64,000 bases of DNA from an uncultured Pirellulaceae bacterium (GCA_938083195.1 CALKCK010000009.1:1-64000), one strand, 5' to 3'. Numbered from the stretch's first letter, positions 1 to 64,000 are shown. The notes: a model not told the origin generated them from the sequence alone. A program made the numbers and translations.

Positions 1-171
1 AGGATAGCTAACGGCGACCACTCGGAAATCACTATCCAAATTTTCGCCAACTGTCCCAGAAGCTTTCTCGGCATCCTGAACACAACCAACGAAGGCCAAA
101 CTGCCCAGCAGCCAAACCAGTAAAACCAGCCTTGGGCGAATGGCATTCTTATCTTTATTTTTTTCCAACAT
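1..171 (-). CDS. N-terminal part of a secreted or lipoprotein-like protein (partial, runs off the window start)
   Basis: Minus-strand translation from ATG at 171: MLEKNKDKNAIRPRLVLLVWLLGSLAFVGCVQDAEKASG..., a signal-peptide-like segment ending in Cys; open to the window edge. Confidence 0.5.
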   Translation of the reverse strand, partial: MLEKNKDKNAIRPRLVLLVWLLGSLAFVGCVQDAEKASGTVGENLDSDFRVVAVSYP

Positions 172-202
172 GAGACACGAGAGCCGATCAAGTTTGCGGG
201 GA

Positions 203-2662
203 CTATTTGTTTTCGAGCTTGTTCTTTATCGCATCGATTTTCTGATTGACACTCTGCTTTTCAAGCCCTGACAAACTACGCACTGATTTTTTATAAATTG
301 CCAACGCCCGAGCGAGAAACTTTAGGTCGCGAGGACTCCTTGCGGCCTCCCCTAATTTCGCCAGTGCATCTGCGAGAGGCAGTATTTCTTCGCGATTTTT
401 ACTCCCCAGCTCTGCATGCAGATCCAACATCGAGAGTAATTTCACATCCTCCGAATTCTGCCAATACGGAATTGCATTTTCAAAATCATCTTCAATAACG
501 AATACGAAATCACCACGATTGAGGTTCGCCAGCGGATCCTCCGGATTGGAGACAAGAACCGCGAGTGCCTTCTGGTTACTCGTCGACAAGTCCCTAAACT
601 TTTTCACCCGTTTTTCGATTGCCTGATATTCGTCCAAGGATTCAGAATCCTTCACTTTTTTTGACTGGCGAATCGCAAACGACAAATACTTGACAGCAAT
701 CTCGTAACGCCCTTGCTCTTCCGCTTCGCGAATTAAAGCATCAGTCGTCCTCTTAAAATCCTGTACCGTCTGCCTGGAAACATTTCGGGCAGCCGAATCG
801 AGCGAATCGAGCGCCTCCTTCCAGAAATCGATCTCATAATATTGATCGAGTAGACGCATAGCATCGACAACCGTAATGGCGTCGCCTGAATCTTCCCCCA
901 ACTCTACCGCCTTCATCCACAAAATATACCGAACCACAAAATCTTCTTCGGTAACGGCATCCTCAATTAACTCCTTCGCGGCCGACCTTCGGTCAGATGC
1001 AGTCCTTGCCCCGTTTTCAATCGACTGCAACAACCCCGCAATCTTCTTTTCTGCTTTCGCTCTCGTTCGACTATCGGGTGGCAACAACTTCACAATGGGT
1101 TCGACCGCTTCATCGCCTTCCAGTTTTGCATCTGGCCGGTCCGACGCTGACATCTCAGACTCCCCCTCGAAAAACCCGGGAAGCTCATTACCAGCGAGCG
1201 ACGAACCAGTATTTTCCGGAATCGGTTTCGCACTTTCATCCATCGCAAACAGACTTAATCTTGAAAGCGATCCCGACGGATCAAAACTCACTGACAACCC
1301 GACAACTGGCAAACCCTGAGGGTTGTCAACCGCCTGCTTCACCTTTGATTCCTCCCCAACCCACTCACTGAAATATGTGTCCTTAGGGTCTAGGGTGTTA
1401 CCAGAAATCTTCATGAAATTTACACGGCAACCCTGAAACGGAACTGGCCCCGACAGCTCAACTCCACTTAACGCATAGCCAGGCTTAGCCAGAAACAGCA
1501 CGGGCTCCTCCGTCACAGAAGCCAAGGGATCGGTGCCGCCCCGACCAAACGCATCCCCAGCAAACGCTCGAAATCCCGTATGGTAAACAGGAGAAATCGA
1601 GAAAACGCCACGCTTCTTGTCAACCGCCAAGGACAACCCAATCACAATCGCTCCCCCGTCGGGGATGACTTTAATCACTTCCTCTGAACTGAGTGGCGGA
1701 TTCCCCAACAGTGAAATTTTCTTCTCGATAATGCATCGCTTCGCCTCGCCAAACACCCCCATCAAACTTGGAACCTGTTTAGGGTAGCCAGTCAGATTCT
1801 TTAGCGTGTACTGTGATTTCGCTGGCTCCACTGCAGGCGAAGAATCAGAAGAATCGCCCGACGGTTTGACCACATCGCTGTCGGTACTCGCGACAACTTC
1901 ATCCGACCCAACCTTGCCTTCCATTGAATCTACTTGAAGCGGATCCACCTGAAGAGGGTCTACCTCGTCCAAGGGCAACTCTGGCAACGCAGGCAACGGG
2001 GCCTCTACAACGGGAAGCTCTCGCCCAACATCGTCCCCAGAAGGATCCTCGCCCTGCTGTGTCCCCAAAATTCCAGAACTGAGCAGCGCCGCAGCAACTC
2101 CCACCGCAGCAACGCCACCAGACAACCAGGCAAACCCCATCAAAAGCAACTTCTTAAATTCTTTCTTCTTCGCATCGGCCAGAGAATGGGCGCCCGCTTG
2201 AATATCAAACGCATCCCCCCCCTCGCCTGAAAAAGGAACCGCCGATCTTATTTCACGGGAACCGGGAATGACGGCAGGGGCGACGACTGGAATCGGAACG
2301 CCATCTGCAGCATTCAGCGCTGACTGGCCTAACGCGGGGGGCATCGCTGGAGGAACGGCAACTTCCGCCAATGGTACCGAAGGAGCCTGAGCAATTCGAA
2401 GTTCCTCATCGTACTCCCGCTTCTTCTCCGCCATCAACAAGCACCGGCGAGCACGTGCTAACTCGTTGAGTATCTGCTGCGACAAATCTCCATTTGGCCC
2501 CCCTTGATAGGTTCGAATATGAGACATTTGGCGATCCGCCGCCATCGCGATTACATCCGCATCATCCTCAAACAAATCAAGTCCGAGCAAGCGATAATGG
2601 TTGATTGGCCGAGAACTCTCTCGAATTCCAAGCCACTTAAGATAGGGGTCAAAGTCTGCCAT
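203..2662 (-). CDS. Planctomycete large hypothetical protein with N-terminal J-like domain and one TM segment
   Basis: 819-aa ORF; N-term DPYLKWLGI...HYRLLGLDLFEDD...ARRCLLMAEKKREYDEEL resembles the planctomycete J-like module; single TM (LLLMGFAWLSGGVAAVGVAAALL). Confidence 0.75.
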   Translation of the reverse strand: MADFDPYLKWLGIRESSRPINHYRLLGLDLFEDDADVIAMAADRQMSHIRTYQGGPNGDLSQQILNELARARRCLLMAEKKREYDEELRIAQAPSVPLAEVAVPPAMPPALGQSALNAADGVPIPVVAPAVIPGSREIRSAVPFSGEGGDAFDIQAGAHSLADAKKKEFKKLLLMGFAWLSGGVAAVGVAAALLSSGILGTQQGEDPSGDDVGRELPVVEAPLPALPELPLDEVDPLQVDPLQVDSMEGKVGSDEVVASTDSDVVKPSGDSSDSSPAVEPAKSQYTLKNLTGYPKQVPSLMGVFGEAKRCIIEKKISLLGNPPLSSEEVIKVIPDGGAIVIGLSLAVDKKRGVFSISPVYHTGFRAFAGDAFGRGGTDPLASVTEEPVLFLAKPGYALSGVELSGPVPFQGCRVNFMKISGNTLDPKDTYFSEWVGEESKVKQAVDNPQGLPVVGLSVSFDPSGSLSRLSLFAMDESAKPIPENTGSSLAGNELPGFFEGESEMSASDRPDAKLEGDEAVEPIVKLLPPDSRTRAKAEKKIAGLLQSIENGARTASDRRSAAKELIEDAVTEEDFVVRYILWMKAVELGEDSGDAITVVDAMRLLDQYYEIDFWKEALDSLDSAARNVSRQTVQDFKRTTDALIREAEEQGRYEIAVKYLSFAIRQSKKVKDSESLDEYQAIEKRVKKFRDLSTSNQKALAVLVSNPEDPLANLNRGDFVFVIEDDFENAIPYWQNSEDVKLLSMLDLHAELGSKNREEILPLADALAKLGEAARSPRDLKFLARALAIYKKSVRSLSGLEKQSVNQKIDAIKNKLENK

Positions 2663-2941
2663 TTAAAATTCGAGAACGATTCGCTGTAAACACTCACTGG
2701 AAACTCAACAACAAGGCTCCCACCGGAAAGACCCTCCGGTATTGTAGGAGGCTCCCATTCTTTGTCAAAATCAAGAACCCTAATCCTCAGCCGAATCTAC
2801 GAATAGCTCCTACCTGGAACCCGACATCGCTACTTATCCGTACAAACGACAACCAAACCGCACTTACCCCTGCAAGAACCGCCAAAAGTGAAGGGCGAAA
2901 GGTAAAAATCTCTTCAAGGACAGAGAATTCCACCAACCTCA

Positions 2942-4132
2942 CTACCGGCTATTCACTAACAACCCCTCCACAATATCACCCGACACCATCCACACCCAAG
3001 TAGACCCAAGCAGCACAAAAACCATCGCAAACCCAAATATGATTCCCATCTCCCCTACCTGAAGCCACACGATCGTGCCTCTCGAACAACCCAAACGGAA
3101 CATCGTCTGCATTTCACGCTTTCTTAATCGCAACGATAGGAGTACAACGAGCACCAACAACATCGCCGTCGAACCGCCAATCAAAATCGCATTCGCATTA
3201 AAAAATCGGTTTACCTGAAAGACGATTGTCATCAGATCGCGGACCACAATTTCTGGACGAACAAACTGCACTTCACTGTCGCTCGACTCGTAACGTCCTT
3301 GTAAAATTGTCTCTTCTTTGAAGCCACTGGCAGAGACCAAAACCGCGGTCACAGGAAACTCATCCGTGTCTCCGTGAAAGTGAAATGAATCAACATTTTC
3401 ATCAGTGATTTCGATGTAAGACACGACACCGCGGTTCGCAATAATCCTACCGGACTCGCTCGCAATTAAGACCGGACTTTCTGGGGACACCTTGTTTAAA
3501 TCTTGATGTCCGTGCCCCAATCCCTGAATAACCCACGCAGTTTTCAAATCGACAAATACCGCCCAATCATCCGGGGTGCGGGACGCGTCCAAAACCCCTA
3601 CAACATTTAACTTCAACGGCGACTGCCCGGCTAAATCTAAAACGTTGGCTCGATCTGAAATCAACTGATCACCCACGGCCACGGACAGCATTTCCGCAAC
3701 CTTGTGCCCAACAACACAATCGCCCAGCGAAACAAACAGAGTGCCGTCAAGAACCTCGAGTTCTCGATAATCGAAATATTCAAGCGAAGTCCCAACGACG
3801 GGATAATCCATGGCAGTGAACATGCAATGGAGGGGGATGGCAGTAGCCAATCCATCGCCCCGTGCTCGCTCAACTTCGGAGTAAGGGACAGGCTCAACGC
3901 CTCCCTGCTTAAAATACAATGCACTTAACACCAAATCGAGCGAACTTCCCTTCGCCCCGACAATACTTGGCGTACTCGCTGCTCGCGCGACAATCTTTTG
4001 GTCAAACTGCCACACCAAGAGTTTGACCGCGACTGGCAAAATTGTTGTGAGCACAATACATGCAATTAAAATCAACGACTTGGCTTTATGAAAAAGGACG
4101 TACCTCCAAGCCAACCTCAAGGGACCGATCAT
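2942..4132 (-). CDS. ABC transporter permease, FtsX/LolC-like
   Basis: N-terminal TM, large extracytoplasmic domain, C-terminal TMs; overlaps the ATPase gene by 4 nt. Confidence 0.8.
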   Translation of the reverse strand: MIGPLRLAWRYVLFHKAKSLILIACIVLTTILPVAVKLLVWQFDQKIVARAASTPSIVGAKGSSLDLVLSALYFKQGGVEPVPYSEVERARGDGLATAIPLHCMFTAMDYPVVGTSLEYFDYRELEVLDGTLFVSLGDCVVGHKVAEMLSVAVGDQLISDRANVLDLAGQSPLKLNVVGVLDASRTPDDWAVFVDLKTAWVIQGLGHGHQDLNKVSPESPVLIASESGRIIANRGVVSYIEITDENVDSFHFHGDTDEFPVTAVLVSASGFKEETILQGRYESSDSEVQFVRPEIVVRDLMTIVFQVNRFFNANAILIGGSTAMLLVLVVLLSLRLRKREMQTMFRLGCSRGTIVWLQVGEMGIIFGFAMVFVLLGSTWVWMVSGDIVEGLLVNSR

Positions 4133-4842
4133 GCCTGCTCTCCGACTGCGCCGCGAACAGCACCTGAACTCTCTTCGTCGACATTTGAGAATCGCATTTT
4201 TTCAAAATCGATAACCCGATCAAACCCATCGAGAATCCCCATATCATGCGTCACAACGATTAACGTTTGATTGTTTTTTTCGGCAAGCTGAAAAATCAAA
4301 TCCAAAATGCGACGCTTATTTTTCGGATCGAGATTGCCCGTCGGCTCGTCCGCCAAAACAACCCCCGGCTCCGTAATCAAAGCCCGACAAATTGCAACGC
4401 GTTGCTGCTCGCCCTGGGAAAGCTGAGCGGGTCGGCGAGCCAACTTCTCCTTCAGACCCATCGCCTCGGCAAACTCTATCGCCCGGCAACGCGTTTCGGA
4501 AGATTCCGACAGCGTTGAATTAATGGAAAATGGCAAAAGGATATTACTCAAAACATCAAGATATTCCACCAATTCAAATTGCTGAAACACCATTCCAATT
4601 TTCGCAATCCGAAAATTTCTTCGCGACGCATCAGACATCGCAGAGACCTCTTCACCACACACCATCACGGCGCCCTCAAGCGGCAGAGCAATTCCAGAAA
4701 TCAAATTAAGTAAAGTCGTCTTCCCGCAACCACTTGGACCCACGACCGCGACCCGCTGCCCTGACTCCACAACTAACCGCGGCAAGCGCAGCATAAACTC
4801 GGTGCGAGGATATTGAAATTTGAGGTTTTCAATTTGAATCAT
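4129..4842 (-). CDS. ABC transporter ATP-binding protein, LolD/MacB-like
   Basis: Walker [10 protein letters not shown], signature [15 protein letters not shown], Walker [13 protein letters not shown]. Confidence 0.92.
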
Positions 4843-5294
4843 TACTTGCGAACGCGCCCGATATTCCGTGAGATGAAGTCCGCTTTTCTTTGAACCTCAA
4901 AACTGCCGTTAGGATCGCTACGCTGGTAAATCAACGCGCGACGAGCACCCTCAATCGCTAAAACCTCATCGATTTCACGAGTCGATATAATCGTGGTCTT
5001 AACCGACGCACGACTGCTCTGAGCCGAATAGCCTGTCGCCCGATTTTGAAAAACGGGGCCCCTTAAACCAGGAATGCCACGACTAGTGCTGGATTCGGAA
5101 TATCGCGAAACACCACCCAATACCATTGTCCCGCCGTCAGGAACGCTAACGGCAGTCCTTACGTTAAAAAAGGAAACCACTGGTAATTGGACGGGCCGAT
5201 ATGAGTTTCTTCCACCCAACGTCTGCGCAAAACCTGAACCAGCCAACACCAACGGCATCAGGATCAAGAAAAAAACTTGGACGTAAACTACCAA
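4842..5294 (-). CDS. Small exported protein with a secretin C-terminal-like motif
   Basis: Signal peptide; VRTAVSVPDGGTMVLGGVSRYSES...GIPGLRGPVFQN resembles the GspD-type VPDGGTxxLGG...xxPxLGxxF motif. Confidence 0.6.
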   Translation of the reverse strand: MVVYVQVFFLILMPLVLAGSGFAQTLGGRNSYRPVQLPVVSFFNVRTAVSVPDGGTMVLGGVSRYSESSTSRGIPGLRGPVFQNRATGYSAQSSRASVKTTIISTREIDEVLAIEGARRALIYQRSDPNGSFEVQRKADFISRNIGRVRK

Positions 5295-5842
5295 ACCAAC
5301 ACCCTCTTCTCTCTAGGCCTTGAAATCTGCCGCTGCAGATCGAACCCGCTTTTAAAATTACCCGAAACAAATACTCAAAACTCAACAAAAACCACCACTG
5401 GCTAAGCAAGATACTCCGAAATAAACACGCTATCCGCTCGCAGTATTGTAAGGGGCAACTACCGGAAGGGGCAACTTGAACCCTCCGCCTCCTTGCCAGC
5501 AAACTCCGAACCAAGCGTTCCACGAGCACACCCCAGAGACCGCAAGCCCCCAGGCCAGCCCATTCCCCCTCCGCCTTAAGCCAAACAAAAGCCCGCAACA
5601 AAGCCTGGCTCTCAAAACAACAACCCACCCAAATATTGCGATGCCCTCTGCGGAACAGGAAATTTTAGCGCGAAAACAGACCCGATGAAGACAAATTAGC
5701 ACCGAAATTGGACTTTTTTGAAATTCCGAGATTATCCCCTACATTTCAGACCGTTTCGAGTACGATGACACATTGCAATTCCTCGATTTTTAGAGATTAA
5801 GCCCACTTCCGTCGGCGATTTTTTCTTGAGGTTGAGCGAGGA

Positions 5843-5848
5843 TATAAT
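5843..5848 (+). promoter_or_regulatory. Candidate -10 box upstream of the S10 operon
   Basis: Perfect TATAAT about 205 nt upstream of rpsJ; no convincing -35 box. Confidence 0.35.
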
Positions 5849-5908
5849 TCTTCGAGGTATTTTGTTCATTTGCGGTTGACGATAGAACCGCGAGAGCATA
5901 AATTCTTC

Positions 5909-5976
5909 GGTTTTCCCGCAAGTTCTGTGGGAAAACCAATCTTCACACCGAAAACGCATCCGGAAAAAAAACCGGA
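5909..5976 (+). promoter_or_regulatory. Candidate structured 5' leader of the S10 operon (two hairpins)
   Basis: GGTTTTCCC (5909-5917) / GGGAAAACC (5929-5937) and TCCGG-A8-CCGGA (5959-5976). Confidence 0.45.
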
Positions 5977-6052
5977 GTCGCCTTCGGTACGCATTTATGA
6001 CCGCGTTGGTCTGTTGTTGTGAAGGACTAACAATTGTTGGGAGACGAACTGA

Positions 6053-6376
6053 GTGGCTGGTATTCATGAAGTAATTCGAATCCGTATGGAAGCATACGAT
6101 CACTCGATTCTAGATCAGAGTGCTGCGGAGATCGTCGAAACTGCCAAGCGAACTCATTCAGAGGTTCACGGGCCGATTCCGCTTCCGACAAGGATTGAGC
6201 GTTATACAGTGCTGTCAGGGCCCTTTGTAAACAAGAAGGCTCGTCAGCAGTATGAGATACGAACGCACAAGCGTTTGATCGATATTGTCCAGGCGACTGC
6301 CAAGACAATCGAAGCATTGAACAAATTGAGTTTGCCCGCGGGCGTTGAGATCAAGATCAAGGCGTCGACGAAGTAG
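6053..6376 (+). CDS. rpsJ: 30S ribosomal protein S10
   Basis: [26 protein letters not shown]...[35 protein letters not shown]; first gene of the r-protein operon. Confidence 0.97.
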
Positions 6377-6503
6377 ATCGCGGGATCTATTTTATAATCA
6401 AGTAAAGAACATATGGTACGGAAGTCGCGGGGATAAGCTAATCGCGTTTGCTGGTTAGGCTTCTTCGGCGGCAAGTCCAATTGAATAAATAAGGCGAATA
6501 GTC

Positions 6504-7220
6504 ATGACGAAAGGCATACTCGGCCGTAAGGTCGGGATGACGCAGGTGTTCGATCCCGAAACAGGGGTAGCGACGCCGGTCACAGTTGTCGAAGCGGGGC
6601 CCTGCAAGGTGCTTCAGCTGCGTACAGATGAAAGAGATGGTTATTCAGCCGTTCAGTTGGGTTTTGAAGACAAGAAACGTCCGGCCAAGGATCGCCGATC
6701 CCGTCAAAGCCAGGCTGCACGTTCTGAGCGTGGCCACGTGGCAGACATTAAATCAAAGCGAAGCAGCACTCTGGCTGCGAAGGGCGTTGAGTCGCCTGCA
6801 AAAGCTGACTGCGAGCCGAAGAAGTTCATCCGCGAGTTGCGTGGTGAGACTGAGGGTGTCGAAGTCGGTCAGGACATCGGCGTTGGAGTGCTTGAGGAAG
6901 TTGCTCGAGTGGACGTCATTGGTGTCAGCAAAGGTCGTGGATTCGCGGGTGTTATGAAGCGTCATAATTTCAGCGGTCAACGAGCAACGCACGGTGTAAA
7001 GAAGTGTCATCGCCACGCTGGTGGTACCGGCATGAGCGCGTGGCCGAGTCGCACGTTTAAGGGGAAGCGAATGGCCGGGCACTACGGTGCTGCACGGGTT
7101 ACTGTTCGTAATCTTGGACTTCACAAAATCGATGCCGAAAACAATCTGCTACTTATCAAAGGTGCAGTCCCCGGGCCAAACGGTGGCTATCTGGTAATTC
7201 AAGAGACAAACAAGAAGTAG
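6504..7220 (+). CDS. rplC: 50S ribosomal protein L3
   Basis: GILGRKVGMTQVFD...VIGVSKGRGFAGVMKRHNF...GTGMSAWPSRTFKGKRMAGHYG. Confidence 0.97.
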   Translation: MTKGILGRKVGMTQVFDPETGVATPVTVVEAGPCKVLQLRTDERDGYSAVQLGFEDKKRPAKDRRSRQSQAARSERGHVADIKSKRSSTLAAKGVESPAKADCEPKKFIRELRGETEGVEVGQDIGVGVLEEVARVDVIGVSKGRGFAGVMKRHNFSGQRATHGVKKCHRHAGGTGMSAWPSRTFKGKRMAGHYGAARVTVRNLGLHKIDAENNLLLIKGAVPGPNGGYLVIQETNKK

Positions 7221-7233
7221 GTTGACATCAATC

Positions 7234-7884
7234 ATGGCTAGTTTGCCTGTATACGACAGTAGCGGAAAAGAAATCGGCAAGTACGAGATCGATCCGACAG
7301 AAATTGCATCTTCGATCAACAAGCAATTGTTGCACGACGTGGTCGTGATGTACCAAGCCAGTGCCCGGCAAGGTTCTCACAAGACCAAAAGTCGCGCTGA
7401 AGTGGCTGGTAATAAAAAGAAGATGTATCGCCAAAAGGGAACGGGTAACGCCCGTGCTGGAAGTCGCCGGTCGAACATTCGTCGCGGTGGTGGACATGCC
7501 TTTGCGATTCGCAACCGGGATTACTCCTATCGACTGCCGCGAAAGGCAGTTCGGCTTGCAACACGCATGGCGATGGCTGGAAAAATTCAAGATGAGCAAG
7601 TCGTCGTGCTCGACGGTCTTTCGATGGACGCACCGAAAACAAGTGCGATCGCCGGAATGCTGAAAACGATGGGGCTCGAAGGTAAGAGCACGTTGATTAC
7701 CACCGCGGAGCACGCTCCGATGGTATACAAGAGTGCTCGCAACGTGCAGCGTGTTGAGGTTTTGCCTGTGAGCGACCTTAATGCACTGGCCATCCTTAAG
7801 CCGCACCGGGTGCTGGTAACGAAGGAAGCCATGGATCAACTAAAAGAAAAAACAAGTTCGGCAACGGCTGAGGCGAAGGGTTAA
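7234..7884 (+). CDS. rplD: 50S ribosomal protein L4
   Basis: SLPVYDSSGKEIG...KGTGNARAGSRRSNIRRGGGHAF; internal ATG at 7234 is the likely start. Confidence 0.95.
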   Translation: MASLPVYDSSGKEIGKYEIDPTEIASSINKQLLHDVVVMYQASARQGSHKTKSRAEVAGNKKKMYRQKGTGNARAGSRRSNIRRGGGHAFAIRNRDYSYRLPRKAVRLATRMAMAGKIQDEQVVVLDGLSMDAPKTSAIAGMLKTMGLEGKSTLITTAEHAPMVYKSARNVQRVEVLPVSDLNALAILKPHRVLVTKEAMDQLKEKTSSATAEAKG

Positions 7885-7890
7885 TCAACG

Positions 7891-8226
7891 ATGGGCAAAG
7901 TAATTACCAAGCGAAATCGAAAACCGGCGCTTCCCAAGAAGTTGGTTTTGGAACCACATCAGGTCATCCTGAAGCCGACCGTCACCGAAAAGGCGATGTA
8001 TCAGTCGACGGAGCTAAATCAGTACACTTTCAAGGTCAATCCGTTGGCCACGAAAACAGACATCAAGAATGCCATTCAAAAGCTTTTTGAAGTCAGAGTA
8101 ACCGGGATTTCGACGCAGGTCCGAAAGGGCAAGCCACGTCGGTATAAGTTCCGGTTTGGACGAACTAAAGACTGGAAGAAGGCAATTGTTACTCTGCACC
8201 CAGAGGACAAAATCGACTTCTTTTAG
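7891..8226 (+). CDS. rplW: 50S ribosomal protein L23
   Basis: ILKPTVTEKAMY...YTFKVNPLATKTDIKNAIQKLFEVRV...KPRRYKF. Confidence 0.95.
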   Translation: MGKVITKRNRKPALPKKLVLEPHQVILKPTVTEKAMYQSTELNQYTFKVNPLATKTDIKNAIQKLFEVRVTGISTQVRKGKPRRYKFRFGRTKDWKKAIVTLHPEDKIDFF

Positions 8227-8321
8227 ACCAATCTGGAATTGGTTCAGGGATCCTAGGATTCCTAAATATCGAATGGCGATTCGGATAAGCAACGCAGACA
8301 TAAACTATACGGAACATTGCA

Positions 8322-9179
8322 ATGGCAATCAGAAAATACAAACCAACCTCCGCTGGACGGCGTGACGCAAGCGTTAGTGACTTTAAAGAGCTAACCAAGA
8401 ACGCCAAACCAGAGAAAAGCCTGCTACGCCCAGTCGTGAAGACTGCTGGTCGTAATAACCAGGGGATCATTACCGCTCGGCATCGAGGCGGAGGCCACAA
8501 GCGTCGTTACCGAATCATCGACTTTAAGCGTGACAAAGATGGCGTAAAGGGTGTCGTTAATTCGATTCAGTACGACCCTAATCGCAGTGCTTACATCGCG
8601 TTGATTTACTACGTCGACGGCGAAAAGCGATACATTATTGCCCCCGAGGGGCTTGAGGTCGGCAACGTCGTCCTGAGCGGTGCGGATTCACCTCCAACCG
8701 TTGGAAATTGCCTGCCACTAAAAAACATTCCCCTGGCAACGTCGATTCACAATATCGAAATGCGACCCGGTCAGGGCGGCATTCTTTGTCGCAGTGCTGG
8801 CGTGGGAGCTACTTTGATGGCTCGCGAAGCAAAGTGGGCACAGATCTCATTACCAAGTGGCGAAATTCGTCGAGTTCCGGCAACGTGTCGAGCTACGATC
8901 GGAAAAGTTGGTCACTCTGAGCACGGTTCAGTTGTTCTCGGAAAAGCCGGCCGTTCACGCTGGCTTGGACGTCGACCGCACGTTCGCGGTACCGCAATGA
9001 ACCCAGTTGATCACCCTCACGGTGGTGGTGAAGGACGCACAAAAGGTGGCCGTCACCCAGTAAGTCCATCGGGCGTACCCGCCAAAGGTGGACGGACGCG
9101 TCAGAAGGCAAAAGCATCGAATGCTTCTATCGTCCGGCGGCGTAAGTCGAGGCGTTACGGTCAGTTGAAAGTTAAATAG
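8322..9179 (+). CDS. rplB: 50S ribosomal protein L2
   Basis: [18 protein letters not shown]...[27 protein letters not shown]. Confidence 0.98.
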
Positions 9180-9251
9180 AAATCGCGTTTAGGCACACCG
9201 GTCAAACGAATAAAATGAATTCGGCCGCTAACCACAAGAACACAAAACATT

Positions 9252-9521
9252 ATGAGTAGATCACAGAAAAAAGGCCCTTTCGTTGACGAAAAGGTTTACC
9301 GAAAAGTTCAAAAGGCGGAAGCCGCTGGCTCAAAAGAACCCATCAAGACATGGGCCCGAGCTTGCACTGTAATTCCGGAATTTATCGGATACACTTTTCT
9401 GATCCACGACGGGCGAAAGCATGTCAAGGTTTTGATGACCGAAGACATGGTTGGACACAAATTCGGTGAGTTCGCTCCTTCGCGAACATTTAAGGGGCAC
9501 GGTGGCGGCAAGAAACGCTAG
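9252..9521 (+). CDS. rpsS: 30S ribosomal protein S19
   Basis: [19 protein letters not shown]...[22 protein letters not shown]. Confidence 0.97.
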
Positions 9522-9593
9522 TCGCCAATTGCGACTCGTTAGCAGCGGCCGGCTTTAAATTAAAACAAGCACGATTTAGACGCAGACATAAAA

Positions 9594-9941
9594 ATGGCAT
9601 TTCAATCACAACATCGTTACGCACGAATTAGCGCACGAAAAGTTCGACCTCTGGCCGATTTGGTTCGTGGGAAATTCGTGGACGAAGCTTTGGACATTCT
9701 TAAGTACCAGCCTCAACGTGGAGCTCGAATGCTTGAGAAGGTTATCAAGAGTGCTTTAGCGAATGCTCAGGATCCAAGTCAGAACCCTGGGCAGATCGTC
9801 GAAGAGCACAATCTGTTTATCTCCGAGGTATGTATCGACGGAGGGCCGATGTTCAAGCGAATGCGACCGCGTGCTCGAGGTATGTCGTTCATGATTAAAA
9901 AGCGGATGTCACACATTCGTGTTGGCATCGACGAAGTATAA
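9594..9941 (+). CDS. rplV: 50S ribosomal protein L22
   Basis: HRYARISARKVRPLADLVRGK...FKRMRPRARGMSFMIKKRMSHIRVGI. Confidence 0.97.
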   Translation: MAFQSQHRYARISARKVRPLADLVRGKFVDEALDILKYQPQRGARMLEKVIKSALANAQDPSQNPGQIVEEHNLFISEVCIDGGPMFKRMRPRARGMSFMIKKRMSHIRVGIDEV

Positions 9942-9979
9942 AAACAAAACAATAACAACTGTCGTTTAGTGAGTCACTG

Positions 9980-10687
9980 ATGGGTCAAAAAGTAAATCCA
10001 ATCGCGTTTCGAACCGGGGTCATGGAAGGCTGGAAAAGCCGATGGTATGCTCCCAAAGCCGAATTTGCGACGCTCTTGGTAGAAGACAAAAAGATTCGCG
10101 ATTTTGTGCAAAAGCACCCAACGCAGAATTACAAAGCAGCAGGAATCGATCGAGTTGAGATTGAGCGAACACGAGATGAAGTGAAAGTCACTTTGTTTGT
10201 CGCTCGTCCTGGTTTGATCATCGGTAAAAAGGGGCAGGAAGTAGAACGGCTTCAGAATGAAATGCAAAACCTAATTGGTCGTCGCATTAATTTGAAAGTC
10301 GAAGAGATTGGTCGCCCCGACTTACAAGCTCAGCTTGTAGCCGAAAAGATTTCAGAACAATTACAACGTCGAGCCAGTTTCCGCCGAACGATGAAGCGGG
10401 CTGCAGAAGAGTCAATGGATGCGGGTGCCAAAGGCATCAAGGTTCAGTTGGCCGGGCGTTTAGGTGGTGCAGAGATGGCCCGCCGAGAGAAACACATTAG
10501 CGGTTCGATTCCTTTGAGTACAATTCGCGCTAAAATCAGTTATGGTTTCAGCGAAGCGTTGACTGCTCAAGGGCACATCGGAGTTCAAGTTTGGATTAAC
10601 CAAGGTAATTACGGAGACGAAGTCGATGGCTCAGATGCCAAAACGGGTCAAGCATCGAAAGGTCCAAAGAGGTCATATAAAAGGTAA
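9980..10687 (+). CDS. rpsC: 30S ribosomal protein S3
   Basis: MGQKVNPIAFRTGV...RPGLIIGKKGQEVERL...GRLGGAEMARREKHISGSIPLSTIRAKISYG; C-term overlaps rplP. Confidence 0.97.
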   Translation: MGQKVNPIAFRTGVMEGWKSRWYAPKAEFATLLVEDKKIRDFVQKHPTQNYKAAGIDRVEIERTRDEVKVTLFVARPGLIIGKKGQEVERLQNEMQNLIGRRINLKVEEIGRPDLQAQLVAEKISEQLQRRASFRRTMKRAAEESMDAGAKGIKVQLAGRLGGAEMARREKHISGSIPLSTIRAKISYGFSEALTAQGHIGVQVWINQGNYGDEVDGSDAKTGQASKGPKRSYKR

Positions 10688-11042
10688 CGCTACTCGAGGG
10701 AATACCGTTATCTTTGGTGACTACGGTCTCCAGTCGCTTGATCCAGGCTGGCTGAAGGCACAGACTATCGAAGCGGGTCGTATCGCGGCCCAACAATATA
10801 TTCGCGGAATTGGAAAACTATACATTCGTGTGTTCCCACACCGGTCGATTACGTCGACTCCGTTGGAAACCAGGATGGGTAAGGGTAAGGGTGAGCCTGA
10901 GTATTGGGTCGCCACAATTAAGCCCGGAACCGTTTTGTACGAATTAAGTGGTGTAACCGAACAGCAGGCAAAAATTTGCTTCGCTCGTTTGGCACACAAA
11001 ATGCCATTCCGCGTACGGATGGTAAAACGCCGACCGATCTAA
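10635..11042 (+). CDS. rplP: 50S ribosomal protein L16
   Basis: MPKRVKHRKVQRGHIKG...IRVFPHRSITSTPLETRMGKGKGEPEYWVATIKPGTVLYE; an alternative ATG at 10626 adds MAQ. Confidence 0.96.
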   Translation: MPKRVKHRKVQRGHIKGNATRGNTVIFGDYGLQSLDPGWLKAQTIEAGRIAAQQYIRGIGKLYIRVFPHRSITSTPLETRMGKGKGEPEYWVATIKPGTVLYELSGVTEQQAKICFARLAHKMPFRVRMVKRRPI

Positions 11043-11140
11043 CCATCGGTCGACGCGGGCCGTGCGATGGTGCACGTCTCGGAACGGAAGACAGTAGAAG
11101 AACAACAACTACGTAAAGCGAACTGAAGAGCGAACTGATC

Positions 11141-11365
11141 ATGGCGACCCTATCAGAACTACGGGAAATGAGTAACGAGCAAATGGCAGCCGTCCTCAAA
11201 GAGGCGTGCAAAGATTTGTTTCAGTTGCGAATTAAGGCACAAACCGATCGCTTGGATGTTCCATCGGAACTGAAACGGAATCGCAAACTGGTTGCTCAGA
11301 TCAAAACGATCCAGAGACAACGAGAGATCGAAGCAGCCAAGGCCGCTTCAACTAGCGAAGCCTAG
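11141..11365 (+). CDS. rpmC: 50S ribosomal protein L29
   Basis: TLSELREMSNEQMAAVLKEACKDLFQLRIKA...RKLVAQIKTIQRQREIE. Confidence 0.93.
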   Translation: MATLSELREMSNEQMAAVLKEACKDLFQLRIKAQTDRLDVPSELKRNRKLVAQIKTIQRQREIEAAKAASTSEA

Positions 11366-11427
11366 TCCGTTGACGAACTGAATGCGAAAACGAAATCATT
11401 TAGAGTAAGAAGAAACTGGAATAACAA

Positions 11428-11775
11428 ATGCCGAAACGAATTTTAACCGGTCGCGTCAAAAGCGACAAAATGGACAAGACGCGAGTCGTTCAGATTGCGC
11501 GCCTGGTTCGGCACCCCAAATACGGCAAGATCTATCGCGATCGTACAACTTGTTACGTTCACGATGAGAACAATGAGTCCAAAGAAGGCGATACGGTTCA
11601 GATCATTGAATCGGCGCCACTCTCTAAAAAGAAGCGTTGGGCTTTGGTAAGCGTAATTGAGAAGAGCAACGAAGTTGACGTCACAGCTATGAAGGCTGCC
11701 CGTAAACTGAAAGAAGCAGCTGGAGACGGTAGTGCTGATGCCTCTGAGAACACAGCGGAAACAGCAGCCGAGTAA
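11428..11775 (+). CDS. rpsQ: 30S ribosomal protein S17 with Ala/Glu-rich C-terminal extension
   Basis: LTGRVKSDKMDKTRVVQIARLVRHPKYGKIYRDRTTCYVHDENNESKEGDTVQIIESAPLSKKKRWALVSVIEK. Confidence 0.95.
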   Translation: MPKRILTGRVKSDKMDKTRVVQIARLVRHPKYGKIYRDRTTCYVHDENNESKEGDTVQIIESAPLSKKKRWALVSVIEKSNEVDVTAMKAARKLKEAAGDGSADASENTAETAAE

Positions 11776-11833
11776 AACCGGCTCACGATGCGAACAACGA
11801 TAGATACAAATCACCTTTACACATTGACGAATC

Positions 11834-12202
11834 ATGATTCAAGCAGAAACTAGACTTGCGGTCGCTGATAACACAGGTGCACGAGAGATTATGTGCATCA
11901 AAGTTCTCGGAGGTTCGCGTCGCCGAACCGCCGGACTCGGTGACGTAATCGTTTGCAGTGTCAAGAGTGTTATTCCTGGTAGCGATATCAAGAAAAAGGC
12001 AATCGTTCGTGCGGTCATCGTTCGGTGCAAAAAGGGGACTCGTCGGGAAGACGGCAGCTACATCAAGTTTGACAGTAATGCTGCAGTGATCATCGACAAA
12101 GATAAGAACCCACGTGGAACGCGTATTTTCGGTGCGGTTGCCCGAGAACTTCGCGACAAGAATTACATGAAGATCGTCAGCCTGGCTAATGAAGTTATCT
12201 AA
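11834..12202 (+). CDS. rplN: 50S ribosomal protein L14
   Basis: [31 protein letters not shown]...[28 protein letters not shown]. Confidence 0.97.
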
Positions 12203-12281
12203 TTAGGCCAACGAGAAAATAGAGACAAACAAACGAATAGCGGTTGGAATTATCAACGGCTCACCAGAAAAAGCAAAAATC

Positions 12282-12836
12282 ATGGCTCGACTAAGAGAAC
12301 AATACAAAGAAACTATTCTTCCTGAATTGAAGACTAAATTCGGAAGAGCGAACGCACTTTCGTTGCCACGAATGGAAAAAATCGTGATCAACATGGGTGT
12401 CGGTTCAGCAACACAAGACAAAAAAGAACTCGCCGATGCAAACGCGGCCATGACGTTAATCGCTGGCCAAAAACCAGTGATCACAAAGGCTCGAAAGTCG
12501 ATTGCTAATTTTCGCCTCCGCGAAGGTCAAGCGATCGGTTGTAAAGTCACGTTGCGTGGAGACCGAATGTTCGAATTCATGGATCGCCTATTGTCATTGG
12601 CGCTGCCTCGAGTTCGTGACTTTCGAGGAATTAGTGAGAAGGCGTTTGATGGCCGTGGCAACTACAGCCTGGGCTTGAATGAGTACGGAGTTTTTCCAGA
12701 ATTGAACCCGGATAAATTTACCCGGAAACAAGGGATGAACATTGTATTTGTGACGTCGACCCAAAGCGACGAAGAAGGACGTGAGTTGCTTCGGATGTTT
12801 GGAATGCCGTTTAAGGATTCCAGCAAAAAAGACTAG
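12282..12836 (+). CDS. rplE: 50S ribosomal protein L5
   Basis: EKIVINMGVG...AGQKPVITKARKSIANFRLREGQAIGCKVTLRG...FRGISEKAFDGRGNYSLGL. Confidence 0.97.
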   Translation: MARLREQYKETILPELKTKFGRANALSLPRMEKIVINMGVGSATQDKKELADANAAMTLIAGQKPVITKARKSIANFRLREGQAIGCKVTLRGDRMFEFMDRLLSLALPRVRDFRGISEKAFDGRGNYSLGLNEYGVFPELNPDKFTRKQGMNIVFVTSTQSDEEGRELLRMFGMPFKDSSKKD

Positions 12837-12853
12837 ATACGACGATAGATTTA

Positions 12854-12906
12854 GAACCCGCGTTGGGTTCGATAAGAATAGGTGATCGAGTCAAAAGACT
12901 CAATCA
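12854..12906 (+). promoter_or_regulatory. Two hairpins in the rplE-rpsN spacer
   Basis: GAACCC-GCGTT-GGGTTC (12854-12870) and TGAT-C-GAGTC-AAAA-GACTC-A-ATCA (12883-12906). Confidence 0.4.
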
Positions 12907-12942
12907 AACGTACTTAAACAGAATTTTTTACAGGCTTTTGTT

Positions 12943-13125
12943 GTGGCAAGAAAATCGAAGATCGCTAAAGCGTCTCGACCGAAGTACCCGGTTCGCCGTG
13001 AGCGACGGTGTAAATTGTGTGGCCGCCCCCGAGCGGTTTATCGCAAATTTGGCGTGTGTCGAATCTGCTTTCGCAACCTTGCTGATCAGGGAGTTATCCC
13101 AGGTCTTCGCAAGGCAAGTTGGTAA
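12943..13125 (+). CDS. rpsN: 30S ribosomal protein S14, zinc-binding type
   Basis: GTG start; CxxC...CxxC motif [38 protein letters not shown]. Confidence 0.96.
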
Positions 13126-13151
13126 AGGCAAGTTAAGGGAAACAAGCGACT

Positions 13152-13547
13152 ATGATGACTGACCCAATTGCCGACATGCTTACTCGCATCCGCAACGCGG
13201 TGAGCGTGGAACGGCCCAACGTGGAAATGCCAATTTCCAAGGTCAAAAGTGGTGTGGCAGAAGTGCTCAAACGAGAGGGCTTCATATGGGACTGGAAAGC
13301 CGAAGAAGGCGAACCAGTTGGCCAACTACAGATTGATTTAAAATATGGACCAAGCGGCGAAAAAGTAATTCGCCACGTAAAACGTGTCAGTAAACCCGGT
13401 TGCCGGGTCTACTCCAGTGCACGCGATTTGCGACCGGTCTTGAATGGCTTAGGTATTTCGATCCTCAGCACCAGCAAAGGTGTGATGAGTGACCGAGAAG
13501 CCCGCCAGCAAAAAGTGGGTGGCGAAGTGTTGTGTGAAGTCTGGTAA
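13152..13547 (+). CDS. rpsH: 30S ribosomal protein S8
   Basis: MTDPIADMLTRIRNAVSVERPNVEMPISKVK...ISILSTSKGVMSDREARQQKVGGEVLCEVW. Confidence 0.97.
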   Translation: MMTDPIADMLTRIRNAVSVERPNVEMPISKVKSGVAEVLKREGFIWDWKAEEGEPVGQLQIDLKYGPSGEKVIRHVKRVSKPGCRVYSSARDLRPVLNGLGISILSTSKGVMSDREARQQKVGGEVLCEVW

Positions 13548-13670
13548 GAGGTTCGCCTGACCAGAAATGAGTCAGCCGAATTCAAACGGGGAAACCCGTC
13601 CGAATCTGGCCCAGAACTCGCTGATGATTCGGCGGTTCTGATACAAAAAACAAATTGTTGGAAAAGATCC

Positions 13671-14207
13671 ATGTCAAGAATTGGCAATAAACCTATCTCA
13701 ATCGTCGACGGTGTTACCGTCAGCGTGACCGATGGAAACATTGATATTGAAGGCCCCAAAGGCAAATTGAGCTACCGGCATCGACCGGAAGTTTCAGTTG
13801 TCGTGGAAGAAGGCATCGTGAAAGTTTCGCGTGGGCGAAACGATAAAAATTCACGAGCGTTTCACGGACTTACCCGGGCTTTATTGCAAAACATGATTCT
13901 CGGCGTCAAAGACGGCTACGAGAAAAAACTTGAGCTACAAGGCGTTGGTTACGTTTGCCAGATCGCTGGCAAACAACTGAAACTACGCGTTGGCCTAGCC
14001 AATGAGCTCGTTAAGGACATCCCCGATGGCCTCGACGTCACCTGTCCTGATCAGACACACGTGGATGTTAAGGGTTGTGATAAACAAAAAGTCGGCCAAT
14101 TCGCCGCAGAGGTTCGCTCACTGCGAAAACCTGAGCCCTACAAAGGGAAAGGGATTCGATACGTTGGCGAACATGTGAAACTTAAAGCGGGTAAATCAGC
14201 CCAGTAA
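13671..14207 (+). CDS. rplF: 50S ribosomal protein L6
   Basis: [17 protein letters not shown]...EGPKGKLSY...[25 protein letters not shown]. Confidence 0.97.
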
Positions 14208-14287
14208 CCGAGGATTCCGGTAAATGGATTACCGGGTGGGTTTGGGCGGTTTTTCGGTTGGAAATAAAATTAAAGCGAGATAGTTCG

Positions 14288-14656
14288 GTGAGAAAACAAA
14301 AACTAGTTAACAAGCAGCGTTGGCGTCGCACAAATCGTGTGCGCAAGAAACTGCGTGGTGATGCCACTTGCCCTCGGTTGAGTGTCCGCCGCAGTAACAA
14401 ACACCTGTATTGTCAACTGATTGACGACGATGCCGGAAAGACACTCGCTTCAGCAAGTACACGAGATAAAACCCTCGCCGAACAAATTGGTTATGGCGGA
14501 AACTGCGAAGCTGCAAAGATTATCGGTGCAGCAATCGCCGAACGAGCCATCGCAGCCGGAGTTACAGAAGCCTGTTTCGACCGCGGACCTTACAAGTTTC
14601 ACGGCCGTGTAGCAGAACTCGCCAACGCAGCACGCGAAGGTGGATTGAAGTTTTAG
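14288..14656 (+). CDS. rplR: 50S ribosomal protein L18
   Basis: [42 protein letters not shown]...[29 protein letters not shown] at 14288 likely start. Confidence 0.93.
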
Positions 14657-14669
14657 TGAGTTAAATAAC

Positions 14670-14789
14670 GGAGCAGCCACCGGACATTTGGTCTGCTCCC
14701 GCTGGTTTAAAACAGCATGTTGCGGGTAGAATTTAAACAAGAAATCAAATACGAACTGTTAGAATGAGTCTCGCTTAGGCAGATTCATT
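14670..14789 (+). promoter_or_regulatory. Two hairpins in the rplR-rpsE spacer
   Basis: GGAGCAG (14670-14676) / CTGCTCC (14693-14699); AATGAGTCT (14763-14771) / AGATTCATT (14781-14789, one G-U pair). Confidence 0.4.
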
Positions 14790-14810
14790 ATGAAAACATC
14801 GAGGTAGAAA

Positions 14811-15323
14811 GTGGCTAAAGGCAACCGAAAAGACAACCGGAAAGATCAGGACAAGCCTAGCTCCGGTTTGATCGAGAGAACGGTAAAAATCAAACGCTGT
14901 GCTGCCGTAGTCAAAGGTGGTCGCCGATTCAGTTTTGCGGCCATGGTTGTCTGTGGCGATGGCAAAGGCAAAGTTGGCTGGGGCTACGGCAAAGCTAACG
15001 AAGTTCAGCCAAGCGTTGAAAAAGCAAACAAGCAAGCTTCGAGATCACTGGTTACTGTCAACATGATCGATGGATCAATTCCACACCGGATTGACGGTCG
15101 TTTTGGAGCCGCTCGCGTTGTGCTCCTACCAGCCGGTCCTGGTACCGGTATTATCGCCGGCTCAGCGGTTCGCGCCGTTTGCGAAGCTGCCGGTGTAAAG
15201 AACATTTTGACCAAGAGCTTCGGGAGCAACAATCCAGTGACGCTTGTCAAAGCCACGATTGAAGCTCTTCAACATGCACGAACAAAGGACGACGTAGAGC
15301 GTCTGCGAGGAGTCCAACTGTGA
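14811..15323 (+). CDS. rpsE: 30S ribosomal protein S5
   Basis: [44 protein letters not shown]...[48 protein letters not shown] start. Confidence 0.96.
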
Positions 15324-15814
15324 ATATAAACGACGTACACGAAGGCATTCAAAAGTTCAAAAAGCGCAAGAGGATTGGCCGGGGTACCGGTTCTGGTCTT
15401 GGAAAAACTTCCGGGCGTGGCCACAAAGGTCAACGATCTCGCGCTGGACACTCGCAACACCCAACCTTTCAAGGTGGTGCGATGCCAATGATTCGACGAA
15501 TTCCAAAGCGCGGATTTAACAACAAGTGGGCAGTCGAAGTTGGTGAAGTCAACATCGGAGAGTTGGAATCCAATTTCTCCGCTGGTGAAGAAGTCACTCC
15601 AGATAGCCTCCGCGAAAAAGACCTTGTCAATTACCGCTACGAAGAGCTAAAAGTCTTGGGCAAGGGCGAGATCACGAAGAAATTAACCGTACATGCCCAT
15701 CGATTTAGTGCCTCGGCCAAAGAAAAAATCGAAAAAGCCGGTGGAACTGCGGTTGAGCTTCCAAAAAAGAAGGCTGTCGTTAAGAATAAAATGAGATCTG
15801 CCACGAATAAGTGA
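15320..15814 (+). CDS. rplO: 50S ribosomal protein L15
   Basis: [53 protein letters not shown] start overlapping the rpsE stop by 4 nt. Confidence 0.95.
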
Positions 15815-15895
15815 TTCGGAGCAACCCGATCGTTGGTTGCTTTGGCAAATTCGCCGTCGGGCAAACTGTAGAAGGATCGTCAGGAACACGAAACT

Positions 15896-17272
15896 ATGTT
15901 AGAGAAGCTCCGTCTCATTTTTACGATTCCGGAACTCCGGAACAAGGTCCTGTTTACCTTGGCCCTGCTCGCGGTTTATCGAATCGGATGGCAGATTCCG
16001 CTGCCAATGATCGACCAGGAAGCCGTATCTGAATTCGCCAAGAACATGAGCGGTGACCTGACTAAATTTTTAGCCAAAGTCTCGGTCTTCAGCGGCAGCC
16101 AATTAAACCAGGCCACAATCTTCGGTCTTGGTATCATGCCCTACATCTCTGCATCGATTATTTTGCAGCTGATGGGCACCGTCTACAAGCCTCTCGAAGA
16201 ACTTAAGAAAGAGGGCGAAGCTGGACGCAAAAAAATCAATGAGTACACCCGTTATCTAACCGTTGTCCTTTGCCTTATTCAAAGTGCAGGATATCTCTGG
16301 TTTGTGATCATGGCCGACCCCTCGGGAACCGGCGCGCAGAATATGACCAACGAAGCCTTTGAAGTGGCGAACACGGGTAAGTTGACGTTGGGCTGGCAGT
16401 TGACCGCGATCTTAATCATGACCAGTGGAAGTGTGTTCCTGATGTGGCTCGGCGAGCAAATCGACGAGTATGGCATCGGAAACGGGATTAGCCTCCTGAT
16501 CATGGCCGGTATTGTCGCAATGATGCCGAGTGCTTTGATGAGCCTGTTGAACAACGCGACCTTCGAATTGAACGGTTTCAATTCTGGGATCGGTTTGGAA
16601 AAGATCATCATGTTGGTGATGATGTTCGTTGGCGTGGTTGTCGGAGTCGTTTTCGTAACCCTCGGACAACGTCGTATTCCAACGCAGAGTGCGAAACACG
16701 TTCGAGGAAGACGCGTCTACGGTGGAACAAGACAGTACATGCCTTTGCGTGTTAACCAAGCGGGTGTGATGCCGATTATCTTCGCGCAAAGCCTCTTGAT
16801 GATTCCGCCGTTTATCTTCAGCTACTTCGGTGCAGGAGATGGATTTTTCAGTGGTATCTCTTTGAGCCTCGGAGGACTTCTCGGAGATCCAACCTCGATG
16901 GTCTATAACCTGGTTTATATTGGGATGATTTACTTCTTCTGTTACTTCTGGACAGCGATCACGTTCAATCCGAAAGAAATTTCGGACAACATGAAAGACA
17001 ACGGAACGTTCATTCCAGGTTATCGTCCTGGACGCCGAACAGAGGATTATCTTGAGAAAGTAATCGAACGAATCACTTACGTCGGTGCAGGATTCCTGGC
17101 GTTAATTGCCGTTGTTCCGACAATCATCTCGGAATTACTTGGTGTCGATTATATGGTTGCCAGTTTCTACGGTGGAACAGGCCTCTTGATCGCCGTCAGC
17201 GTGGCGTTCGATCTTGTCCAAAAAATTGATAGCCACCTCGTCATGAGAAATCATGCGGGTCTGCTTGAATAA
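15896..17272 (+). CDS. secY: Preprotein translocase subunit SecY
   Basis: Multi-TM; LAVYRIGWQIPLP...GLGIMPYISASIILQLM...GNGISLLIMAGIV...FNPKEISDNMKDNGTFIPGYRPGRRTEDYLEKVIERITYVGAGFLALI. Confidence 0.97.
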   Translation: MLEKLRLIFTIPELRNKVLFTLALLAVYRIGWQIPLPMIDQEAVSEFAKNMSGDLTKFLAKVSVFSGSQLNQATIFGLGIMPYISASIILQLMGTVYKPLEELKKEGEAGRKKINEYTRYLTVVLCLIQSAGYLWFVIMADPSGTGAQNMTNEAFEVANTGKLTLGWQLTAILIMTSGSVFLMWLGEQIDEYGIGNGISLLIMAGIVAMMPSALMSLLNNATFELNGFNSGIGLEKIIMLVMMFVGVVVGVVFVTLGQRRIPTQSAKHVRGRRVYGGTRQYMPLRVNQAGVMPIIFAQSLLMIPPFIFSYFGAGDGFFSGISLSLGGLLGDPTSMVYNLVYIGMIYFFCYFWTAITFNPKEISDNMKDNGTFIPGYRPGRRTEDYLEKVIERITYVGAGFLALIAVVPTIISELLGVDYMVASFYGGTGLLIAVSVAFDLVQKIDSHLVMRNHAGLLE

Positions 17273-17307
17273 CTACTTTTAAGTTTTAGATTACGCGGTA
17301 GCAAACA

Positions 17308-17427
17308 GTGAAAATTCCGAAAATTGACAGCGACCTAGTCCCCTATCTGATTCTTCTGGGGATGATCATGGCGGCAACCGGTGCGGGTCAAATGTGGGTC
17401 TTAACAGCCCTAATTCTCCCAAGCTAA
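17308..17427 (+). CDS. Candidate 39-aa small membrane protein downstream of secY
   Basis: GTG start: MKIPKIDSDLVPYLILLGMIMAATGAGQMWVLTALILPS; hydrophobic, 35 nt after secY, same strand. Confidence 0.4.
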   Translation: MKIPKIDSDLVPYLILLGMIMAATGAGQMWVLTALILPS

Positions 17428-17442
17428 TTCTCCCAAGCTAAT
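17411..17442. repeat. 14-bp tandem duplication (TAATTCTCCCAAGC, 2.3 copies)
   Basis: Direct reading. Confidence 0.9.
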
Positions 17443-17607
17443 CGGTGAACTCTGATTTCTTCCACCAGTTGAGATCAGTCACCGTTTCTTCGTTTCCTTT
17501 TCTCAGACCGGCATTCGGCTCTGTTGCACGGAACCAGTGTTGGCAACGGAAGAATCGCGGTAGCTCCCCAAAAAAGCACTTCTCGTCCACCACAGCGGGC
17601 GTGGCTA

Positions 17608-17631
17608 TCCACGGGAGTTTGCTCCCGTGGA
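17608..17631. repeat. REP-like perfect palindrome TCCACGGGAG-TTTG-CTCCCGTGGA
   Basis: 10-bp perfect stem, 4-nt loop, no T-tract on either side. Confidence 0.6.
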
Positions 17632-17962
17632 ATTACTCTAAGTTCATGCCACCAACTTCGGCTTTGTAAAATTCACAGCGTCTTGCTAAGCGTTCAGGAG
17701 CGGAGACGAGGAAAGAGCAATTCGTCGCTGCTTGGCATTACTTTTAATTCAAGCATGTTTCTCCCGCTTCACTTCAAAAGACGTCCCCGGCAGATGCTCC
17801 CGACATCCTCTTGATGAATCTCGATCACGTTGGTTACGAAAGGTTCAGTTGAGGGAAACAACAGAGCCTGATTAACCCATTTCTCAAGCTGCAATTTCTA
17901 TCCTTGAAACGAATGAGTCGCGGCAGAATCGGTGCGCTAAAAATTCCAGCGAACTATCTCAA

Positions 17963-18742
17963 TTACGAAGCATCCAAATTGAAGACGCGCTTCGCATTGG
18001 CCGTAGTCATCTCAGAAAATAAATCGAGGTCGACGCCTCGCACGTCAGCCAGACAAGTGGCTGTGTGGCAAACCATAGCGGGTTGATTAGGCCGCTTACT
18101 ACGATGGGGATGAGGTGTCAGGTAAGGCGCATCAGTTTCGACTAGGATTCGATCGTCGGGAATTCGAGCAGCAATCCCCCTGAGTTCGTCCGACTTTTTA
18201 AAAGTCACCATACCCGCGAAACTAATGTACATTCCTAAATCAAGACAATGCTGAGCGGTTTCCCACGACCCCGCAAAGGAATGCATAATTCCAATCACTC
18301 TGCCATCGCGTTGGTGCTCATCAAGCATTGCGAGAATATCCGATTCGCATTCTCGCATGTGAATTACGAGGGGTTTTTCTGTTTCAAAGGAGAGCTCAAT
18401 GTGTTTGGCAAACCAGATTCTTTGCCTTTCGATTGGACAGTAGTCCCAATAGCGATCTAAACCAGTTTCTCCAATCGCAACCACCTCTGGCTGGGTTGCG
18501 AGTTCAATAATTTCTTGCCAATCACGTTCCGTTGCATCCTGGCAATGATTAGGGTGGATACCGACCGCCGAGTGGATCTGAGGATATTCCCGGGCAAGTT
18601 CCGAACACTTTCGGCTAGTCATTGCAGTCGTACCGATGGCCGTGATTCCCACTAAACCAGCAGACGAGGCATTTTCGAGCACTTGCCCTAAGATTGGGAG
18701 CAATTGCTCATCTTCGAGATGGGCGTGAGTGTCAAACAACAT
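17963..18742 (-). CDS. tatD: TatD family metal-dependent deoxyribonuclease
   Basis: MLFDTHAHLEDEQ...AVGIHPNH...VAIGETGLDRYWD...VIHMRE...ILVETDAPYLTP. Confidence 0.93.
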   Translation of the reverse strand: MLFDTHAHLEDEQLLPILGQVLENASSAGLVGITAIGTTAMTSRKCSELAREYPQIHSAVGIHPNHCQDATERDWQEIIELATQPEVVAIGETGLDRYWDYCPIERQRIWFAKHIELSFETEKPLVIHMRECESDILAMLDEHQRDGRVIGIMHSFAGSWETAQHCLDLGMYISFAGMVTFKKSDELRGIAARIPDDRILVETDAPYLTPHPHRSKRPNQPAMVCHTATCLADVRGVDLDLFSEMTTANAKRVFNLDAS

Positions 18743-18791
18743 GATCGAACCTGAAAGCGTTGCGAACGCTGCCGCTTAAAGTGGACAGAGC

Positions 18792-19256
18792 CTACGAATT
18801 GGAAAAACTTCGATCGCCAGATTGGCGGATCAAGGGTAAATCCACGGGGCGACGCAGTGGACAGTCCTCATCAGCAGGATGCCAGTACATCACTTCTTTA
18901 TCACCTAAATGCCAACACAGACAGACAGCCTCACCCTCCCTCATTGCCGGGAAGTCAACAAACCCTTCGCTGACTTGGGCGGCACCAAGCTCGAGCTGAG
19001 TCAGCTCGTTAACAAATTTATCAAGCCTGTCTGATTTGAGTTCATTTGTCTGCTCAATCGACTCTAACTCTTTTGCGTAGTCGTCATCCTGAGCACCTCC
19101 ACCACGCCCTCCAACAAGGTAGTCAAGCCGCTCCCTCGTTTCGCTGACCTCTTTCGAAAGCACAACGATATCTTGAACGATCATCTTGACTAAAGGCAGC
19201 GTCAAATTCGCTGTTCGAATGGTGAAATTCTTATTTTTTGAGGATGCTGTCTTCAT
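18792..19256 (-). CDS. DUF2203-like protein
   Basis: FTIRTANLTLPLVKMIVQDIV...GAAQVSEGFVDFPAMREGEAVCLCWHLGDKEVMYWHPADEDCPLRRP. Confidence 0.75.
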   Translation of the reverse strand: MKTASSKNKNFTIRTANLTLPLVKMIVQDIVVLSKEVSETRERLDYLVGGRGGGAQDDDYAKELESIEQTNELKSDRLDKFVNELTQLELGAAQVSEGFVDFPAMREGEAVCLCWHLGDKEVMYWHPADEDCPLRRPVDLPLIRQSGDRSFSNS

Positions 19257-19660
19257 CCGGATTCAGCCTAAACTGCTGTTACAAATGACGAGGAAATATT
19301 GCCCGGTGGGCTCGCTTATAATTTCATTATAGCTCAGCGATTAATTCTGGATATTGGATGCTGTAAATTTAGGCTGAGGGCCAGTAATTTCGTTCAGCAC
19401 TAACACTCCTCCGCCTCCCGTTTGCCTAAATACGGGCGCGATGAAATGGCCGCTTGTGTCGGATAACACACAATTGCACCGACGTTCGATCATTAAAAAC
19501 AATCAAAATAGAAGGGGAACGATGCCAAATTAGGTGTCGAATGGTGGCAAATAATAATCTCACTTGCGTGCAAATTCCTAAAAATCGACAGTACACGGAG
19601 GCAAAACATGATTAGAAGATGGTTTTGACCCAAAACCACTAAAAAGGGCTTTAGTTTTTG

Positions 19661-19688
19661 TTGACTATCCTTAGGCACCGCGTAGAGT
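19661..19688 (+). promoter_or_regulatory. Candidate promoter upstream of csrA
   Basis: TTGACT - 16 nt - TAGAGT. Confidence 0.3.
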
Positions 19689-19803
19689 AAAAAGTGAGGT
19701 TAGTCCCTATTTTCATGTTCAATCTCACCGTCGGAGTTAAAAAACGCGCAGTTTGGTCCCCTGATTTGGATGGGATCAATCTCAAATACAAAGGAATGCG
19801 GGA

Positions 19804-20013
19804 ATGTTAGTTCTCTCTAGGAAGAAAAACGAAAGCATCGTCATCAATGACGACATCACGATCGTTATTGTAGAAATTCGTGGCGACAAAGTACGCCTCG
19901 GCGTCGAGGCCCCCAAAGAGATTCCAGTCCATCGTAGAGAAGTCTACGACGCGATTAAACGGGCTGAAAAAGAGAACATGGAATTGGGCGAACCGGCCGC
20001 CGAGATCGAGTGA
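19804..20013 (+). CDS. csrA: Carbon storage regulator CsrA
   Basis: [51 protein letters not shown]. Confidence 0.97.
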
Positions 20014-20288
20014 CACGCCCGCTCTCACCAGTTTCGACCGTCTTCACAATGCGGTCGCATTCTTAATCATTTTTTCTCTAGAATCTCAGAGAAATTTGCG
20101 CCATTTTTTCGAATTATTTTGAAGGAATTGCAGCCGTATTCTTGAGTAAAAACCCGAGAAAAACCGGCACTCCTTTTAAATTCCAGGAAATGCCCAGCAA
20201 CTCGGTTGCTTGCCCTTGACGAAAAGTAAACCTACAGATTACTTTAGTTCCTTCGCGGTTCTGCCGATACTGGTGGCATCACGATAAC

Positions 20289-20361
20289 GGCCCCTTCGTC
20301 TAGTGGTCTAGGACTCCGGCCTTTCACGCCGGCAACACGGGTTCGAGTCCCGTAGGGGTCA
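20289..20361 (+). tRNA. tRNA-Glu (anticodon TTC)
   Basis: Cloverleaf: acceptor GGCCCCT/AGGGGTC, anticodon arm CCGGC-CTTTCAC-GCCGG, T-arm ACGGGTTCGAGTCCCGT; CCA not encoded. Confidence 0.95.
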
Positions 20362-20379
20362 CTTTGAGTGAACTAAGAG

Positions 20380-20416
20380 CCCAAGGCTGTGTCTCATCAC
20401 AGTCTTGGGTTTTTTT
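20380..20416 (+). terminator. Rho-independent terminator after tRNA-Glu
   Basis: CCCAAGGCTGTG-TCTCAT-CACAGTCTTGGG followed by a T-run. Confidence 0.85.
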
Positions 20417-20447
20417 ATTGGATTGCACAAACCCTTGATCTGCCCCC

Positions 20448-21416
20448 ATGCCAAGTTCAACTTCCAAATCTGGCCTCCGACAAATTGGTACCTCTGGTAT
20501 TTATGTTTCGCCAGTCGCTTTTGGTGCCTGGCCAATCGCAGGCATGACCAGCCTTGGCGTAAATGACGCCGATTCACTGAAGACCATTAAGACAGCTTTT
20601 GAGTCAGGTATTAATTTCATAGACACAGCGCATTGCTACGGTGCCAATGGCGAGAGTGAAAGACTGATTGGAAGAGCGATCGCTGAAGATCGTGGACAAC
20701 TTGTGATTGCCTCCAAAGGAGGAATCCATTGGGACCAAAATATTGTCAGGCATTACGACGGTCGGCCAGAGACGCTAATCGCTCAGTGTGAGCAAAGCCT
20801 CGATCGGATGAAGCTCGATACAATCGACCTTTACTATCTTCATGCACCTGACCCCAATGTTTCTGTAAGTGACTCTGCTACAGCTTTTAACAAACTAATC
20901 GAATCTGGAAAAATTCGCGCTGCCGGAGTCTCAAACCTGAGCCTCTCCGAAATAAAAGCGTTCAATGATGTTTGCCCGATTGCGGCAATCCAACCTCCTT
21001 TTAATATGCTGCAACAAGATATTTGCTCAGATATTATTCCATGGTGTCTTTCCAATGAAATTTCCGTAATTAATTACTGGCCGTTGATGAAAGGCCTACT
21101 CGCTGGAAAAATTCGACGCGGGCATCAATTCGCAGCAGAAGATAAACGCCTAGACTATTCCATTTTTCAAGGCCAACCGTTTGAGTCGGCTCAACAACTG
21201 CTTGATGGACTCGATCAGATCGCAAAAAAAACAGGATACTCGGTTGCCCAAATCGTGGTTAATTGGACCACCCACCAACCTGGAATTACATCCTCGCTTT
21301 GCGGTGGAAAAAGAGCGTGGCAAATCAAGGAGACAGCTGGAGCGATGGGCTGGCAACTTGACTCAGATTGTCTAGCAGCCATTACGGAACTCATCAAAAG
21401 TTTGAAAATAAATTAA
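20448..21416 (+). CDS. Aldo/keto reductase family oxidoreductase
   Basis: SPVAFGAWPIAG...GINFIDTAHCYGANGESERLIGRAI...DTIDLYYLHAPDP...KIRAAGVSN. Confidence 0.93.
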   Translation: MPSSTSKSGLRQIGTSGIYVSPVAFGAWPIAGMTSLGVNDADSLKTIKTAFESGINFIDTAHCYGANGESERLIGRAIAEDRGQLVIASKGGIHWDQNIVRHYDGRPETLIAQCEQSLDRMKLDTIDLYYLHAPDPNVSVSDSATAFNKLIESGKIRAAGVSNLSLSEIKAFNDVCPIAAIQPPFNMLQQDICSDIIPWCLSNEISVINYWPLMKGLLAGKIRRGHQFAAEDKRLDYSIFQGQPFESAQQLLDGLDQIAKKTGYSVAQIVVNWTTHQPGITSSLCGGKRAWQIKETAGAMGWQLDSDCLAAITELIKSLKIN

Positions 21417-21505
21417 GACGCCCCCGATGGATCAACCCTCTGGTCTCAAAAATTTGACGTCGATTACGTCCATGTTTTCACCAAGCTATCTTCTGCCCCA
21501 CTCTA

Positions 21506-21541
21506 GATTTCGCTAATGGTGATTTCGCTAATGGTGATTTC
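21506..21541. repeat. 15-bp tandem duplication (GATTTCGCTAATGGT, 2.4 copies)
   Basis: Direct reading. Confidence 0.9.
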
Positions 21542-21750
21542 AAATCACAAGTTAGATCTCTTGCTGATTGGAGAAAATTCGGAGACCGCATGTACAGAAT
21601 CAGTGGCTCTCGCCGGAAGCTGGGCAATCCGGAGTGGAGTTTAACGATTGCGTTCGCAACTGCGGACGAACCTAAGGATATACGACGATAACCTTATTGG
21701 ACGCCAATGGGCGCCGCAATTGGATATATTCTCTATCCCCTGGTTTAAAC

Positions 21751-22023
21751 GTGACTCAGGAATCAAACGAATCACTGCCCCAACGGATCCTTCGTGCAAG
21801 AGAAATGACTCACCCACGATTGGCCCGCTTTGCTCGGGAAGCACCCGAAAACTGCCAGGAAGTCTACCTGTTTCGCGGTGAAAAATTTTGCGGTGTTAGG
21901 TTTGCGCTGGGATCGTTTCAAGCCGACTGGGATATCACTGAGTCTCAAATTTGTGTTTACAAAGGGACTCACGAGATAGACCGAATCGATCTCAATCCCG
22001 ACCAATCACGCCGGGCAGCATAA
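21751..22023 (+). CDS. Small hypothetical protein
   Basis: TQESNESLPQRILRAREMTHPRLARFAREAPENCQEVYLFRGEKFCGVRFALGSFQADW...; protein-like composition; GTG at 21751 assumed as start. Confidence 0.5.
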   Translation: MTQESNESLPQRILRAREMTHPRLARFAREAPENCQEVYLFRGEKFCGVRFALGSFQADWDITESQICVYKGTHEIDRIDLNPDQSRRAA

Positions 22024-22046
22024 GAGTTCCACCCCGGTCAGCGCAC

Positions 22047-22076
22047 GAAAAAAGCGTCTGCTTGAGTGCAGACGCT
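22047..22076 (-). terminator. Rho-independent terminator for the small basic protein gene
   Basis: Minus strand: AGCGTCTGC-ACTCAA-GCAGACGCT followed by TTTTTT; perfect 9-bp stem. Confidence 0.85.
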
Positions 22077-22102
22077 ATTCGATGTTATTCCTCAGGTCAG
22101 GA

Positions 22103-22303
22103 TTACTCTTCGTCTTCTTCCTTAACCTTCTTTTTCTTCTTCATCGCAATCTTGGCAACACGCACCTTAGGCATGCCATAAACTTTGTCGCCTTCATTCC
22201 AGCGATCGTCGGCGATCAACTTCTTGAGCCGCTCGGGCCGAGTAAGAACGTTACGAGTTTTTGCCGAACCGGCCTTAATCTTCAAACTTTTGTCGATGGT
22301 CAT
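22103..22303 (-). CDS. PVC-superphylum small basic protein (TIGR04137-like)
   Basis: MTIDKSLKIKAGSAKTRNVLTRPERLKKLIADDRWNEGDKVYGMPKVRVAKIAMKKKKKVKEEDEE; internal ATG at 22303 as start. Confidence 0.85.
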   Translation of the reverse strand: MTIDKSLKIKAGSAKTRNVLTRPERLKKLIADDRWNEGDKVYGMPKVRVAKIAMKKKKKVKEEDEE

Positions 22304-22616
22304 CAGTAATACTTCTATGAACAATTGAGCCGGATATTTGCCGGACAGGGCTTTTGATTGAAAAACTTAAGCTGAGCGTAGCCACGAATTGTACTTGACG
22401 AGGAACGGAGCTTCAAGGGCTAATAACTCGGTAATTTACGTGTTTGAAAGCCTCGATGTAGTCGATTATCGGTTCGATGATGGGAATTCTTGCCCGAATA
22501 ATGCCGCATCGGCCAATCGCCCCTTATTTCACAGGCCTTTCCAGCCTTGATCTGTTGATTCTGTCCATATTTAGATAACTTATTAGCAGACTGATCCGCT
22601 TTTTAGGGACGAAACA

Positions 22617-23606
22617 ATGAGAATTGGCGTATTTTGCAGTGGCGGCGATGCCCCGGGAATGAATGCTTGCGTCCGGTCCGTCGTACGAACCGCAGCAGAT
22701 AATGACCACGAGGTCGTAGGCATTATGCGAGGCTACCACGGAATGATCCACGAGGAGTTCTTTGTGGATTCCGATGGCCAACGCCACCTGACCCCTTATC
22801 GCGTAACCACCTGGGCAGCTCACGGTGGAGCCCATCTCCGCAGCAGTCGCAGTGAAGAGTTCCGAACCGACACAGGACAGCGTGCTGCCGCAGACATCCT
22901 CAGAAAGCACCAAATTGATGCAATCATTCCCATTGGCGGCGATGGAACGTTTAACGGCGCCTCTGCCTTAAGTAAACACTGGAATGGACAAATCGTTGGC
23001 TGCCCCGGCACAATCGATAACGACCTCATGGGAACCGACTACACCATTGGCTTTTCGACGGCGGTTCAAACGGCTGTCGAGGCGGTCGACAAGATACGCG
23101 ACACAGCATCCAGCCACGACCGCATGTTCCTCGTCGAAGTCATGGGACGACACAGTGGCTACATCGCACTCTACACCGCAATGGCGGCGGGGGCGGATGT
23201 CGTTGCGATTCCAGAAACAGATACCAATTTTACAGAGATCGTCTCGCACCTTAACCGGCTGAAAGAACAAGGACGAACAATGGCGATTATGGTCATCGCC
23301 GAAGGAGATGAAAAAGGAGGAGCGGAACTGATTAACACGCAACTAAAACAGCATGATTGCCCGTTTCAAACCCGGACGATCGTACTCGGACATCTTCAGC
23401 GGGGAGGCAGCCCCACACCAGAAGATCGCAGACGCGCAACCCAAATGGGCCATGGAGCGGTTAAGGCAATACTCGCCGGAGAAACCGGTGTGATGATCGG
23501 TACCCGTGACGACCGCTGTGTTTCAGTTCCATTTGAAAAAACCTATGCCTCGCATCGGCCAGTCTCGCTCGACCTACTCGCTGTCCTCAATGAAATTGCT
23601 TCTTAG
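22617..23606 (+). CDS. pfkA: 6-phosphofructokinase (ATP-type active-site motifs)
   Basis: GVFCSGGDAPGMNACVRSVVR...IPIGGDGTFNGA...CPGTIDNDLMGTDYTIGFSTAV...MGRHSGYIAL. Confidence 0.92.
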   Translation: MRIGVFCSGGDAPGMNACVRSVVRTAADNDHEVVGIMRGYHGMIHEEFFVDSDGQRHLTPYRVTTWAAHGGAHLRSSRSEEFRTDTGQRAAADILRKHQIDAIIPIGGDGTFNGASALSKHWNGQIVGCPGTIDNDLMGTDYTIGFSTAVQTAVEAVDKIRDTASSHDRMFLVEVMGRHSGYIALYTAMAAGADVVAIPETDTNFTEIVSHLNRLKEQGRTMAIMVIAEGDEKGGAELINTQLKQHDCPFQTRTIVLGHLQRGGSPTPEDRRRATQMGHGAVKAILAGETGVMIGTRDDRCVSVPFEKTYASHRPVSLDLLAVLNEIAS

Positions 23607-23640
23607 CAAGTGGAAAGCCTTCGACAGTCTACCCTGTGAA

Positions 23641-23730
23641 AATCTATCAAGACGGAATCTATCAAGACGGCTTCTATCAAGACGGCTTCTATCAAGACGG
23701 CTTCTATCAAGACGGCTTCTATCAAGTCGG
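23641..23730. repeat. 15-bp minisatellite, 6 copies ((A/C)(A/T)TCTATCAAGACGG)
   Basis: Copies at 23641, 23656, 23671, 23686, 23701, 23716; the last carries AAGTCGG. Confidence 0.97.
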
Positions 23731-25785
23731 CTTCTTTCGGGGTCTGGGAACCTTTGAGCTTTTCCGACGGCGTCCCTTCCGCCCCTTGGACTTCCCCTCG
23801 TCAACGGAGGACAAGGGCTGGCCTACCGCTTCCTGAAGCTGGCTAATCCGATCTCTCAATATTCCAGCTCGCTCAAATTCGAGATCTTCGGCGGCCTGCA
23901 GCATCTCAGTTTGCAAATCGTTAATGTATTCCTCGGTAATGTAAACCGTGTCTTCGGTTTTCATTGCTGCGTCATTGGCTTCACGCCGATTCTTAAGATC
24001 GGCTCCAATCCCTGACGAAATCTCTTTAAAAATCGTTTTGGGCGTTATGCCATGCTCTTTATTATAAGCTTCTTGTATCGCCCGCCTTCTTCCAGTTTCG
24101 TAGATCGCATTTTTCATCGCTTCGGTGACTTTGTCGCCGTACAGGATGACCTTGGCATTCGCATTTCGAGCCGAACGGCCAATCGTCTGGACAAGTGATG
24201 TTTCACTTCTCAAAAATCCTTGCTTATCCGCATCCAGAATCGCCACCAGACTCACCTCTGGCAAATCAAGTCCCTCTCGCAACAAGTTAACCCCAACGAG
24301 ACACTGAAACCGACCGAGCCGTAGATCTCGCAACAATTCGACTCGCTCAAATGCGTCCAATTCACTATGAAGCCATTTACTTGAAATTCCATTTTCGCAA
24401 AAATACGAAGACAGATCTTCTGCCAGTCGCTTAGTTAACGCAGTTACTAAAACGCGATCCCCCAGATCACGCCGCTCCTTTACTTGCTCCAACAAGTGAG
24501 CCACCTGTCCGCTCGCAGGCACCACCTCGACGACCGGATCCAACAAACCCGTTGGTCTAATGATCTGCTCGACCACCTCGCCACCTGTCTTTTCAAGTTC
24601 GTAATCCGAAGGCGTTGCCGATACATACACGGCTTGATTCAATCGTTTTTCCCATTCTTCAAATTTGAGCGGCCGATTGTCCATAGCACTGGGCAATCGG
24701 AAACCATGGGCTACCAGCGTCTCCTTGCGACTGCGGTCGCCGGCGTACATCGCCCTGACTTGCGAGCAGGTTACATGAGATTCATCTACGAATAACAAAA
24801 AGTCGTCCGGGAAAAAGTTGTACAGCGTTTCAGGCTCCTCCCCTGCTTCACGTCCCGCCAAATGGCGACTGTAGTTTTCAATTCCTGGGCAATGACCAAC
24901 ATGTTCCATCATCTCGATATCAAATCGAGTCCGCGCATTCAATCGCTGAGCTTCGAGCAGCTTCCCCTCTTTCTGAAAAAAATCAAGCTGCTCTTTAAGT
25001 TCCATTCGAATCAACTTAACCGCATCGGCAATTCTCGATTCGGAAGTCACGAAGTGCTTCGCAGGGTAAATATAAATCTCCGACTCAGAAGATATCGACT
25101 CACCAGTGAGAGGATTGATCACGGAAATTTGCTCGATGTCATCGCCCCAAAATTCAATCCGATAAGCAAACTCCTCGTAAGACGGCCAAATTTCTACACT
25201 GTCTCCCCGGACACGAAAGGTGGAACGTTCAAACGAAATATCATTTCGCTTATACTGAATATCTATAAATTTGGCGAGCATCTTATCCCGATCGATCGCA
25301 TCGCCAACCTTGAGCGCGACCATCATAGTTCGATAATCCTCGGGTGATCCAAGTCCATAAATACTCGAGACACTTGCGATGATAATGACGTCTTTTCGGC
25401 TGACGAGCGAACTGGTCGTGGCAAGCCTGAGCCGATCAATATCCTCGTTGATCGAGGCATCTTTTTCGATATAAATATCGCGTTGGGGAATATAGGCTTC
25501 CGGCTGGTAATAGTCGTAATAGCTGACGAAATAGTGAACGGCGTTATGCGGAAAAAAATCTTTGAACTCGGAGTAGAGCTGAGCCGCCAAAGTCTTATTG
25601 TGAGAAATCACAAGGGTTGGCTTTTGAATTTGTTGAATGACGTTCGCCATCGTAAACGTCTTGCCCGACCCCGTAACACCCATCAACATTTGATGCTTTT
25701 TAGCAGCTTTGATTTGCTCAACCAGCGTCTTAATTGCTTGCGGTTGGTCACCACCAGGTTCAAATGGCGAGGTAAGTTTAAACAT
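23722..25785 (-). CDS. uvrB: UvrABC system protein B
   Basis: [24 protein letters not shown]...[16 protein letters not shown]...[15 protein letters not shown]...[32 protein letters not shown]; internal start at 25785. Confidence 0.97.
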
Positions 25786-25936
25786 AATTAACGACGAATT
25801 CCCACAAGTCCTAAACTTATATCTTATTGGCAAATCTCGACACGGCTAGGCTTCACCAAGAAACGGCCACAATTAACAATTTCTGTCAGGGATCTGAAAA
25901 ACAATCCTGGCAAGGGTAATTAGTTTGCTCCAACGA

Positions 25937-26353
25937 TTAAGGATTCTCCAAGGGAGACAGAAATGGGCGGATGGATTGGTACTTCTTTTCCCCAATCCCA
26001 GGCACCATGAGTAGTTCTGCATGGCGTTCAAAGCGACCAAGTTTCTCGCGCTGGACAAGAATCGACTGACCTAATTTCGGACCGACTCCAGGCAACAACG
26101 TCAATTCGCCCACATTAGCCGTGTTCAAATCAACCTGAAACAAAAACGGTAAGTCCGCTACTTCATCAATATCGACAAGACCTTTGCTTGCATTCCACTG
26201 AGCAGCGAAATAAACAGACGCTGCCAGAAGCACAACCAACAACAGCGTTGCGACTAATCCTTGATGATCACTCCACAAGACAAGCCGTAAACGGTCCAGT
26301 AGATTTTCTTCTCCAGGCTCGACGGCCTGCAGGGCACGCTGTTTTTTTTTCAT
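25937..26353 (-). CDS. ComEA-like helix-hairpin-helix membrane protein
   Basis: One TM plus VDLNTANVGELTLLPGVGPKLGQSILVQREKLGRF...LLMVPGIGEKKYQSIRPF. Confidence 0.85.
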   Translation of the reverse strand: MKKKQRALQAVEPGEENLLDRLRLVLWSDHQGLVATLLLVVLLAASVYFAAQWNASKGLVDIDEVADLPFLFQVDLNTANVGELTLLPGVGPKLGQSILVQREKLGRFERHAELLMVPGIGEKKYQSIRPFLSPLENP

Positions 26354-26419
26354 GGGTCAACCGATAAAAAGTCCCCGTGAAATGGATGGCCGTCAAATGC
26401 CTCGGCAACCATCTGTCTT

Positions 26420-27679
26420 TTACTTGGAAGCCCACTCTTTAAGAGTGATTACGCCATCGCGATTTTTGTCTTTTTCATAAAATTCCTTGACGGTCTTATC
26501 GTCCCACTTAGCCGAATACTCGTGCATCTGAACTTGGCGATCTTCGTTCTTATCAAATTTCTCAAAATCACGCGAAGAGCCGGAACTGCTTCTCGAAGAT
26601 GAAGATGAAGATCGACCTGATGAACTACCCCAACGCGAAGATCTTGAACTACTATCGCTGCTGGTGCTTTTGCGAGAATCAGCCGAGCTAGAGGACTTGG
26701 AGGCAGGCTTATTCGCACCGCTCAAACTATCGAACAGCTCGGATTTCGTGATAAAGCCGTCTTTATTTTGATCGGCCCCAACTGGAGGTCGACGCATTTT
26801 CTTGGTTTCCTCGCTGCTCAGCTTGCCATCCTTGTTTTCATCGTACTGTCCGATCAAGCTTGCCGCGTATTTCTCGTACTTCGCTCTTGAATCTGAACTA
26901 CTTGAAGAAGATGCTGGTTTTTTCGAAGTGCTAGATTCTTTCGATGAACTACTCGAGCCTCGTGTCGAGCTAGGTCGCCACGAAGATGACGAACTGGTTT
27001 TAGAGCTTGAACTTCTGGAAGAGTCCCGAGAGCTGGATGAGCTGGATCCACGTGAACCCGAAGACCGACTGTAGGCAGATTCGCGCGATGCGTAACGATT
27101 AGAAAGCTCGCTTCGGGAGAGTCGTCCATCTTTGTTGGTGTCACTTTCTTGCGGAGTCGGACTGCCCCAACGTGCTCTACCCATCTCTTCTTTGTCGAGA
27201 CTGCCGTCTTTGTTACGATCGTACCTACCAAGAGTCGAATCCACTTGACGCTTGACACTCTCGCTGTAAGTCACCGGCTTAGCAGCACTCCCTTTAACCT
27301 CGCTGGATGATGCTCCAAAGCGTGCTACGCCAGATTCAGAACCTTCTCTTTCGACACCAAATCCGGGAACCTTGCGATCCCGATTCTGCTTTTTATCAGC
27401 CTTCTCTTTATTACTCTTATCTTTGCTGAGCTTCGACAGAATCTTACTTATCGAAACCGCTTTCTCAGGGTTGAATCCGTTTTTAACTAAATAAGAACTC
27501 GTGTTTTTAGACATCTCGCTTGGCTCAAGTTTGCCATTTGAATTAACGTCCTTCCGTTTCAAATACTCAGCTAAATTGAAGTCTTGTGCCGAAGCGATCG
27601 CGGAGCATGCGAACAGGGCAACCAGAACAAGGTTCAGCCGAACGATTCCGCGAACTATTTTCAAATCTTGAAACATCAT
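26420..27679 (-). CDS. Secreted multi-EF-hand protein with Ser-rich linkers
   Basis: Signal peptide; loops DVNSNGKLEPSE, DRNKDGSLDKEE, DTNKDGRLSRSE, DENKDGKLSSEE, DQNKDGFITKSE, DKNRDGVITLKE. Confidence 0.9.
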   Translation of the reverse strand: MMFQDLKIVRGIVRLNLVLVALFACSAIASAQDFNLAEYLKRKDVNSNGKLEPSEMSKNTSSYLVKNGFNPEKAVSISKILSKLSKDKSNKEKADKKQNRDRKVPGFGVEREGSESGVARFGASSSEVKGSAAKPVTYSESVKRQVDSTLGRYDRNKDGSLDKEEMGRARWGSPTPQESDTNKDGRLSRSELSNRYASRESAYSRSSGSRGSSSSSSRDSSRSSSSKTSSSSSWRPSSTRGSSSSSKESSTSKKPASSSSSSDSRAKYEKYAASLIGQYDENKDGKLSSEETKKMRRPPVGADQNKDGFITKSELFDSLSGANKPASKSSSSADSRKSTSSDSSSRSSRWGSSSGRSSSSSSRSSSGSSRDFEKFDKNEDRQVQMHEYSAKWDDKTVKEFYEKDKNRDGVITLKEWASK

Positions 27680-28149
27680 TGTCTAACTCCGACTGGCTAA
27701 CATCCAAAAAAGCTGGTCCCTTGGAAACTCAACCTCCAGATCACTGGGGTTGCGTCTCCGGGACATTTGACCGAATTCGATAACCTTTTAACACCGAATA
27801 AACTAAAAAGTTACTGCAAATTCAGCATAATTGACTCTACTCGGTGAAATGACGTCTGGGCGGATCTGGTTGTCGTTTTGAGTACGATTTCCTACTCTCC
27901 GCAAGCATTCCAACGTTATTGAGGATTGGTAGTCCTTCGGAGCCTACTTCCCTAACCAAAAAGTCGGTAAAACGTTGATTCTCACGTACCGAACTGAGAC
28001 CAATTTGACGCTTCAGCATCTCACGCCGATAATAAGGGATAACCAGTGGGAAGCATTAGCTGCCGCAAAAGGCCAGCTGCACGATTTTCTCGACAAACGG
28101 GGGAATCCCCCCAATAAAACAACTCAGTAAACTCCAATAGCAGCAGCAA

Positions 28150-31100
28150 ATGATCAACCAATGCCCGCAATGTAGCAGTAAAATCACCGATTTTGCGGTC
28201 AGTTGCGACAACTGTGATTGGAGCCTGGTTCCTGAGCATCAACCCTCTGATTTTCGCATAAATATTGACGCAGACGGCACATTGGGAAAATTCGAATCTG
28301 AAGAGACGATCGAAGAGACAATTCAGATCACAAAAAAATCCAGACGAAAAATAACGGCCGCCAATCAGCAGCGTCCTCAACCCAGCAAAGCTCCCTCCCT
28401 TTTTGATGACACTCACTCAGCATCTCAAGATGAGAGTGATTCACAAATTAATGAAGCGACCCAGCGAGCTCTTGAATTTATCGAACTCGGCGACCTCGAA
28501 GCATCCTTGACTTATCTTAATCGTGCAATCATCGACTTGCCGGTTGAGAATAGTGGCGAATGCTATTCTCTCCGTGGCTACGCTCACCTAAAAAACCTAG
28601 ATTTCTCACACGCTGAAATTGACTGCACACTCGCCATTGATCTCGGCTGGGAAGAGCCACAAACTTACGCTTGGCGAGCCGCAGCTCGCGGCGAGCAAAA
28701 CAAGTGGCCGGCAGCATTCGATGATCTCAACCATGCCGACAAAATCGCGGCCAATGACGATGAACAATACCAGTCTTTAATTACTACTTACTCCAAGAGC
28801 GCAAGCGCCTACTATCGAGCAAAGATTCAAGAAGGGCACGATACTGCTGATCTCTTTTTTGATCGAGGCTGGGTTTATTTCAAGGCACAACAATTCGAAA
28901 AAGCAAGACGAGATTTCCATCTCGCAATTAAAAAAAGTCCGGGACACCCCAACGCCTCCATGGGCTTAGCTGAACTAAAATACATTTTCCTCGGAGAATA
29001 CGATGTTCGAGACTTGTGCGATGCGGCTTTAAAAGGGGATCAAGAATGCCAAGCCTATGCATTAAAGATTCTCGCAATGTTGAACTTCCGCGAAGATAAC
29101 ATCGAGGCCGCGAGAAATGACATTCGGGCGCTAATGTCATTAGCCGGTGAGAATCCAAATACGAACCTTACCGTATGCAAGTTGCTTCGTTCGATTGGCG
29201 AATTCGAATTGGCGATCAAAATACTTACGACCTTGATTCAAAATAAACCCAAAGGCAGTAACGTGTTTCGCGAGCGCGGCGAATGTTTGGCTGCAATCGA
29301 TTGTAATACCCTCGCCTTAAAGGACTTTAAAAAACATCTTCAGCAGTGTCGAGCTGATTTACCAGTACTCCTTAAATCTGCGGAACTAGCGGTTAAAGAA
29401 AAGCGCCTTGATCTCGCTCAAAGGCGACTAAAGCGAGCCCTTAGACTCGACCTTGGTCGCGACGACGAAGCGTATCTGATTCGGAGTCGTGCCTTCCTCG
29501 CTGCCGACGATTACTCTAATGCGTCCCAAGACTGCGAGGCCTCCATCCGCAGCAATGGCTCTCACCCCCAATCATTTGCATTACTTGCCAGAATTCACCA
29601 AGCTCAATCTTCCCCTGAAAATGCAATCTCTGCGCTTACCCAAGCGATCGACCTCGAGAACGACCATTTGAAAAAGTCTGATTTCCTAAAACAGCGAGCT
29701 CAGCTTTTTCGATCACTGCAGAAACCACAATCAGCACTCGAAGATTTAGAACATTCCGTGTCTCTAAATCCGTCTAACCCAACTTCTTGGTTACAAATCG
29801 CAGAGATCCATCAGGCCGGCAGTGATTGGAAATCAGTCAACGACGCTTTGCAGAACTCGCTCTCCGTCCGAATTCCTCCTCCGCGCAAGCTTACTCAAAC
29901 TGCAAAAGCAATCGCCGAAAAGAGTTGCCAATTTTTCGACGACAAAATCTTGAATGAGTCGGAATTGGATTCTGAACTCTTGTTGCAACGCGCATTATCC
30001 AATCAACTGTGCGATTTGCCTGACAAAGCTACCGCAGACTGCAACCTGGTTTTGGAATCGGATCCGAGTAGTATTTCTGCAAAACTTTGCCGTGCACAGA
30101 TCTCCAATCAACAGGAAAATTATGAATCTGCCATCGTCGATCTAACGGCGGCGTTGAAAACTAAAGACCTTTCATTAGAAACACAATCACAGTTGCGATT
30201 CGATCGCGCTGTTTCCCACAACTTGCTCGGCAAAATTGAAGAGGCCAAGTCTGATTTACTCAAAGCGACCCGCCTCAACCCGGTCGCTTCACAAAACTAC
30301 GTGTTACTTGGTGAAATTTACCAGCAATCCGGGGAATTCGATAAATCTGTCCGCGCGTTTTCGAATTCCATTTCACTCGATCCCGATAACCCAAATGTTC
30401 ATCGAAGAAGTGGCATTTGCAATTCACACCTTCAAAACCATCATACTGCCATTGGCAATTTTTCCCGTGCAATTGATTTAGCACCCAATCGGGTTGAACC
30501 GGTTCTGCAAAGAGGACAGGCGTATCTAAAAATCGATCAACCGCAACTTGCACTTGAGGATTTTGAATTCGCTTTACATCAAAATGATCAACTCGCCAAA
30601 GCCTATTCAGGACGCGCCGCAGCATTAGCGATGCAGGGGAAAATAGAAAAATCATTAATAAGCCTAACAAAGGCGATTCATCGTTTCACACTCCCTCGAG
30701 AAATCGCGGAGATCATGTTTGCCCGCGGAAAAATCTTTTATCAAATGGGACGCAATTCGCCGGCCATCTCAGATTTCACCTTCGTTTTAGAATTGATGCG
30801 TGCTGACACCAATCACCTTGTCGCAACTCGCTACGCGCGGGCGATCGCTAATGTTCACAACGAAAAGTGGAACAAAGCCCAGCGAGATTTCCGCAAACTT
30901 TCAAAGCTTCGCCCAAACGACAAAGAAATTAAGAACGCTCTCGCTTGGCTGGCAGACCGCCAACTGAAAAGACCTGGTTTTCTAGGCGATCCCAAACCCT
31001 TCCTCCGTCCGACTCGTCCTTCGGTCACTGGCCCACGATGTCGCCTAAACGATGAAGCGAACACTTGGAGCACAGAACCTCCGCACGACTGGTGGGTCGT

Positions 31101-31281
31101 GCGCTCGGCAGAGAAAAAAGAATATGGGCCAGTTCATTTTGAAACGCTAAAAAACTGGATCCGAGACGGTCGGGTGACGCCAGAAATGAAAGTCCTTCGC
31201 GCTGATTGGGGCAAATGGAAAAGACCAGAAAAAATATTCCCCGCAATTCAAGAGGCTCTTCAGTCCGACCGCTCGCAGTAG
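28150..31281 (+). CDS. Large TPR protein with N-terminal zinc-ribbon-like and C-terminal GYF_2-like domain
   Basis: CPQCSSKITDFAVSCDNCDW; many TPR units; C-term WWVVRSAEKKEYGPVHFETLKNWIRDGRVTPEMKVLRADWGKWKRPEKIF. Confidence 0.88.
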   Translation: MINQCPQCSSKITDFAVSCDNCDWSLVPEHQPSDFRINIDADGTLGKFESEETIEETIQITKKSRRKITAANQQRPQPSKAPSLFDDTHSASQDESDSQINEATQRALEFIELGDLEASLTYLNRAIIDLPVENSGECYSLRGYAHLKNLDFSHAEIDCTLAIDLGWEEPQTYAWRAAARGEQNKWPAAFDDLNHADKIAANDDEQYQSLITTYSKSASAYYRAKIQEGHDTADLFFDRGWVYFKAQQFEKARRDFHLAIKKSPGHPNASMGLAELKYIFLGEYDVRDLCDAALKGDQECQAYALKILAMLNFREDNIEAARNDIRALMSLAGENPNTNLTVCKLLRSIGEFELAIKILTTLIQNKPKGSNVFRERGECLAAIDCNTLALKDFKKHLQQCRADLPVLLKSAELAVKEKRLDLAQRRLKRALRLDLGRDDEAYLIRSRAFLAADDYSNASQDCEASIRSNGSHPQSFALLARIHQAQSSPENAISALTQAIDLENDHLKKSDFLKQRAQLFRSLQKPQSALEDLEHSVSLNPSNPTSWLQIAEIHQAGSDWKSVNDALQNSLSVRIPPPRKLTQTAKAIAEKSCQFFDDKILNESELDSELLLQRALSNQLCDLPDKATADCNLVLESDPSSISAKLCRAQISNQQENYESAIVDLTAALKTKDLSLETQSQLRFDRAVSHNLLGKIEEAKSDLLKATRLNPVASQNYVLLGEIYQQSGEFDKSVRAFSNSISLDPDNPNVHRRSGICNSHLQNHHTAIGNFSRAIDLAPNRVEPVLQRGQAYLKIDQPQLALEDFEFALHQNDQLAKAYSGRAAALAMQGKIEKSLISLTKAIHRFTLPREIAEIMFARGKIFYQMGRNSPAISDFTFVLELMRADTNHLVATRYARAIANVHNEKWNKAQRDFRKLSKLRPNDKEIKNALAWLADRQLKRPGFLGDPKPFLRPTRPSVTGPRCRLNDEANTWSTEPPHDWWVVRSAEKKEYGPVHFETLKNWIRDGRVTPEMKVLRADWGKWKRPEKIFPAIQEALQSDRSQ

Positions 31282-31349
31282 AACCTATCAGGTGTAGAAT
31301 CAAAGATTAATGAGCAAGCCCCACGACATGGGAAAGAATCTCCCAAGCT

Positions 31350-32339
31350 ATGAATACCCCTAACAACACAAGTGAATACGGCGATCGGCCAAGTGAATAC
31401 GGTGACAGCCGGATTTCAATGGTTTTCGTTTCGGATATTGAAGTTGAACCGCCAAAATTGATATCTAACGCCTTTAAAAAGTACACTCACTTTCGTGAGT
31501 TAAGTACAGGTGGAAAAGCCCGACTTGTTTCCTGCAAGGACACCAATCTCGGAAGACGAGTTGTCCTAAAGATGCTTCGAGAGGAATTTTTTGATGATGA
31601 TGTTGAACTTCGACGCTTAATTCGCGAAGCCCGAATCACAGCACAACTGCAACATCCGGCGACGGTCCCCATGTACGAATTGGGACAGGACGATACTGGC
31701 CATTGGTTTTTTGCAATGAAAAAAATCGAAGGGAAAACACTCTTTGAAATCATCGTTGGTCTCGCCAGACGTGAACCACCGTATGAAACCAATTTTGACC
31801 TTAATCATCTGTTGGGTATCTTGACGAATGTTGGCGATGCGATCGCTTATGCCCACACCAGGGGCGTAATTCACAGAGACATTAAACCGGAAAACATCAT
31901 TGTCGGAATGTTCGGTGAAGTTACCCTGATTGACTGGGGCGCTGCAAAAGTTTGGGGGATGCCTAACGACGGTGGCGAAGGTACGAAAGGTCAGCGTGGA
32001 GGCACGCCGCTATACATGTCGCCTGAACAAGTCACCGGCAATCGGATGGTCGACGAGCGAACGGACATTTTTAGTTTAGGCATCGTTATGTATGAAATGA
32101 TGGCGCAGCAGGAACCGTTTCGAGGGGCAGATATTGGAAAGACATTCGATAACATTGTGAACAAATCTCCGACGCCGCCGAGAACTGCAGCACCCCACCG
32201 TGTTATTCCTCAAACGCTCGAAGCAATCTGTTTGAAAGCGCTGGAAAAAAACCCAAACGACCGATATCAATCCATGACTGCAATGATGAACGCCGTCAAT
32301 AAATTCAGGAATGACTCGCTGCTACGAGACATAAGTTAA
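31350..32339 (+). CDS. Serine/threonine protein kinase (soluble)
   Basis: VVLKML; HRDIKPENIIVG; LIDWGAAK (DWG in place of DFG); GGTPLYMSPEQ. Confidence 0.93.
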   Translation: MNTPNNTSEYGDRPSEYGDSRISMVFVSDIEVEPPKLISNAFKKYTHFRELSTGGKARLVSCKDTNLGRRVVLKMLREEFFDDDVELRRLIREARITAQLQHPATVPMYELGQDDTGHWFFAMKKIEGKTLFEIIVGLARREPPYETNFDLNHLLGILTNVGDAIAYAHTRGVIHRDIKPENIIVGMFGEVTLIDWGAAKVWGMPNDGGEGTKGQRGGTPLYMSPEQVTGNRMVDERTDIFSLGIVMYEMMAQQEPFRGADIGKTFDNIVNKSPTPPRTAAPHRVIPQTLEAICLKALEKNPNDRYQSMTAMMNAVNKFRNDSLLRDIS

Positions 32340-32383
32340 CACGCGATTTTTTTCAACAAACTAACAGCGGATTCAAGTCACCT

Positions 32384-32668
32384 ATGGCGAATGAAAGCGA
32401 TGACACGAGACTCGAAAAAATAGATCAGAAGCTCCGAATTCTCGTCGTGCTTGCCGTATGCCAAGCGGTGATCACCGGTTTGATGTTCGTCTACCTGGTT
32501 TTGGAAAACTTCATCCCATCCAACTCCACATTTTTTCTATTACTAATAGGACTTGGCATTTTCTCATATCTCTTCCGCAGTCGCATTCCTAGTTGGTTCG
32601 GTAGTTTGAGCCGCTTTATTTTTGCGAACTTATTTGAAATGAGAAAATCAGATTCCATAAAAAAATAA
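32384..32668 (+). CDS. Small hypothetical membrane protein
   Basis: Two TM segments; 45 nt downstream of the kinase, same strand. Confidence 0.6.
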   Translation: MANESDDTRLEKIDQKLRILVVLAVCQAVITGLMFVYLVLENFIPSNSTFFLLLIGLGIFSYLFRSRIPSWFGSLSRFIFANLFEMRKSDSIKK

Positions 32669-32720
32669 CGCCTTCGAATCTCTTAGCGATATTTTGGCGG
32701 GTAACACAAAAGAATCGACT

Positions 32721-33620
32721 TTACAGATTCCGATTGATTCTCGCCTGGTAAACTTCTATCGCTGACTGCGATGCAGGTATGATCCTCTGTTCGATTGCTT
32801 TTTTAGATAAAACTGACAGCGCTTTGCGGCCCTCGGATCCAAGATCAACGGTCCAATCATTTACATATAGCTCCACATGAGCCATCAAGACTTCATCATC
32901 AAATTCTTGAGCAAATTCTCGCATCGTCGGTAACGTCTCATCACGATGCTCCAATCCGTAAACCACCGATGATCGAATAACACTTTGAATGCGAGCTAAC
33001 GTCTCTTCTGCTAAACCTCGACGAGCCAAAATCCCTCCGAGGGGAAGAGGAACACCAGTCTCTATTTCCCAGCGGGTGCCAAGATCCTCCACTAAAAAAA
33101 GCCCCTCGTCCGCCCAAGTAAACCTTCCTTCGTGAATGCAAACTCCAAAATCTGCAGCTCTTTCTTTTAATGAGGGCATAATATCAGAGAATACTTGGTG
33201 TTCGACACGCGTTTTCCCGGCCTCAATAGCCTCTCCGTAAAAAAGCTGGAACAACATAGCAGCGGTTGTGAATTCTCCCGGACATAGCGTACGAGTGAAC
33301 TCCAAGTTGGCTAAGGCATTCCCCGGTGAATCCCCCTCTTTCGCCGACAAGAGCAACGGACCGACCCCGAAACCTAATGCCGACCCCGATGGCAAAACAA
33401 ACGTCCGGTCTGAGAGAATCGCGGCGGCATGAAAACTAGCTTTCGCGACATCAAACCGATCTTGGAAAAGACCTTCGTTTAATTGCTGTATATCTAGCAA
33501 TTCAATCTGAAAATCCAGACCAAGTAAATCAACTTTGCGGTTGAGTATTCCATGAAACGCAAAAGTGTCATTGGGACAAGTCGAAATGGCCAATCGTATT
33601 TTAGTTAAATTTTGCATCAT
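32721..33620 (-). CDS. mqnD: 1,4-dihydroxy-6-naphthoate synthase (futalosine menaquinone pathway)
   Basis: IRLAISTCPNDTFAFHGIL...FDVAKASFHAAAIL...LPSGSALGFGVGPLLLSA. Confidence 0.88.
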   Translation of the reverse strand: MMQNLTKIRLAISTCPNDTFAFHGILNRKVDLLGLDFQIELLDIQQLNEGLFQDRFDVAKASFHAAAILSDRTFVLPSGSALGFGVGPLLLSAKEGDSPGNALANLEFTRTLCPGEFTTAAMLFQLFYGEAIEAGKTRVEHQVFSDIMPSLKERAADFGVCIHEGRFTWADEGLFLVEDLGTRWEIETGVPLPLGGILARRGLAEETLARIQSVIRSSVVYGLEHRDETLPTMREFAQEFDDEVLMAHVELYVNDWTVDLGSEGRKALSVLSKKAIEQRIIPASQSAIEVYQARINRNL

Positions 33621-33712
33621 CTTTGCCGTTTAAGACTAGTCTTCATTCGCATTAACAAAACAATATTGCTGGACAAATACTTGGACGCTATACCAAAAAA
33701 ACAGGGAAGCGT

Positions 33713-34357
33713 TTAACGCTTGAGACAATCCATCAGAAGACTGGTTGCTGCGTGAAGCGCCTCGGGTATTTTCCAATTACACTTGTCCCGATCACCCGCC
33801 CGATTGGAGATTCCTCGCACCAAATAAAATGGAACCCCGCAAATTTTTGCCGCAGTGGCTACTGCAAACCCTTCCATTTCTTCTACCGCAGCATTCGGGA
33901 AACGGCGTCGCCTATGGTCTAGGTCACGACTCGTATTGGAAGCCGCACAAACCGTTAGAATTTGACACTGATGATTATCAAAATTCGCGAGAGGCAAAAC
34001 GTCACCGATCAGATCCTGTTCGCCAGTACCGCGCCATTGCATCCACCCCATCTCACCTGCGGTTTGATAGTCTGCTACGCTCCCCGCACCAATCCCAAAG
34101 CACGCGACTTCACTCCCGATAACCGCCGTTCCTGTCAAGATTTCAGGATCATATGCACCTGCAATTCCAACCAATAACACGTTACTCGGTTGATACTGCG
34201 TAATTAATTCCATCGCCTTGGCGGCGGCGACAATTGGCCCAAATCCACATATTTCAACCACCGCCTCAGGATGGGAAATATGCTCAACTACAAACTCGTA
34301 CTCCATCGAAGTTGGCACCAAAATCAGCCACTTTGGTTTTTTCAAGGACGAGCTCAT
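33713..34357 (-). CDS. mqnB: Futalosine hydrolase
   Basis: Nucleoside phosphorylase-like: ILVPTSMEYEFV...VLLVGIAGAYDP...VEEMEGFAVATAAKICGVPFYLVRGISNRAGDRD; next to mqnD. Confidence 0.82.
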   Translation of the reverse strand: MSSSLKKPKWLILVPTSMEYEFVVEHISHPEAVVEICGFGPIVAAAKAMELITQYQPSNVLLVGIAGAYDPEILTGTAVIGSEVACFGIGAGSVADYQTAGEMGWMQWRGTGEQDLIGDVLPLANFDNHQCQILTVCAASNTSRDLDHRRRRFPNAAVEEMEGFAVATAAKICGVPFYLVRGISNRAGDRDKCNWKIPEALHAATSLLMDCLKR

Positions 34358-34470
34358 TTAAGTCACTCTTTGCATAGGATTAGGATCTATCATTTTTGAA
34401 ATACAACAATCGACAATATCTGATTCGTTTTTACAGGCTCGGCGTGGCCCGCTCCTCCCACTCAATGCAC

Positions 34471-35463
34471 CTACTTCGCGAGGATCTGTTTCAGCACCTG
34501 CTCCGCCCTCTGCCAATTGGAGGCCTCTTTCGCAGCCCAATAACTCATTAACGTCGCGAGACATAACATTACGGCAAAGCCACTTGCCGCCTGCCTGACT
34601 CTGGCTGAAGAAATCTCAAGAAACATTACCAAGCTTCCTTCATTTCCACCTAATAGTAATCCGGTACAGCAAACACCGTAAATAAATGCAATGACTAACA
34701 TTAACACTGAGACGGCTCGCATCGCCGACCAATCGTTGATTTGAAAGAGAAAAATGGCATACATCAAATTCAAAAGACTGATTGCCACTTGCAAGAAAAA
34801 CCAGTTGGGAAGTTCATTTACTTGGGATAAATCGCCCCATGATATCAATTGCGTTAGGACGGGAATCAGATTCAATCCAGCAACGAGAATCAATCCAGCA
34901 GCAAATAACTTTGCTAAAAAAAAACGATCCGTGTTTGCCCGCGTTAATCGCTCTTCCCAATTCTGTTTATCACTCGCCTCAGAAGAATTTCCTTTAATTG
35001 CACTCACAATCGATATGTCGCGGTTTGCAAGGTGAATCGCCCCTCGAGCCGCCTCAAGATCTGCGACCTTTCCTGGTTTCAAATGAGTTCTCTCGTCTAC
35101 TGCTCTCTTTGCTGGAGGCGAGCTCAGTCGAGTTGTTAAAGGCTCCCCCGTCAATTTGACTGAAACAGAGGGTATTTCATGCTTGGTCTCGGACGAATGA
35201 TGCTGCTGCCTTGGTTTTGCAACCGGCAGGCGAGACTCACTAGCGTCCTTTGACAGTGAGCCTTCCAGGTTGGACTCGTCACCATCAAACCCTTCATAAA
35301 TCTCCGCTCGACATTCAACAGGTTGCCCACTGTTCCTCTCGGAATCTGAAATTTCGGGGATACGAATCATGGTTTTACATTCGGGGCATCGCACAATCTT
35401 GCCACTGCGAATCATCGACGCATGCATGATGCATCCCTGAGGGCATCTAACTCGCAATGACAT
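34471..35463 (-). CDS. Hypothetical protein with N-terminal zinc-ribbon-like motif and C-terminal TM segments
   Basis: MSLRVRCPQGCIMHASMIRSGKIVRCPECKTMIRI; about 4 TMs; internal ATG at 35463 removes the overlap with the lipase gene. Confidence 0.7.
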   Translation of the reverse strand: MSLRVRCPQGCIMHASMIRSGKIVRCPECKTMIRIPEISDSERNSGQPVECRAEIYEGFDGDESNLEGSLSKDASESRLPVAKPRQQHHSSETKHEIPSVSVKLTGEPLTTRLSSPPAKRAVDERTHLKPGKVADLEAARGAIHLANRDISIVSAIKGNSSEASDKQNWEERLTRANTDRFFLAKLFAAGLILVAGLNLIPVLTQLISWGDLSQVNELPNWFFLQVAISLLNLMYAIFLFQINDWSAMRAVSVLMLVIAFIYGVCCTGLLLGGNEGSLVMFLEISSARVRQAASGFAVMLCLATLMSYWAAKEASNWQRAEQVLKQILAK

Positions 35464-35602
35464 AACACGCTCATTCAAAAATGATTGATATTGAGACCTT
35501 TTCGCACTGCGGATTATAGCACAACCACTAGTAAGCCATTCAGCGTTTTCTGGCAGATAGGACACAAACCAGAGAACAAAGCAAGCCAAGTCCGGCTTTA
35601 AC

Positions 35603-36490
35603 TTAAAAGCTAGTCGTATTCCATGGACTGTTAGATTTAGCTTCCTCACTTCGGACAATATCGAATACAGCATCCACATACGAAGGGGCTAAATGTGGGC
35701 TTATCGACATCCAATTTGGATTTCCTAATTCAGAAGCTCTTGTCATCAAACGTCTGAAAAACCTTCTCACACCGCGCGGGTTTGCAAGGCGGCCGAATCG
35801 ATCAACACACATTTCAATGCCTTCGTGATCGAAACCTGATCGCATCTCGGGAATCTGCGGCACGGGATCTTGATAATTAACCCACCGAAAATGTTTTAAG
35901 TTTACATGCTTAAGATATTGCCGACTGGCAACTCGTGGACATCCAAATGTATGAAGTTCATTCGGCTGGGATTTTATAAACGAAAGCACGCAACGGGATG
36001 CACAGAGAGTGGCCGCCGCCGCCCCCAAAGAATGTCCGCAAAACCAGAGATTACGATCATTCGACTCCAGCTCCGCTTCAATAGCAGGCCAGATCCCGTC
36101 TGCCATGGCTTTAAAATCACTGATTACCCAACCAGTCGTCTCCGCCATCGTGGAAGGCAGGGTTTGGAGCTCAATCGCCTGATCTAACTCCCTGATCTCT
36201 TTTCCTCGGAAGACCATCACCGCATCGAATTCATTTTGAAACCAGAAAACATCAATAGCACCGCCGCGAATGACCTTCCCGTCGGTAAATCCTAGTTTTC
36301 CCGCGATCGAATTAGCATCTTGAAGAGGAAGATAACTCGCCAACGTCATTTCGCAAAACAATAACGATCTCCGCAGGACCGGCATTTCAGAGATGGGACC
36401 TTGGTGCTGACTCTTAAAAAAAAAGTCTCCCGAAGTTTTCGTATCAAGACTCGCATTCTTGTCTGGAAGCTGAATTTCAGAAGATGCCAT
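35603..36490 (-). CDS. Class 3 lipase-like alpha/beta hydrolase
   Basis: VMVFRGKEIRELDQAIE...LWFCGHSLGAAAATLCASR...TFGCPRVASRQYLKHVNLKHFRWVNYQDPVPQIP. Confidence 0.85.
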   Translation of the reverse strand: MASSEIQLPDKNASLDTKTSGDFFFKSQHQGPISEMPVLRRSLLFCEMTLASYLPLQDANSIAGKLGFTDGKVIRGGAIDVFWFQNEFDAVMVFRGKEIRELDQAIELQTLPSTMAETTGWVISDFKAMADGIWPAIEAELESNDRNLWFCGHSLGAAAATLCASRCVLSFIKSQPNELHTFGCPRVASRQYLKHVNLKHFRWVNYQDPVPQIPEMRSGFDHEGIEMCVDRFGRLANPRGVRRFFRRLMTRASELGNPNWMSISPHLAPSYVDAVFDIVRSEEAKSNSPWNTTSF

Positions 36491-36608
36491 GTTGCAACCG
36501 AAATAAGGAAATCAAACTCAAACTATATTACTGCGCTATTTAAAAATCAGCCCTGTCGCGTTGAGTTACAACACCACCAAGCTTTCAAACGACCAGTCAG
36601 CACTGTCG

Positions 36609-38468
36609 TTATTTGGTCTGCATTTGAATAGTGCCTCGCCATCCCTCGGGAGGCTTACCTTGATACTGACCAATAACCTTCTCTAAAAACCTTCTCAATG
36701 AATCTTCCGGGTCCAGTATAGCTAATTCCGTTTCCAATCGCATCCACTCGCCCGCTTGAAACGAATTCAATAGCCGCTTCGAATGAGCTAAATCCTCAAC
36801 GGGAAGTTCATTTGCCGCGCAAACTTGAAAAACGTCGAACGAACCCTCCATTCCAAATGGCTGAAAATTCCCCATCCCACGCACCACAATTTCATCAAAA
36901 AACTCAGGATCCGTCTTTAATGCCTCAAGCGTAAACGCATCGATTAGAATCTTGGAATGGAGCCATTTCGTCATCCCCTCAAGCCGAGAGGCTAAGTTAA
37001 CGACCGGACCAAAGGCAGTCACTTTTACTTGATCACGCGTGCCAATTTTCCCCGCAACGGACTCGCCCGAGGCTACGCCGATCCCGAACTGAAAGCTACG
37101 ACCATCGCGCTTGGTTCGGCCTACTTCGCTTAGCCGAGCGTGGTTATCGACGTGTTGATGGATCGACACCGCCGCTTTAACGGCAGATACGGCATTTTGT
37201 TCGCTACCCGTTGGTGGAATAGGCCACCCCCAAAACCCCATGGCCGAATCTCCATGAAAGTCCCCGATAACTCCTCCAAAATCTAAGATGTTTGATGTTG
37301 TAATCCCCAAAGCCTCGCTGACTCGCGCTAAAAGTTCGAGTAAATCATCCGATAATTCCTCGGATGTTTTCGAAAAACCCCTCAAATCACAAAACAAAAC
37401 CGACAAATCACACTCTCGTGGCTGCAACACCTCTTCCGAATCCAAAACCGAGATAGCCTTCATTACCACGGGAGAAAAGAACGTCCGCAGGCTCGCCTCC
37501 TGCCGCTCAAGTTTCTTTACTAGCAACAAATTTTTAAGCGAAGATCCAACCAGCTCACAAAATTTAAGGTCACCCTGGAAATCTAATTCCTGAGAAACGG
37601 AACTTAAACTGGAATCGCGATCACCACGCTCCTTGCCAGCAACATAGACTCCCCAACCGGGCGTTGCCGCACTTGAAATCGGAGACACAAAAGCCCAATC
37701 GTTTTCATAGTCGATTGTGTACTTTGATTTCCCGCCTTTGCCATGGCTCCAAATATGCAAAACCGACTCATTCGCTTTCAGCGCTTGTTTAACAAGCGTT
37801 TCACTCGGCTGAAATCCACCAGAACTCGTGTCACGGCGATCCCATTGCATAATCTCAATTTCTGAATCAATCAGCCTTTGGGTATCGGCTGAACCTGTAT
37901 CGGCTGAATCTACTACCGAATCGAAAGAATGCCCTGCCGCTGGATCTTGAACCCTCACGATTCCGACCGTCGATGCCGTCGCAATACCCTGCATTAGCGT
38001 GTTAACGATTTGAATCAATAAATTCTCATTGTCGGACGCCGTCGCAATGACTGTTGGCAACCGACTTAGAACATCGATCCGCCGATCAACATCTCGAAAC
38101 GAGACTTTTCGCAAATAATCAGCAGTAAACGTTTTTTGACTAATCGGGTCGGGAGCGTCTAAAGATCCAAATGCTTCTTCAACTGCAATCGTAAATTGAG
38201 TTTTGCCAATGACAAAATGCTCGCCTGCTCCCAATTCAAAACAATCCTCGGACTTACCGTCGTAAAAAACTGGATTCGAAGAACTTTTCAGCTTTTGAAT
38301 GCGGACCTTATCTCCCGCCAAACATAGGGAGATGTGGACACGAGAGATTTGACTATCCCACGGAACACGATAAGACTCTGTTGCCCGCCCAACGAAAATC
38401 TCCCGCGTTGGGATTCGTCGCCGCCATCGAGAACCAACGTCAACTCCCTCTGCAATAAGTTCCAACAT
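36609..38468 (-). CDS. FHA - GAF-like - class III adenylate/guanylate cyclase
   Basis: FHA: IFVGRATESYRVPWDSQISRVHISL; cyclase: LSVLFCDLRGFSKTSEELS...GDFHGDSAMGFWGWP...VNLASRLEGMTK. Confidence 0.88.
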   Translation of the reverse strand: MLELIAEGVDVGSRWRRRIPTREIFVGRATESYRVPWDSQISRVHISLCLAGDKVRIQKLKSSSNPVFYDGKSEDCFELGAGEHFVIGKTQFTIAVEEAFGSLDAPDPISQKTFTADYLRKVSFRDVDRRIDVLSRLPTVIATASDNENLLIQIVNTLMQGIATASTVGIVRVQDPAAGHSFDSVVDSADTGSADTQRLIDSEIEIMQWDRRDTSSGGFQPSETLVKQALKANESVLHIWSHGKGGKSKYTIDYENDWAFVSPISSAATPGWGVYVAGKERGDRDSSLSSVSQELDFQGDLKFCELVGSSLKNLLLVKKLERQEASLRTFFSPVVMKAISVLDSEEVLQPRECDLSVLFCDLRGFSKTSEELSDDLLELLARVSEALGITTSNILDFGGVIGDFHGDSAMGFWGWPIPPTGSEQNAVSAVKAAVSIHQHVDNHARLSEVGRTKRDGRSFQFGIGVASGESVAGKIGTRDQVKVTAFGPVVNLASRLEGMTKWLHSKILIDAFTLEALKTDPEFFDEIVVRGMGNFQPFGMEGSFDVFQVCAANELPVEDLAHSKRLLNSFQAGEWMRLETELAILDPEDSLRRFLEKVIGQYQGKPPEGWRGTIQMQTK

Positions 38469-38537
38469 GTTCTTCCTGCTCCGGTTTGAAGTCCGCGTTA
38501 CTCAAAGCCACTTACCCAGTCAACTCATCGGCGCGAA

Positions 38538-39065
38538 TCACGGACTCGAAAGCACAATCTGATTCAAGAAAAAATAGCAGATTCCCACAATAATCAACCC
38601 TAAAAACACACCCAACAATTGCAATCGACCAGAATGAAACCCTCGCGTTGCATGGTCTAACCGCAAATAAATAAATGACAAACCAAGTAGCGACAGTAAG
38701 CCAAAGAAGACGATTGCCAAGCCAACGATGCGATCTCGAATTAATTGGCGGGTTTCCAACTCTGCTTTGCTCTCAGAACTAACGGGATCCCCACCCTGCT
38801 CGGACGCTTGCAAACTAAGAGTCTCGCCCGAGATTGGACTTGCGCGTTTTATCGGCTCAACAGCAATTGCTGAACTGGCCCACGCCAGACTGAACAGCAT
38901 GCAAACCGAGACCGAGATTCTCACCGAGCGCAAAAGCTTGCCCGAAGACAAATCTTTTTGGGGATTCCTGTTTTTAAGTAATAGGGTTGTCAAATTATTT
39001 CCGATTGAAATTAATCCAGTTTCAAATCCACCTCGAGGCAACCCGTCAATTGTTTGACTCAACAT
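38538..39065 (-). CDS. Hypothetical membrane protein with two C-terminal TMs
   Basis: Signal-like segment and two TMs; start overlaps the end of the upstream kinase gene by 20 nt. Confidence 0.6.
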   Translation of the reverse strand: MLSQTIDGLPRGGFETGLISIGNNLTTLLLKNRNPQKDLSSGKLLRSVRISVSVCMLFSLAWASSAIAVEPIKRASPISGETLSLQASEQGGDPVSSESKAELETRQLIRDRIVGLAIVFFGLLSLLGLSFIYLRLDHATRGFHSGRLQLLGVFLGLIIVGICYFFLNQIVLSSP

Positions 39066-41067
39066 TTTGCAAATTACAAATTTCCATTCGTTTTCGCGTA
39101 TCCAACCAAGGAGCTGATAGTTGCACGGAAAATGAAATCACGACTGCCCAAATACAAACTGCAGTAAAGGGAATTGGCAAAAGGTAACTTAGTAACACGC
39201 CCCAAATCATACAGATTAAAATTGCAGCGATACTTAGCCGGGTCTTGCGAATAGGGTCACACTGCCGCCACCAACGGATTCCTCCAAGGAAGCAGGTGAA
39301 AAAAAACATATAAGCGGCCAAGGGACCCACGCTCGGCATTAAATTCCACCCTTTAGAAAAAGGGCGGGACGTCTCCAGCGACAAGGATGTCAAATCGATA
39401 TAAAACCAGCTGGCCGTAAAGAATGCGGCCAGACCTAATGCCATCCCCAGCCCCATCATTTCCAAATAACGCCATCGCGATTTCGCTGGCCGCCAATCCC
39501 AGCGTTTAGTAACCAATAAGATCGCCCAACAGCCCACAACACTCACCAAAGTCAACCAGGTGTAATTCGCCCAATTCTCGATCGATGAATCCCACGGCCC
39601 ACCGTCAAGAACTCCCGTAACCACCGCAAAGCCAAGTAAATTTAGGACAGTACAACTGAAGGCCGCGATTAGCATCGAACCGATCAGTTCGGTTAACCGA
39701 TCTAACGCGGGGCGTCCTAGCAACCACTGGCGAAGCGGGGGGACTTCTTCGAGTTGTCGAATATGCATAAGCCAACGCGGCGACTGGCCCAGTTTTTTCG
39801 CAAGCGAATATCGCACCAAATAGTAGCCAAAATAAAGACCACCCGCAGACAACATCAACGGCAAGAGCCACTGAGAGTTTTGGATCAGGACAATCCCAGC
39901 GATGATCAACATCACCATCTTGATCGGCGTTGAAAAATTGGCGGTTTCCCACCATAACGTCAATCTTGCTAATCCTGTATGAAGCACCGCCGCAATCGGC
40001 TCATCTCCCCGACTGTTGTCAATTCCATTGCCTAACACGCTGGACTCGAGAGTCGCGGCTGTCTTTAATTCCGACTTATTCGCGACAGAAAATACAGTTT
40101 CTTTCGTACCGGCATGCCGAATGTTATCAATAATTGCGGTCGGCAACTTATCGATCAACTCCGTAGATTGTGTTCGATTTGGCTTTGTTGATTGACGATT
40201 TGCTTTAGCCGAATCAGGTTTGACGATTGAACCGATAGAATGCTGCGAAACAATCGAATCACTCCGCCGAGCTACATCCGGCCAAGGCAGGTCCGCTGCC
40301 ATCTCAGAGATACTACGATATCGATCTTCAGGATCTTTGCGTAACGATTTAGATATTACCATTCGAAAACGAGAAGGCACCACAGAAACATCCGGCTCTG
40401 CCGTCAGATGTTTCATGATAATCTCTTGAGCACTTTCGCCGTCAAAAGGGACTAATCCAGTCGTCAATTCGTACAGGATAATCCCTAGAGCATAGAGATC
40501 TATTTCCTTCCCATAAACGCCTTTACCAATCTCGGGAGCCATGTAATGAAAGGTACCCACCGATTCAGTTTGCCCCGAACGTCGGCTACAGGAAATATAC
40601 TTGGACAGGCCATAATCTCCAATTTTGATCACCTGCTCATGCAAGTCACAAAAGATATTACCTGGCTTTAAATCGCGGTGTACAATTCCGTTCTCATGAA
40701 GATAGGATACCCCCGAAGCAATTGAAGCAAACCAAGATTTAATATCCGCATCAGTCAGTCCATTTTGATTCGCCTCTAGCACATCCCGCAACGATGGACC
40801 GGGAACGTATTCCATCACGACCCAACTCTCGCCTTCTCCTGTGGTTCGGATATCCCATAGAGAGATCAAGTTAACGTGCTTCATATTTAAGCATTGGCGC
40901 ACGCCCCTCAACTCAATATCCAAATTACGCTGGATCTTCTTTAGCGCGACCTCTTTTCCTGCATCATTTAACGCAAAATAAACCTCGCCAAACCCGCCGA
41001 TGCCGATCCCGCGCTTGATGGTGTATCCTTCAAGCGGAGTCGCTCCGCTGGGATAAGTAAACTTCAT
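39046..41067 (-). CDS. Serine/threonine protein kinase with C-terminal multi-TM domain
   Basis: GIGIGGFGEVYFAL; VALKKI; IVHRDLKPGNIFCD; KIGDYGLSK (DYG in place of DFG); several C-terminal TMs. Confidence 0.93.
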   Translation of the reverse strand: MKFTYPSGATPLEGYTIKRGIGIGGFGEVYFALNDAGKEVALKKIQRNLDIELRGVRQCLNMKHVNLISLWDIRTTGEGESWVVMEYVPGPSLRDVLEANQNGLTDADIKSWFASIASGVSYLHENGIVHRDLKPGNIFCDLHEQVIKIGDYGLSKYISCSRRSGQTESVGTFHYMAPEIGKGVYGKEIDLYALGIILYELTTGLVPFDGESAQEIIMKHLTAEPDVSVVPSRFRMVISKSLRKDPEDRYRSISEMAADLPWPDVARRSDSIVSQHSIGSIVKPDSAKANRQSTKPNRTQSTELIDKLPTAIIDNIRHAGTKETVFSVANKSELKTAATLESSVLGNGIDNSRGDEPIAAVLHTGLARLTLWWETANFSTPIKMVMLIIAGIVLIQNSQWLLPLMLSAGGLYFGYYLVRYSLAKKLGQSPRWLMHIRQLEEVPPLRQWLLGRPALDRLTELIGSMLIAAFSCTVLNLLGFAVVTGVLDGGPWDSSIENWANYTWLTLVSVVGCWAILLVTKRWDWRPAKSRWRYLEMMGLGMALGLAAFFTASWFYIDLTSLSLETSRPFSKGWNLMPSVGPLAAYMFFFTCFLGGIRWWRQCDPIRKTRLSIAAILICMIWGVLLSYLLPIPFTAVCIWAVVISFSVQLSAPWLDTRKRMEICNLQNVESNN

Positions 41068-41305
41068 TCATCGCCTCCCAACCATACCGGCTGGCTGCTT
41101 TGATCTAGCAATTAAATTTCACTGCTTTTCTAGCCTAGCCGCAACACGGCCTGTTTGTCTAGGTTTCCATCGGGTTTGGCAATTATTGTGTTCACCAGCT
41201 GGCTCTCACCCGAAAAACCAACCGATTTCCAAACTTCCGGTCACTCCACAAACATCACCGCCGCCAATCCAGAACGTATTGGCCACCCAATCATTTACCA
41301 AAGAA

Positions 41306-42751
41306 CTAAACTGGCTCAAGTGTTAGAGAAAAATCATCACCAACAATTCGGGAATTTAGCTCAATCGCAGTCTCTGCGTTCACCAATTTTCCATCTACCT
41401 CCATCGCCTGCTGCGACCGGCAAAACCACTGCCCCGATCTCTCAAACAACATAAGGTTCTCGCTCCAGGTTGGACAGCAAACATGATTAGATCGATTTGG
41501 ACCTAAAATAATCGAAGTCACAGGGAGAATTACCGCGTCGGCCCAAGGTACAGATCGGTGGCGAGAAACAAAATTAAGTCGTGCCGTTTTACTTAAAGCA
41601 TGTGTTTGCGAGTAGGATAGTTCGACTCCGCCTTCGAAAGCCAGGGTCTGCCCATCTTTCAAAACAACTTTTGAATCCAACTCGATACCGTCGATTGAAA
41701 TATTACCAATGGGCTCCAAGAGATGCCCCCCGTCGACTCGCTCAAGATTGGCATGGTGACTCCGCAAATTACCCTGAATGCCAATGTCCACTCTCGCACT
41801 ATCGATGGCTTGTCCCAATGAATTGACACGATCACCACAAACGAGGTAACCGCCGACGCCGTCTACCCAAAGAAGAAATTTATTGCCAGAAGTTCGATTG
41901 ACCATGGGTCTTATCCTATCGGACATACTTCTCTCGACAACCGCATTTCTTTTCCCAGCCCTCGAACCCCGGTGAGTATTGACTACGCGATCACTTTTCG
42001 CTGCAGAAGAATTCACCTTTGTCGAGTCCATCTGCCTTCTGGTTTTTTTCTTAAGACGTGCGCTGCACTCTTGCCTTGCTTCAAAAGCAATTTGGTTGGT
42101 CGGAGCAATATGCAGAATCTGCTTGCAACTTAGACTGACATCTCCCCATTTACATTGAAGCGCATATGCTTCGAGGTTAGTAACGTGTTTTTTCATCTGC
42201 CGTTGCCGAATCTTGAAAGCTGAAATCCGACTGTCTAAAAAAGGCAAATCTGGGCGAGCGATTTTTGCCTTTTCCAATTCAGCAACAGACTTTTTAAATT
42301 GACCTTTTGCCGCGAAACGGTTTGCCGAATTCAAACACTCAGAAACCATTCTGATATTGTCAAGCCGCCAATCCATTACCCGACGTTGCCCAAGCACTTC
42401 GATGCAATTTAAAGCGTAAATAGGCTCACCACGCACAAGCGAGGCATCCGCAGATTCGATTGTCAGTTCAATTAACTGATTCTTCCATTTGCGAGTCTCT
42501 GCTCCCAATGCCTCTACATTGAATTTTGAGACCTCGTCGAGATCTTTCCAGGCCACGCAAAACTGCCCCATCGACACAGATACTTTCGCCCGTTCCAGTA
42601 AGGCGTCAGCGAGGCTTCGCGCCAGAGTGAGCTTCTTGTTTTCATGGTGTATTTGGCCAAGCTCAAAATGACGTACTGCCTGATCGAGGTCGCCACATTG
42701 GAGCGCCTGCTCGGCAAACTTAGTTTTTAAATTCCACGTCATAAGTCCCAC
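41306..42751 (-). CDS. Helical/TPR-like protein with two degenerate FHA-like domains
   Basis: Repeat helices at N-term; LLWVDGVGGYLVCGDRVNSLG...NLRSHHANLERVDGGHLLEP...SIDGIELDSKVVLKDGQTLAFEGGVELSY; a second related module at C-term. Confidence 0.6.
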   Translation of the reverse strand: MGLMTWNLKTKFAEQALQCGDLDQAVRHFELGQIHHENKKLTLARSLADALLERAKVSVSMGQFCVAWKDLDEVSKFNVEALGAETRKWKNQLIELTIESADASLVRGEPIYALNCIEVLGQRRVMDWRLDNIRMVSECLNSANRFAAKGQFKKSVAELEKAKIARPDLPFLDSRISAFKIRQRQMKKHVTNLEAYALQCKWGDVSLSCKQILHIAPTNQIAFEARQECSARLKKKTRRQMDSTKVNSSAAKSDRVVNTHRGSRAGKRNAVVERSMSDRIRPMVNRTSGNKFLLWVDGVGGYLVCGDRVNSLGQAIDSARVDIGIQGNLRSHHANLERVDGGHLLEPIGNISIDGIELDSKVVLKDGQTLAFEGGVELSYSQTHALSKTARLNFVSRHRSVPWADAVILPVTSIILGPNRSNHVCCPTWSENLMLFERSGQWFCRSQQAMEVDGKLVNAETAIELNSRIVGDDFSLTLEPV

Positions 42752-42881
42752 TTCAATAAAGGCTGTCTCCCGAGCGAGACTTAAACCACAATTAAAAAAC
42801 GGGACAGCTGGCTAGTAAACCTGCTGCCCCGCTTTCATTGATTAACAATTGAACTAACTGAGACATCCAACCCCTGGCGAG

Positions 42882-43718
42882 TTAGTTAACCACCAAGTCC
42901 GCTTCGGTCGATTCGCCAGAAACGTCACCGCTGCCTGATTCTTTTGCTTCGAAGTAGGCATCCATATCGTTCAGCACATCCGAACTTGGAATGACCGAAT
43001 CATCATTTACGGGAATCTGCCCAAAGTACTTAGGAGCGATGTTGTAATACTCCTCATCCGCTGAAATCCGAGCATCGATGTCGTCCAACATCTCACGCGT
43101 CTTTGACAATTGGCTGTTATCGAGCTTAATCTGAGTCGCGGTCGCGATGACCTCGTTCATACGATTACGAGCGGTTAAATTTTCAATTTGCAGTTCCAGT
43201 TCACGTTGTTGCGATTTAGCTTCGCCTAGTTTCAAGTGGGCAGCTGCTAAAGAATCCTTGCGTAGATTTAAAATCTCGCCCTTCTTCTCAAATGTCTTTT
43301 CGGCAGTTTGATAAAGGGTAAACCGATGCCTTAAATCTTGTTTTACACGTGGTAAATCATGAGCCTTCCCTCGCGTATCCACATAGACCTGACCGCCAGA
43401 TTCAACATGTGAGCGAAGTGCCATCATTTCGTCGTAACTTTTTTTCAGCATTTGCTCATGCGACTTAAGATCTGCCGCCAGCCGTTTCACTTTGACTTGC
43501 TCTTTGGAAATTTTGTGAACCATGCCATGTATTTCCGGCCCGATTTCATCGAGCTGGATTTTGGCGGCATCTAACTGGTAAGCGACCGGGACTTGATCCT
43601 GAGCTGCTGTCCTGACCTTGGTTACCGCCGTTTTTGCGTAGGGGATTAACTTCCCACCGAACAGCAATCCGCCAATCACAACAATACCCGCGACCCCAAT
43701 GGTCAATTTTTTAAACAT
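42882..43718 (-). CDS. Membrane-anchored coiled-coil protein
   Basis: N-terminal TM (FKKLTIGVAGIVVIGGLLFGGKL) followed by long coiled coil. Confidence 0.75.
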   Translation of the reverse strand: MFKKLTIGVAGIVVIGGLLFGGKLIPYAKTAVTKVRTAAQDQVPVAYQLDAAKIQLDEIGPEIHGMVHKISKEQVKVKRLAADLKSHEQMLKKSYDEMMALRSHVESGGQVYVDTRGKAHDLPRVKQDLRHRFTLYQTAEKTFEKKGEILNLRKDSLAAAHLKLGEAKSQQRELELQIENLTARNRMNEVIATATQIKLDNSQLSKTREMLDDIDARISADEEYYNIAPKYFGQIPVNDDSVIPSSDVLNDMDAYFEAKESGSGDVSGESTEADLVVN

Positions 43719-44091
43719 ATTCCGCTCTCCTGATCTTTTGTTGGATGAACCGGCGTTCGTTACTAAACATCTGGGCTAACAAGCCTGATCGCCGTTGAAG
43801 GTAATTCGCCCGTGCAGTTGGGATATTTGAAAAATTTAGAAATATTTTTAAAGCCGGCTGCCGTACCACCCTGCTGATTTGTTTATTCCTGCTCCAATTC
43901 GAGATTTCACCCCTGTTTTCGTTATTTTTTTGACTTCGAATCCCGAGAGAGTGCCGATTCTCAAAGAACTGACCACTACTTTTAATCGGGTCACGAACTC
44001 CCCTCCTGAAAGCTTTTGTGTCCCCACGAAACTTACGGTGATTCAAATCAAGTCATGATCCGAAGCCATGGCCTAGTTGATATTGGACCGC

Positions 44092-44125
44092 GTCAATGAA
44101 AACGTTAAGTCAATGAAAACGTTAA
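44092..44125. repeat. 17-bp perfect tandem duplication containing a start codon (GTCAATGAAAACGTTAA x2)
   Basis: Direct reading. Confidence 0.95.
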
Positions 44126-44649
44126 TTAAGTCAATCTGGACCTCTCGCGACCTGGCCTCGGGCATGCTGCTGGCGGCAATCACCTTGGCAGCCTTCTGGA
44201 TCGTATTGCTGCCCTTTAGCCAAACCGTCCAGAAAACATTTTTGGCTCGGTTTCATTTAGACTCCTCTAGTTTTTCGATTTGGGCGGCCCAACAACCCAT
44301 TCCCTCCATGTACAACTTCGAAAACAGGGTGTGGATCAGTCCCAAGCCGATTACTCAAAGCGAATTAAATCAAGCGACCAGAGACAACAAAACCTCAAAC
44401 CCAAGTACGGGAGCCCCGGCGACTCTGTTGGCGGATCTCAAGAATATTGAAACAGAACAAATCAATCACTTTCCAACGCGAGCTTTTACCTTTGGGAAAA
44501 CTCGCTGGATCCTCAAACAGCAATCCGAGACCCGCTACTACTACCTAAGCTCGCGCTATCGCGATGTCGAACACAAATCGGCTTATCGTCTTTCTCCAAT
44601 TTCAGACAGCCAATTTGGAGTCACTCGACTGGAGCCCTTACGTGACTAA
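44113..44649 (+). CDS. Hypothetical protein with N-terminal TM
   Basis: MKTLIKSIWTSRDLASGMLLAAITLAAFWIVLLPF...; start placed at the second copy of the duplicated ATG. Confidence 0.6.
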   Translation: MKTLIKSIWTSRDLASGMLLAAITLAAFWIVLLPFSQTVQKTFLARFHLDSSSFSIWAAQQPIPSMYNFENRVWISPKPITQSELNQATRDNKTSNPSTGAPATLLADLKNIETEQINHFPTRAFTFGKTRWILKQQSETRYYYLSSRYRDVEHKSAYRLSPISDSQFGVTRLEPLRD

Positions 44650-45502
44650 CCATCCCACCGCACAAGAATCTCCACGATCCGTCGAGGCTGTCCAGAATGG
44701 CGAGCTTGACCTCGATCAATTGTCACTCGTGCTCCCCATCTACCGCGTGGTTACGCTGACGATTCTTGCCTCGATGATCTGGAAGTACGCTTATTTCATT
44801 CCGATTTTTCAAAGCTACGCTCAACTGGAACTTTCCGACTCATTTTTCCCATCATTCTTCACCAACAACTATGTTTTAGCCGGACTCTACCTAGCTCCAA
44901 TTGCCTTTGGAATCATTGCCTTATTCACGCGTAGCGTCTTACTTTTACGCACCCAGGCGTTGACAACGCTGGGGTGTATGTTCGGCCTCTGCATTCACCA
45001 AGGAAGCTACAATGATGTCACATTTGTGACTTGCCTGTGGGTTTCCCTCTGGTGCGTTTGGTACACGCTAAAGATTAATGAGCCCCCCGAAGAGCTCATT
45101 AAAAAGTCTCAAAGGTTTAGCCTACTCATCATTTCTCTGGTTTTTCTCGGCGGCGCTGCGGGGAAGTGGACCCCTGGCTACTGGTCGGGAGAGGTGATCT
45201 ATGAGATCTACTTTAGCCATCGCGATTTTTGGTTTTTCAATCTGCTTCGAAACCAACTCGACCCTGAATCGCTTCGAAATGTTGCAACACTCTACTCGCG
45301 GGTAATCGTAATCTCGGAAACGGCTTGCTCGTTTCTATGGTTGCTTAAGCCTAAGTACGGTGGCATGATCGCAATAGCGATGTTACTCGGGATCACATTT
45401 CTCTCGAACTTATTATTATTCTCAGTAACGTTCTGTTTAATTGGGCTGGCAATTGCAGCCATAGAAACGCCGCGGTGGCAAGCAACGACGGCGAATATCT
45501 AA
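44642..45502 (+). CDS. Multi-TM membrane protein, HTTM-like
   Basis: At least six TMs; GTG at 44642 overlaps the upstream stop by 8 nt. Confidence 0.65.
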   Translation: MTNHPTAQESPRSVEAVQNGELDLDQLSLVLPIYRVVTLTILASMIWKYAYFIPIFQSYAQLELSDSFFPSFFTNNYVLAGLYLAPIAFGIIALFTRSVLLLRTQALTTLGCMFGLCIHQGSYNDVTFVTCLWVSLWCVWYTLKINEPPEELIKKSQRFSLLIISLVFLGGAAGKWTPGYWSGEVIYEIYFSHRDFWFFNLLRNQLDPESLRNVATLYSRVIVISETACSFLWLLKPKYGGMIAIAMLLGITFLSNLLLFSVTFCLIGLAIAAIETPRWQATTANI

Positions 45503-45557
45503 GTCCGCCGTGCTTCTGATTTACTAGAATCGCTGAAAAACCATCAGCGCATAAAAA

Positions 45558-45601
45558 TGGCGGTAAGGCCCCTTTTGGCATCCCGCCAACCCTTACCGCC
45601 A
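45558..45601. repeat. 11-bp perfect inverted repeat in a convergent intergenic region
   Basis: TGGCGGTAAGG (45558-45568) / CCTTACCGCCA (45591-45601). Confidence 0.7.
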
Positions 45602-45864
45602 AAAGCTTGCTTAATGCTCCCCAGCTCAAACAAGCTCATTAAAAGTTAGGTTGCATTCTCGGAATGTCAAAGCGGGAATCTTCTCGATACCATGAAAAGC
45701 GTGAAATAAAAAAAGAATCTCCCACGCTCGTTGCCTTCATCCTTTGGAGGGCTCGACAAGCAGTCCCCAAAACGCGCTGGAGTCAAAATAGCGAAAATCA
45801 AATTGGCTTGAAATTTCCGAAACAACCTCGGGCGGTCATTCAGTTGAACCATGAAAAAACGAGG

Positions 45865-46812
45865 TTATTTCGCCATCTCCCAATCGAGTCCAATATCGAA
45901 ATTGGTAGCTGAGTGCGTCACCGCCCCAACGCTAATTCGCTCTACACCAGTTTTGGCGATTTTAACGATTGTGTCCAAATTGACGCCCCCAGATGCTTCC
46001 AACATAATCTCGGGAGATATTTGGTTGCGAATTTCGACAGCCTCTCTTAACTGCTCGCTACTCATATTATCCAGCAAGACGATGTCGCAATCCGTTTTTA
46101 AAGCAACGCGAAGCTGCTCGAGCGTATCCACTTCTAACTGCAGAACAGTTGCCTCGCCATTAGGTAATACATTTGCGTGTGCATCGATCCAACTTTTCGC
46201 ATTTCGAATCGCGACGGGAATCACCTCGTCTTCCTCGCGTACCTGAGTCCGAAAAAACGCCAAATGATTGTCTTTAATCATGATTGCATCATAGAGTCCC
46301 ATGCGATGATTTTCCCCACCGCCACAGGCCACCGCGTATTTCTCCAGCCTTCTCCAACCCGGTGTCGTTTTGCGAGTATCTAGGACACACGCGGAAGTTT
46401 CACTGATTCTATCAACAAATTGATGCGTCAACGAACTGATGCCCGAGAGGCGGCACATAAAATTCAAACAGGTACGCTCCATGGTTAAAATATCATGGGC
46501 CAGACCACTCATTCCACCGATGGTCTGCCCCGCATCGACTCGCTCACCATCGTCAATATTCACAGTCAATTCGACATTCGGCGCCCAATGCTGGAGGGCA
46601 AGCTTCACGACTTCGACGCCGCAAATAATTCCATCGCTGCGACTAACAAAAGCCGCCGTTGCGTGGGCTGAACCGGGAACAATCGCGGCGGTCGTGCAAT
46701 CCACGCCCGATGCCAAATCCGTAGCATTAATGTCTTCGAGAATCGCCATCTCGATCAACTGCAGACAATCTCGCTGTGTTGACTTAGAAAAAATTGGTTC
46801 TTCCTTCTTCAA
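45865..46812 (-). CDS. nadC: Nicotinate-nucleotide pyrophosphorylase (carboxylating)
   Basis: ERTCLNFMCRLSGISSLT...LDTRKTTPGWRRLEKYAVACGGGENHRMGLYDAIMIKDNH...EASGGVNLDTI. Confidence 0.95.
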   Translation of the reverse strand: MKKEEPIFSKSTQRDCLQLIEMAILEDINATDLASGVDCTTAAIVPGSAHATAAFVSRSDGIICGVEVVKLALQHWAPNVELTVNIDDGERVDAGQTIGGMSGLAHDILTMERTCLNFMCRLSGISSLTHQFVDRISETSACVLDTRKTTPGWRRLEKYAVACGGGENHRMGLYDAIMIKDNHLAFFRTQVREEDEVIPVAIRNAKSWIDAHANVLPNGEATVLQLEVDTLEQLRVALKTDCDIVLLDNMSSEQLREAVEIRNQISPEIMLEASGGVNLDTIVKIAKTGVERISVGAVTHSATNFDIGLDWEMAK

Positions 46813-46948
46813 AACAATCCCAGTTCAATAGTCGCCAAATGATAGTTATTAAAAAACCTAGTAACTCAGGCCTCTGTCAAGTCAATTCTCGAAAACGGTA
46901 AATCTTGCCAAGCAGAGGAAGTGACTGTTACTTTCAGAGGTTTAGCAA

Positions 46949-47374
46949 TCAGAGTCCGCCTGCTTCGCAGTTCAAAAAATCTTCGATTCTATTTTTAATT
47001 TGATCGCGAATCTTTCGGAACTGAATGATCTTTTCGTCATCCGTGCCAGTCACATCCGCGGGGTCTTCAAATGGCCAATGGACCGTCCGAGCAACCCCAG
47101 GAAGCACCGGGCAAGCCTCTTTTGCATGATCGCAAACCGTAACTGCCAAATCAATTTGATCACCGACAAACAATTCAACCGATTTACTTTCAAGGCCATC
47201 CACCGAAAGCCCTAGTTCCTCGATCGATTTCAAAGCCAAAGGATGCACGTAACCGGAGGGACGCGAACCAGCTGAAACGGCAACCCATTCTGAATTCCCA
47301 GCATTCTGCCAAATCGCCTGAGCCATTTGCGAACGGCAGGAATTTCCGGTGCACAAAATAAGTACTTTTTTCAT
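46949..47374 (-). CDS. Low-molecular-weight phosphatase / arsenate reductase-like protein
   Basis: VLILCTGNSCRSQMAQAIW (CX5R loop); VTVCDHAKEACPVLPG...HWPFEDPADVTG. Confidence 0.88.
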   Translation of the reverse strand: MKKVLILCTGNSCRSQMAQAIWQNAGNSEWVAVSAGSRPSGYVHPLALKSIEELGLSVDGLESKSVELFVGDQIDLAVTVCDHAKEACPVLPGVARTVHWPFEDPADVTGTDDEKIIQFRKIRDQIKNRIEDFLNCEAGGL

Positions 47375-47462
47375 CTTTGCTTCCTAATAAAGCGAGAACG
47401 AACTGCGGGCACATCCAGCGACACCTCACAGCACCGGTTGTAAAAAACCAAACCGAAATAAT

Positions 47463-48917
47463 TTAACAGTCAAAATACATGCAAAATTCATAAGGGTGTG
47501 GCCGGAAACGAATCGCTTCAATTTCGTTCCTTATCTTAAACGCAATCCAGGTGTCAATCACATCCTTCGTAAACACATCGCCCCGCAAAAGGAAATCATG
47601 GTCCATCTGCAATGCGTTGATTGACTCTTCTAACGACCGTGGCGTTTTAGGAACATTCCTTGACTCCTCTGGAGGCAAGTCATAAATATCCTTGTCCAAA
47701 GGATCCCCAGGGTCTAGCTTGTTTTCAATTCCATCAATGGCAGCCATTGTAATTGCGGCAAACGCGAAATACGGATTACACCCGCCATCGGGACAGCGAA
47801 ACTCAATTCGCTTGCTCGCCGGATCATTGCTGTACATTGGAATTCGACATGCCGCCGAACGGTTTCGTTGAGAGTAAGCAAGATTGACTGGAGCTTCGTA
47901 ACCAGGCACCAGTCGCTTGTAACTATTTGTCGTCGGGTTGGTTAACGCCAAAAGTGCAGGAGCATGTTTCAATATTCCACCGATGGCATGCATCCCCATC
48001 TGGCTCAGCCCTGCGTAACCATCGCCGCCGAATAACGGACAACCGTCTTTCCAAAAAGAGAGGTGGGTATGCATACCAGAACCCGCATCACCGAAAATTG
48101 GCTTTGGCATAAATGTCGCTGTTTTGTTGTGACGAAACGCAACGTTCTTCACGATGTACTTGTACATCATCATGCGATCTGCCATCTGAACCAGGGGACC
48201 AAATTTTAGATCGATCTCGGATTGACCTGCGGTTCCAACTTCATGATGCTGACACTCGACCTCTAATCCGCAGTCAATCAGCGTCTGCATCATCTCCGTT
48301 CGTAGATTTACCATCTGATCGGCGGGAGGGCAGGGGAGATAACCTTGTTGATGACGAATCTTGTAACCTAAATTTGGATTCTCTTCTCGACCACGATTCC
48401 ACTGAGCCTCAACGCTATCTAAGTGGTAAAACGCAGCATCTGGCCTTTGATCGAATCGGACGTTATCAAAAATGAAAAACTCGGCCTCCGGGCCAAAACA
48501 AGCCGTGTCCGCTATCCCCGTGCTGTTCAAATAACTGGCCGCTTTGCGCGCGACGAAGCGTGGATCTCGACTGTAATTCTCATGGGTGATTGGATCGACA
48601 ACATCGCATATCAGATTTAAAGTCGGTAATGTAGCGAAGGGATCAATGAAATTCGTTTCCGGTCGTGGTATGAGTAACATGTCGCTTTCGTCGACTTGTT
48701 GCCAACCGCGTACGCTCGAACCATCGAAGCCAAGTCCATTCTCAAAAATCGACTCTGAGAACGCACTGACAGGAATAGTCGTGTGTCCCCAATGACCTAA
48801 AAAATCGACAAAACGCAAATCAATCGCCTTTACGTTCGCTGATCGACAAAAAGCGATTACTTCTTTGGGAGTCAAAATCTGACCTTTCACGCATTGAAAA
48901 AAAATGATCCCGACCAA
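47463..48917 (-). CDS. glnA: Glutamine synthetase type I
   Basis: [18 protein letters not shown]...[12 protein letters not shown]...[26 protein letters not shown]...[14 protein letters not shown] at 48890 is an alternative start. Confidence 0.95.
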
Positions 48918-49404
48918 GACGGGAAATAAAATTTCTTTTTTTTGATGGCCTCAGTTTCTTTTCTTAAAACTGACATTTCAAAAATTTTAGCCAGATCTCT
49001 AAAAGCAATCCTCGTGCCACAATCATAAAGATTGTCTCAGTGACCAAGAACCTGCCATAAAACGACTATTTCGGTTCCCTCACCTCCAGAGACCATTTCC
49101 ACCTGCACAGATAATGCCCAATCCCTGCCTCGAATTCAAGCAGCGATCATTTAATTTCGAGAAGGTTCTGGAGCCCAAAGCCGAGCCAGAGTTGATTTCG
49201 GTACTATAAATAGAGATTTTTAATTGTTAAGATCTCCCCTGCCTGAGCCTCGGTCGGTGCAGGATTCCAGATAATTGCGTTTAACACGCAAACTACTGAC
49301 CTTCGCCCAGATCACATCTAACGATGATCACTTCCTCCTCATCATGGGAACGATGTCGAGGTGATCCGACCAATGAATCAAGAGATTATGGAGCTAACAC
49401 CAGA

Positions 49405-50424
49405 ATGAGCAAATCGAAACTTGAGTACATCTGGCTTGACGGCTATAAGCCAACCCAGAGTCTTCGCAGCAAAACAAAAATTGTCGCTGATTTCAGTGGC
49501 GAACTGGAAGACTGCCCAGAGTGGTGCTTCGATGGCAGTTCGACAGAGCAGGCAGAAGGCGGAGCGTCTGATTGCCTTCTCAAACCTGTTGCTATCTTCC
49601 CTGATCCTGAGCGATTCAGTGGCTTCCTCGTAATGTGCGAAGTCTTAAACGCGGATGGAACGCCCCATGACTCCAATGGCCGAGCGACCATCGAAGACGA
49701 CGACAACGATTTCTGGTTCGGCTTTGAACAAGAATATTTCCTTTGGGATACCGAAACCAACAGCCCTCCTGGATTCCCAACAGGGGGTTACCCGGGGCCG
49801 CAGGGACCGTATTACTGCTCGGTCGGTGCCAAGAATGCTCACGGTCGCCACATGATTGAAGAACACCTCGATGTCTGCTTAGATGCCGGAATCAATGTTG
49901 AAGGAATCAACGCCGAAGTTGCCGCTGGCCAATGGGAATTCCAGTGTTTTGCCAAAGGGGCAAAACAAGCGGGTGATCAAATTTGGGTAGCCCGCTATCT
50001 ACTTGAACGAATCGGCGAAAAATATGGACTCGCTATCGAGTATCACCCCAAGCCTCTGGGCGACACCGACTGGAACGGTTCCGGGATGCACGCCAACTTC
50101 TCGAACTCAACACTCCGAGAATGTGGCGACCAATCCGTTTACGATCAAGTTTGCAAGGCATTTGAGCCACGCGTCAGTGAGCACATTGCAGTTTACGGTG
50201 CGGATAATGACCAGCGCCTCACTGGCAAACATGAAACCCAGTCGATCAACCAGTTTAGTTATGGCGTCTCAGATCGCGGCGCATCGATTCGCATCCCCGT
50301 TGGTACCGTTACCAATGGCTGGAAAGGCTGGCTGGAAGATCGTCGACCTGCATCCAACGCCGATCCCTACAAAGTGGCGGCAGAAATTATCAAAACTGTT
50401 AAAGGAGCGTTGGTGACTGTCTAG
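49405..50424 (+). CDS. Glutamine synthetase type II (eukaryotic-like)
   Basis: KLEYIWLDGYKPTQSLRSKTKI...PEWCFDGSSTEQAEGGASDCLLKPVAIFPDPER...FGFEQEYFLWD...YYCSVGAKNAHGRHMIEEHLDVCLDAGI; internal start at 49405. Confidence 0.95.
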   Translation: MSKSKLEYIWLDGYKPTQSLRSKTKIVADFSGELEDCPEWCFDGSSTEQAEGGASDCLLKPVAIFPDPERFSGFLVMCEVLNADGTPHDSNGRATIEDDDNDFWFGFEQEYFLWDTETNSPPGFPTGGYPGPQGPYYCSVGAKNAHGRHMIEEHLDVCLDAGINVEGINAEVAAGQWEFQCFAKGAKQAGDQIWVARYLLERIGEKYGLAIEYHPKPLGDTDWNGSGMHANFSNSTLRECGDQSVYDQVCKAFEPRVSEHIAVYGADNDQRLTGKHETQSINQFSYGVSDRGASIRIPVGTVTNGWKGWLEDRRPASNADPYKVAAEIIKTVKGALVTV

Positions 50425-50485
50425 TACGGAACAGTCAGTTGATTCGAAATTAAGATCAGAATCAGCGAACAACCCAAACAACTTT

Positions 50486-50521
50486 AAGCTGCTGTCCCTT
50501 TTCGGTCAGCAGCTTTTTTTT
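50486..50521 (+). terminator. Rho-independent terminator after the type II glutamine synthetase gene
   Basis: AAGCTGCTG / CAGCAGCTT stem followed by a T-run. Confidence 0.85.
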
Positions 50522-50558
50522 GCATTGTCGGTCGAAGCAGGCAAATCCATTTAAATGA

Positions 50559-50590
50559 ATTTTACCAATTCCGTATTTTACCAATTCCGA
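50559..50590. repeat. 16-bp tandem duplication (ATTTTACCAATTCCG[T/A] x2)
   Basis: Direct reading. Confidence 0.9.
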
Positions 50591-50649
50591 GCTTACAAAT
50601 TCTCGCAGCAATCCATTGACCCTCTGCCGACAAAGGTTCAAATATCAGA

Positions 50650-51843
50650 ATGAACACTCCCAACCCAATCCCAATGCGGGATCCTTCGAATGATCGCGAC
50701 TGGTCTGATCTGGCAGCCAATTGGAAATTACGAAGCGACACCATCTATTTAAATCATGGCTCCTTTGGCTTGCAGCCAAATTTGGTTCGTTATAACCGAC
50801 GAAGCTGGATTGACCGACTCGATGAACAGCCAATGGATTTTTATCTTCGGCAAATGGAGAGTGCTCTCTTTGAGGCACGAACATCCATTGCAGAATTCAT
50901 TGGCACTAACCCAGCCAATCTCGTTCTTATTGACAACGCAACTTATGCCATGAACATCGTGGCCAACAGCTTTTCCCTGAATCCCGGTGATGAAGTTCTT
51001 ATCAACGACCACGAATATGGAGCTGTTCACCGAATCTGGCAACGTGCTTGCGATAGATCAGGGGCGAAACTGGTATCTGCAACACTCCCCGATTCGTTTG
51101 AGTCCAAAGATCAAATCGTCGACTGCTTAATTCAGGCTGCCACGAACAAGACTCGCTTGGTGGTGGTTAGCCATATCACCTCCGCGACTGCTTTGATTAT
51201 GCCGATCGAAGAAATCTGTGGCGCTTTCCACGCCCAAGGCGTCGCAGTCTGCGTTGATGGCCCTCACGCCCCGGCACACGTTGAACTATCAGTCGAGAAT
51301 CTCAAATGTGATTTCTATACTGCTAGTTTACACAAGTGGTTGTGCGCCCCCTTAGGCAGTGGATTTCTCTACGTACACCCCCGCTTCCAAAATACGATTC
51401 AGCCCCCGGTAAAAAGCTGGGGTCGTTTATTACCTGCAATTCCCGAAACTTGGGACGAAGAATTCACCTGGATCGGCTCCCGTGACCCGAGCCCATTTCT
51501 TTCAGTGCCGCAGGCTATTGGATGGATTCAAGACATCGGTCTGAATAATTTTCGCAATCGAGCATGCTGGTTGGCAAGCTACACCGAGAATTGCTTACGT
51601 GATCTATTCCACACTCAACCCATCGGCGACCGAAGTGCCGGATGGTACGGAGCAATGACCCATGTCCCACTCCCTCCCGGAGATTGGAGTGGTCTACAGA
51701 AACAACTTTGGGAACAGATTGGAATCGAAGTCATGATCATTCTGTTCAAAGAACGCTGGTATGTCCGTGTCTCTCACCACCTTTATAACAACCAAGTACA
51801 AATCAACACGTTTATCAAAGCCATCTCAAGAATGACTACTTAA
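50650..51843 (+). CDS. Class V aminotransferase, isopenicillin-N epimerase-like
   Basis: YLNHGSFGLQPN...DNATYAMNIVANSF...VCVDGPHAPAHVELSVENLKCDFYTASLHKWLCAPLGSGFLYV. Confidence 0.93.
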   Translation: MNTPNPIPMRDPSNDRDWSDLAANWKLRSDTIYLNHGSFGLQPNLVRYNRRSWIDRLDEQPMDFYLRQMESALFEARTSIAEFIGTNPANLVLIDNATYAMNIVANSFSLNPGDEVLINDHEYGAVHRIWQRACDRSGAKLVSATLPDSFESKDQIVDCLIQAATNKTRLVVVSHITSATALIMPIEEICGAFHAQGVAVCVDGPHAPAHVELSVENLKCDFYTASLHKWLCAPLGSGFLYVHPRFQNTIQPPVKSWGRLLPAIPETWDEEFTWIGSRDPSPFLSVPQAIGWIQDIGLNNFRNRACWLASYTENCLRDLFHTQPIGDRSAGWYGAMTHVPLPPGDWSGLQKQLWEQIGIEVMIILFKERWYVRVSHHLYNNQVQINTFIKAISRMTT

Positions 51844-52053
51844 GTGAGTCGACTTACACTCCCCCCTGAGTTGGCCATTTTTCACTTGGAAGAACAAAAG
51901 CTAATTCGAGCACCATATATCCCCCAGAACCCATTGTTTAACTGACCTAGTGACCGACTCTCGTCGCTGCAATCGCACCCAAGCAATATTTGTTTTGAAG
52001 ATAATCTCCCGAATTGATCGAATCGCATACCGCAAATCGCTTTTTCGTACATA

Positions 52054-52698
52054 ATGGGCTCGATGTGGCCAGACAAACCCCAAACCGAACAGTTAATCGT
52101 AAGAGCGAAGGATGGCGATGCGTCCGCAGTGAATCACTTGATGGACCGCCATCGGAATTCGCTTCGGCAATTGATTCGGATGCGATTAGATAACAAAATT
52201 CAAAAACGAATTGATGTTAGCGATGTCGTTCAAGATGTACTGATTGAAGCAAACCGACGACTAGATCGTTACCTTGCTGATCCCATCATGCCGTTTCATC
52301 TCTGGCTTCGCCAAATTGCCAAAGACCGAATAATTGATGCCCACCGCCGGCATCGTGTTTCTGCGAAACGTTCGGTGGATCGGGAGCAGCAACTCTGTGC
52401 TCCCCGAGGTTACGACAAATCTTCGATCCAGTTGGCTTCCATTCTTGGCGACTCGAGACTGACGCCGGCCGCTGCAGCTTTGCAGCGAGAGATGGCCAAA
52501 AAAGTGGAGGCCTCCATTTCACAACTCGATCAAAAAGATTGTGAAATTATTGTCATGCGTCATTATGAACACCTGACCAACCAAGAGATTGGTCAAATCT
52601 TAGAACTTTCCGAGCCAGCCGCGAGCATGCGTTACTTACGTGCGATTCGAAGATTAAAATCGGTTATGCAAGACGGCCAAAACTCCATCGAACCTTAG
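52054..52698 (+). CDS. ECF-type RNA polymerase sigma factor
   Basis: RIDVSDVVQDVLIEANRRLDRYLADPIMPFHLWLRQIAKDRIIDAHRRH...IVMRHYEHLTNQEIGQILELSEPAASMRYLRAIRRLK. Confidence 0.92.
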   Translation: MGSMWPDKPQTEQLIVRAKDGDASAVNHLMDRHRNSLRQLIRMRLDNKIQKRIDVSDVVQDVLIEANRRLDRYLADPIMPFHLWLRQIAKDRIIDAHRRHRVSAKRSVDREQQLCAPRGYDKSSIQLASILGDSRLTPAAAALQREMAKKVEASISQLDQKDCEIIVMRHYEHLTNQEIGQILELSEPAASMRYLRAIRRLKSVMQDGQNSIEP

Positions 52699-52719
52699 TC
52701 ATTTCCAAACCAGAATTTC

Positions 52720-54381
52720 GTGACTCAGAAGTACCAGGAAAATCAGGACGACGAAGCCGAGATGAGACTCGCAGTGCTCGTCACTGAATTAGCGGATCAA
52801 GCTAATCAGGGAAAGCAGGTAAGCCTAGAAGAAGCTTGCCTGAAGAATCCGGAATTTGAGACAGATCTTCGAGAACTTTGGGGCACGATCATCGTCGCCG
52901 AAGCTGCGGCGAAAGAACAGAGCCAGTTCTCTTCAGCCACGCGTGAATTACAAATCCCTCAACTTGAACTTCCTTGCGATTTTGGCGATTATCGCCTCGA
53001 GGAGGAAATTGGCAGAGGTGGTATGGGAATCGTTTATCGCGCTTCCCGATTCAGTAACGGTGAACTGGTCGCGATCAAGATGATCCTCAAAGGCGACTTT
53101 GCCAATGATACGGATCGCCAGCGATTCTCAGCCGAGGCGGATGCTGCGTCGCGACTTAATCACCCCAACATCATTCCAATCTACGAAATTGGAGAACACC
53201 AGGGACGCAGTTTCTTTTGCATGAAGCTGATCACCGGTCAGTCCCTGTCAGAGCGATTATCTCGTGGTCCCCTCCCACCTCAGCGGGCGGCAAAGATCAT
53301 GAACGAAATTAGTGATGCGATTAGCTTCGCCCACCAAAACGGAATATTACACCGGGACCTCAAACCCTCCAACATCATGCTCGACGATGACTGGACGGCT
53401 TACGTTGCAGACTTTGGATTAGCCAAAGAAGCTGACGGACGTACCAGCTTGACCCGAACCGGAGCCATCTTGGGGACTCCATCGTACATGTCCCCTGAAC
53501 AAGCAACCGGAGCCCGCGGGGAAGTTGGGATCACCAGTGACGTCTACAGTCTAGGAGCCGTGCTTTACCATTTACTAACCGGACACCCACCCTTCATGGG
53601 CTCAACACCGGTCGAAACAGTATTAATGGTTCTCGAACAAGATCCGGTCGCGCCGCGTGTGCTCAACCGACGTGTCGATCGTCGACTCGAGAACATTGCG
53701 ATGCAATGTTTGCAAAAACCGCAAGATCTTCGATACGGCAGCGCAACGGACTTGCGGAACGATTTACGGGCATTTCTAAATAACGAATCCGTCGCCGCGA
53801 GCGAAGGAAAGTTTGGCCAAATCATCGGCAACGTCTTTCGGGAAACGCATCACGCCGTCATTCTTGAAAATTGGGGCCTTATCTGGATATGGCATAGCAT
53901 GGTCTTGTTTGTTGCCTGCATGGCAACTTATGCCCTCCAACTCTACGGAGTCGATTCCCCTTGGGCCTACGGAGTAATGTGGACTTTTGGCCTGGGAGCT
54001 TGGGCGGTCGTATTTTGGTTCGTTCGACGCCGAATGGGACCTGTCACTTTCGTCGAACGTCAAATCGCCCATGTTTGGGCTGGAGCGATGTGCTGCGTCG
54101 CCTTCATTTTCCCTCTCGAGGTCCACTTCGACCTCGAACGCCTGAGCATGGCCCCCCTGTTAGCGGTGTTTGCAGGAATGGTCTTTTTAATCAAAGCCGG
54201 CATTTTGTCTGGATCTTTCTATATCCAAGCGATCACACTATTCATGACTGCCATCACGATGGTGGTCTTTAGCTCAATCGCCATGCCTTTGTTTGCCTTT
54301 GTTTCCGCAGGCTGTTTCTTTTTCTCGGGCTTAAAATATTACCGTCGACGAAAAAAGCAGCTCGACAGCCGAATGAGCTAA
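52720..54381 (+). CDS. Membrane serine/threonine protein kinase paired with the ECF sigma factor
   Basis: EEIGRGGMGIVYRAS; VAIKMIL; ILHRDLKPSNIMLDD; VADFGLAKE; GTPSYMSPEQATG; multi-TM C-terminus; GTG start. Confidence 0.95.
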   Translation: MTQKYQENQDDEAEMRLAVLVTELADQANQGKQVSLEEACLKNPEFETDLRELWGTIIVAEAAAKEQSQFSSATRELQIPQLELPCDFGDYRLEEEIGRGGMGIVYRASRFSNGELVAIKMILKGDFANDTDRQRFSAEADAASRLNHPNIIPIYEIGEHQGRSFFCMKLITGQSLSERLSRGPLPPQRAAKIMNEISDAISFAHQNGILHRDLKPSNIMLDDDWTAYVADFGLAKEADGRTSLTRTGAILGTPSYMSPEQATGARGEVGITSDVYSLGAVLYHLLTGHPPFMGSTPVETVLMVLEQDPVAPRVLNRRVDRRLENIAMQCLQKPQDLRYGSATDLRNDLRAFLNNESVAASEGKFGQIIGNVFRETHHAVILENWGLIWIWHSMVLFVACMATYALQLYGVDSPWAYGVMWTFGLGAWAVVFWFVRRRMGPVTFVERQIAHVWAGAMCCVAFIFPLEVHFDLERLSMAPLLAVFAGMVFLIKAGILSGSFYIQAITLFMTAITMVVFSSIAMPLFAFVSAGCFFFSGLKYYRRRKKQLDSRMS

Positions 54382-54909
54382 GAAACAATTAACAGCGAAC
54401 TGACTCCTCTCGCTGCGGACCGATCTCGGATGAAAACCAAGTTCGTCCCCTCTGGTTGAACGAGGTGGAAAATTAACGAACGGATTCTTTTCTTTTCATG
54501 CTGTTTTTTTTCAACACGCATCTGCTCCCATTTCATTACGTCTGCATCGTTTGTAACGGATACTCAGCGCGAGTCGCGGCAATCCCGGTTTAATCCGACC
54601 CTAACCCGCAGCCTCAACGAAATAATTCGTTTTTATTTAACCCTTAAAGTTTGACTAAATCTAGTCGTGACTTAGGTTTCTAGTGAGTTGAGAGAACGAG
54701 CTTTTTGTTCTCCCAATTCACGCCAATTCGAGTAATCGAAACGGCGATCCTGCACGCTTTTGAAGAAAGCAACTTGATATCGTGGGACAGCTGACATCAG
54801 CAGGACAAGTGCTCATCCACTTGGTCAGCCCGGCCCTTTTTAATTTTTTTAGAACCATTTGGTTCAGACGCCCACAAGGGCACGTCAAATCCGTCGGAGG
54901 AAAGACAAG

Positions 54910-55098
54910 ATGAAGAAGTTTATCAACAAAATCGAAAAGTTCATGAAGTCGGAAGATGGCCCAACAGCAGTTGAGTACGCCATCATGCTTGCTTTGATCG
55001 TTATTGTTTGCCTAACAGCGATTCAAGCTGTTGGTACAGCTGCAAACACAGCGTTCCAAAACATTGGTTCACAGATCAGCGGTTTGCCGTCGAACTAG
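54910..55098 (+). CDS. flp: Flp/Fap-type pilin
   Basis: MKKFINKIEKFMKSEDGPTAVEYAIMLALIVIVCLTAIQAVG. Confidence 0.92.
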   Translation: MKKFINKIEKFMKSEDGPTAVEYAIMLALIVIVCLTAIQAVGTAANTAFQNIGSQISGLPSN

Positions 55099-55137
55099 TT
55101 TGGGGTCTGCCATTAGGTAGACTTTGCTAAATCATTA

Positions 55138-55169
55138 GCCCCTCAGCTCTTCGAGCTCAGGGGCTTTTT
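55138..55169 (+). terminator. Terminator/attenuator between the pilin and prepilin peptidase genes
   Basis: GCCCCTCAGCTC-TTC-GAGCTCAGGGGC (one C-C mismatch) followed by TTTTT. Confidence 0.8.
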
Positions 55170-55485
55170 CCACGTTAAAACCGCATCAAGGATAAGGTAT
55201 CAGTTTAGAACGGATTTCATTCAAGACCTCTATTTGGATCGAGAAAATCAAATGGAATGGTTCGTTACAATTGGAACGTTCGAGCAGGCCGTCGAGCTTG
55301 CATGCTACTTTTGCACTTTGACTGCAGTTTTCCTGAGCTATTTATTCACGCTCAGATTTTAAACGCAACGACCACGCGATCGCCCGACCTATCGGTTTTG
55401 GAAACCGAGACCGTCAACCCGAGAAAAAATGAGTTTTTCTCTCGCGAACCAACACAACACAACACAGAGTGCAGGAGTTTTTGTT

Positions 55486-56061
55486 ATGGAAGAGATTCTA
55501 GTTACCATGGCCGATAACTGGGTTTATTGGGCCGTCAGTATTTTTGCGATCATTGCCGCGTACATCGACGGCAAGGAGCTTCGAGTTCCCAACAAAATTA
55601 CCTTTCCGATGATTATCAGCGGATGGATTTACAGTGCCATGTTTTACAGCATGGACGGGCAGGGCTGGTATATCGGCCTGATGTGGAGCCTCGCTGGCAC
55701 CGCTGTCGGAATCGCGACGCTTCTTCCGGCCTACGCCGTCGGTGGAATGGGAGCTGGCGATGTGAAGATGATGGCTGCAATTGGAGCCTGGGTTCACTGC
55801 ACGATTACTTTTTACGCTTTTTGCGTTTCCGCAATTGTAGGTGCCATCCTCGCCGTAATCATGGTGATTGCCGCAGGGGAAGGAAGAAAGCATTTCAATC
55901 AGTTCTTTTTCATTCTCAATGAAATCACAACAATTCGAGATCCTGAAGCGCTTGCTGAAATTGCAACCGAACGAAAAAGTTCAATGCGTTTGCTGCCCTA
56001 CGGTATTCCCTTAGCAATCGGAACCGTATTGTATTTTGCCTGGATGGGATACCTCATCTAA
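55486..56061 (+). CDS. cpaA: Type IV prepilin peptidase, CpaA/TadV-like
   Basis: YIDGKELRVPNKITFP...GGMGAGDVKMMAAIGAW (GxGD aspartyl motif); RBS GCAGGAG upstream of ATG 55486. Confidence 0.9.
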   Translation: MEEILVTMADNWVYWAVSIFAIIAAYIDGKELRVPNKITFPMIISGWIYSAMFYSMDGQGWYIGLMWSLAGTAVGIATLLPAYAVGGMGAGDVKMMAAIGAWVHCTITFYAFCVSAIVGAILAVIMVIAAGEGRKHFNQFFFILNEITTIRDPEALAEIATERKSSMRLLPYGIPLAIGTVLYFAWMGYLI

Positions 56062-56337
56062 GACCTACGCATTGTTCCGATTCTGCCGGATTTGATTTCA
56101 ATTAGACCTGTCCTGCTTTTTTTGGACTGAAATCGAATGAGAACCGAATTAATCGGAAAAGGGCTGCTTGTACAGTGCAATGCAAGCGAGCAGTCCCTCG
56201 GATCGAATTTTTGATTCTGAAGAGATGAGTTTCAAGGACGGGTTGTCGATTGCATTGCCAGACCGAAGCGATTTTTACTAAAGCCAATCGAAGTGATTGG
56301 CAAACAACCCTAAAACGCTGTTGTTGAGGTTAATCCT

Positions 56338-57360
56338 ATGAAATCTAAGTCATTCATGCTAATGGTTCTATCGATGGGCTTTGGTCTCGTTGCCGCGATC
56401 GGCATCAGCCAAGTTCTAGGTCAGAAATCAGCCAACGCCGAACCAGAGAAAGCAATGGGCCCCGTTATCGTGGCTGCCGTTGACTTAGATCCCAACACGC
56501 GTTTAACAGAAGAAAACGTCAAAATTGAAAATTGGCCACTGAACATCATTCCCGATGACGCGGCAACAAGCCTTGAAGATGTCGAGGACATGGTCAACCG
56601 CAACCGCCTTGGAAAAGGAATGCCGATCAATTTGTCGGTGATCGTCAATGAAAAATCTGTTGCTTCGCTTTCAATTCCAAGCGATATGAAAGTCGTTGCA
56701 ATCAAAGTACCTTCGGATGATCTGTTTGGCGGCCTGCTTAGCCCAGGCGACAAAGTCGACGTAATCGGACTGTTTGCAAAACGAGACAAAAAGAATGCTA
56801 ACCGAATTAACCAGACCTCTAAGACATTCTTGCGAGGCCTTCAGGTTTTCAGCATCAACAACAGCATGAAATCAGTGGAAACTCGAGAAGACAGCCCAAC
56901 TGCTGGCACTAATTCAGCAGTTGTTGGCGTTTTGGCCACCGAAGAACAGGCAGAGGCGATTTACTATGTCTTAAAGACAGCTCAAATCAAACTTACTCTC
57001 CGTGGCGAAGAAGCAACCAACGACGACGACATCGAGAGTCTCGACCAGATCATGGGATGGGATCTCATCGATGAAGACGAAGAGGATACTCAGTCTAATG
57101 AAAACATTGTCACGGTCGCCGAGAGCGACGTGCTGAACGAGGAACAGATTCCCCCTTCAATGACTATTTGGAGCGGTAATTCACCGGAAAATTACACCTT
57201 CACTCCAGGACTGCTACCACAAAGCACCATTCCTGATATCAATATGGCCCCGATCGTACCTGTCAATTCCGATGACACAAATGACGACGATGAGGCTGAC
57301 TCTGACGGCTCTAACGAAATTGATCGCAATTTGGAAGAAGATCAATATCAGGGTGAATAG
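56338..57360 (+). CDS. cpaB: Flp pilus assembly protein CpaB
   Basis: VIVAAVDLDPNTRLTEENVKIENWP...VVAIKVPSDDLFGGLLSPGDKVDVIG (SAF-like). Confidence 0.9.
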   Translation: MKSKSFMLMVLSMGFGLVAAIGISQVLGQKSANAEPEKAMGPVIVAAVDLDPNTRLTEENVKIENWPLNIIPDDAATSLEDVEDMVNRNRLGKGMPINLSVIVNEKSVASLSIPSDMKVVAIKVPSDDLFGGLLSPGDKVDVIGLFAKRDKKNANRINQTSKTFLRGLQVFSINNSMKSVETREDSPTAGTNSAVVGVLATEEQAEAIYYVLKTAQIKLTLRGEEATNDDDIESLDQIMGWDLIDEDEEDTQSNENIVTVAESDVLNEEQIPPSMTIWSGNSPENYTFTPGLLPQSTIPDINMAPIVPVNSDDTNDDDEADSDGSNEIDRNLEEDQYQGE

Positions 57361-57530
57361 GTTCGAATTAGCTATATGTAACGTAGGACTTTGTCTGGTT
57401 TTAACACTAAAAAACCGCTGGGCAGTCGGATGGGAACATTCCACCGGCTGCAGACGTCAAGGATGACTCCGGTAAGACTCACTTCGTTTCGAATTACACA
57501 AGCCGATCCGCCCAACGCAAGGATTCATGG

Positions 57531-59081
57531 ATGAACAAGCGTCTTTCAACTCAATTTCGCATTGTTTTTGCCCTAATTGCAGCTGCTTTACTTGGAATAC
57601 CAGGCACGATGCAGGCACAGGTAGGCTTGAATTACCAAATCCGCCAAGATGTGAAGACGATTCAGATGGTGGAGGGTTCGAGCCAACGCCTTCAATTCGA
57701 ATACAACATTCCCGAGTTGATGGTTGAGAATCCAGAGGTGATTGGAGCCACGCCAGTGACACCCAACACCATCCTAGTGAGCGCACTCAAACCTGGGATG
57801 TCGACCCTCACGGTCAGTGACCCTGATAAGAATCTCGAAATGATTAACATCGAGGTCTCAATTGATGTACGAGAAGTGGAGGGCGCGATTGCGAAAATTT
57901 TCCCGGACTCTCAAGTCAGCGTTAACCCTCTGAAGTCAAGCATCATCTTGACAGGGAACGTCGCTCGGGCCGACCAGGTGGAAAACATTCTCAAAGTTGC
58001 AAGAGACTACTTCCCGACCAATGTCATCAATGAACTTCAAGTCAACGGCACGCAAAACATTGCGATCAAAGTAAAAGTTTACGAGGTCGCCCGCGGTAAA
58101 CTTCGTCAGCTTGGTGTTGACTGGGCTTACCTCGGTGAAGAATTTAATGTTGTCTCGAGCGTGGCTCAGTTGATTCAGGATGTCTCTACAGGAGGCAGTA
58201 CAGGAACTTCAGCAAACTTTGCTTTCGGTGTTCTCAACGATGGAAATCGATTCAACGCTTTCATCGAAGCTCTGGAGAGTAACAACCTCGCTAAGTTATT
58301 GGATCAACCCGTCTTGGTCGCCCAAAACGGCCGTCCTGCCGAATTCCTTTCAGGTGGTGAGATTGCCATTCAGGTCGCCAGCGGACTGGGAACCAACTCA
58401 ATCGAGTACCGCCCCTTTGGCACCAAACTAGACGTTGTTCCAATCATTCACGGACAAGGCCAGCTAACGCTTGAAATCAGAGCAGAAGTCTCGGAGGTCG
58501 CTGCAGACCTCGCCGGTGACTCTGGCGTTCCTGGGTTTCGCGTGCGGCGGGTTAACACCGGTGTAAAAATGAAAGCGGGTCACACTCTAGCTCTCGCAGG
58601 AGACTATCGCGAGAAAGACGAAACGGAAGTCCGAGGGATTCCCAAGCTGATGCACAACCCTTGGTTTGGGCCCGCTTTTCGCTCCGTTACCGATAAATCT
58701 AATGAAACCGAATTGGTCTTTTTATTAACTCCAAATTTCATCAGCGAAGTGGAATCAGACCAACTTCCAGAGTACGGTCCCGGAAGGCTCACAACGCGTC
58801 CGTCAGATCGTGAATTATATATCAACGGCTACACCGAAGTTCCAAGATGTGAGGACGACTGCCCAATTGATGACAGTTTCGGTAGTAATCGGGGACGAGG
58901 AAATTTCCCCTTCACAACCCCCGGAGCGGCTACTCAATCGCAACCGACAAACAACTCTCCGTTCCAATTCAAAACCAGTCCAAACCGAACAACCGGTTCC
59001 ATAGACGCAAGCCCTAAAACCCAGCCAGAACGTGAATCAAAGTCATTTTTCAAATGGCCCTTCAAAACGAAAATCCGCTAA
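57531..59081 (+). CDS. cpaC: Tad secretin, CpaC/RcpA-like
   Basis: PNTILVSALKPGMSTLTVSD...GNVARADQVENILKVAR...LLDQPVLVAQNGRPAEFLSGGEIAI...GTKLDVVPIIHGQGQLTLEI. Confidence 0.92.
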   Translation: MNKRLSTQFRIVFALIAAALLGIPGTMQAQVGLNYQIRQDVKTIQMVEGSSQRLQFEYNIPELMVENPEVIGATPVTPNTILVSALKPGMSTLTVSDPDKNLEMINIEVSIDVREVEGAIAKIFPDSQVSVNPLKSSIILTGNVARADQVENILKVARDYFPTNVINELQVNGTQNIAIKVKVYEVARGKLRQLGVDWAYLGEEFNVVSSVAQLIQDVSTGGSTGTSANFAFGVLNDGNRFNAFIEALESNNLAKLLDQPVLVAQNGRPAEFLSGGEIAIQVASGLGTNSIEYRPFGTKLDVVPIIHGQGQLTLEIRAEVSEVAADLAGDSGVPGFRVRRVNTGVKMKAGHTLALAGDYREKDETEVRGIPKLMHNPWFGPAFRSVTDKSNETELVFLLTPNFISEVESDQLPEYGPGRLTTRPSDRELYINGYTEVPRCEDDCPIDDSFGSNRGRGNFPFTTPGAATQSQPTNNSPFQFKTSPNRTTGSIDASPKTQPERESKSFFKWPFKTKIR

Positions 59082-59175
59082 GCTAAAAAGTTAGCAAATA
59101 TTTAACTCGCATCGCAACAACTCGCGACCGGCAAAACACAAACGAACCACGGCAATCTAAACACACGGATAACAG

Positions 59176-60369
59176 ATGAGCGGTACGCTACGCATCTCGA
59201 TTTGCGATCCAGACGAAACAACTCGAGAAAATTTGAAACGCTACCTCATTGGCATGGATCAAATCTGGCTTGAGGCAGATTGTTCTCGTTACGAGTTCTT
59301 CGCTGAAATTGTCTCCCAAACGACACCGGAAATCGCGATCATTGACATTGATTCCGACGAACAAAAAGCGATGCAGCTAGTTGAAGCAATTTCAAAAACA
59401 CACCCCTCCATTGGTATCATTGTCGTTAGCAACCGCACCGATGGACAGATGATCCTCCGTGCAATGCGATCCGGAGCGAGAGAATTCCTCAACTCCCCAA
59501 TTCAAATCGACGAACTCGTCGGTGCCCTTGACCGGGTTGCCGCCAACACAGATGGCAAACAGCGGAGTAACGCTGGGAATATTATCGCCGTCGCTGGAGC
59601 CTCGGGAGGTGTGGGCAACACATCAATCGCTGTCAACCTTGCAGTTGCGTTGGCCACCAATCCAGAACGAAGCGTCGTACTTATCGATCTCGATCTCGCA
59701 CTCGGTGACGCCGATGTATTTCTAGACATGATCCCAGACTATACGTTACTCGATGTTGCTCAAAACATCTCACGGCTCGATCTTGCACTTTTGAGAAAAT
59801 CACTGACGAAGCACGAATCTGGAGTGTATTTACTTCCGCGGCCCGTGCAAATCGAGGATATGTCTTCGATTTCTAACGAAGATTTGAAACGAGTGATCGG
59901 ATTGCTTAAGGCATCATTCACGCACCTAATCATTGATCTCTCAAAATCATACAGCCGACTCGACATCACAGCACTAGAAAGTGCAAACAGCATCGTACTT
60001 CTGACCCAGCTTGATCTGCCTTGCCTCCGAAATGTGGTGCGGCTCCTCTCGTCATTGGAAACCTACGACGACGTCAATGATAAAATTCGCATTGTCGTAA
60101 ATCGGGTGGGCCTCGATAAAATGCAGATCAGCTCGACGAAAGCAGAAGAGACGATTGATCGAGACATTTTCTGGAGAATCCCCAACAACTACCCGGTTAT
60201 TTCCGAATGCAGAAACAACGGTGTGCCGTTGCTGGAAAACGCCAAGAATGCTGCGATTACTCAATCAATTTGCGAGCTCGCCGAAAAGCTATCCGGCGAC
60301 CTTGAAGACGATGAAGGAAAACCAAACAAGAAAGACCGCATGTCTTGGCTGAAATTCCTCGGCAAATAG
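59176..60369 (+). CDS. cpaE: CpaE/TadZ-like pilus localisation ATPase with receiver-like domain
   Basis: N-term receiver-like fold; NIIAVAGASGGVGNTSIAVNLAVALA; VVLIDLDLALGDADVFLDM. Confidence 0.9.
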   Translation: MSGTLRISICDPDETTRENLKRYLIGMDQIWLEADCSRYEFFAEIVSQTTPEIAIIDIDSDEQKAMQLVEAISKTHPSIGIIVVSNRTDGQMILRAMRSGAREFLNSPIQIDELVGALDRVAANTDGKQRSNAGNIIAVAGASGGVGNTSIAVNLAVALATNPERSVVLIDLDLALGDADVFLDMIPDYTLLDVAQNISRLDLALLRKSLTKHESGVYLLPRPVQIEDMSSISNEDLKRVIGLLKASFTHLIIDLSKSYSRLDITALESANSIVLLTQLDLPCLRNVVRLLSSLETYDDVNDKIRIVVNRVGLDKMQISSTKAEETIDRDIFWRIPNNYPVISECRNNGVPLLENAKNAAITQSICELAEKLSGDLEDDEGKPNKKDRMSWLKFLGK

Positions 60370-60396
60370 GCCAAATGGAATCCAAAAAACTTGCAC

Positions 60397-63195
60397 TCAA
60401 TGAGCTTCAAGCCAGTTCTCACCAGTTCCCATTTCAACTTCGATCGGGACGTCGATTTCAAGAGCCGTCTTCATACACGATTCGATGACTGGCATCACCG
60501 TCTCCGCTTCATCGCGATACATATCGAACACTAATTCATCGTGAACGGTCAGTAACATCTTGGTTTTAAATTCCCCGTCACGCAGTGCGTGATGTACTTT
60601 AATCATCGCCAGCTTTAGCATGTCTGCCGCCGTCCCCTGAATGGGACTGTTCATCGCAAGTCGCTCGGAGGCATTTTTCAATGTTTTATTTCGAGAATTA
60701 ATATCACGAAGTTGACGGCGACGACCCATTTGAGTTTTCACAAATTCATTCTCTTCTGCAAACCGAATCGTCCGATCAAAGTACTCACGAACACCCGGAT
60801 ATTTTTCGTAATAATTATTGATTAATGAATTGGCTTCGGCGCGTGGAATATTAAGTCGCTGCTGCAACCCAAATGCAGAGATCCCATAGAGTATTCCAAA
60901 ATTCACCATCTTTGCCTTGGCACGCATCTCCCGGTCGACTTCTTCGATGGGTACTTTATAGACCTGAGCCGCAGTGACCGAGTGAATATCGGTTCCCGTC
61001 CGGAACGCATCGAGCATCGTCGGATCCTGACTCAAGGCCGCCATAATACGTAATTCGATCTGGGAATAATCTGCAGCTAGAATCAAATAATCCGAATCTC
61101 TTGGCACGAAGGCGGCTCGAATTTCACGCCCTCGCTCCTTGCGAACAGGAATCGTCTGGAGGTTTGGATTATTAGACTGCATTCTGCCAGTGGACGTCCA
61201 CGTTTGACTGTAATGAGTATGGAGCTTGCCCGTCTTGGGTTCGACTGCATCCGGCAATTGATCGACATAGACAGATTTTAGTTTTTGGGCGCTTCGAAAT
61301 TCCAAAACGTTCGCAACGATTTCATGTTTTGGCGCTAGCCGCAGCAATTCAGATTCCTTCGTAGAATACTGCCCAGTCGCGGTTTTTTTCGGATTATCAA
61401 CTAATTTCAATTCGTCGTAGAGGACGACTCCAAGTTGCTTGGGCGAAGCAATATTAAATTCCCGCCCCGCTTCGTCAAAAATCTTAGTTTGTAATTCCTC
61501 AATCTCCGTAGCAAGGACAACGGAATATTTATTCAAAGCCTCCGAATCTAATCGAATCCCCTGATATTCCATCTCGACCAACACTGGTATCAATGGACAT
61601 TCAACCTCATAACAAACCTTGGCTACGCCTCGAGCCTCCACCTCGGGGCCGAGTGCGTCGGCGACTTGAAGCGTAACATCAGCATCTTCACAGGCGTACT
61701 CAGCAACGATTTCGAGAGGAACATCCCGCATATTCCGTTGCTCTTCCCCTTTCTTGCCAATCAAGTCACTGGTCGGGATTGGGCGGTAGCCAAGGTAGAT
61801 CGTGGCAAGATAATCAAGCCCGTGTTTCATCTCCGGCTCTTTCATCGAGTGGACCAACATGGTGTCGATCAACTCGCCATGAACCTCGATGCCCCGCCAT
61901 TTCAAAAGACTTACATCGTATTTAAGATTGTGGCCGATTTTTACAATCGACTCATTTTCAAAAACAGCACGAAACTCTTCCAAAACGGCTTCTGACATTT
62001 CCTCAGACTCGGGGATCACAACATAATAGGCATGGTGCTTTTTGAACGAAAATGCAATTCCCAAGGGAGTAGCCGTTCGCGGATCAAGGCCCGTTGTCTC
62101 GGTATCAAAACAAAAACGCTTTTGATTCATAAGCGTTTCAATTAATTCAGCTCTTTCCTTTTTCGTCTTGATCGTGGTGTATTGGTGAGGAACATCAGCA
62201 AGTGTTTTTTCTTCCACCGCCGGATCATCAAATAGCGTCGCCTGAATCTCCTTCTCACGCTTATCCCTAATCGCCGCCTGCCTCGCTGGCGCGGCAGAGA
62301 ACGACTTGCCCAACATTCGTTTGCCAAGAGTATCAAACTCAAGTTCTCCAAAGAGCTCTTTCAGTTTTGCTTTATCAAAACCAGACCATTTCAAATCGTC
62401 TAAAACAACATCATGAGGTACGTCCAGGCAAATCGTAACCAACTCTTTGGAGAGAATCGCCTGGTCTTTATTCTCCTCAATTCGCTCTTTCTGCTTACCT
62501 TTTAACTGATCAGTATTCTCCAGTAGCGATTCCATCGAACCGAATTTGGCGATTAGCTTCTGAGCAGTTTTTGGCCCAATACCGGGTACGCCGGGGATGT
62601 TATCGCTGGCATCTCCCATCAGTCCAAGAATATCAACGACTTGATCCACTCGTTCAATTTTCCATTTATCGAGGACTTCCTGCACCCCCAGCATCTCCGG
62701 ACTTCCCCCCTGACGCCCCGGTTTAAACATAGTGACATGATCCGAAACCAGTTGCGTATAATCCTTATCCGGGGTCACCATAAATGTTTCAAATCCAGCC
62801 GCCTCCGCCTCCACTGACAACGTTCCGATAATGTCATCCGCTTCGAATCCAGGCTTGCGAATCATTGTGATATTCATCGCCTCAAAGAGTCGGTCGACCC
62901 AGGGAAACTGAATTGCAATATCTTCCGGCAAGGCGTCTCGTTGTGCTTTGTATTCGGGAAACGCTTCGTGACGAAACGTTGGTTCACGGGTATCAAAGGC
63001 GACCGCTAAATGAGTTGGCTCGTATTTAGAAATAATATCAAAAACTGTGTTGGCCACACCAAAAACAGCCGAAGTGCAAACTCCAGACGAGGTGAATCGA
63101 GGGGATCGAATCAGCGCAAAATGTGCTCGATAAATCAAAGCCATTGCGTCGAGAAGATAGAGTTTTTTCTCAGTTTTTTTTTCTGAATCGGCCAT
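60397..63195 (-). CDS. polA: DNA polymerase I (5'-3' exo, 3'-5' exo and polymerase domains)
   Basis: YLLDAMALIYRAHFAL; FCFDTETTGLDP; ADYSQIELRIMAALSQDPTMLDAF; MLLTVHDELVFD. Confidence 0.98.
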   Translation of the reverse strand: MADSEKKTEKKLYLLDAMALIYRAHFALIRSPRFTSSGVCTSAVFGVANTVFDIISKYEPTHLAVAFDTREPTFRHEAFPEYKAQRDALPEDIAIQFPWVDRLFEAMNITMIRKPGFEADDIIGTLSVEAEAAGFETFMVTPDKDYTQLVSDHVTMFKPGRQGGSPEMLGVQEVLDKWKIERVDQVVDILGLMGDASDNIPGVPGIGPKTAQKLIAKFGSMESLLENTDQLKGKQKERIEENKDQAILSKELVTICLDVPHDVVLDDLKWSGFDKAKLKELFGELEFDTLGKRMLGKSFSAAPARQAAIRDKREKEIQATLFDDPAVEEKTLADVPHQYTTIKTKKERAELIETLMNQKRFCFDTETTGLDPRTATPLGIAFSFKKHHAYYVVIPESEEMSEAVLEEFRAVFENESIVKIGHNLKYDVSLLKWRGIEVHGELIDTMLVHSMKEPEMKHGLDYLATIYLGYRPIPTSDLIGKKGEEQRNMRDVPLEIVAEYACEDADVTLQVADALGPEVEARGVAKVCYEVECPLIPVLVEMEYQGIRLDSEALNKYSVVLATEIEELQTKIFDEAGREFNIASPKQLGVVLYDELKLVDNPKKTATGQYSTKESELLRLAPKHEIVANVLEFRSAQKLKSVYVDQLPDAVEPKTGKLHTHYSQTWTSTGRMQSNNPNLQTIPVRKERGREIRAAFVPRDSDYLILAADYSQIELRIMAALSQDPTMLDAFRTGTDIHSVTAAQVYKVPIEEVDREMRAKAKMVNFGILYGISAFGLQQRLNIPRAEANSLINNYYEKYPGVREYFDRTIRFAEENEFVKTQMGRRRQLRDINSRNKTLKNASERLAMNSPIQGTAADMLKLAMIKVHHALRDGEFKTKMLLTVHDELVFDMYRDEAETVMPVIESCMKTALEIDVPIEVEMGTGENWLEAH

Positions 63196-63300
63196 ACGTG
63201 CTTCGCTCAGTAAAGATGAAAATAGAACTGACGACTTTCAATCGCTCGTTAGTTTAACAAATCCAAGACAGGGGAGGGCGAAAGTTCCAATCCAGCGAGA

Positions 63301-63705
63301 CTAATCAGGTTCGCGATGAAGAATTACATTGAATACTTTCTCACCAATAACAACGCCGTTCAATTCCATCGTCATTCGCCAAGGCCCCAACTTGTCTGCA
63401 ATCGGTTCCCAGATTGTATCTCCAAGGTAAAAATCCCAGTCGTTGGTCTTCACGAAAACGGACCCGTCAAAAGGTGCACGACGCAGGCCTTGCGAATCCA
63501 AGATCCCCGGATGATCGATACAGTAATCCAGCTCCCAATTTTTTGCCCCTTTAATATTCACAATAAACCCGAACTCAATCCCAAGATCAGCCGGTACTTC
63601 TGTTGTGAACTGTTCGATTTTGGGGAGGACTTTTGACTTCGAATCCCAATTCGAATAAATCCCAAAACTCCGGATTCGAATTTCGGGTTTCCGTTTTGCC
63701 ATCAA
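63301..63705 (-). CDS. DUF3859-like protein
   Basis: YLGDTIWEPIADKLGPWRMTMELNGVVIGEKVFNV. Confidence 0.6.
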   Translation of the reverse strand: MMAKRKPEIRIRSFGIYSNWDSKSKVLPKIEQFTTEVPADLGIEFGFIVNIKGAKNWELDYCIDHPGILDSQGLRRAPFDGSVFVKTNDWDFYLGDTIWEPIADKLGPWRMTMELNGVVIGEKVFNVILHREPD

Positions 63706-63809
63706 TCAGGGTTTCACAAAAATAAATCAAGCAAGTGGTTTAGAGCAGCCAAACACTAAATTACGCAGCGCGGGTAACAAGGCGTCAACCAACTACCTGA
63801 TACAGCCAA

Positions 63810-64000
63810 TCATTTCAACAAATAATCCTGCTCAAACGCATCCCAATCCGTAGCCTGAGATAAATCAATGGATGGCACATCGAGGGGGTCGCCTTTTCCA
63901 AAGTACTTCTGACCCGCGGCGGTGTTAAAAATAACCACCCGTTCGTCGCGTGCCACCTGTTTTTGCTCAATTAACTTTTCCAAGCCGCCAATACAGGTGG
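63810..64000 (-). CDS. C-terminal fragment of a threonine synthase-like protein (partial)
   Basis: Minus translation ending TCIGGLEKLIEQKQVARDERVVIFNTAAGQKYFGKGDPLDVPSIDLSQATDWDAFEQDYLLK*. Confidence 0.6.
   Translation of the reverse strand, partial: TCIGGLEKLIEQKQVARDERVVIFNTAAGQKYFGKGDPLDVPSIDLSQATDWDAFEQDYLLK

Follow-up and report, generated by a model that had tools for sequence, protein, structure and literature searches.

The minus-strand gene cluster at 36609-43718 of the window (the whole stretch of DNA that was analysed, 64,000 nucleotides long, from the genus Mariniblastus of the Pirellulaceae; Planctomycetota, Planctomycetia, Pirellulales) is probably the junction of two units. 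The genes CC, FHL, KIN and SMP, which in many relatives run on into the gene of an ECF-type sigma factor (SIG), would form a planctomycete kinase-to-ECF-sigma module. The cyclase gene CYC and the three genes that follow it are best explained as an independent cNMP-signalling block, brought adjacent to KIN in the Mariniblastus lineage. The original prediction had joined the kinase and the cyclase in a single relay. The genes of both units, in the order of transcription, are the following.

42882-43718, minus strand: CC, an N-terminally anchored coiled-coil protein that opens the conserved block
41306-42742, minus strand: FHL, with a TPR-like helical domain (residues 3-241), a disordered linker and FHA-like beta modules (288-378, 383-477)
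39046-41067, minus strand: KIN, a Hanks-type Ser/Thr kinase by its motifs, with a DYG signature and a multi-TM C-terminal domain (Pkinase, E 1e-51)
38538-38924, minus strand: SMP, a small signal/TM protein with its start at GTG 38924 and no overlap with KIN
36609-38468, minus strand: CYC, with FHA, GAF-like and class III nucleotidyl cyclase parts; heads the independent block (Guanylate_cyc, 4e-8)
35603-36490, minus strand: class 3 lipase (Lipase_3, 1e-16), a companion of CYC
34471-35679, minus strand: Zn-ribbon-like protein with 3 TM segments (weak zinc-ribbon matches), a companion of CYC
33713-34357, minus strand: PNP_UDP_1 nucleoside phosphorylase-like protein (PNP; Pfam, 2e-18), closing the CYC block

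The co-directional reading frames from CC to the Zn-ribbon/TM gene are all present as originally listed, and the lipase-like hydrolase and the zinc-ribbon membrane protein expected downstream of CYC agree with the profile matches given above, which are weak for the zinc ribbon. Several start codons are placed differently. FHL, first drawn as 41306-42751, probably begins at ATG 42742, the column at which its orthologues start. SMP was first drawn as 38538-39065, with a start overlapping the end of KIN by 20 nt. The window and seven close relatives all have a start codon (ATG, GTG or TTG) in the column that holds GTG 38924, and the position of the upstream ATG is followed immediately by in-frame stops in three relatives (L032, L034 and L037). 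We therefore delimit SMP as 38538-38924, with which the overlap vanishes as a start-site artefact; translational coupling of KIN and SMP through it is ruled out by the conserved start column. For the Zn-ribbon/TM gene, the internal ATG at 35463 appears a more likely start than 35679. Gaps of 139 and 238 nt within the cluster weigh against an assured single operon, and scans of the cluster for promoters and terminators gave no more matches than expected by chance.

Comparison within Pirellulaceae of 20 loci around CYC and 40 around KIN, the latter drawn from 30 genera, shows the kinase block to be the stable part of the cluster. The order CC-FHL-KIN-SMP is kept in nearly all of the 40 KIN loci and recurs in other orders of Planctomycetia; CC opens the block in most of these family loci, as it does in the other orders, and SMP comes after KIN. 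The close relatives of the window (L031-L039) are syntenic from CC through FHL, KIN, SMP, CYC, the lipase and the Zn-ribbon gene to PNP, to the extent of their contigs. Relatives of the C-terminal part of KIN occur in 110 of 119 family genomes and those of FHL in 107 of 119. The membrane domain of KIN is present in 141/159 genomes of the class and in none of the 187 genomes sampled outside Planctomycetia, all 12 matches in the phylum sample lying within the class. The CC-FHL-KIN-SMP module predates the Pirellulaceae. The neighbourhood on which the original prediction relied is thus kept among relatives for these four genes and is not kept for CYC.

The block is subject to some variation. A long form of FHL includes the TPR-like half, which a short form lacks, and in a few genera no FHL was found. 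In one family of the class (f13; L204, L206, L208), KIN and SIG are adjacent or close, and CC and FHL were not found; this reduction, in which mostly KIN and SIG are kept, the genomes lacking an FHL match and the weak alignment of SMP all weigh against the KIN-SIG module reading. One locus (L142, 8784-11546, plus strand) carries a natural fusion of KIN and SMP in a single reading frame of 920 aa, which supports a physical link between the kinase and SMP. A multi-TM transporter-like gene (cluster c6, EamA-like by eye) lies directly upstream of CC in L157, L159-L162, L167 and L172.

The motifs of KIN identify it as a Hanks-type Ser/Thr kinase. Among 51 orthologues, HRD and DYG (for DFG) are found in all, PE in 50 and the catalytic Lys motif in 46. 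By simple hydropathy, the KIN of the window has 4 TM segments and its orthologues have 3-8. CC, described as a membrane-anchored coiled-coil protein, has a single TM segment at 7-25 and a mean column identity of 55% across genera. Pfam searches with CC and with the membrane part of KIN returned merely scattered single-member matches and no domain name.

The AF2 model of FHL (mean pLDDT 88) consists of 11 helices, a disordered linker and two beta modules, and so reproduces the helical-repeat protein with two degenerate FHA-like modules of the original description. Its Foldseek neighbours include EmbR, TPR proteins and the FHA domains of Ki67 (TMt 0.60), KIF13B and EssC; the FHA-fold matches were obtained with the whole protein and could belong to either of the two modules. 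Pfam FHA matches 20 of 46 FHL homologues, the FHL of the window not being among them. Together, the model and the matches support TPR-like helices combined with an FHA beta-sandwich fold. EmbR of Mycobacterium tuberculosis is a partner in Ser/Thr kinase signalling. It provides the best Foldseek match to FHL (PDB 2ff4, E 2.7e-6) and unites a helical part with an FHA fold as FHL does, at a low global TM-score of 0.17-0.21. FHL differs from it by its two FHA-like modules and a degenerate phosphothreonine site, and appears to lack the winged-helix DNA-binding domain of EmbR, since no beta strands are modelled within its helical part or ahead of it. At the phosphothreonine site the FHL homologues display Arg in 5/46, Ser in 17/46 and His in 30/46, and the FHL of the window has GQ in place of the FHA Gly-Arg and a shifted SHH. 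With the FHA Arg missing in 41 of 46 homologues, simple phosphothreonine reading is an unlikely function for FHL. FHL might instead be a scaffold with a borrowed FHA fold, a subset of its homologues perhaps still reading phosphate.

The partner that accompanies the kinase block most widely is SIG. In 20 of the 40 family loci it is the gene right after SMP, with the same orientation. It lies within 5 kb of KIN in 69/108 family genomes, always downstream and on the same strand, and in 76/118 genomes of the class outside Pirellulaceae; these counts, like those for KIN and CYC, are raw, taken without regard to shared ancestry, and are lower bounds owing to contig breaks. Several other families and orders of Planctomycetia share the gene order CC-FHL-KIN-SMP-SIG. 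Profile searches detect SIG in 113 of 119 family genomes, including that of the window, as a single copy in all but one, and in 149 of 159 class genomes. KIN and SIG co-occur with a Fisher p of 1.4e-4, phylogeny being ignored. The genome of the window itself carries SIG on another contig, C45, unlinked from the cluster, which weighs against the KIN-SIG reading.

At that locus (L217, G000 C45:8000-21000), SIG occupies positions 6247-6885 (minus strand) and is neighboured at 7121-7948 (minus strand) by c1, a canonical FHA-domain gene (Pfam FHA, 1.9e-15). The pairing of SIG with c1 is seen in the window's genome and in seven others from the same group of genera, where usually tig and clpP come next. 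Relatives of c1 occur throughout the family, and in several genera are distant from SIG (e.g. in G097).

SIG is distinguished by the linker between its sigma2 and sigma4 regions. In the family the linker carries the motif R-x-A-S-S-I/L-x-R-S-x-E, with R127, S130, R134 and E137 retained in 18/18 sequences and S131 and S135 in 17/18. The Ser-rich motif is recognisable in other orders of Planctomycetia and is absent from five unrelated ECFs of the same loci. Region 2.2 keeps an acidic [S/A]ED, with E60 and D61 in all 18 sequences and Ser at position 59 in 14. NCBIfam assigns SIG, above the cut-off, to the generic sigma70-ECF superfamily alone.

Control of ECF sigma factors by kinases is established for EcfP/PknT of Vibrio parahaemolyticus and EcfK/PknS of Xanthomonas citri, both of group ECF43 (PMC13147305; PMC8999054). 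PknS phosphorylates EcfK in sigma2 (T51) and in the sigma2-sigma4 linker, in which one residue is critical; the linker residue that serves as precedent is T106 (PMC13147305). The KIN-SIG module resembles ECF43 in the placement of a Hanks-type kinase gene beside the ECF gene, in the absence of a recognised anti-sigma factor and in the Ser/Thr of the linker, represented in SIG by S130, S131 and S135. It differs in the three additional conserved genes (CC, FHL and SMP), in the multi-TM C-terminal domain of KIN and in its restriction to Planctomycetia among the genomes sampled. A further difference lies in region 2.2, where SIG keeps the acidic ED and ECF43 has lost DAED. Membership of SIG in ECF43 is ruled out, since that group is defined by the loss of the acidic residues that SIG still has. 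Unlike in ECF43, phosphorylation would be superfluous for restoring the DAED charge because E60 and D61 are invariant, a point against the KIN-SIG reading. Planctomycete ECF groups encoded beside kinases are predicted, from synteny alone, to be regulated by phosphorylation (PMC8999054). Among the groups with planctomycete representatives for which such control by a neighbouring Ser/Thr kinase is predicted are ECF59, ECF61, ECF62 and ECF217 (PMC8999054), and SIG may belong to one of these.

The genes, their order and distribution, and the folds and motifs of the proteins are observed; from them we infer how the module may operate, from sensing and phosphotransfer to a regulon, and which parts CC, FHL and SMP may play in it. 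The kinase block would sense a condition of the envelope or membrane, SMP serving as the envelope-facing subunit of the membrane kinase, CC as a coiled-coil organiser and FHL as a TPR/FHA-fold scaffold for KIN. KIN would phosphorylate SIG, with the Ser residues of the linker motif as the likely sites; the linker is proposed as the target because of the EcfP/PknT and EcfK/PknS precedents and the motif itself. Phosphorylated SIG would engage RNA polymerase in an altered way, and its regulon would be switched on. Gene activation by phosphorylation is the likely job of the module because KIN and its companions travel with SIG and not with CYC.

The distribution of CYC is of a different kind. Relatives of CYC occur in 117/119 family genomes and 91/159 class genomes. 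In Pirellulaceae, CYC and KIN are at most 10 kb apart in 5 of 106 genomes, which belong to Mariniblastus and one other genus, and none of the 67 class genomes outside the family has the pair within 12 kb. KIN is present without a CYC match (E <= 1e-60) in 55 of the 159 class genomes. The order CYC-Lip3-ZnRib-PNP is seen in L057, L072 and L150, as would befit a block in its own right. In genus g19 (G018, contig C10; G080, C1; G107, C3), some 20 kb separate CYC from KIN and SIG, less than in most genera, and this proximity could be residual linkage or chance.

The AF2 model of CYC displays an FHA domain, an alpha-beta GAF-like middle and a class III domain, and the N-terminus has an FHA-like profile match. 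Of the FHA-GAF-like-class III architecture originally assigned to it, the FHA and cyclase parts are upheld; the secondary structure of the middle is compatible with GAF in the model, with no profile match and with top Foldseek matches driven by the cyclase domain. The modelled catalytic fold is clearly that of a class III cyclase, shared with CyaB of P. aeruginosa, CyaC of Spirulina and Cya2 of Synechocystis (TM-score to target about 0.8-0.9). CYC has in common with the class III cyclases both metal-binding Asp residues (D361, D407) and the transition-state residues N491 and R495, all in 40/40 sequences, and with CyaB a Thr at the second substrate position. It differs in its FHA and GAF-like input and at the purine-selecting position, where residue 403 is Asp in 40/40, whereas CyaB has Lys there and the guanylyl cyclase Cya2 has Glu; the adenine-selecting Lys of class III adenylyl cyclases is found in 0/40. 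Asp403 at this position leaves the choice of substrate, and hence the product, uncertain from sequence. The phosphothreonine site of the FHA domain (G27, R28, S42, H45, N65) is intact in 40/40. Of the two FHA-like phosphothreonine readers first proposed, CYC therefore stands and FHL falls away, the site being kept in the FHA domain of CYC alone.

The conserved FHA site speaks for the relay in a form confined to Mariniblastus and its relatives, in which KIN would phosphorylate FHL, itself or both, and the FHA domain of CYC would dock on the phosphothreonine, leading to production of a cyclic nucleotide. In genus g1, KIN, SMP and CYC remain adjacent even in a genome with no FHL match (G067), the full eight-gene order recurs in G095 (L150) from another genus, and SIG has left the KIN locus in the Mariniblastus clade. 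With SIG gone and CYC alongside, a rewired path from kinase to cyclase, or some cross-talk between them, is possible in that lineage. However, the few adjacent pairs come from two genera and probably from one rearrangement, and the FHA site is equally conserved where CYC is distant from KIN, so that its phospho-partner need not be KIN. We consider the lineage-specific relay unlikely; as a conserved system it is ruled out by the linkage counts and by the many genomes carrying KIN without a CYC match. There is likewise a low probability that the five-gene module, with SIG phosphorylated in its linker, is a Planctomycetia-specific core regulator of the class and that the Mariniblastus lineage has swapped its sigma output for the neighbouring FHA-cyclase, whose purine-selecting residue is invariantly acidic.

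Planctomycetes are rich in kinases and ECFs, and SIG persists apart from KIN, the two being unlinked at 5 kb in 39/108 family genomes, partly through contig breaks. The cluster might accordingly consist of two independent signalling stretches on a shared strand, with KIN and SIG answering different signals and their linkage being an old gene order. Against this, the linkage, strand and order of KIN and SIG are kept across several orders, the two genes are mostly single-copy and co-occurring, and SIG has its distinctive class-wide Ser linker; independence seems improbable to us. It is less probable still that KIN mainly targets another protein, for example CC/FHL as a membrane scaffold in morphology or division, or c1, and that SIG is controlled indirectly via that adaptor: CC is well conserved though no enzyme and SIG is paired with the canonical FHA protein in the window's clade, but c1 is not a constant partner of SIG, as its relatives stand apart from SIG in other genera.

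The proposed kinase-to-ECF-sigma module would fall under known kinase-linked control of ECF sigma factors, with the relay being at most an addition in the Mariniblastus lineage. CYC beside KIN looks like a local arrival, and the case illustrates that a single-genome reading can take a local neighbour for the output of a pathway. A separate question raised by CYC is which cyclic nucleotide planctomycete FHA-cyclases produce: cAMP, cGMP or both. The wiring of planctomycete kinases to ECF sigma factors is largely inferred, most kinase-ECF pairs being predictions from synteny. A class-wide, mostly single-copy module of fixed order, with candidate phosphosites in the sigma factor linker, would offer a focused test case for the path from membrane sensing to transcription.
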